NCBI GenBank assembly: GCA_016928115.1
Contig: JAFGLI010000007.1
Location: 76,364 to 109,417, forward strand
DNA from: Candidatus Woesearchaeota archaeon
Lineage (GTDB): Archaea > Nanobdellota > Nanobdellia > Woesearchaeales > UBA9642
Length of the DNA stretch: 33,054 bases
Reading direction: 5' to 3'
Each line of letters begins with the position of its first letter. Within the stretch, counting starts at the first letter, position 1. A program made the position numbers and the translations under genes. The notes beneath the pieces were generated by a model. The model was not told the DNA's origin. It saw nothing but the letters and a program-made list of their open reading frames with translations, and ran no database searches. Positions 1 through 33,054 of the stretch are shown piece after piece.

Positions 1-269
1 GAGGTTTTTCTTGATGAAGGTGTGCCTTTTCTTGAGCCTGAGCCTTTGCCTCTTCCTTTTCTTTTTTGCTTCAGCTGGTGCTTTCTTCTGTGGGGTGAGA
101 CTTTAAGCTGGTTTTTCCTTGTTATGGCCTTGTCACTTGCAAGCATCCTTATGTCTGTCCTTGTAAGTGCCTCGCTTATCTCATCAAGCCTGTTTTTATC
201 AAACCTAATTCTTTTAGGTGAGCATTTCAAAACATCTGCTGCAAGTTTTTTTTGTAATTTTAAATCCAT
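1..269 (-). CDS. rpl19e: Ribosomal protein L19e, N-terminal part (truncated by window edge)
   Basis: Minus strand from ATG at 269 reads MDLKLQKKLAADVLKCSPKRIRFDKNRLDEISEALTRTDIRMLASDKAITRKNQLKVSPHRRKHQLKQKRKGRGKGSGSRKGTPSSRKT with no stop before the edge; L19e-like and in the expected operon place after L32e. Confidence 0.93.
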   Translation of the reverse strand, partial: MDLKLQKKLAADVLKCSPKRIRFDKNRLDEISEALTRTDIRMLASDKAITRKNQLKVSPHRRKHQLKQKRKGRGKGSGSRKGTPSSRKT

Positions 270-291
270 TTTTAACTACCTTATCATATTA

Positions 292-912
292 TTATTTTTT
301 CTTTGTCAATAACTTGTCTTTTTCCTTTTTTGCCTGTTCTTTTTCCTCTTCCTTTGTTTTATTTGGAATCGAAGATTTCTGAATATGCTCAGAAACTTTT
401 GTTTCTGACATCTCATCCTTTTTCTCTTTTTCCGGCTGTTTTTTCTTTTCCTTCTGTTCTCTTTCCTTCTTTTTCCTTCTTGTCTCAATCTCTTTTTTCT
501 TCTGTTCTTTTGTCTTTTTCCATTCCATAATTTTTTTATCGAATTCTTCAGTGTTAAAATTCAGTATCTTTATCTTGTTTTTCTTTGCTTTTTCAACAAT
601 AATCATTTTCTTTTTCTTGCCTAATGCTGCGCTGATAATGACTGCCTGTTTTTCAGGGTTAATATGATCAATTGAGCTTATGTTAGTGACATAAACTATC
701 TCAAGCCCTTCAGGGGAAAGGTTTCTCATTGTCTTGGGGTTTTTATATCCTGTTTTAGGATGCTCCCTGTGGCCCCTTAATTTTCTCCTTAATTTAGACT
801 GCAATCCTTTTGGCTTTCTCCATGTTGAGGACAATCTTGATTTTCTTTTAGAGGCCTGCCTTATAAAAACCGGCTTTCTTTTCTTTTTTCTTTTGTTTTT
901 ATCTGATTTCAT
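292..912 (-). CDS. rpl32e: Ribosomal protein L32e with long K/E-rich C-terminal tail
   Basis: FIRQASKRKSRLSSTWRKPKGLQSKLRRKLRG...LSPEGLEIVYVTN core; operon context. Confidence 0.93.
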   Translation of the reverse strand: MKSDKNKRKKKRKPVFIRQASKRKSRLSSTWRKPKGLQSKLRRKLRGHREHPKTGYKNPKTMRNLSPEGLEIVYVTNISSIDHINPEKQAVIISAALGKKKKMIIVEKAKKNKIKILNFNTEEFDKKIMEWKKTKEQKKKEIETRRKKKEREQKEKKKQPEKEKKDEMSETKVSEHIQKSSIPNKTKEEEKEQAKKEKDKLLTKKK

Positions 913-930
913 TTTTTATTCATGAACTTT

Positions 931-1482
931 TTATATAAGGTCCTTTCCGTCTTTATGGTATATATAAATCCCGTCCTGGAATATCCTCTTGTCAAAGCCG
1001 GGCCTTTTTGTAAGGGTTTCAATATCTGCAGCTGCCTGTGCTGTTTTTTCCTTGTCTATTCCCTCAACTATGACTTCATTGCCCTTTACCTCAACATTTA
1101 TGCCTTCAGGCATTACTAATTTTCTCGGAGTATTCTCGCCTATGAAATTCTTAACTTCAAATACCTTTTCCCTGACTGAAACATTCATTGGAAAATGAGT
1201 GTAAAATATCCTGAGCTTGTATATGTGCCCTGTTCTGATTCCTTTCATCATATTTACAAGATGCGCCTTGTAGGTATAAATCATCTTTTTTTCCCTTTTT
1301 GTGGGCTTTTGCCCGCAGCTTAATATTATTTCATTATTTTTTATCTCAATATTTATCCTCGGATTGAAAAATCTTCTTTTCAATTCCCCTTTCGGGCCTT
1401 TTATGACAAAAAGGTTATTCTCATGGCTAACCTGGACTCCTTCAGGGATTTCTATGGTTTCAGTTATCTTGTCTGTCTTCAT
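931..1482 (-). CDS. rpl6: Ribosomal protein L6 (uL6)
   Basis: IEIPEGVQVSHENNLFVIKGPKGELKRRF and C-terminal TKRPGFDKRIFQDGIYI; start MKTDKITETIEIPEG chosen over the ORF-track start at 1500. Confidence 0.95.
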   Translation of the reverse strand: MKTDKITETIEIPEGVQVSHENNLFVIKGPKGELKRRFFNPRINIEIKNNEIILSCGQKPTKREKKMIYTYKAHLVNMMKGIRTGHIYKLRIFYTHFPMNVSVREKVFEVKNFIGENTPRKLVMPEGINVEVKGNEVIVEGIDKEKTAQAAADIETLTKRPGFDKRIFQDGIYIYHKDGKDLI

Positions 1483-1490
1483 TTTTATAA

Positions 1491-1883
1491 CTAATAGCAA
1501 TAAGCAACCAGTTTTCCTCCTAGGTGTTTCTCTTTTGCTTCTTTATGCGTCATTATGCCTTTTGATGTTGTAACAATAATAATCCCGAAATCCTTTGCAG
1601 GCAGATATCTCTGCTCGTATTTCTCAAAATTATCCACATTGACATCAAACCTTGGCTTTATTGCGCCTATCTTGTTTATTTTGCCTATAAGATGTATCTT
1701 TAATTTTCCGCCCCTGTTGTCTTTTATAACCTCATATTTCCCGATAAAAAGATTCTCATTCAGGACATCCAGAACCCTGCGTATAATCCCGGAATTATAC
1801 CTGGTTAAAACTTCTTTCTTTCCTGTTTTTTCATAGTTCATTATATGCGACAAAACATTTGCCAAAGGGTCATTTAAAGTCAT
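1491..1883 (-). CDS. rps8: Ribosomal protein S8 (uS8)
   Basis: DPLANVLSHIMNYEKTGKKEV...TTSKGIMTHKEAKEKHLGGKLVAYCY. Confidence 0.95.
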   Translation of the reverse strand: MTLNDPLANVLSHIMNYEKTGKKEVLTRYNSGIIRRVLDVLNENLFIGKYEVIKDNRGGKLKIHLIGKINKIGAIKPRFDVNVDNFEKYEQRYLPAKDFGIIIVTTSKGIMTHKEAKEKHLGGKLVAYCY

Positions 1884-1895
1884 TTTATTTCACCA

Positions 1896-2126
1896 TTAAT
1901 TATATTTATCAAAACCTATCTTTTCAGCTATCTCACGGAAACATCTCCTGCATAAATCCAGGCCGTATTTTGAAATAACAGCATGCCTGTTTCCGCATCT
2001 CCTGCATTTTATTACCTTCTGTGATTTTGTCCTATCTTTAGGAACATTATATTTTTTCCATCTGGCAATCTTTGCTTCCTTGGAGCCAATCTGTTTCAAA
2101 ACCTTTTCATTTGAGCTGCTTGTCAT
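1896..2126 (-). CDS. rps14: Ribosomal protein S14 (uS14), zinc-binding form
   Basis: [36 protein letters not shown]. Confidence 0.92.
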
Positions 2127-2719
2127 TATTCTACCTCTGATTCTTCTTCTTTTATTTTAACATTAAATTGAGTTTTCATGAATTTTATTGCCTGCTCCTT
2201 GTTTATTTTATGGTGCAAGGGAATATGACCTTGCATATGTTTTCTTCTTTCAACCCTGAATCCTGCCCTTTTCAGGACAATAGTTGCCTGCATGCCCATA
2301 AGCCCTATGTCAACATTATAATCAACACCATCCATATCTATATAACGGGGTATGCCGAAGCTTATATTGCCGTATTTGTCAAAACAGCTTTCCCCTAACA
2401 GGTTTTCGCTTGCAGATAAAATCTTAGGTATAATCCCCAGAGCATCTTTCCCCCTTAATGTTATCTTGCAGCCTATAGGCAGACCGGGCCTTAATGACCA
2501 TGTGGGGATTCTTTTCTTTGTTATTGTCTCAACAGGCTGCTTTTGTGTAATGTAATTAAGCAGTTGTTTTGCTTTTTCCATTTTGGTGGGGTCTTTTCCG
2601 ACACCTATATTTAAAACTACCTTGTCCACTTTAATTGCTTCCATTGCATTAGCGGTTTTTGGTTTTGTTTCCTTCTTTATTTTTATTTCAGGCTTCTGTT
2701 TTATCTTTTGCTCGCTCAT
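2126..2719 (-). CDS. rpl5: Ribosomal protein L5 (uL5) with charged N-terminal extension
   Basis: [61 protein letters not shown]. Confidence 0.96.
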
Positions 2720-3423
2720 TTTTTATCCCCGAGAATCATTTTTTCAGGAAGGGCTATTGAAAAATCCTTCCTGGTTTTGAAAACTTTGCCTTTGTTTTTA
2801 TCATCATTTTCGAATTCAAATTCTATATCCTCTCCTCTTATGTTTTTTATTATTCCTATATTGCCTATGTATCTTCCTTTGAAGAGGAATACCCTTGAGC
2901 CCTTGCTTAAATCAAGCTTTCCGGTTATTTTGTTGGTTTTAATCTCAATTAAAAGGCTCTGGCCTGTTTTGTAATCGTCTTTTTTAACAATAAGATTGGT
3001 TCCGTCAAGGCAGTTCAGCTGTATCCTGTCTTTCTTTATTTTTGTCTTGTTGACAATCTTTACAATCCTTGTGCTGCTTTCTTTTTCATCCAGAGGCAAT
3101 AAAGCAAGCCTGGATTTTTTTGTTAATATTAAAGTATAATTCTCATTCAGCTCAGGGAAGGATATTATGTCAAGGAAATTCACCTGCTTCCTGAAATCCC
3201 AGACTTTTTTTCCATTTACAAGAACCTCATGGTTTTTCAGTATGTTCCTTGATTCCTTTGTTGTGGTTGATTTATTGACCATCTTTTTTAATATTAAATT
3301 TACAGGAAGGCCCAGTTCCATAATCATTCCGCCGGCATTTGGCCTTGTAGTGAATTTATGCTCCTTTCTGTTGATAGGCCAGGTCTTTGGTGCATTTATT
3401 CTCTTTAAATGATTCTTTGTCAT
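2716..3423 (-). CDS. rps4e: Ribosomal protein S4e
   Basis: HLKRINAPKTWPINRKEHKFTTRPNAGG N-terminus; S4 and KOW-like regions. Confidence 0.95.
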   Translation of the reverse strand: MTKNHLKRINAPKTWPINRKEHKFTTRPNAGGMIMELGLPVNLILKKMVNKSTTTKESRNILKNHEVLVNGKKVWDFRKQVNFLDIISFPELNENYTLILTKKSRLALLPLDEKESSTRIVKIVNKTKIKKDRIQLNCLDGTNLIVKKDDYKTGQSLLIEIKTNKITGKLDLSKGSRVFLFKGRYIGNIGIIKNIRGEDIEFEFENDDKNKGKVFKTRKDFSIALPEKMILGDKK

Positions 3424-3431
3424 TTTTTACC

Positions 3432-3944
3432 TCATTTCTTCTTTGTTGATTTTTTCTTTGTTTTTCTGGATTTTGATTTTTTTGCAACTGGTTTTTTTCT
3501 TTTTTTTGGCTCATGCTTTTCAGTTTTTTCATCATCTTTTTTATCTTTTAGCGGAGTATTCTTTTTTTCTCCCTTTAATTTAGCAATTCTTTTCCTGTCG
3601 TCTAAATTAAGCTCAACTATCATAACATTCGAGGGTTTTAAAGGATATGATGTTTTTGTGCCGTCCTTTTTTGTGATTTTTATTTTGTCAACATAAATCC
3701 TTGATTTTTTAAGCTCAACTTTTTCAATCCTTCCTTCTTCTTTTTTGAATCTCCCGTTCATAACTTTTATTTTATCCCCTTTTCTCAGCCTTAGAGACCT
3801 TCTGCTGTATTTTTTCCTTAATTCCCTGGATAAATGAGCATTCAGGAATTTGCCTTTTATATGCAGGGGAGCATTAAATCTATATTTACGCTGCTTATTC
3901 GGCTTAATGCTCTTATTCCATTTCAGTGAAAATTTCTTTTTCAT
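3432..3944 (-). CDS. rpl24: Ribosomal protein L24 (uL24) with basic C-terminal tail
   Basis: LHIKGKFLNAHLSRELRKKYSRRSLRLRKGDKIKVMNGRFKKEEGRIEKV (KOW motif). Confidence 0.94.
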   Translation of the reverse strand: MKKKFSLKWNKSIKPNKQRKYRFNAPLHIKGKFLNAHLSRELRKKYSRRSLRLRKGDKIKVMNGRFKKEEGRIEKVELKKSRIYVDKIKITKKDGTKTSYPLKPSNVMIVELNLDDRKRIAKLKGEKKNTPLKDKKDDEKTEKHEPKKRKKPVAKKSKSRKTKKKSTKKK

Positions 3945-3945
3945 T

Positions 3946-4308
3946 TTAAATTATTTCTTGAGATATGAACATGCCATATCCTTTACCATATGATCCTCCA
4001 TTTTCATTATATTTTTGAGATAATAAATCACTGTATTCTTGAGAGCCACATATTATGAATTGAGTTGGTAGGGAAATTGGTTTAAAAAATATAAATCCTC
4101 TTTCGAAGTCTGATGATTTTGTTAAATTAATATTATAGTTTCCTCCTTGAGCCTTCCATTTTTGGCCTAATTTCTCTAGTTTTGATGCATGTCCTTTAAT
4201 ATTTTTTTTAGTTATAATGGGATAAACACCGACAAGGATTTTTCCACTATACTCCTTTCTTAATTCTTTTATTTTTTCATCAAATTGTGTATATGTTTCT
4301 TTGTTCAT
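3946..4308 (-). CDS. Uncharacterised 120-aa protein inserted between L14 and L24
   Basis: Intact ORF with upstream aaggtagaaaaATG and 1-nt spacing to rpl24; no family recognised. Confidence 0.75.
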   Translation of the reverse strand: MNKETYTQFDEKIKELRKEYSGKILVGVYPIITKKNIKGHASKLEKLGQKWKAQGGNYNINLTKSSDFERGFIFFKPISLPTQFIICGSQEYSDLLSQKYNENGGSYGKGYGMFISQEII

Positions 4309-4318
4309 TTTTCTACCT

Positions 4319-4720
4319 TTAAACTATTATGCTTGCAACCTTTGCAACAGGAGACCATCTTTCAGTAACTTCCTTTGCGATTGCACCCTTGAATATTGTT
4401 CCTTTTGGATTTCCGCTTTCATCTTTCAGCACAATAGCGGCATTATCTTCAAACTTAACCCTTAAACCATCAGGCCTTCTGTATTCCTTTTTTTGCCTTA
4501 CGATTAATGCAGGGACCACCTGCCCCATCATATCAGGCTTTCCTTTCACCACAGATGCAATGACCATGTCACCAACACCTGCAGATGCTTTTCTTCCTTT
4601 TCTGGTCTTCAGCCTTTTGACAGAGATTATATTCAGCAAATGTGCGCCTGAATTATCGCATGTTTTTATTTTGCTTCCTACAGGCAGTGACCTTGTTATT
4701 TTTGATTTTATCGGCTTCAT
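4319..4720 (-). CDS. rpl14: Ribosomal protein L14 (uL14)
   Basis: LPVGSKIKTCDNSGAHLLNIISVK...VGDMVIASVVKGKPDM...GTIFKGAIAKEV. Confidence 0.96.
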   Translation of the reverse strand: MKPIKSKITRSLPVGSKIKTCDNSGAHLLNIISVKRLKTRKGRKASAGVGDMVIASVVKGKPDMMGQVVPALIVRQKKEYRRPDGLRVKFEDNAAIVLKDESGNPKGTIFKGAIAKEVTERWSPVAKVASIIV

Positions 4721-5178
4721 TTTTCCATAACCTCCAGAACAACAAAGTTCTTGGTTTTTGATAAAGGCCTTGTCTCAGCTATCTTTACAATATCCCCTTC
4801 CTTCGCATTTATGCAGTCTGGGTTGTGTGCTTTTATAGTTGAGGTAAAAACTGCAGACCTGTCATATTTCCTGAATATCTTCTTTCTTTTCCACTGGACG
4901 CTTACTGTCCTGTGCATCTTATCGCTTATTACCTCGCCGACAAAAACCCTTCCGTGAATCTTCAGATTTCCGTGGAAAGGGCATTTTTTATCGCTGCATT
5001 TCCTGTCAGGCATTTTTAATTCAGACTTTGCAATTTCCTCTGTCTTTGTGCTTTTAGCATCTGTCTGAACTGAATTAGCTTTCTTTGTTTCTGTTTTTTC
5101 AGAGCCCTGTTTAACAGGTGCTTTTGCCTCAGGAGTTTTCTTCTTGTTTTCCTGTTGTTTTGTTGTTTTCTTTTTCAT
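4717..5178 (-). CDS. rps17: Ribosomal protein S17 (uS17) with low-complexity N-terminal extension
   Basis: KCSDKKCPFHGNLKIHGRVFVGEVISDKMHRTVSVQWKRKKIFRKYDR. Confidence 0.94.
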   Translation of the reverse strand: MKKKTTKQQENKKKTPEAKAPVKQGSEKTETKKANSVQTDAKSTKTEEIAKSELKMPDRKCSDKKCPFHGNLKIHGRVFVGEVISDKMHRTVSVQWKRKKIFRKYDRSAVFTSTIKAHNPDCINAKEGDIVKIAETRPLSKTKNFVVLEVMEK

Positions 5179-5192
5179 TTTTTATGCCTGTA

Positions 5193-5432
5193 TTATTTTA
5201 TCTTAATCCTGTCTTCAGGCCTTTTCATAATTTCATTGCCTTTGACAGTCTTTCCCTGAATATTAAATATGTTGTGTTTTTTTATCACTTTTTTTGTTCC
5301 CTTGCCTGTCTTTAAAACAAAGGTGTTTTTTGTTTCATCTATTATTTTTCCTTTAAGCCCTATCAAGGACTTATTCCCTGAATCCATGACCTCAATATCA
5401 AGGCCTATGAATTCCGTTTTCAGGAATCTCAT
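5193..5432 (-). CDS. Ribonuclease P protein component 1 (Rpp29/Pop4)
   Basis: From internal M: MRFLKTEFIGLDIEVMDSGNKSLIGLKGKIIDETKNTFVLKTGKGTKKVIKKHNIF; ATGA overlap with SUI1; syntenic position. Confidence 0.88.
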   Translation of the reverse strand: MRFLKTEFIGLDIEVMDSGNKSLIGLKGKIIDETKNTFVLKTGKGTKKVIKKHNIFNIQGKTVKGNEIMKRPEDRIKIK

Positions 5433-5737
5433 TTTATCTTTATGGTTTCCGGCGGAAAGCCTTCCTTCACAAGGACTTCCCTGATTTTGCTCAGGTGGTC
5501 CCCCTGAAGCTCTATATTGCTGTTCTTCACTGTTCCTCCGCATGCAAATTTCCTTTTTAATTTTTTTGCAAGCTCCTCCAAATCCACTTCTTCGCCGTTT
5601 ATTCCTTTTATTATTGTATATTTTTTTCCGAATTTCTTTTTTTCTATCTTTGCTGTTATCTGCTGTCCTTCTTTTGCAATATTCTGGAAAGTATCCAGTT
5701 CATCCGGCAAACCAGTTATTTTTGATAAATCAGTCAT
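5429..5737 (-). CDS. Translation initiation factor SUI1/eIF1-like
   Basis: KKKFGKKYTIIKGINGEEVDLEELAKKLKRKFACGGTVKNSNIELQGDHLSKIREVLVKEGFPPETIKI. Confidence 0.93.
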   Translation of the reverse strand: MTDLSKITGLPDELDTFQNIAKEGQQITAKIEKKKFGKKYTIIKGINGEEVDLEELAKKLKRKFACGGTVKNSNIELQGDHLSKIREVLVKEGFPPETIKIK

Positions 5738-5952
5738 TTTTTTTCTTTGTTTTTTTGTAATTCCTCTTGAGTTTTTTCCCTCATCAAAGTATTAATTTTT
5801 GCGATTGTTTTTTTCAGCTCCTTTATCTGCGAAGGCTTTTTTATTACTGCCTGGGCTGACTGGGCATTAAGCTTCATCAGTTCCTTTTCAGCATCTGCCA
5901 TCTTTTCCTTCAAATCCTCTGTACTCCTTGCTCTAAGTTTTCTGGAATTCAT
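5734..5952 (-). CDS. rpl29: Ribosomal protein L29 (uL29)
   Basis: LRARSTEDLKEKMADAEKELMKLNAQ...KELKKTIAKINTLMREK. Confidence 0.9.
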   Translation of the reverse strand: MNSRKLRARSTEDLKEKMADAEKELMKLNAQSAQAVIKKPSQIKELKKTIAKINTLMREKTQEELQKNKEKK

Positions 5953-6521
5953 TTTTTGCCCTCTTTATTATCTTCTTTTTTCTCTGTTTTTTCTTTTTTA
6001 TCCTTGGTTTCTGCTGTTTTTTTCAGGATTTCTTTTGTCTCCTCTTTGGCTTCTGCCTTTTTCTCCTCTTTTTTTGGTTTTGAGCTGACTGTTCTTTCCT
6101 CCAGAACAATCTCAATATGCGCCCTCTTCATTTTTCTGCTTCTTTTTCTGCCGTAATGAAAAGTTGATCCTGCTTTCTGGGCTGCAATATGCTTTATGAA
6201 TAAATTTGAGCCAAGCCCCTTGTCTAATGCATTTGACTCAGCGCTTTTGATTAATTTCAGTATCTCCATACATGTTTTCGGGACAAATTTCCCTGCTCCC
6301 TTTCCTGACTTATGGCCTGCACCTTCAGTGAATCTCCTGAAAGGTATTGCTTCTTCCATGCTTATTGCCTTTTCAAGGATATTTTTTGCCTTTGTTATTT
6401 CTTTGCCTCTTAAAAAATTACATATTTCTATTGCATTCTTGAATGAAACAGGCATATCCCTGCCTAATGCTTTGGCCGTATTCTCTTTCAAATCCTTAAA
6501 AATATATTTGTATTGTGGCAT
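5949..6521 (-). CDS. rpl22: Ribosomal protein L22 (uL22) with K/E-rich C-terminal tail
   Basis: KALGRDMPVSFKNAIEICNFLRGKEITKAKNILEKAI...HYGRKRSRKMKRAHIEIVLEE followed by about 45 low-complexity residues. Confidence 0.94.
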   Translation of the reverse strand: MPQYKYIFKDLKENTAKALGRDMPVSFKNAIEICNFLRGKEITKAKNILEKAISMEEAIPFRRFTEGAGHKSGKGAGKFVPKTCMEILKLIKSAESNALDKGLGSNLFIKHIAAQKAGSTFHYGRKRSRKMKRAHIEIVLEERTVSSKPKKEEKKAEAKEETKEILKKTAETKDKKEKTEKKEDNKEGKK

Positions 6522-6530
6522 TTTTTATCT

Positions 6531-6911
6531 TTATTTTAATGATATGTTTGCGGTTGACTTTGTTGCGCCAACTCCCGGCTTGTTGTGTTTAAGCTTCTTT
6601 CTTGTAAGTACAAATTCGCCAAATAAATGGCCTATCGCTTCCTCTTTGAATACAACAGGCTCAAACTTATGCCCGTCATGTATCCTTACGGTTTTTCCAA
6701 TCATTTCAGGAAGCACAAGCATATCCCTTAAATGGGTCTTTACATTATTTTTTATTTTGATTTGCTCTCTTAATTTCTGATGTTTTTCTGAAAATCCTCT
6801 TTTAATATTCCTTCTTGCCCTTGAAGGCAATAACTCTGCAATCTCATTCAATGACATTGCCTTTAATTCATCCAGTGTCTTTCCCCGATAGCTAAATTTT
6901 TCTTTTGCCAT
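6531..6911 (-). CDS. rps19: Ribosomal protein S19 (uS19)
   Basis: KTHLRDMLVLPEMIGKTVRIHDGHKFEPVVFKEEAIGHLFGEFVLTRKKLKHNKPGVGATKS. Confidence 0.95.
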   Translation of the reverse strand: MAKEKFSYRGKTLDELKAMSLNEIAELLPSRARRNIKRGFSEKHQKLREQIKIKNNVKTHLRDMLVLPEMIGKTVRIHDGHKFEPVVFKEEAIGHLFGEFVLTRKKLKHNKPGVGATKSTANISLK

Positions 6912-6928
6912 TTTTTACCTCAATGAAT
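6895..6928. repeat. Direct repeat copy A (34 bp) spanning the rps19 start/RBS
   Basis: aatttttcttttgccattttttacctcaatgaat, identical to 6997-7030 (offset 102 nt). Confidence 0.9.
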
Positions 6929-7013
6929 GGGATTTCAATTTTTTCCCTGAATGTCCCATACGTTCCTTTTCCGGGTGTTTTTGAAAAACCCCCTGCAATT
7001 TTTCTTTTGCCAT
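6915..7013 (-). CDS. Putative 32-aa mini-ORF between L2 and S19 that duplicates the S19 initiation region
   Basis: Minus strand GAGGTAAAAAATG GCAAAAGAAAAA... gives MAKEKLQGVFQKHPEKERMGHSGKKLKSHSLR*, with the same RBS/start as S19 (MAKEKF); below the ORF-track cutoff. Confidence 0.4.
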   Translation of the reverse strand: MAKEKLQGVFQKHPEKERMGHSGKKLKSHSLR

Positions 7014-7030
7014 TTTTTACCTCAATGAAT
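6997..7030. repeat. Direct repeat copy B (34 bp)
   Basis: Same 34-bp string as 6895-6928. Confidence 0.9.
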
Positions 7031-7036
7031 AGGACT

Positions 7037-7768
7037 TTATTTTTTCTCTATCTTACCTCTCTTTCTTCCTGTCTGCTTAGGGCTTATCAGTCCTACTTTT
7101 CTTCCAGGAGGCGCATGCCTTGATATAGGCCTTGACCTTCCTTTTCTCAATGACCTTGAGTTTCCGAATGGATGGTCGACAGCATTCTGTGCTGTTCCTG
7201 AAACAACAGGATATAATTTATTTTTTGCCTTTTTGTAATAATATTTGTTTCCTGCTTTAAGGAAAGGCTTTTCTTTTCTTCCTGAGCCAGCAACCCTTCC
7301 TATTGTGGCCCTGCATCTGATATTGAAAACCTTGACTTTTTTTGAAGGCAATTTTACTTTGATTCCATCTTTTGTTTTTCCCACTATAATCCCAAAAGAG
7401 CCCCCTGCCCTTATAAACTTGCCCCCGTCCCCGGGAACAGACTCTATATTGAATATCCTTGTTCCTTCAGGAATTTCCATTAAAGGCAGCACATTGCCGT
7501 TTTTTATGACTGAATCACTGCCTATCTGAAGCTTTTGCCCCACTCTTAAGCCTTCTGAGGCTATCATCAGGCCTGTCTGGGTTCCGTTTTCTGTGGGATA
7601 CAAAACCTCTATTAAAGGGGCGCTGTGGCCACGGCATTTTACAATGTCCTTTATTTCAGCCTCACTTATATTGTATCTTACCTTTGCCTCTCCCTTATAG
7701 TTGAAGCTCGGAGCCCTGTACGTAGGGCCTCCTTTTCCCCTTGCCTGCTGAATTAGTCTTTTTCCCAT
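7037..7768 (-). CDS. rpl2: Ribosomal protein L2 (uL2)
   Basis: MGKRLIQQARGKGGPTYRAPSF...GRVAGSGRKEKPFLKAGNKYYYKKAKNKLYPVVSGTAQNAVDHPFG. Confidence 0.97.
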   Translation of the reverse strand: MGKRLIQQARGKGGPTYRAPSFNYKGEAKVRYNISEAEIKDIVKCRGHSAPLIEVLYPTENGTQTGLMIASEGLRVGQKLQIGSDSVIKNGNVLPLMEIPEGTRIFNIESVPGDGGKFIRAGGSFGIIVGKTKDGIKVKLPSKKVKVFNIRCRATIGRVAGSGRKEKPFLKAGNKYYYKKAKNKLYPVVSGTAQNAVDHPFGNSRSLRKGRSRPISRHAPPGRKVGLISPKQTGRKRGKIEKK

Positions 7769-7794
7769 TTTTGATTTTAATTTATATTATTTAA

Positions 7795-8046
7795 TTACAT
7801 CAATCCCATTTCAGTTGCTATGTCTATAGCAGGGTAATCTTTATTGAATTTAACATATGCTCTTTTTACTGCATCAGGTCCCACTAAGGTGTTTATCTTA
7901 TCCACCTTTACTTTGAAAACCTTTTCAATCTCATCTTTAATCTGCTCTTTTGTGGACTTAAGATCAACTACAAAAATCAATTTGTTTTCTGACTCCATTA
8001 ATCTAATAGATTTTTCTGTTGCCAAAGGATATTTTATGTATTTCAT
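7795..8046 (-). CDS. rpl23: Ribosomal protein L23 (uL23)
   Basis: IKYPLATEKSIRLMESENKLIFVVDLKSTKEQIKDEIEKVFKVKVDKINTLV. Confidence 0.95.
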   Translation of the reverse strand: MKYIKYPLATEKSIRLMESENKLIFVVDLKSTKEQIKDEIEKVFKVKVDKINTLVGPDAVKRAYVKFNKDYPAIDIATEMGLM

Positions 8047-8855
8047 TTTTTGCCTGTTATCCTCTCATCCAAAACCTTAATTGAGCTTTCAGTGTATAAT
8101 GTGGCCCTTCCCGGAACTGCTCCGGGAGCAAGGTCCTCTGTATTCAGTGATAATGCATCAGTTATATCAACACCAGGAATATTTTTCCCGTGTTTTTTCA
8201 ATAATGAATCCTTTGATGAAACAACTATAAGCAAAGATTTGCTTTTCTTGTATTTCCTTCCCCTGCTTTTTCCTTTTCCTGCCCTTATTTTTCTATACTT
8301 TGTCCTTTCAAGCTCTTTCTCAAAGCCCAATGACTGCAAAGCAGATATTATCTCTTTTGTTTTTGACAATTTTTCAAAATCATCAGTGATTATAAAAGGA
8401 TATTTTTCAGGCAGCATATGGTTTCTCTGTTCTGCAAGCTTTTTATTCAATGTTGCAGACAGGGCAGATAAAAATGCTTTCTTATTCTCTTTCTTGTTTA
8501 TGTTCTGCTCCCATATCTTTTCTGCTTTTGGAGGGTGTGCTCTTCTTCCTCCTACTGTGCCTGGTGCAAAAGCTCCTACCCAGAACATCCTTGTTCCTCT
8601 TCTTGAAAGTATCTTTCTGGGAACCCTGCTTATACCATGGCCATAACAACCACGGTATTTCCTTCTTCTTTTTGATATTAAAGTTGAATGTCTTTTTCCT
8701 GCTTCGGGGTCGCTGCCGTAAGGCTGTCTTTTTCTGGATTGCAAAGACAAAACTGCTCTCTTGATAAGGTCCTGCCTTAAAGGCTCATTAAAATAGCCTG
8801 CTAAGGTTATATTGCCTTTTTCTTTTCCTTTTTTGTCAACTATATTTATTTTCAT
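8043..8855 (-). CDS. rpl4: Ribosomal protein L4 (uL4)
   Basis: RKRQPYGSDPEAGKRHSTLISKRRRKYRGCYGHGISRVPRKILSRRGTRMFWVGAFAPGTVGGRRAHPPK. Confidence 0.97.
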   Translation of the reverse strand: MKINIVDKKGKEKGNITLAGYFNEPLRQDLIKRAVLSLQSRKRQPYGSDPEAGKRHSTLISKRRRKYRGCYGHGISRVPRKILSRRGTRMFWVGAFAPGTVGGRRAHPPKAEKIWEQNINKKENKKAFLSALSATLNKKLAEQRNHMLPEKYPFIITDDFEKLSKTKEIISALQSLGFEKELERTKYRKIRAGKGKSRGRKYKKSKSLLIVVSSKDSLLKKHGKNIPGVDITDALSLNTEDLAPGAVPGRATLYTESSIKVLDERITGKK

Positions 8856-9841
8856 CTTAATCCCTGCTGTGAGCCTTTGCTTATATAATGAATATCAGGA
8901 GCCTCTTCGCTCTCTTTTTCATATTTGCTTTCCCTTATGGGCTTTGTAAGAATAACTCCCCTTTTCTTTGGCCCTGGTATTGAGCCTTTTATCAGTAAAT
9001 ATTCTCCTTTTACAGTCCCGTATGACCTGAACCCTCCTTTAGGGTTTATATCTTCAGGAGAATTATTTATTTTTAGTATCTGCTTATTATAATCTGTCCT
9101 CTGGTGGTATCCTGTCTGGCCTGCAAAAGCTGCCCTGTACATGACATGGCCCTGTTGTACCCATGGGCCTAATGAGCCAGGCCTTCTCCTGCCTTTTTCA
9201 GACTTGTGCGGCTTAAGGTTTATGCCAAATCTCTTTACAGGACCCTGCATGCCTTTGCCCTTTGTTACTGCATGGACATCAACGAAATTGCCTGCCTTAA
9301 AAACATCATTTATGTGGATTTCCTTGTCTGACTTTTCTTTAACCAAAGCCAGTTTTTCTTCTTTTGAGCCGGATATGAAAATCTCAAACAGCTCAGGCTT
9401 TTTCTTAAATTTTATTAAATGAGGCTGGGTATAAATGAGAATTGTTATTTCATCAAAATCATCAGGGTTTATCTTGTCTAGCTGCTCTTTAGAAGCAGGA
9501 ATGTTTGTTTTTCTTTTTAACTGCTTATTGACTTTGAAATTGATTTGTTTTTTGAGTTCCATGTATTTGTTATTTTCTTTGTAGAACCTCACCGCAGCTA
9601 TTCTCATAGGAGGGCATTCAACAACTGTAACAGGAACCCTTATCTCCTCTCCTTTTGTAATAGAATGCTTGTAATTGTCAGTCATCATGACATAAGTCAT
9701 CCCTGCCTTGTAGCCCATGAAGCCTGTTATTGATTTTTCTTTTGTTTTAGAATAAGATCTAAGCCTGGGATAAATTCGTTTAGCCCTTTTCCTGGGCCAA
9801 AACTGCATGCTTCCGTGTCTTGGGCTTACTGGCTTTGGCAT
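8852..9841 (-). CDS. rpl3: Ribosomal protein L3 (uL3)
   Basis: RHGSMQFWPRKRAKRIYPRLRS...FVDVHAVTKGKGMQGPVKRFGI...GQTGYHQRTDYNKQIL. Confidence 0.97.
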   Translation of the reverse strand: MPKPVSPRHGSMQFWPRKRAKRIYPRLRSYSKTKEKSITGFMGYKAGMTYVMMTDNYKHSITKGEEIRVPVTVVECPPMRIAAVRFYKENNKYMELKKQINFKVNKQLKRKTNIPASKEQLDKINPDDFDEITILIYTQPHLIKFKKKPELFEIFISGSKEEKLALVKEKSDKEIHINDVFKAGNFVDVHAVTKGKGMQGPVKRFGINLKPHKSEKGRRRPGSLGPWVQQGHVMYRAAFAGQTGYHQRTDYNKQILKINNSPEDINPKGGFRSYGTVKGEYLLIKGSIPGPKKRGVILTKPIRESKYEKESEEAPDIHYISKGSQQGLR

Positions 9842-10030
9842 TTTTTCCTCAATTAAGTCAAATATTTATTTTTTAATAACACTCTCTAAAACAGAGTTTA
9901 TTCTTAAAATCAGCCTATTATTTGCCTTCCATTCAGAATCTCCCAGAGATTATTTGGAAAGCCTTTTCAGGCCAATAATGATGTTTTATCATCAATATAT
10001 TAGCCTAGGAATTATGTGGGGTTTATAAAT
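9842..10030 (-). promoter_or_regulatory. Promoter (TATA-like TTTATAAA near 10021-10030) and hairpin-rich leader of the ribosomal operon
   Basis: Minus-strand TATA-like element about 180 nt upstream of the L3 ATG; inverted repeats at 9979-9994, 9957-9976, 9937-9951 and 9881-9897. Confidence 0.55.
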
Positions 10031-10115
10031 ATTATGGTTAATTTAATATTTATAATATAAGAGAATTCAATTCTGACAAAAACCTTATTATATATAATGT
10101 ACTTATAATATAAGC

Positions 10116-10571
10116 ATGAAGAAAACAATTAAATTCACTCCTCCTGATTACATCTGGATTTTTATTATATCAGGAATAATCCTTTATTACTTTTTACCTC
10201 TGAAACAAATTATTTTCCCGCCATTTAATTATTCAGGAATCCTTTTGATTATTTTAGGCGCATACTTAAATTTTGTCTGGGTTTATTTTATTTTCAGAAA
10301 AGAAAAAACAACAGTTAATCCTTATGAAATCCCGAGAAAGTTGGTTAGCTATGGTGCTTTCAGAATCTCAAGAAACCCCACTTATCTTGGAATGGCCTTA
10401 CTCTTGGTGGGTCTTGCTGTTTTGCTCGGTTCTGTATCTCCTTTTATTTTACCTATTATATTTGTAATTTTGACAAATCTTTTTGTTATCCCTATTGAAG
10501 AAAGAAATCTTGAGAAGAAATTCGGGAAAAAATATGAAGATTATAAAAAGAGAGTCAGGCGTTGGATATAA
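10116..10571 (+). CDS. Isoprenylcysteine carboxyl methyltransferase/PEMT-like integral membrane methyltransferase
   Basis: Multiple TM helices and SRNPTYLGMALLLVGLAVLLGS...PIEERNLEKKFGKKYEDYKKRVRRWI, the characteristic C-terminal ICMT-like pattern. Confidence 0.85.
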   Translation: MKKTIKFTPPDYIWIFIISGIILYYFLPLKQIIFPPFNYSGILLIILGAYLNFVWVYFIFRKEKTTVNPYEIPRKLVSYGAFRISRNPTYLGMALLLVGLAVLLGSVSPFILPIIFVILTNLFVIPIEERNLEKKFGKKYEDYKKRVRRWI

Positions 10572-10602
10572 TTAATTTTTAATGAACTTCTTATGAAATA
10601 AA

Positions 10603-12063
10603 TTATCCAATTCTTCTCCTTAATTCATGATAGCTTCCATTCATCATATCGTCTATGGTATATTGGGGGTCAAAAGGCATCTCGTTTGAAAGAAGAATTT
10701 GAACTACCCTAAGCCCATTATCTCCTAATCTTACCCAGAGAGCATCAAGAGGCTCGGGCTCAATGGTTCCTGTTTCTGCATAGTTATCTTTTATTACTTG
10801 TTCAGAAGGTGTTCTGAAGAAATTCCAATCAGCTTCGTGTATCTGCGTTGGTGATGGTTTGAAGAAAATGCCCTTTAGATTGTATTTATCTGCATACTCA
10901 AAAGTTTTTTCCATGGAATAGATTCTCTCGTTTTCCCCTAAGGTTCTGTGGTTCTGCTGCTCGCTTTTTACAGATTCACCAACAGGCAATCCTGCTTCAT
11001 ACCATATTACACCTAAAGATTCATATCTTTCCATATACTGCTTTGTGCTCTCAAAACGATTTACCAATTCAAAAAACCACTGCTGGTCATTCTCAAATGC
11101 ACTTAAAAAAGGGACTTTGGTAAAGATATACTCATAATCAGTGTAATTAAAATCAGGCCCAGTATAGCCAGTTTTGCAGATATCTGCAACCTCTCGTATA
11201 TCCTGATCAGCACAATTTGGGCCGCCGTCATTAGTTGCAAACCCAAGTTGTCCTGAATATTTTTCCCGGACTTTTTGCTTTATATCCTGGGCCCAGCTAC
11301 TCATAAATGCCCTGTCCTCAGGATAAAGGTCATGATATTGGTTATTAGGATCAACAAGAAGCGCACTTGCCTCTTCCAGAGGTATGAAAGCTTCAACATC
11401 ATGTTTTTCTGCTATTTCTGCCCACTCAAGAATTATTGGCTCAAACTGAGGATAAAGATATTCCTTTGCAAATTCAGGATCATATTCCCCTTTTTCAGTT
11501 AATATATCAATTTGGTGGTGTATTTCATATGAAGTATGGCCCACTGCAAGAATTACCCTGAAACCTGCCTTTCTGAATGCATTGAGATAAAATAAATAAA
11601 CTTCTTCTCCCGGCACATAGAAACCATTTTTTAAGGATTTTTTAGGCTCCATTTCTATCTGCAGCAGCACAGTATCAAAGCCGTCCTGTTTTGCTTTGTC
11701 TATGTTTGAAAGAACCACTCTCATATCTGCAACATCATTCAGGTAAAAACCACGATAAGTGTCGCTTGTTACATTTGGCTTGGGAAGAACTATGCCTGAA
11801 AGGTTTTGCTCTTCGAATTCCTGGTTAAGTCTTTCCAATATCTTCTCTGCATCAAGCTTTTGATTATTTTCAAGCAAGTTAATATATTCAACAATCTGGT
11901 CTATTTGTTCAGGTGTCGCACCGTTTTCTAAAACATTTGAAATGATTTTGGAAAAAGCAGGGTTTCTTGTGCCACTTATATTATATAGTGAATTGTATAT
12001 TAAAAAAGAAGTAAATAAAACAATAATAATTACAGAAATTATTAATATATTTTTATTTTTCAT
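10603..12063 (-). CDS. Membrane-anchored TIM-barrel glycoside-hydrolase-like protein (GH113-like guess)
   Basis: N-terminal signal/TM helix; DGFDTVLLQIEMEP, RVILAVGHTSYE, EWAEIAEKHDVEAFIPLEEAS, GVIWYEAGLPVGE suggest an alpha/beta barrel glycosidase. Confidence 0.55.
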   Translation of the reverse strand: MKNKNILIISVIIIVLFTSFLIYNSLYNISGTRNPAFSKIISNVLENGATPEQIDQIVEYINLLENNQKLDAEKILERLNQEFEEQNLSGIVLPKPNVTSDTYRGFYLNDVADMRVVLSNIDKAKQDGFDTVLLQIEMEPKKSLKNGFYVPGEEVYLFYLNAFRKAGFRVILAVGHTSYEIHHQIDILTEKGEYDPEFAKEYLYPQFEPIILEWAEIAEKHDVEAFIPLEEASALLVDPNNQYHDLYPEDRAFMSSWAQDIKQKVREKYSGQLGFATNDGGPNCADQDIREVADICKTGYTGPDFNYTDYEYIFTKVPFLSAFENDQQWFFELVNRFESTKQYMERYESLGVIWYEAGLPVGESVKSEQQNHRTLGENERIYSMEKTFEYADKYNLKGIFFKPSPTQIHEADWNFFRTPSEQVIKDNYAETGTIEPEPLDALWVRLGDNGLRVVQILLSNEMPFDPQYTIDDMMNGSYHELRRRIG

Positions 12064-12167
12064 TTATTTTTTAAACTCTTTTTTTAAAAGTATAGTTTTA
12101 TGTTTTTTCTATATTATATATATTTTTTGGAAGGTAAGGATTTATGGTTTAGAATAAATTAGATTTT

Positions 12168-13694
12168 TCATTCTTTGGATTTTTTCTTACTCTTCTTTCC
12201 TGAATTAAAATCCCTTGCCTTTAATATAGAATAATTAACAGGGTTCTTTATTTTAGAGCATAAGGGGTCTTTATTGGTGCATAAATGAAGGTCATGGTAA
12301 TAGCCTTTGTTAGTGCAGTTAGGAGGCAGTATGTTCTCTTTGTTCCTTTTATGGTATCTTAAATGGCTTTCTATGAAATTCCACCTAAGCTCTTCGCTGT
12401 TTCTCTTGTTCCATTCTTTCACCAGCTTTTCTATCTCATCATAATTCCAGCCTAAATTGGTTAGAAAATTCACCAATATAAACAAAAACCTTTTTCTCCC
12501 GTCTTCTAATCCTTGTAACCCTTTTTTTATGCAAGGCGGGAAAAACATCTCAGGCAGGGAATAATCCATCTTCTCAAATTCTTTTTTTTGTATTTTTATT
12601 TTTGTTTCCTCTATTTCAGGCTTGAAGTCAAAAGCCCTTAATATTAAATCAGAGGCTTCACCCTGTTTTGCTTTTTCCCTTTCAAGAAAAGACATTTTTG
12701 TATCTTTTATGTTTCTCGGATAGACCATCCTTTTCCTGAATTTAAGCAGCTTGTCTAATTCTATAGGCAGAGAAACAAGCCCTGATTTCTCATGGTATGA
12801 ATAAGGCATCCTGTACATATGCCTTGAGCTGATAAGCAAGGTATCCAGTTCAATTATTGAAGAAACATCAAACTCTGTTTTAAATTCACAAGAGCCGCAG
12901 GAACATTTTGGCTTTATTGTGCTCTTCTTTTTGGCTATACTTTTACAATCAGGGCATTTTATATAGGTTTTTTCAGTTTGCATAAAAACACTTTTGTCGC
13001 ATTTATCACAATAATACTCATACTCTGTTTTTAGTTTATTTAAATCAAGAACCTTATTACATTTTTTACATTTAACTTTTAAAAAATCCTCTTTTTTCTT
13101 GTTTAATGCTTTTATTAAAGAATTTATTTTTATCTCATATTTCCCGAATTTTATCTTTTCATCATCAACTTTTATATAATTGTCAGAAACATAATGAATC
13201 AGATACTGGGCTATTCTTTTAGGCCCTTCAGGAAAATAATCCTTCAGCAACTCCCCATGAATTTTCTCAGGAAATGCCTCCCACGGAACCCCTATATGAA
13301 AGCCTTTGTTTCCTGAAAACTTCAGAGAAATAGTTTTAACATTGTGCTCTTTTAAAGCCTTGATTAAAAAATAAGTCGTAATCTTTGCAAGAACCCATAA
13401 TTTTGAGTCAATATCAAGTATTAAATCCCAGCCTTTCCTTAAATTATCCATCTCTTTTTTCTTCATTCCTGTCTGTAACTGTAATGGATTTCTCCATAAT
13501 TCCTCAGAGCAGTGAAAGCTGACTGCCCCGTTTCTTGCCATCTCAAGTATGTCATTACTGTATTCTAATGTATCCGGCCTTTTACCAAATCCTTTCTGGA
13601 ATTTAACAGCTATTTCCTTATCTTTTGCATGCCTTAACAATGCGTCCCTTATCTCCTGCCTTTTATAATAAGAAAGTGTTTTGGATATTAACAT
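12168..13694 (-). CDS. priS: DNA primase: PriS catalytic domain, zinc ribbons and C-terminal PriL-like Fe-S domain in one chain
   Basis: LILDIDSK (DxD), KFSGNKGFHIGVPW, SSRHMYRMPYSYHEKSGLVSLPI; CxxC pairs CKKC/CDKC/CPDC/CSCGSC; C-terminal FPPCIKKGLQG...LPPNCTNKGYY...HLC...DPLCSKIKNPVNY resembles the PriL four-Cys Fe-S domain. Confidence 0.88.
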   Translation of the reverse strand: MLISKTLSYYKRQEIRDALLRHAKDKEIAVKFQKGFGKRPDTLEYSNDILEMARNGAVSFHCSEELWRNPLQLQTGMKKKEMDNLRKGWDLILDIDSKLWVLAKITTYFLIKALKEHNVKTISLKFSGNKGFHIGVPWEAFPEKIHGELLKDYFPEGPKRIAQYLIHYVSDNYIKVDDEKIKFGKYEIKINSLIKALNKKKEDFLKVKCKKCNKVLDLNKLKTEYEYYCDKCDKSVFMQTEKTYIKCPDCKSIAKKKSTIKPKCSCGSCEFKTEFDVSSIIELDTLLISSRHMYRMPYSYHEKSGLVSLPIELDKLLKFRKRMVYPRNIKDTKMSFLEREKAKQGEASDLILRAFDFKPEIEETKIKIQKKEFEKMDYSLPEMFFPPCIKKGLQGLEDGRKRFLFILVNFLTNLGWNYDEIEKLVKEWNKRNSEELRWNFIESHLRYHKRNKENILPPNCTNKGYYHDLHLCTNKDPLCSKIKNPVNYSILKARDFNSGKKSKKKSKE

Positions 13695-13851
13695 TATCTA
13701 AAATAAGAAAAGGATTTTATTTAAATAATTTATTAGTGAGTGGCTTGTGAAATGAAATATTAATTAAAAATATTTTCTATTTAAATTCCAAAGTAGTAAC
13801 AAATAGAAAGATTTATATAACTATTAATATTTCCAGAATAAGGTGATAATC

Positions 13852-14571
13852 ATGGAGAATTTTAATTTAAGTCCAAATTTAAATATAAACCAGAATACAG
13901 ATCCTTTAGCAAAGCTTAGGGGACATATATTTTTAGTAGAGAATTATTGTAATTTATGTAAGTCAAGCAAAGAAAGAATATTAGAAAAAAATTCAGCACA
14001 AAAACAAGCGCATATGAATGTAATAAAATATGCAGGAAAAGCAATGGAAGATATAGAGGATTATGATTTAAGATCTAACTTTACTAATTTTTATAAGAAT
14101 TTTCGTCCTTTGGTAGAGCCAATTTTTAATGAATTGGATATATATAGAGACAAAAAAGAGATTGAAGAAATTATAAAAATAATTGAAAAAAAAGGATTGG
14201 AAAAATCTGGGTTAATAAACATATTAAAATTAAAAGGAACAAAACACTTAGCCAATATTACAAAAGAATTAGATAAAAAAGGTTTTGTAAAGAAACTAAG
14301 GAAATTAAGCGAAAAAACAAGAGAAGAAAATAAATATTATAAAAGTATAAAAAGAAATATAGAATATTTTATTAAGCAATGCAGTTCAAAAGAAGATTAT
14401 TGTAAGAATTGTGATATACAAATAAAAAAATATATTCCAGAATTAAAAAAACTGACTGATGAAATAATTTATGAAAGAAAAACTTTCAAAAGAGATTTAA
14501 ACTCAGCTTTAAGTTTAATAGTTGATATTACAGCTAATAGTATAGATAGTTTAGATAAAAAATTATTTTAA
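13852..14571 (+). CDS. Hypothetical protein, helical, with CxxC motifs
   Basis: ATG at 13852 preceded by aaggtgat RBS and TATA-like atttatataact (about 13809-13820); contains YCNLC and YCKNC. Confidence 0.7.
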   Translation: MENFNLSPNLNINQNTDPLAKLRGHIFLVENYCNLCKSSKERILEKNSAQKQAHMNVIKYAGKAMEDIEDYDLRSNFTNFYKNFRPLVEPIFNELDIYRDKKEIEEIIKIIEKKGLEKSGLINILKLKGTKHLANITKELDKKGFVKKLRKLSEKTREENKYYKSIKRNIEYFIKQCSSKEDYCKNCDIQIKKYIPELKKLTDEIIYERKTFKRDLNSALSLIVDITANSIDSLDKKLF

Positions 14572-14650
14572 TAAAATAAAGGAATTTTTAGAACTATAAA
14601 AAAATATTCATATATTTATGTGGCCTTTTTTTCCTTTCGAGAAGAATTAA

Positions 14651-14764
14651 CTCCAGCTAATTCTGGAGAGCTGTGAGTTTGAATTGCCAAATCAGGAAGT
14701 TTATGAAATAAGGCAAGCAAGGGTTCTTGAAACATTTAATAGTCTGGAAGGTAAGTTAGATTAA
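14651..14764 (+). pseudogene. Possible C-terminal gene remnant
   Basis: In frame after a TAA: LQLILESCEFELPNQEVYEIRQARVLETFNSLEGKLD*, protein-like but without a start codon. Confidence 0.3.
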
Positions 14765-14794
14765 ATTTTATTAATTAAGTTTGAAAAATAATTT

Positions 14795-16123
14795 TTAACA
14801 ACTCTTCTTCTTTATATCCTCGGCAGCAATCATTCCAGTTACAGCTGAAAATACTATGCCCCTGGAATGGCCTGAGGCATCTCCTGCAACATAGAAATTA
14901 CTGACATTGGTTTCCATTCCCTTAGTTACATTATATCTTGTATCATAGAACTTTACTTCAGGTGCATAAACCAGGGTTGAGCCTGAGTTTATTCCCGGAA
15001 TAATATAATCGAGCTGTTCTATGGCCTCAACTAAATTAATTACTATTCTTTCAGGAAGCGCCATTGATATATCCCCTGGGGTTGCATTTTTCAAAGTAGG
15101 TGAAACCTGATTATCAGACAGCCTTTTCCAGGTTGACCTGCGGCCTTCTTTTAGATTATTTAATGTCTGCAGCAAAGGCTTTCCTCCTCCTATGGTATTG
15201 GCCAGCCTTACAATGGCCCTGCCGTATCTTGTTGTGTCCTCCACAGGATCTGTAAGTACTACTCTTGAAAGCAAAGCCAGATTGGTGTTTTTGCTTTTTG
15301 ATTTTTTAGAAGCATGGCCGTTAACTAAGATAAAAGAGTCGTATTTCTCCACAGAAATAAAGCCGTTTGGGTTTGTGCAGAAAGTCCTTACCAAATCATT
15401 ATAAGTTTTTGTATATAGCCTGAACTTTGCATCATACATTATGTTTTTTATATTCTCATATAATCCGGCAGGGAATTCCAGCCTTACGCCAACATCAATA
15501 GGGCCGTAGTTATATTTTACATTTAATTCCTCTGATTTTTTCCTCAGCCAATAGGCTCCTGCCCTCCCAGGTGCTGCAATAAGATATTTTACAATGAATT
15601 TTCCTTTATCAGAATTTAAAATAAATTTTTTCCCTTTTCTTTTTATATCCAAAACCTTGGTATTCAGCCTGAAAACAATTCCCTTGTTTTTTATTTTCAT
15701 ATAAATATTGTTCATTATTCCGGGCAGTTTATCTGTGCCTATATGCCTTTGTTTTCCTGCAACAAACTCAACGCCGTGTTTTCCAGAAATCTTTCTTAAT
15801 TTTTCAATATTCTTAATATCCAAGCCTGAATAGCCTTCATCCAAGCCTGATTCAGTGAACAAGGAATCAATCTTTTTTATCCTTTTTTCTATTTCACTAT
15901 CTGTTCTTTTAAAAGAAGAAGCATCCCCTCCTATTTTAGGTGTAAGGTTAAGTTTCCCATCTGAAAATGCGCCTGCCCCTCCCACGCCGCAAAGCCTTGA
16001 GTTTCTTTTGCAAGGCTCTTTACCCTTATCTATAACTATTGTCTTTAAGCCTGAACCAGCCAATTCATAAGCAGCAAACAAACCTGCCGGCCCTGCCCCT
16101 ATTATCCCTACATCATAATCCAT
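14795..16123 (-). CDS. NAD(P)/FAD-dependent dehydrogenase (COG2509-like)
   Basis: DYDVGIIGAGPAGLFAAYELAGSGLKTIVIDKG Rossmann; GGAGAFSDGKLNLTPKIGG; C-terminal NFYVAGDASGHSRGIVFSAVTGMIAAEDI. Confidence 0.88.
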   Translation of the reverse strand: MDYDVGIIGAGPAGLFAAYELAGSGLKTIVIDKGKEPCKRNSRLCGVGGAGAFSDGKLNLTPKIGGDASSFKRTDSEIEKRIKKIDSLFTESGLDEGYSGLDIKNIEKLRKISGKHGVEFVAGKQRHIGTDKLPGIMNNIYMKIKNKGIVFRLNTKVLDIKRKGKKFILNSDKGKFIVKYLIAAPGRAGAYWLRKKSEELNVKYNYGPIDVGVRLEFPAGLYENIKNIMYDAKFRLYTKTYNDLVRTFCTNPNGFISVEKYDSFILVNGHASKKSKSKNTNLALLSRVVLTDPVEDTTRYGRAIVRLANTIGGGKPLLQTLNNLKEGRRSTWKRLSDNQVSPTLKNATPGDISMALPERIVINLVEAIEQLDYIIPGINSGSTLVYAPEVKFYDTRYNVTKGMETNVSNFYVAGDASGHSRGIVFSAVTGMIAAEDIKKKSC

Positions 16124-16217
16124 AATATAACCCTACATCATAAAAATTTACAGGTTTATAAAGTTTTTTTATAAAAACAAATATTTATAAACTTAAAAGT
16201 GGTCACATAGATAAAAG

Positions 16218-17111
16218 ATGGATAAAACCATAAATGAATTATTATATAAACTAAAAAAAGAAACAAAAAGGAAAAAAATAGAGCAAGAAATAATTCCTGG
16301 CTTAAATAAAATAATTAAAAAGGCAACTCTAAAGGATAAAATAAAGATATATGAAGGAATTATTGAAAAAATGAAAAAGGGCTATATCAAAGGCATAGAA
16401 CCTCCTGAAATCTTCTTTAACTTAGCAGACGTTTATCATAGACAAAGCAAAAAATATAAAGAGATAGAAACTCTTGAGCTTGCAATGAATGAATATATGA
16501 AAGAAGGAATATATCATGACCTTGAAAGAGCCATTTCTGTCGGAATAAAATTAATAAAAAAAGAAGAAAATAACCCAAAAATACTTGAAAAAATAGGAAT
16601 GTGCCATAAAGAACTTAATGAAAAAGGGGATGCAATAAACATGTATAAAAGAGCAGCAGGATTATATGAAAAAAGGAAAGATATAATAAAAGCAGAGGGA
16701 TGTTATGAAGAAGTGGCTGAACTTCAGGAAAGTACAAAAAATCATCCTCTTGAGGATATTCTGAACACTTATGAAAAAATAAATGAGCTAACAAATGATA
16801 AAGAAAAAAAGAAACTCCTTGAGAAAAGGATTAGAGAGATGAAAACAGAGATTCTTCTTAAAGGAAAAGATATAAAATATAATATAAAAGAACTAGACAC
16901 AATAATTGTTAAAGAAATTGAATTTTATATTAAAACATCAGGTATAAAATTGGATGAAAATATAGTTAAAAGAAAACTCGATAATATAATCAGGGAAATA
17001 GACGGTTCACATAAAAAATATATTAAAAACACTCTAAAAATAAAGAATGAAGAAAACATATCTGTTATAAAAGTCCAGACCATGTCAGCCCCTCCTTTTG
17101 GAATTCATTAA
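16218..17111 (+). CDS. TPR/SNAP-like helical repeat protein
   Basis: Repeated amphipathic helices, e.g. ILEKIGMCHKELNEKGDAINMYKRAAGLYEKRKDIIKAEGCYEEVAEL. Confidence 0.65.
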   Translation: MDKTINELLYKLKKETKRKKIEQEIIPGLNKIIKKATLKDKIKIYEGIIEKMKKGYIKGIEPPEIFFNLADVYHRQSKKYKEIETLELAMNEYMKEGIYHDLERAISVGIKLIKKEENNPKILEKIGMCHKELNEKGDAINMYKRAAGLYEKRKDIIKAEGCYEEVAELQESTKNHPLEDILNTYEKINELTNDKEKKKLLEKRIREMKTEILLKGKDIKYNIKELDTIIVKEIEFYIKTSGIKLDENIVKRKLDNIIREIDGSHKKYIKNTLKIKNEENISVIKVQTMSAPPFGIH

Positions 17112-17164
17112 TATTAATATAAAACAAGGGCAACTTATTTAAACAAACTCTTATTCTGTTTAAT

Positions 17165-17302
17165 ATGGTAAACTATAATATAGTTAAATATTGCAGATTA
17201 TGCAAAAAAAGGTTCGTGGTTAAAAAAGAGGAGTCTAAAAAGAAATACTGTAATAATTGTCAATTAAAAATAGACAAAGGAGAAATAAATGAATGGGGGT
17301 GA
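17165..17302 (+). CDS. 45-aa zinc-ribbon-like microprotein
   Basis: MVNYNIVKYCRLCKKRFVVKKEESKKKYCNNCQLKIDKGEINEWG*; two CxxC pairs; stop 4 nt upstream of the cold-shock protein start. Below track cutoff. Confidence 0.6.
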   Translation: MVNYNIVKYCRLCKKRFVVKKEESKKKYCNNCQLKIDKGEINEWG

Positions 17303-17306
17303 AAAA

Positions 17307-17498
17307 ATGAAAGGAACTGTAAAATTCTTTAATAATATGAAAGGATACGGCTTTATAGCTGGAGAAGACGGCAAAGAGTATTTTGTTCATCAAACAGGAT
17401 TAAAAGAAGGCGTTTCTTTAAATGAAGAAGATTCTGTTGAATTTGAAGTTGAGAAAGGAGACAGAGGCCCAAAGGCAGTCAATGTGACTAAAGAATAG
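17307..17498 (+). CDS. Cold-shock domain protein (CspA family)
   Basis: MKGTVKFFNNMKGYGFIAGEDGKEYFVHQTGLKEGVSLNEEDSVEFEVEKGDRGPKAVNV. Confidence 0.95.
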   Translation: MKGTVKFFNNMKGYGFIAGEDGKEYFVHQTGLKEGVSLNEEDSVEFEVEKGDRGPKAVNVTKE

Positions 17499-17645
17499 AT
17501 TTATTAAAATTCTTATAAATAAGTTTTTTAATTCACATAATCTTTTTTATTAATTTTTTATAAACTATTACATAAGAATAAGCCAGATAATGATTATAAG
17601 CAAGATAAAAAAATTTATAAATCCTGTATTTATTAATTAATATAT

Positions 17646-18506
17646 ATGGGGGTTTTGGATTTTATTAATGAACTTGAAAATTTTGTTCCTATATTGAGGA
17701 CACTGATAATAATTGTTTTATTAATTATATTCTTTGGCATTATCTTGAATTTCATAAAAAAAAGATTGCTCTCAAAAGCAAAGACTAAAAAACAAATATC
17801 AAATATTCAGATATTTTCTCAAATGGCTAAATATATTTTTATACTCATAGTTTTATTATCTGCTATTTTTTCATATTCTGGCTCATGGTCTGGTCTAGGA
17901 TTAAGTGTTGGTCTATTATCTGCTGCTCTTGGATGGGCTCTGCAGAAACCAATAACAGGTATTGCAGCATGGATGATGATTGTAATGAGAAGGAACTTTG
18001 AGATAGGCGACAGAATTATTATAGGGACTGTAAAAGGAGATGTAATAGATATAACTTTGACACATGTTTATATAAAGGAAGTAGGGGGGATTGTTGCAGG
18101 CGAGGAAAGGTCAGGAAGAATAATTATGATTCCAAACTCAATATTATTTGAACAGAATATAATAAACTACACCTCAAAATATGAACTTATTCTGGATCAG
18201 GTTCCTGTCACAGTAACTTATGAGAGCAACATGGACAAAGCAATAAATATTGCATTAAAGGCTGCTAAAAAACATACAACTAGTTTTATTGAAAAAAGCA
18301 ATAAAGAGCCTTATGTAAGGACTTATTTCGAGCCCTATGGGATGAGGGTAAGCGTAAGGTATCTTGTTGATGCAAAAAGGCTGCAGGAATTCTCAAGCCT
18401 GATAACAAAGGAGATATATGACAGGATAAAAGAAACCAAAGACGTTGAAATAGCTTATCCACATACAGAAATCTTATTCAAGGATAAAACAAAAAGATTC
18501 ACATAA
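17646..18506 (+). CDS. MscS-family small mechanosensitive channel
   Basis: Three N-terminal TM segments; GLSVGLLSAALGWALQKPITGIAAWMMIVMRRNFEIGDRIIIG; IIMIPNSILFEQNIINY. Confidence 0.9.
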   Translation: MGVLDFINELENFVPILRTLIIIVLLIIFFGIILNFIKKRLLSKAKTKKQISNIQIFSQMAKYIFILIVLLSAIFSYSGSWSGLGLSVGLLSAALGWALQKPITGIAAWMMIVMRRNFEIGDRIIIGTVKGDVIDITLTHVYIKEVGGIVAGEERSGRIIMIPNSILFEQNIINYTSKYELILDQVPVTVTYESNMDKAINIALKAAKKHTTSFIEKSNKEPYVRTYFEPYGMRVSVRYLVDAKRLQEFSSLITKEIYDRIKETKDVEIAYPHTEILFKDKTKRFT

Positions 18507-18519
18507 TTATTTGTTTTTC

Positions 18520-19407
18520 TTAATAACTCTCCAGCTTTTTAATTCTTTCAGCTAAAGGAGGGTGTGTTGAGAACAGATTATTAAACCAGCCTTTTTTCAG
18601 GGGATTGCTTATATATAATAAGGCTGTTGCCGGGGTTGCATATTTCACTGGCTTGTTTTGATTCTGAATTTTTTTCAAAGCATTAATTAATCCTTTCGGG
18701 TTCCTTGTCAGTAGTGCTCCTGAAGCATCAGCAAGATATTCTCTTTTTCTTGATATTGACAATTTTATTAATTGTGCTATAAAAGGCGACAATATAGCCA
18801 GAACAACCCCTATCAACATCAAGATTAATCCTAAATTCCCTGAATCCTTATTTCTCCTGTTTCCTGAAAACCATAAGCTCCTGAGGAAAAAATGGCTTAA
18901 TAATGCGACAATCCCGACCAAAACAACTGCAAGAGTCATCAGCCTTATATCATAATTTTTTATATGGGACATCTCATGCGAGATAACACCTTCAAGCTCT
19001 CTTTTATTCAATAATCTTCTTGCACCTGTTGTAACAGCAATCGCAGAAGTCTCAGGGTTTCTTCCTGTCGCAAATGCATTTATGGAAGGGTCATTTATCA
19101 GATAAACTTTTGGCTTGGGCATTCCTGCTGCTATTGAAAGACCTTCAACTATATTTGTTAACTCAAGGTCATCTTCCCTTGTTATCTCTTTTGCATTTGA
19201 CAAAGCTAAAATCTGTTTGGAGCCTGTGAAATAAGCTATCAGTGTCCATACCACGGCTATAATCAAAGCCAATCCCAGGCCTACATAAGGATCCCCCCAT
19301 ACAAAACCAAAAACTAATCCAAGAACACTAACTAAAACCATAAAAAAGAATATCAGAAAATAGGATTTCCATTTGTTTACAGAAATCTGATGGTATAGCT
19401 TGGACAT
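18520..19407 (-). CDS. htpX: HtpX-like M48 zinc metalloprotease
   Basis: GVISHEMSHIKNYDIR (HExxH), RKREYLADASGALLTRNP, FSTHPPLAERIKKL. Confidence 0.95.
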   Translation of the reverse strand: MSKLYHQISVNKWKSYFLIFFFMVLVSVLGLVFGFVWGDPYVGLGLALIIAVVWTLIAYFTGSKQILALSNAKEITREDDLELTNIVEGLSIAAGMPKPKVYLINDPSINAFATGRNPETSAIAVTTGARRLLNKRELEGVISHEMSHIKNYDIRLMTLAVVLVGIVALLSHFFLRSLWFSGNRRNKDSGNLGLILMLIGVVLAILSPFIAQLIKLSISRKREYLADASGALLTRNPKGLINALKKIQNQNKPVKYATPATALLYISNPLKKGWFNNLFSTHPPLAERIKKLESY

Positions 19408-19420
19408 TTTTTTCTAAAAA

Positions 19421-19975
19421 CTAAAACTCAACCTTCACAGCCTTTCTTTCCCCTTCAGGTGCTCTGAAGAACTCCATTTTCTTAAATCTGAATAAATTTG
19501 CAATCATGTTCGTAGGGAAGGTTTCTATTGAATTGTTCAAAGACATCACCGTATCATTATAAAACTGCCTTGAATAAGCCACCTTGTCTTCTGTTCCTGA
19601 AAGCTCTTCCTGCAGCTTTAAAAAATTCTCATTTGCCTTTAACTGGGGATAGTTTTCTGCAACTGCAAAAAGGCTTTTCAGGGCCCCTGTCAGCATATTG
19701 TCTGCTTTTGCTTTGTCTGCTGTTTTATCTGCCTTTAACAAAGCAGCTCTTGCTTTTGTTATATTTTCAAGAACTGTTTTTTCATGCTTGGCATATCCTT
19801 TAACAGTTTTTACAAGATTAGGAATCAGATTTGCCCTTCTTTTTAATTGAACATCAATCTGTGAAAAACCATTCCTTGCCCTGTTTCTTAAAACCACTAA
19901 TTTATTATAGCTTGCTATTAAAAATAATACAACCACAGCAGCAACAATCCATATTATTAACATTGATATTTCCAT
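19421..19975 (-). CDS. lemA: LemA family protein
   Basis: [82 protein letters not shown]. Confidence 0.95.
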
Positions 19976-20077
19976 TTTCTGCCCCCTTTATTCAAATATT
20001 ATTTCGTATTAAATAAAAAAACTCTTTTGTTTATAAATTTTAAGTTTTTTATTTGGAAAAAACAATTCAAAAATACA

Positions 20078-20120
20078 AACATTTATATATTTAATTTCAC
20101 AGTGATTGCGCAATCATTTG
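20078..20120 (+). promoter_or_regulatory. TATA-like element plus perfect 14-bp palindrome TGATTGCGCAATCA (20103-20116)
   Basis: aaacatttatatatttaa then TGATTGCGCAATCA, identical to its reverse complement, about 36 nt upstream of ATG 20152. Confidence 0.6.
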
Positions 20121-20151
20121 TTTTTTCTAAAAACTGAGAGGTGGCGAAAAA

Positions 20152-20226
20152 ATGACCAAGAAAAAAGCTAAAACAACAAAAAAGGCCAAGACAAAGAAAA
20201 AATCAACTAAGAAAAAAAAGAAATGA
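20152..20226 (+). CDS. Lysine-rich basic microprotein (24 aa)
   Basis: gagaggtggcgaaaaaATG gives MTKKKAKTTKKAKTKKKSTKKKKK* (15 of 24 Lys). Confidence 0.5.
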   Translation: MTKKKAKTTKKAKTKKKSTKKKKK

Positions 20227-20237
20227 GGTGGTGACAA

Positions 20238-20333
20238 ATGTCTGAAGATGATTTTGATGATGAACCTTTAGAAGATGAAGACAACGAAGACGATGATGAA
20301 GATTATGGTGGAGATGACGACGAAGACTGGTGA
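20238..20333 (+). CDS. Acidic microprotein (31 aa)
   Basis: tgaggtggtgacaaATG gives MSEDDFDDEPLEDEDNEDDDEDYGGDDDEDW* (21 of 31 Asp/Glu). Confidence 0.5.
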   Translation: MSEDDFDDEPLEDEDNEDDDEDYGGDDDEDW

Positions 20334-20351
20334 ATAAACACTTTTTCTTTT

Positions 20352-20900
20352 TTATTTTTTTAATTCTTTTGAAACTCTTTCAATCAATAACCATCCTTTT
20401 TTTAAGTTTGTATTTATTTCTTCAGTTAGTTTTTCAATATATTTTTTAGAAAGATTCTCAAATGGAAGATAAATAACTTGAGAGGTTTTTGCTTCTATTA
20501 TTATATTAGGGCTTGTTCTTTTTATTGAAGTTTTTTTCCAGCCTGATTTCCTGAAGACGTCAGCAAGAAGGTTTGCTTTTTCAATATTTACTGCTCTTAT
20601 ATGAATTATGGGCCCTTCTGCCCTGAGCCATCTTCCTTTTTCCTGCAGAGAATATAATTCATTGATTTTATTTTTATTTATCAAATCATGATAATTAAGA
20701 AACCATTCTGTATTTTTTTTAATCAGCTTTGGCTTTAAAATTTTGACTCTTCCACTGCAGCTTGATGTTGTGAAATACTCTTTTTTATTATTTATTAAAC
20801 CCATAAGTGGTTTTATTTTCTCGTCTATAGAACCCTTTTTTGACTTGTCTTTTTTGCTTAAGATATCTGCTTTTTCCTTCTGAAATAAATATTCTTCCAT
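20352..20900 (-). CDS. taw3: tRNA wybutosine-synthesis methyltransferase Tyw3/Taw3-like
   Basis: GSIDEKIKPLMGLINNKKEYFTTSSCSGRVKIL; EGPIIHIRAVNIEKANLLADVFRKSGWKKTSI. Confidence 0.88.
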   Translation of the reverse strand: MEEYLFQKEKADILSKKDKSKKGSIDEKIKPLMGLINNKKEYFTTSSCSGRVKILKPKLIKKNTEWFLNYHDLINKNKINELYSLQEKGRWLRAEGPIIHIRAVNIEKANLLADVFRKSGWKKTSIKRTSPNIIIEAKTSQVIYLPFENLSKKYIEKLTEEINTNLKKGWLLIERVSKELKK

Positions 20901-20936
20901 AAATAAAAATAATTTAATTTAATTTAAAAATATTTT

Positions 20937-21215
20937 TTATTTATTGAGAGTTTCTTCAATCTTTCTTATTCTTTCTGAAAGAGAGTCAATATTTTCCTCT
21001 GGTGGCATGTTTCCTATGAAACCTCTACCTAAGCCTCTTCCACGACCAAATCCTAAGCCTCTTCCTCCTGGAAATCCTCTTCTAAGGCCATATCCAAAAA
21101 AGCCTCTGCCTAATCCTCTTCCTCTGCTATAAGTATCTGCTGGTGCACAATAACCCATTCCTCTTCCGGTCATGGGCCCCTGTCCGTTTGGTCCTGTCCT
21201 GTCATATCCCGGCAT
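20937..21215 (-). CDS. DUF5320-like Gly/Arg-rich protein
   Basis: MPGYDRTGPNGQGPMTGRGMGYC start plus GRG/GFG repeats and short C-terminal helix. Confidence 0.8.
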   Translation of the reverse strand: MPGYDRTGPNGQGPMTGRGMGYCAPADTYSRGRGLGRGFFGYGLRRGFPGGRGLGFGRGRGLGRGFIGNMPPEENIDSLSERIRKIEETLNK

Positions 21216-21219
21216 ATTT

Positions 21220-21603
21220 TCACCTCCTATTGTTTTTTAATTTTTTTACAAAATTTTTCAGCTTTTTGTTTGTATCTGAACTTATAAAATGCTCAATAAG
21301 GCAAGCCTCTTGTAATGCTGTTTTATTCTCGACTTTCAGTATTTTTGTTAAAAAATCAAGCAAGGTTTTGTGCTTGTCATAAACCTTTCTGGCTGTTTTT
21401 TTACCCTTTTCAGTAAGCTTTATCTTTCCATATCTTTCATTTTTAACTAAATCTTTTTTATTGAGTTTTTTCATGGCCTCACTCACACTTGGCAAACTGA
21501 TGTCAAGGAAAACAGATATATCCTTTACACCAACATTTTTTTTCTCTTTTCCAATAAGATAAATTGCCTCTAAATAATCCTCATTGCTTTTTGTAAGTTT
21601 CAT
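21220..21603 (-). CDS. DtxR/MntR-family metal-dependent regulator
   Basis: KSNEDYLEAIYLIGKEKKNVGVKDISVFLDISLPSVSEAMKKLNKKDLVKNERYGKIKLTEKGKK; metal-site-like CLIEHFIS. Confidence 0.9.
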   Translation of the reverse strand: MKLTKSNEDYLEAIYLIGKEKKNVGVKDISVFLDISLPSVSEAMKKLNKKDLVKNERYGKIKLTEKGKKTARKVYDKHKTLLDFLTKILKVENKTALQEACLIEHFISSDTNKKLKNFVKKLKNNRR

Positions 21604-21864
21604 TTTTTGTATTTAACATAAATTTTCTCTGCCTCACCACAACCAAGAGCAAGGTCATATCTATTATTAATAGTAATATATCTGAGGCCCAAATGGAAAA
21701 GCAGTTTTTTTCTTTATGATTGTTTTTTCTCTAATGCCCATATTTTCTAATCTTCTTCTAAAACCTCTTCCATTATGAAAAGAATGTACTTCAGCCTCTT
21801 CTTTATACTTTAATTCTGTTAAAGGTATTGCTTTATCAATATTATCTTCTAAATCTTCTGCCAT
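21600..21864 (-). pseudogene. feoA: feoA-like gene with an apparent single-nucleotide frameshift
   Basis: ORF 21667-21864 reads IPLTELKYKEEAEVHSFHNGRGFRRRLENMGIREKTIIKKK then stops; removing one A of an A7 run gives ...IIKKKLLFHLGLRYITINNRYDLALGCGEAEKIYVKYKK*, a FeoA-like tail ending in an ATGA overlap with the DtxR start. Confidence 0.75.
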
Positions 21865-21866
21865 AT

Positions 21867-21895
21867 AGTTAGGTAAACCTAACTTGTATATAAAC
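21867..21895 (-). promoter_or_regulatory. DtxR/IdeR-box-like inverted repeat and TATA box of the feoA operon
   Basis: AGTTAGG-TAAA-CCTAACT (21867-21884) directly next to a minus-strand TTTATATA-like box, 2 nt from the ATG. Confidence 0.75.
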
Positions 21896-21948
21896 CTTTT
21901 GAAATAATAAGGTTTAAAAAGGATAAAAATAAGAAAAAAACTATAAAA

Positions 21949-22101
21949 ATGAGAATATGCCCTAAATGCAAAAGCACTGATGTGGAAGCTGACTTATCTG
22001 CACAATCCTATGGAAAAGGCTCTTTCTTCAACCAGTATAAATGCAATAATTGCGGCTATACAGGAATATTCTTTCCTGAAATAAAAAAGAAAAAAGATTA
22101 A
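21949..22101 (+). CDS. 50-aa zinc-ribbon microprotein
   Basis: MRICPKCKSTDVEADLSAQSYGKGSFFNQYKCNNCGYTGIFFPEIKKKKD*; two CxxC pairs. Confidence 0.65.
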   Translation: MRICPKCKSTDVEADLSAQSYGKGSFFNQYKCNNCGYTGIFFPEIKKKKD

Positions 22102-24335
22102 TCCTCTTTATATTCCTTATCAACAACTTCTTTAATTCCTTTGGCTTTCTTAGGCCCTATGAGGTCTATTTTCTGCAATTGCTCTTCAGAGGCGTTTATT
22201 ATTTTTTTAACAGTCTTAAATTTTTTTAGTAATGGCCTTGCAAGCTTGGTCCCTATATTCGGCAAAGCACTTACTAAATACTCCTGCTGCTCTTTTAAAG
22301 TCTGGGGCTTTAAAGTATGATAAACAAACTCCCTGTCTTCATCCTCCTGCATTCTTTTAGCTATTATGTGCATCAATGATGCAGTTTCATAAGGAGTTTT
22401 TGTCTGCAGTATAGGAATGCCGTAGCTTACAGAGATGGTTGCAAGCATGCCTCTTATTGCATTTGGATGAATTTTTCTCAAAGAAAATATATCTTCCTCT
22501 CCTTCAATTATAAAAACAGGCTTTTTGTATTTTTTCAGTTCTTTTGCCTGCTTAAGTATCCTGCCGTCTATTATGGAATCAACAAAATCAGTGCATGTTT
22601 TATATTCGACAGCAACATCCCCTCCCAGTAAATAATCCCCGACCTCTAAGTTTTTCAGGCCTATATTAACTCCGAATTCGACAAGTTTTTTTACAATAAG
22701 GGAATTCCTTTCCCTATGGTCAATATAAATGACTATTTTTTTTTCTTCAGTTTTATTATTTTTAATCTCATTCATATTCTTCTTCTTTGTTTTTTTCCTT
22801 TCTGGAACATCATCAGAAAACTGCTCCAATACCCTATCATATAAAAGTTTCTTCCTTAATAATTTTATCGCCCGGTACATCCTTTTTTCCTTGTGATGCA
22901 CAACCCACCCATAAGTTTCATCCCTTGTGCCTTTTGATATCAATACAACAAGCCTGCCTTTCTCAAGCCTTCCTGTCCTTCCTTTTCTCTGTATTCTTCT
23001 TATCACAGAAGGTATAGGCTCATAAAATATTACAATATCAACAGAAGGTATGTCCAGGCCTTCCTCGCCTATGCTTGTTGAAACCAGTATATTAAACTTA
23101 TCTTCCCTGAATTTATCAAGAACCTCTTTCTGGTTTTTTTGTGTCAAACCTGTATCTTTCTTTTTCGCCTGCCCCACAAACAGGCTTGCTGTTGATATCT
23201 TATTAAGCTCCTCAACAATCTTAACTCCTGAATCCCTGTATTCTGTGAATATTATTATCTTTTTGTTTTTATTGTTTTCAATTATCTCCTTTAATTTTGT
23301 CAGTTTTGGATGCTCTATGTTTTTTTCAATCAGTTTTCTTGTCCTTATTATTGCAGATTTGAAATATATGTCCTGCAAAAGGTTCTTTACTGCCCTTGTC
23401 TTGCCTTTCTCTGCCTCTTCCTCAACTTTCTTAAAATATTCATTCAGGGCAGCAAGGTTCTGCGTCTCTATTAAGTCAAGGGCATGATAAGCCTTCAGTG
23501 CCTCGGCTGTCAAAGAAATAGACTTCCATATCTCAGGGCTTTTTTCACCTTGCGCCACTTTCCCCTGCAAAGAGCCCTGGAAATTTATCAGTGCTTTTTT
23601 TGTATAAGAATCAATACGGCCGTATAAAAATCCCATCTGCTTGATTTGTTTAAGCTTATTTTTATAGCAGATTTTCAGGGAAGAAATTATGTCATTGAAT
23701 GCCTCAGGAAGCTCAACCATTATCCTGTCCATATCCACTTCCTGTATATAAGGCTTCACATCAGGGTCGTTTTCTGTCCTTACCTCTATCTTCTCAATAA
23801 AAAGGTTCCTGCATGTCTCTTTTATGGATTCAAGATTATCCCCGGGGCTTGCAGTCATTGCCATGATTCTTTCATAATTGGCTTTTTTATGATACTGCTG
23901 GGCTATCCAGACATAGGAATATTTTTTCACAGCCCTGTGAGCCTCATCAAAACCTATTAATGAAAACTTTTCTAAAGGAACATATCCTGAGATTATATCA
24001 TTCTCAACAGTCTGGGGTGTTGCAAAAAGGATTTTCTTGCTTTCCCACAATTCCTTTCTTTTTTCAGGGGAAGTCTTTCCTGTCAGCTCAGCCATATTGT
24101 CTTCTTCAACATTAAAGTATTTTTTAAAGACATAATAATACTGGTCTATTAAAGGTTTTGTAGGCCCTAAAAGCAGAATCTTGGACTTAGGATAAACATC
24201 TAATCTGTGGGCAGCAGCCATAAGAAATATATTGGTTTTCCCCAATCCTGTGGGCAGAACAACTAAAGTATTATATTTTATACAGCTCCCGAATATAGTC
24301 TCCTGATAGAGCCTGGGCTTAAAATTCTTAATCAT
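22098..24335 (-). CDS. hef: Hef/XPF-like helicase-nuclease
   Basis: LPTGLGKTNIFL, FDEAHRAV, AMTASPG, GEEGLDIPSVDIVIFYEPIPSVIRRIQRKGRTGR; C-terminal ERCC4-like IYIDHRERNSLIVKKL...VGDYLLGGDVAVEYKTCTDFVDSIIDGR and HhH region. Confidence 0.95.
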   Translation of the reverse strand: MIKNFKPRLYQETIFGSCIKYNTLVVLPTGLGKTNIFLMAAAHRLDVYPKSKILLLGPTKPLIDQYYYVFKKYFNVEEDNMAELTGKTSPEKRKELWESKKILFATPQTVENDIISGYVPLEKFSLIGFDEAHRAVKKYSYVWIAQQYHKKANYERIMAMTASPGDNLESIKETCRNLFIEKIEVRTENDPDVKPYIQEVDMDRIMVELPEAFNDIISSLKICYKNKLKQIKQMGFLYGRIDSYTKKALINFQGSLQGKVAQGEKSPEIWKSISLTAEALKAYHALDLIETQNLAALNEYFKKVEEEAEKGKTRAVKNLLQDIYFKSAIIRTRKLIEKNIEHPKLTKLKEIIENNKNKKIIIFTEYRDSGVKIVEELNKISTASLFVGQAKKKDTGLTQKNQKEVLDKFREDKFNILVSTSIGEEGLDIPSVDIVIFYEPIPSVIRRIQRKGRTGRLEKGRLVVLISKGTRDETYGWVVHHKEKRMYRAIKLLRKKLLYDRVLEQFSDDVPERKKTKKKNMNEIKNNKTEEKKIVIYIDHRERNSLIVKKLVEFGVNIGLKNLEVGDYLLGGDVAVEYKTCTDFVDSIIDGRILKQAKELKKYKKPVFIIEGEEDIFSLRKIHPNAIRGMLATISVSYGIPILQTKTPYETASLMHIIAKRMQEDEDREFVYHTLKPQTLKEQQEYLVSALPNIGTKLARPLLKKFKTVKKIINASEEQLQKIDLIGPKKAKGIKEVVDKEYKED

Positions 24336-24462
24336 ATATTAGATAATAAAAAAGATGTTTATAAATATTTTTGGGATAGTTGTCTTGTGAGAACTTATAA
24401 TAAACCAACACCATTAATCCTTTTCAGCAAGATATATAAACAAAGACAAATTAATAATCTTA

Positions 24463-24828
24463 ATGAAAAAAACAACTCATTCAAACATATGGAAAAATAA
24501 ACCATCTGAAAAAAGTGTTTTTGTAACTGAATTCTTTGATCATGCCCTAAAATTAATTGAATCAGATAAAAAGAAAAAACAATTCTATGAAAAAGTCCAG
24601 CTTCCAGATGAAAAAGTCATTTCCTGCCCGAGAAAAAAAGATAAATCCCAGCCTCATTTATATTATTATCTAACCAAAGACTTTGAATACATGGTCCCAC
24701 ATTATTTCTTTGATAGAAAAGAACTAGAAACTGTATTAAGTCAGTTTTTTAGAGATATTAAAATAAATACAGTTGTTAAAAAATCAAATAAATTTGGAAA
24801 ATTCTTTTTTGTAGAAGCAAAAGTATAA
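24463..24828 (+). CDS. Hypothetical protein (121 aa)
   Basis: Intact ORF with TATA-like aagatatataaac upstream; no family recognised. Confidence 0.6.
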   Translation: MKKTTHSNIWKNKPSEKSVFVTEFFDHALKLIESDKKKKQFYEKVQLPDEKVISCPRKKDKSQPHLYYYLTKDFEYMVPHYFFDRKELETVLSQFFRDIKINTVVKKSNKFGKFFFVEAKV

Positions 24829-24872
24829 ATTTCTTATAAGAATAAAAAGAAAAAAAGAAAAAAAAGAGGAAT

Positions 24873-25100
24873 TTACTTTCTTCCTCTTGCCATCTTGGCT
24901 CTTGAAATGTCTCCGTTTTTGTCTACAAAATACAGGTAACCTGATTGTTTCTTGACTCCTGCTCTTGCTACTTTCTGGGTTCCTTTCTTTGCTTTTCTTC
25001 CTCTTGCCATAGTAGCTCTGGAAACATCTCCGTTTTTATCTACAAAGTATAGATATCCTTTTTCTTTTTTCACGCCTACTTTTGCTACTTTTTCTGCCAT
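24873..25100 (-). CDS. Small basic protein of two near-identical ~31-aa repeats
   Basis: AKVGVKKEKGYLYFVDKNGDVSRATMARGRK / ARAGVKKQSGYLYFVDKNGDISRAKMARGRK; ggggtg RBS upstream. Confidence 0.8.
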   Translation of the reverse strand: MAEKVAKVGVKKEKGYLYFVDKNGDVSRATMARGRKAKKGTQKVARAGVKKQSGYLYFVDKNGDISRAKMARGRK

Positions 25101-25237
25101 TTTATTTCACCCCGTAATTTTTACCTATTGATAGAATTTATAGGCAATATATTACTATAATATAGAGGATATTTATAAATTTTATTATTTTTCCCGTGTA
25201 AACCCCGTCTAAAAAACAGAATAATTATTAAAAAAGA

Positions 25238-25939
25238 TTATTTTGTCTTTGAATATATAAAGAAAGAAACTATAACTGAAAGAGAAAATGCACCGAATAA
25301 AGCCCATATATTACCATACCATATTAATACAGAATATAACAATACTGTGAAAAATGAGACATAAAAAAGCAGCCTTGAATTCATAAATATATTTAAACCT
25401 GTATTATGAGGTAAAGGAAGCAGTGTAAAAACTGCTATAAGCAGGTTTATAATTATTGCATACTTAAACAGTGAGGAATTGGTTATTATATATAAGGGCT
25501 TAAGCAAAAAAGCAATGAATATATTAGACATAGGCCCTGCAAGGGAGATAAATGCAAGTTCCCCGTAATTAATGCCATAAGGGAATTTGCCGAGCCTGAG
25601 CCTTTCCACAATATCTATTTCAATAACTCCCGGCAAAACCAAAGGCAGTGTTCCCATGCTTACAAAAGCAGTAATTAGAGAGAACAACAAACCTATAAGC
25701 CAGTATTTGTATGTGGCAACATAGCCCCTTAACACAGAGATTGCTTTTTGCAAAGAAACATGAATAAAAAAGCTTATTCCTGTGATTATTAAGGAAGAGG
25801 TTAAGACAAAAAGCACATTCCCGAAACCCAGACTTAAAGGAAGAAAAGAGAATATAAAAGCCATAAATATTATTGAAATAAAAATTTCTTTTGTCTCTTG
25901 ATTTGTATATCTGAAGAATTCCCTTAATTCATCTAGCAT
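25238..25939 (-). CDS. M50/site-2-protease-like membrane protein with degenerate catalytic motifs
   Basis: FFIHVSLQKAISVLRG where HExxH is expected, LAGPMSNIFIAFLL, TLLPLPHNTGLNIF where LPxPxxDG is expected. Confidence 0.6.
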   Translation of the reverse strand: MLDELREFFRYTNQETKEIFISIIFMAFIFSFLPLSLGFGNVLFVLTSSLIITGISFFIHVSLQKAISVLRGYVATYKYWLIGLLFSLITAFVSMGTLPLVLPGVIEIDIVERLRLGKFPYGINYGELAFISLAGPMSNIFIAFLLKPLYIITNSSLFKYAIIINLLIAVFTLLPLPHNTGLNIFMNSRLLFYVSFFTVLLYSVLIWYGNIWALFGAFSLSVIVSFFIYSKTK

Positions 25940-25973
25940 ATTGATTTATTTTTTGTTTTAAGATATATAAAGT

Positions 25974-26633
25974 TTATGAATTATTTTGTTTTTTTAAAAC
26001 TCCCTCATAAGTATATTTTTCATAGCATTTCCCGCATGCAACCCCGTATAAGTCCTTCCCTCCTGCAACAACCAATTCTTCAAGTGGCTTTTTCCTGAAG
26101 CCGTATCTTGCCTCCATATTCCTGCACAATTCACAGGTGGCATACTCATAATGAACCTCATCCGCCATGTCTATCAGGTATTTCATCTGCCCGAAATAAT
26201 TCTGCCTGTAGTCAAGATTCAAACCATTACCGAAAACATGCATATCCATCTCCTTCAGAAGTTTTTCAATTACCCTCACAATACCTATTGATGTCTCTGT
26301 CTTTCCTGAAAAGAATTGTAATTCATCTATAAAAACAGCATGTATTTTTTTGTTTTTAGCTTCATTTATATACTCAATTATTTTCTCAGGCAGCTCATCA
26401 GAAATCCTTATTATTTTTTCCTTATAAGTTAATGTACTCCCCGGATGGCTTTTCAGCAGGTTTATTTCGCTCTCATTTTCCGCATATCTTGTGTCCCTGC
26501 CTGAGCCTATAAGAAGGGAATTATAAACAGAATAATTTATCTGTGCTTTCCTGGCCAGCATCTTAATAGTCTTGTTTGAGAACATGCAGCCGGTCCATAA
26601 CTCAAATTTTCCAGGAGATAATATCCTTCCCAT
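25974..26633 (-). CDS. tdk: Type II thymidine kinase
   Basis: FELWTGCMFSNKTIKMLARKAQ, HAVFIDELQFFSG, VFGNGLNLDYRQNYFGQM, CELCRNMEARYGFR ... GVACGKCYEK zinc site. Confidence 0.85.
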   Translation of the reverse strand: MGRILSPGKFELWTGCMFSNKTIKMLARKAQINYSVYNSLLIGSGRDTRYAENESEINLLKSHPGSTLTYKEKIIRISDELPEKIIEYINEAKNKKIHAVFIDELQFFSGKTETSIGIVRVIEKLLKEMDMHVFGNGLNLDYRQNYFGQMKYLIDMADEVHYEYATCELCRNMEARYGFRKKPLEELVVAGGKDLYGVACGKCYEKYTYEGVLKKQNNS

Positions 26634-26724
26634 TCTTTCCCTCCCCCACCTCTCCTTTTTATGATTAAAAAACAATTAAAGAAAACAACAATAAATATAT
26701 AAACATTTTGATTGTCTTATAATT

Positions 26725-27039
26725 TTAATCAATTAATAATTTTAAATTATTATAACCTCCTATTTCAAGAGAATAGTCTCCTTTTTCAACCTTCTCCAGA
26801 ACATCTCTGAATTCATCTACTGCCTCAGGTATGTTTTTATAAGGCTTTTCATTAAAATAACTATGCCCGAACCCTTCAAGAGATATATTTATTCTCAATC
26901 CTGCCTTTTCCCATTCATCAAGGCTTAATGTTAGAAAGGGTTTTGTTTTGACTATAATTTTCTCAAGATTAAACTGTATATTGAATTCTGACTTTATTCT
27001 ACTTTTAACCCTGTCTTTTGTTTGTAAAACATTTGCCAT
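26725..27039 (-). CDS. Hypothetical protein (104 aa)
   Basis: Intact ORF; no family recognised. Confidence 0.6.
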   Translation of the reverse strand: MANVLQTKDRVKSRIKSEFNIQFNLEKIIVKTKPFLTLSLDEWEKAGLRINISLEGFGHSYFNEKPYKNIPEAVDEFRDVLEKVEKGDYSLEIGGYNNLKLLID

Positions 27040-27100
27040 ATTACATCAATAAGAGAAGAGAACCGGATTTATAAATTTTTATAATAATTAAATGAAAAAA

Positions 27101-27793
27101 TTACAGTTTTCTTTTTGTATTTGAAATTATGTCAAACAACCCTTCCTCATGGCCTGCTCCAACAACAACCAGAATCTTTTCTTCAGGGAAGTTATTTATT
27201 AAAAACAGGATTCTCTTTGCCATAACTTCATTCCTTTCCTCAATAAGAACCTTATGGATTCCGGGGTATCTTTTCTTAAGGTAAACAAGGATTTTCTTTA
27301 TAATTTCCTTTTCAGGGACTTTAGAGAGACTTATTTTATTTGTTTCAAATCCAAATTCTTTTCTCATAAAAGGAGCTCTTAAAAAATCCCAGATAAGCCT
27401 TAATTTTTCCCTGAATGAAAATTCTTTTGATAGTCTTCTTATTGTGACAGCAATATCCCTGTCTATTAAATACACTCTGAGCTTGTTCTCTTTAGCCAAT
27501 CTGACTGCATGGAGCATATCAGAGCCCGGCTCAATCCCCACCAGCCTTCCAAGCTTTTGCTGTAATATGTGTCCTATGAGCATAAAAAAATAGCCAAACA
27601 AACCAAGGGATAAAATATTTGAAGGGCTTAAAGAAGGCTTCGCCTTAGACATCAGCCCATGCAGCCTGCCTGCATCCAATTCAACTGCAACATGCTTCGG
27701 CTTTTGCTTTTTAAAATAATCATTAATTTCTTTTATAGACTGAGCAGCAATATGACTTGTCCCTATTATATCTGTATTTTTATAGGACTTCAT
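27101..27793 (-). CDS. TraB/PrgY-family protein (short form)
   Basis: IIGTSHIAAQSIKEINDYFKKQKPKHVAVELDAGRLHGL; VLIEERNEVMAKRILFLI; ILVVVGAGHEEGL. Confidence 0.85.
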   Translation of the reverse strand: MKSYKNTDIIGTSHIAAQSIKEINDYFKKQKPKHVAVELDAGRLHGLMSKAKPSLSPSNILSLGLFGYFFMLIGHILQQKLGRLVGIEPGSDMLHAVRLAKENKLRVYLIDRDIAVTIRRLSKEFSFREKLRLIWDFLRAPFMRKEFGFETNKISLSKVPEKEIIKKILVYLKKRYPGIHKVLIEERNEVMAKRILFLINNFPEEKILVVVGAGHEEGLFDIISNTKRKL

Positions 27794-27800
27794 TTTAGAA

Positions 27801-28235
27801 TTATTTTAAGCCAAAGAAATCATCAATGTCTTTTATCTTCTTCTTGTTGCCATAAGGCTTTCCATAAACTTTTATATTCTCAGCTATACTGTGGTTTGCC
27901 CTTGTCTCTATATTGCTCTCAACCAAATATTCTCTTACTTTCCTTACTAAGTATTTCATGTCTGAAAAACAAAACCTTTTGGAGCACAACCCGCACAGGC
28001 AGCAGTACTTATAAAATATCTCAGCCCTGTTGGTCAGATTTTCATTCTTTATAAAAAGTGCTTTTGCCCTTGGAGAGACAGTCTCTTTTCTCAATGCCCT
28101 GAAAACCGGGCAGTCCTCCCTGTTTAAGCCTGTGAACGAGCATGGCTTGATATGCTTCTTTATCTCAGCTATATCCATCAGCCCTATATTCTCATTTTCC
28201 TCTTTATTTTCAATAATGTCTTTTTTCTTGGTCAT
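27801..28235 (-). CDS. Fe-S protein resembling the N-terminal half of a GlcF/GlpC-type subunit
   Basis: CSFTGLNREDCPVFRALRKETVSPRAKALFI and YKYCCLCGLCSKRFCF; HSIAENIKVYGKPYG. Confidence 0.65.
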   Translation of the reverse strand: MTKKKDIIENKEENENIGLMDIAEIKKHIKPCSFTGLNREDCPVFRALRKETVSPRAKALFIKNENLTNRAEIFYKYCCLCGLCSKRFCFSDMKYLVRKVREYLVESNIETRANHSIAENIKVYGKPYGNKKKIKDIDDFFGLK

Positions 28236-28240
28236 TTTTA

Positions 28241-29434
28241 TTATTTATAATCCAAAACTTCTCCCCTGTTAAGTATATTATTATAGTCGTATTTCTCCTT
28301 CAGCCTCATCATTTTCCTTTTGAAGATCTGGGGAGTATACTCTTTTTTCAGTATGCCGTAGCCATAGTTTGAGCTTACATTTCCCTGGTGTTTATTTACC
28401 AGTTCATACATCTCCTCCCTCAGGTTCTTCTGCTCCTGGTTGAAGAAGCAGTGGATTGTGTTGTTGTATAAAGAGCCTGCTATGGGTATTTCGTTTGTGT
28501 TCAGCCATTTGAACAAGTCATAAGTCTGATCAATAGGCAAAGAAGGGTCATCCCTGTATATATAGCCCTTATCAGCAAGAAGATTCTGGATGCCCAGGAT
28601 TTTATTCCTCAGCTTTTTTATTTTAAGGGGCTCTATTACAGAGCCTTTGTTGTTTTCATACTCTGCAATTAAATGGTATCCTTCACCGAGGTCAAGAAAA
28701 ACAGATGAAATATTATCAAAAAGGACCAGAGATATTAAACCTTCTTTTTTTTCAATCTCTCTCCACTTAGTTATTAACTGAACAATATCCTCGAAACCAA
28801 ATAAATCCATACTGACATTTTCAATATTATTTGCCAGTTTTAATTTTGCGCTTGCTATTGCCCCTATGCATCCTTCTGTGCCTATGAAGTTCTCAAAATC
28901 TTCTTTATTGTTAATATTATAATATTTGCCTGTCCCATCCAGAACCTCCAGTTCTGAAACCCAGTTCATGGCCCTCCTGTATTTAAACGCCCTGAAACCA
29001 TATTTATTCAGGGCCAATATTCCTCCTATTGTGGAAGCGCTTTGCTCAGGAGTTAGTATAGGGAAAGTTAATTTATATTTTGACAAAAACCTGTTAAGGT
29101 TCTCAACAACTATGCCCGGCTGCAGCCTTATGAATTTATCCTTGTTTTCATATTCAAACTCAATAACTTTGTTCATCCTGCTGAAATCCATTATATAATT
29201 ATTTGTTCCTATTGCAGAGCCCACGCAGTTGGTTCCTGCTCCCCTTAAAGTCAGGGGCATATTTATCCTGTTGCAGTAATTTATTATCTTCTGTATTTCA
29301 TTGACTTTTTTAGGAAAAACTACTAGGGCAGGCCTTCTTTCAAGCAAAGACGCATCTATTGAATAAGCCTCCAAGTCCTCGTCGGATTCCAGCACATTGT
29401 TTTTTCCAACTAATTTTATCAGGTGTTTGTTCAT
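28241..29434 (-). CDS. FAD-linked oxidase (GlcD/D-lactate dehydrogenase-like)
   Basis: RPALVVFPKKVNEIQKIINYCNRINMPLTLRGAGTNCVGSAIG; LTPEQSASTIGGILALNKYG; IGTEGCIGAI. Confidence 0.9.
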   Translation of the reverse strand: MNKHLIKLVGKNNVLESDEDLEAYSIDASLLERRPALVVFPKKVNEIQKIINYCNRINMPLTLRGAGTNCVGSAIGTNNYIMDFSRMNKVIEFEYENKDKFIRLQPGIVVENLNRFLSKYKLTFPILTPEQSASTIGGILALNKYGFRAFKYRRAMNWVSELEVLDGTGKYYNINNKEDFENFIGTEGCIGAIASAKLKLANNIENVSMDLFGFEDIVQLITKWREIEKKEGLISLVLFDNISSVFLDLGEGYHLIAEYENNKGSVIEPLKIKKLRNKILGIQNLLADKGYIYRDDPSLPIDQTYDLFKWLNTNEIPIAGSLYNNTIHCFFNQEQKNLREEMYELVNKHQGNVSSNYGYGILKKEYTPQIFKRKMMRLKEKYDYNNILNRGEVLDYK

Positions 29435-29436
29435 TT

Positions 29437-30117
29437 TTACTCCTGTATTATTGCATCTGAAAGCTCTATTATCTCCTTGTCTGTATTGTTTATTTTTTTA
29501 AGATGGAGATAAGTTAAAGGGTCTATGACTATTATTTTTTTTGTTTTTATCTTTTTAAGGCTTTCCTGAGCCATTTTATCAGCAATCTCGGGGTTGTTGT
29601 ATATTAATGAGCCAAAATCACAGAAGATATTTTTTGAAGACAAATCATCAACAATATAGCCTGCTTTCTCAAGCAGTTTCCTGGGTTCATTGTTATTTAT
29701 AAAATCATCCAGTATTGCAGAACTTATCAAAGAGACTTTCTCAGAAGGAAACCTTCTTATCCTGCTGAGGTTATTATATATAAATGCAGCTATATGCTCT
29801 GTATTTATATCATAATAATTATTGAACATCTCAAGGCATCTCGGGCAGTTGGTTATTATTTTATTTACAGGATGTTTTTCAAATATGCTTTTATTTTTGT
29901 TCATAATATTAATAAAATCCTTTTTATAGCCGTTGTTTAATAATAAAGCCCCGCAGCATTTCAGGTCAGTGATTAATGTGAAATTTATTTTTGTATTGTG
30001 TAATAATGTTTTGTAATTCTCAACCTGTTCTTTCAGCAATCTCTCAGCTATACAGCCCGGGTAATAGAGAACATGCTCTCCTTTAAAGCTTTGTTTTATC
30101 CTTGTTAAAAATCCCAT
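29437..30117 (-). CDS. CCG-domain protein (HdrB/GlcF C-terminal-like)
   Basis: HVLYYPGCIAERL, DLKCCGALLLNNG, IITNCPRCLEMF. Confidence 0.82.
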   Translation of the reverse strand: MGFLTRIKQSFKGEHVLYYPGCIAERLLKEQVENYKTLLHNTKINFTLITDLKCCGALLLNNGYKKDFINIMNKNKSIFEKHPVNKIITNCPRCLEMFNNYYDINTEHIAAFIYNNLSRIRRFPSEKVSLISSAILDDFINNNEPRKLLEKAGYIVDDLSSKNIFCDFGSLIYNNPEIADKMAQESLKKIKTKKIIVIDPLTYLHLKKINNTDKEIIELSDAIIQE

Positions 30118-30188
30118 CTGAAACACCAAATAAATCCTAACAAAAATAAATAAAGAACAAAGATTAATAAATATTTTGTTTCTTTTAA

Positions 30189-31685
30189 CTAATTAACTAT
30201 ATTTAACATATTAATAGTAGCTTTAATGGCTGCATTGGTTTGGTCTGAATCAACACCTCTGGTTTTAAATCTTTCTCCTTTTTCCCAGGTTATTGCTGTT
30301 TCAACTAATGCATCAGTCATTCCTCCGGGAGGTATGCTCACAGAATAATCAACTAAATCAGGAAGAGATTTATCTATTTTAGAATATATTTTCTGAACAG
30401 CTTTCATAAATGCATCGTACTGGCCGTCCCCATTAGCTGATTCTTCATAGGTTTGATTATTAATTTTTAACTTGACTCTGGCATAGGGTTGTTTCTTTGG
30501 ATTTAAATGAAGGTCAAAATCAATAATTTCTACTTTGTGTCTGAGAGGCGTACCTAATATATCTGCCACAATATAAGGTAAATCTGAATTGGTAATCTTC
30601 TGTTTCTTGTCCCCTAATTCCACTACTTTTTTAACTACTTTCTCCAAAGTGTTTTGGTCTAATTTTATCCCTAATTGTTCCAAATTTTTCTGTATATTTG
30701 CTTTTCCAGAAGTTTTTCCCAATGCATACTGTCTTTGTCCGCCGAACCTTTCAGGCAAAATCTTATTATAATAAATATTGCCTTTTTTGTCTCCGTCAGC
30801 ATGCACTCCACATGTTTGAGTATAAACATTTTTACCAACAACAGGCATATTTGAAGAAACCTTTACTCCAGATATAGTTTCTACTAATCTGGATAATTCA
30901 TTAAGATTTTTTTCTACAACATTTAATTTATAATCCCCAAAATCATTAAGTGCAGCAACTATATTGGATAAAGGGCAATTACCCGCCCTTTCGCCTAAGC
31001 CATTCACAGTGGTATGAATTCTTTTAACTCCAGCCTTAATTGCATAGAGTGAGTTCGCAACGGCCAAGCCATAATCATTATGAGCATGAAAATCAAAAAT
31101 ATAATTATATTTATTAATAATTTCCCTGCAGTAATTATATGTTTCTTCAGGACTCCAGACACCCAAAGTATCAGGCAACATAACTCTTTCAAATCCTTTT
31201 AAATTATCTAATAACTGAAACACATAATCTTTAGAATTTTTTAATCCATTAGATACATCCTCTAAATAAACATTTACCTTTATTCCTTTTTCTTCTGCAT
31301 ATTTTATAGTTTTATTAATATCTTCAATATGTTTTTCAGGGGTTTTTTTAAGTTGTTTAGTTAGGTGTTCTAAAGAACCTTTACACAAAAGATTCATTCT
31401 TTTGCCCCCTGAGTCTTTAATCCAGTCAGCAGACTTTTTTAAATCAACAAAACCTAAAAATTCTATTTTATCTAAAAAATTATTTGTTTTGGCCCAGTTA
31501 CATATTTTTTTTGCTGCTTCAAACTCCCCTTCTGAGGTTCTGGCACTTGCTACTTCAACAGCATCAACTTTAACATCCTCTAATAAATACTTTGTAATAA
31601 TTAATTTTTCATCTACTTTAAATGAAACATCTGATGTCTGTTCTCCATCCCTAAGGGTTGTATCAAGGATTTTTATTTTTTTCAT
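30189..31685 (-). CDS. LeuA-family acyltransferase (2-isopropylmalate/citramalate synthase-like)
   Basis: KILDTTLRDGEQTSDVSF, FDFHAHNDYGLAVANSLYAIKAG, HTTVNGLGERAGNCPL, GVHADGDKKGN; C-terminal LeuA-like regulatory region. Confidence 0.9.
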   Translation of the reverse strand: MKKIKILDTTLRDGEQTSDVSFKVDEKLIITKYLLEDVKVDAVEVASARTSEGEFEAAKKICNWAKTNNFLDKIEFLGFVDLKKSADWIKDSGGKRMNLLCKGSLEHLTKQLKKTPEKHIEDINKTIKYAEEKGIKVNVYLEDVSNGLKNSKDYVFQLLDNLKGFERVMLPDTLGVWSPEETYNYCREIINKYNYIFDFHAHNDYGLAVANSLYAIKAGVKRIHTTVNGLGERAGNCPLSNIVAALNDFGDYKLNVVEKNLNELSRLVETISGVKVSSNMPVVGKNVYTQTCGVHADGDKKGNIYYNKILPERFGGQRQYALGKTSGKANIQKNLEQLGIKLDQNTLEKVVKKVVELGDKKQKITNSDLPYIVADILGTPLRHKVEIIDFDLHLNPKKQPYARVKLKINNQTYEESANGDGQYDAFMKAVQKIYSKIDKSLPDLVDYSVSIPPGGMTDALVETAITWEKGERFKTRGVDSDQTNAAIKATINMLNIVN

Positions 31686-31711
31686 TTTTTAATTTAGTTA
31701 GTTTTTAATGC

Positions 31712-31741
31712 AAATACTCTTCTTTAGTGAGAAGCGTATTT
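31712..31741. repeat. Inverted repeat AAATAC-t-CTTCT-ttagtg-AGAAG-c-GTATTT
   Basis: 12-position arms with one mismatch, 6-nt loop, upstream of the LeuA-family gene. Confidence 0.7.
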
Positions 31742-31800
31742 ATTTTATAATAGAAATAATACTAATTAGAATTAATTTAAAACATTTATTATTGGTTTTA

Positions 31801-31825
31801 TTATATGTAATCATATTACATATAA
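31801..31825. repeat. Inverted repeat TTATATGTAAT-CAT-ATTACATATAA
   Basis: Perfect 11-bp arms, 3-nt centre. Confidence 0.8.
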
Positions 31826-31859
31826 ATATATAATATTCTTTATAAATTTTGTGTTTATA

Positions 31860-31886
31860 GTTATTTTATTACTACTATAAAATAAC
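31860..31886. repeat. Inverted repeat GTTATTTTAT-tactact-ATAAAATAAC
   Basis: Perfect 10-bp arms, 7-nt spacer, just upstream of TATA-like gatttataaatatt. Confidence 0.75.
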
Positions 31887-31963
31887 AAAAAACGAAAGAT
31901 TTATAAATATTAACTACTTCAAAGTACAAAATAAATAATAAATTATGATTTAATGAGGGAAAA

Positions 31964-32782
31964 ATGATTGTTGAAAAAGAATTTTTGAAAAAAATCAAGC
32001 AGTTCAGGCTTAACAGTTATGAAGCAAAATTATGGGTTGCCTTGCTGTCAAGAGGTGCTTCTAGTGCAGGAGAGTTATCTGAGATAGCAGATGTTCCAAG
32101 GTCAAGAACATATGATGTTCTTGAAAGTTTAGAGAAAAAAGGATTTATAATAATGAAAATGGAAAAGCCAATTAAATATATTGCTATTCCTCCAAGAGAA
32201 GTTATTGAAAGAATTAAGAAAAGGATTAAGCATGATACTGATGTTAAATTAAAAAATATTGATAATATAAAAGAATCTGATGTTATTAATGAATTAAACA
32301 GCCTTTATAAGAACGGAGTTGAAATGGTTGAGCCTTCTGAAATCTCAGGCTCTGTAAAAGGAAGAGATAATATACACGACCATATTAATATGATGATTAA
32401 AGAGGCAGAAAAGTCAATTATTATTGTAACAACAACAGAAGGCCTGAAAAGAAAACTTGAATTTCTGAAAACTGAATTAAAAAGAGCAAAAGAAAGAGGA
32501 GTAAGCATAAGAGTTGCTGCCCCCCTAAACGAAAGCCATAAGGGTTTAATAAAAGAATTCAAAAACATAATTGATTTCAGACATATAGGAAATATTAAAG
32601 GAAGGTTTATATTAATTGATAGTGATGAATTAATTTTTATGATTATGGATGATGAGGAAATACACCCCAGCTATGATGTGGGTATATGGGTAAACACAAA
32701 GATGTTTGCAACCATACTAAAAGATTTGTTTGAGATAAGCTGGAAAAATATGGATGGTATTGAGAATTTTATAAAAGCATAA
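31964..32782 (+). CDS. TrmB-family transcriptional regulator
   Basis: FRLNSYEAKLWVALLSRGASSAGELSEIADVPRSRTYDVLESLEKKGFI wHTH; C-terminal sugar-binding/PLD-like region. Confidence 0.93.
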   Translation: MIVEKEFLKKIKQFRLNSYEAKLWVALLSRGASSAGELSEIADVPRSRTYDVLESLEKKGFIIMKMEKPIKYIAIPPREVIERIKKRIKHDTDVKLKNIDNIKESDVINELNSLYKNGVEMVEPSEISGSVKGRDNIHDHINMMIKEAEKSIIIVTTTEGLKRKLEFLKTELKRAKERGVSIRVAAPLNESHKGLIKEFKNIIDFRHIGNIKGRFILIDSDELIFMIMDDEEIHPSYDVGIWVNTKMFATILKDLFEISWKNMDGIENFIKA

Positions 32783-32799
32783 TTATTTTGTTTTTAAAA

Positions 32800-32862
32800 A
32801 AATATTAATCTAACTCACCTCTTTTTCCCGGGAAGGTTCTATTTTTCTTGAGCCTTTCTGGG
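32800..32862 (-). ncRNA. Candidate small non-coding RNA
   Basis: Minus strand: TATA-like ttatttatataaatattt, then a GC-richer segment cccagaaaggctcaagaaaaatagaaccttcccgggaaaaagaggtgag, then a T7 run. Confidence 0.25.
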
Positions 32863-33054
32863 TTTTATATTTATTTATTCTGTAAATATTTATATAAATA
32901 ATTTTTATTTTAAACAGATACACCTTTGTTTCCTTTGGAATTGTTGAACTTTAAAAAAGAAGATGTTTTAATTTAATATAATAATTCAGAATGAAAAATA
33001 TATAAAATAAGTAAAAATCAGAAAATAAATTAAACAATCCTCTGAAAATATTAA

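Follow-up and report, generated by a model that had tools for sequence, protein, structure and literature searches.

A co-oriented pair of lysine-rich and aspartate/glutamate-rich micro-ORFs in a Woesearchaeota-type archaeon and its recurrence in related genomes

In the stretch of 33,054 nucleotides of archaeal DNA analysed here (the window), two tiny ORFs follow each other on one strand, the product of the first consisting mostly of lysine and that of the second mostly of aspartate and glutamate. Are sequences so short and so simple genes at all, and if they are, why do they lie side by side and what could their products do together? The preliminary description had reported two adjacent ORFs with 15/24 lysine and 21/31 acidic residues, 11 nt apart, each behind its own ribosome-binding site and both downstream of a TATA-like element and a perfect palindrome, and all of this was confirmed to the base.

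The two-gene unit and its signals

The features of the unit are as follows (positions in the window).

20082..20089, plus strand: TATA-like promoter element, TTTATATA, by direct reading of the sequence
20103..20116, strand not applicable: perfect palindrome, TGATTGCGCAATCA, close to where transcription is expected to start
20136..20144, plus strand: Shine-Dalgarno (SD) site of ORF1, GAGAGGTGG, complementary to this genome's own 16S 3' end
20152..20226 (ATG to TGA), plus strand: ORF1, lysine-rich micropeptide of 24 amino acids, MTKKKAKTTKKAKTKKKSTKKKKK
20225..20230, plus strand: SD site of ORF2, GAGGTG, overlapping the stop codon of ORF1 and likewise complementary to the 16S 3' end
20238..20333 (ATG to TGA), plus strand: ORF2, Asp/Glu-rich micropeptide of 31 amino acids ending in Trp, MSEDDFDDEPLEDEDNEDDDEDYGGDDDEDW
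20342..20361, plus strand: T-rich stretch, probably a terminator of archaeal type that the convergent TYW3 gene shares
20352..20900, minus strand: TYW3 gene, convergent and next downstream (Pfam E 8.7e-31)

The lysines of ORF1 are encoded by nine AAA and six AAG codons, and the acidic residues of ORF2 by nine GAT, seven GAA and five GAC codons, synonymous codons being mixed in both ORFs. Since the 3' end of the 16S rRNA of this genome reads ...GGATCACCTCCT, GAGAGGTGG and GAGGTG are proper SD sites. Fusion of ORF1 to ORF2 by frameshift or read-through is ruled out by an in-frame TGA at 20232-20234, which lies in the spacer (20227-20237) just before the ATG of ORF2. AT-rich boxes resembling TTTATATA are found upstream of other acidic or paired units, for example at L126, L127, L136 and L240, and T-rich runs lie 3' of most other pairs. 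With the divergent LemA gene upstream and a convergent gene downstream, the arrangement of this lone pair fits a short transcript of its own, although its transcription is inferred from the layout. Overall, there is good support for a genuine two-gene unit in the window, which is not annotated and has a TATA-like box of its own, two SD sites and a T-rich end.

The opposite possibility is that the ORFs are not genes at the protein level, and that the DNA specifies leader peptides or a regulatory RNA or is A/GA-rich sequence left open by chance. The low complexity and extreme shortness of both ORFs speak for this, but the mixed synonymous codons and the SD sites do not agree with it, and there is no same-strand gene directly downstream to attenuate, the next one being the convergent TYW3, by which a leader peptide or attenuator is ruled out. 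Moreover, when the whole 773.8-kb genome was scanned for SD-led ATG micro-ORFs of 14–70 amino acids, 187 were obtained; of these, ORF1 alone reaches 50% Lys, and ORF2, its neighbour, alone reaches 50% Asp/Glu. No ORF of either type occurred in 60 genomes (46 Mb) simulated with a third-order Markov model built from this genome. Together with the maintenance of the pair across diverged genomes, described below, this makes the non-coding explanation improbable. A second basic/acidic couple, which came up in a looser scan on contig C7, is an artefact, an out-of-frame reading in the acidic tail of a 291-aa ORF. Elsewhere in the window (24873-25100, minus strand), a 75-aa protein consists of two near-identical repeats of the KVAKVGVKKEKGYLYFVDKNGDVSRATMARGRK type and has no match in Pfam; a single-repeat relative with a basic tail lies at L142 2801-2938.

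Recurrence and pairing in related genomes

Relatives were searched with one pattern for an SD-led acidic N-terminus and another for an SD-led ORF with a Lys run, both of which undercount as pattern searches do, and each yielded many micro-ORFs in the order (Woesearchaeota-type). Nine further genomes of the order contain basic and acidic micro-ORFs paired on one strand, either of which may come first; with the window included, these pairs and the array of G190 add up to ten genomes with seven family labels (f1, f5, f23, f62, f63, f76, f81).

G103, basic first as in the window: MPKGKKKAAKKKK, 11 nt, MSFYEDDEEEELDDEDFDDDDYDDDDDDY
G027, basic first: MPKDKKKDKGKGKKK, 19 nt, MNFAFKDEEDEDDFEEEDSFDDDEDW
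G130, basic first: MAKKKKAAAKKKKK, 15 nt, MEGVEYPEYDEEMDDDNGWDYDGDDDD
G009, opposite order: MYNDEDGDDQDYDDSDYDDSDDSGKDEDDF, 18 nt, MAKKKAPAVKKKK
G080, opposite order: spacer of 35 nt
G191, opposite order: spacer of 41 nt
G254, opposite order: spacer of about 133 nt
G207, opposite order: spacer of 119 nt
G190, L298 / L331 (about 6977-7780 of L331), minus strand: array of five charged micro-ORFs

The spacing of the pairs thus ranges from 11 to about 133 nt, and the gene order varies. The G103 pair shows the same kind of stop/SD overlap as that in the window. The array of G190 is headed by a fusion of a basic and an acidic part, MPPRKKKKNEGNDEDFEDEDKEEPDPDDDDRWDKDY, followed by two Lys-rich ORFs, an acidic ORF of 55 aa and another Lys-rich ORF; upstream of the array lie a zinc ribbon and a regulator of AsnC/Lrp type. 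In G383, which belongs to the same class and a different order, the basic and acidic ORFs form a divergent couple. A GTDB-wide search with a junction pattern gave 45 matches, mostly due to chance, and found again the G103 pair (Woesearchaeota UBA119); it also brought up an acidic micro-ORF from an Aenigmatarchaeota genome. The lone acidic micro-ORF MISEEEDDFDEDDEDEEDFEDDDEE at L182 6752-6829, which has its own TATA-like box, likewise belongs to an Aenigmatarchaeota genome and thus to a lineage beyond the window's order. At L164 1425-1533 two Lys-rich micro-ORFs lie in tandem, MAKKKKAKKK and then MAKKKSKKSAKKCSCC, the second with Cys residues at its end.

In the window's own family, the pattern search of five genomes (G001-G005) found no pair and, in four of them, neither peptide; the fifth, G002, has a lone acidic ORF, MKYWLKDDDMDDGDDEDSDEDSGDNDW, at a different locus, and in a protein search of the family with ORF2 (E ≤ 10) the sole match was ORF2 itself. 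Most pair loci, and most families, differ in their flanking genes. Conservation of the pair at the LemA-HtpX locus was rejected, as about 30 LemA neighbourhoods in relatives carry no pair. Two kinds of recurring neighbours were also considered and are too few to build on: an AsnC/Lrp-type regulator, which flanks three loci (besides G190, a pair or Lys-rich ORF in G191 and G140), and MscS-like genes, which lie within several kb of three loci (G140, G191 and the window).

To avoid circularity, the pairing count was limited to Lys-rich loci found with the basic-only pattern, and the pairs of G009, G103 and G254, first found via the acidic pattern, were kept outside it. A partner was defined as an acidic micro-ORF of at least 8 aa with at least 40% acidic residues, no more than 200 nt from the Lys-rich ORF. 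Such a partner is present at 6/25 Lys-rich loci, on the same strand in five of these, while about 0.04 partners were expected from the rate in the window genome (3 in 774 kb under the same loose rule), and the rest of the same 182 kb contains no acidic micro-ORF away from the Lys-rich loci. The observed pairing is about 140 times the expectation, a figure which is strong but not exact, since genomes of related organisms are only partly independent and family f63 contributes two of the six paired loci. Furthermore, G027 and G103, which belong to one genus, carry the pair at a syntenic locus whose flanking proteins are about 58–65% identical; order, SD sites and charge are kept there, and the peptide sequences have diverged. 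Likewise, G191 and G254, of different genera in f63, share an upstream zinc-ribbon ORF, the acidic and basic ORFs and a downstream zinc-ribbon ORF, and the nucleotide alignment within these ORFs is heavily gapped.

These results support the conclusion that the pairing of the peptides far exceeds chance: it is found again in distant families, has been kept at syntenic loci and is seen once in fused form. Because this recurrence, persistence and fusion are far beyond chance, low complexity arising by drift alone, which had been named as a possible refutation, is itself refuted. Charged microgenes recur as a class in Woesearchaeota-type archaea and their relatives, and the unit in the window is one instance. 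Sequences this simple cannot prove common descent; the pairs may have arisen independently, and this would in itself point to selection for the arrangement. What the data support best is that the pair represents real genes, selected for charge and shortness, that tend to be co-encoded. If translated, they would rank with the smallest and most extreme protein-coding genes on record, and since they fall below the usual annotation cut-offs, the whole class may be missing from the annotations of DPANN archaea.

The search for conservation was less favourable to the palindrome, for which autoregulation of the pair had been suggested. TGATTGCGCAATCA is present in a single copy in the 774-kb genome, where 84 perfect 14-bp palindromes exist, 15 of them with at least six G+C, and the upstream sequences of the other pairs contain no counterpart. 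The palindrome is real but weak evidence; as a genome-wide operator it was rejected on account of its single copy, and an operator role at this locus is unproven.

Joint or separate action of the two peptides

Judging from their composition, both peptides should be disordered, and complex formation and condensation of nucleic acids by the pair are plausible. The two products probably either associate with one another or vie for shared nucleic-acid targets. As a tentative first choice, held with somewhat less than even confidence, we assume by analogy a disordered polycation/polyanion micropeptide pair that acts on nucleic acids or on each other and forms a charge-neutral buffering complex similar to that of linker histone H1 and prothymosin alpha. 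The Lys-rich peptide would attach without specificity to DNA or to rRNA/mRNA. The Asp/Glu-rich peptide, in which a Trp or another aromatic residue often stands at the C-terminus, would mimic a nucleic acid and bind cationic surfaces, that of the Lys-rich peptide among them. When co-expressed, the two would assemble rapidly and reversibly into a charge-neutral complex, by which binding and condensation would be limited or buffered. The preliminary description had spoken of a co-expressed, charge-complementary pair; the co-oriented genes with promoter-like and T-rich signals and the recurrent pairing strengthen that view, co-expression itself being the inferred part. On the other hand, peptides this short may be too weak for tight complexes at physiological salt.

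The main rival, to which we give a lower but still substantial probability, is that the peptides act separately, the Lys-rich one as an accessory of the nucleoid or ribosome and the acidic one as a regulator of another cationic protein, and that they are adjacent because microgenes tend to settle side by side or to use one promoter. It would account for the 19/25 Lys-rich loci without an acidic partner within 200 nt, for the common lone acidic micro-ORFs with their own TATA-like boxes (L126, L127, L128, L136 and L145) and for the lack of a fixed order and spacing. However, it does not readily explain the excess of pairing over expectation, the persistence of pairs at syntenic loci and the basic-acidic fusion.

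The frequency of single peptides bears even more on a toxin-antitoxin module, in which the polycation would be toxic through binding to nucleic acids or membranes and the polyanion would neutralise it. Two tiny co-oriented genes, as in type II systems, with a stop/SD overlap and complementary charge are suggestive of it, but unlike in type II systems the pair is not obligate, the order is unfixed and no toxin or antitoxin family is matched. Many Lys-rich peptides of the order have no acidic partner close by, and at most a lone acidic relative exists in the window's own family. An obligate pair, as the strict form of this earlier proposal demands, is therefore unsupported, and we regard a toxin-antitoxin function as very improbable.

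A further class of micro-ORFs is relevant here. The order has many SD-led micro-ORFs in which a Cys-rich head is joined to a Lys tail (L241-L259, e.g. L253 3891-4048, L256 3122-3178 and L258 4013-4075; MGCCGGKKKKK, MGCCCCEKPKKKKKK, MPCGSCGAKKKTTKKKKK and MCTMCAKHKKKK). Several of these loci adjoin genes that we take, by eye and not by profile, to encode Fur, peroxiredoxin, superoxide dismutase and desulfoferrodoxin. As the Lys tail in this class (e.g. MGCCCCEKPKKKKKK, MPCGSCGAKKKTTKKKKK) is of the identical type, and as DtxR and FeoA genes lie near the pair in the window, a role in the response to metal or redox stress could be considered, with the acidic peptides as cation binders and the Lys tails as anchors that fix small heads, those of the Cys-rich class included, to nucleic acids or membranes. 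However, an acidic partner was found at 0/13 scorable Cys-Lys loci, the DtxR and FeoA genes are on the opposite strand beyond TYW3, and the neighbour names rest on inspection by eye. This role is unlikely, if less so than a toxin-antitoxin function.

Replacement of histones by the Lys-rich peptide was also considered. Histone (PF00808) was not detected in the window genome, which is 91.5% complete, so that its absence may be a gap, and the genome has a separate Alba gene. Histone is present in all 13 other genomes tested, including all other pair genomes tested, and such a replacement is unlikely in general.

Relation to known systems and the terminal tryptophan

ORF1 and ORF2 have no match in Pfam (E ≤ 1) or NCBIfam, and the open-licence literature yielded no description of such co-encoded polycation/polyanion micropeptide pairs. 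Within these family libraries and this literature, no family or prokaryotic system of this kind was found.

For H1 and prothymosin alpha, it is established that oppositely charged proteins form disordered complexes of high affinity (PMC7661507). Like them, the pair in the window combines a polycation rich in Lys (15/24) with a polyanion rich in Asp and Glu (21/31); shared, too, are low complexity, predicted disorder and a presumed association by charge. Unlike these eukaryotic proteins, the peptides are shorter than 50 aa, prokaryotic and encoded by side-by-side genes, and no homology was found; H1 and prothymosin alpha are much longer and, to our knowledge, not co-encoded. ORF1 is also like Lys-rich nucleoid-associated proteins in being small, Lys-rich and of low complexity; chlamydial Hc1 and Hc2 are among these and are longer, and we know of no acidic partner for such proteins. 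The candidate lysine-rich nucleoid-associated protein of Methanomassiliicoccus luminyensis, with 74 aa, is longer than ORF1 too (PMC7613761). Unlike histone and Alba nucleoid proteins, neither ORF1 nor ORF2 has a histone fold or an Alba domain in Pfam. The ribosomal microproteins eL41 (about 25 aa) and bTHX are very short, extremely basic and Arg-rich; ORF1 is equally short and basic, but it has neither Arg nor an aromatic residue.

A broader generalisation of the joint reading, that of a charge-buffering complex, may be drawn, which we consider less likely than not: free-standing polycation and polyanion micropeptides would be a widespread, overlooked class in Woesearchaeota and related DPANN archaea, in many lineages co-expressed in pairs, and would act on nucleic acids as a charge buffer or coacervate of minimal size, the prokaryotic counterpart of H1 plus an acidic chaperone with about 60 residues combined. 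A pair of this kind in a small archaeon would offer one of the simplest systems in nature for the study of coacervation and of disordered complexes driven by charge, and with it the management of nucleic acids in such cells could be tested directly.

The acidic tails of single-stranded DNA-binding (SSB) proteins, such as T7 gp2.5, end in a hydrophobic or aromatic residue. ORF2, with its Asp/Glu run, resembles these C-terminal tails, which compete with ssDNA for one surface according to a study cited in PMC5686142; unlike an SSB protein, it is a free-standing acidic peptide of 31 aa with no OB-fold and no domain match. The C-terminus of ORF2 is DDEDW, and the recurrence of a terminal Trp is an addition to what had been observed earlier. 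In the collection of 24 acidic peptides, Trp is the last residue of 13, and Phe or Tyr that of two more; when the two from a Trp-specific pattern are left out, Trp is C-terminal in 11/22. The terminal Trp is a specific motif open to testing, and the peptides that carry it were found in families f1, f10, f23, f39, f63 and f86.
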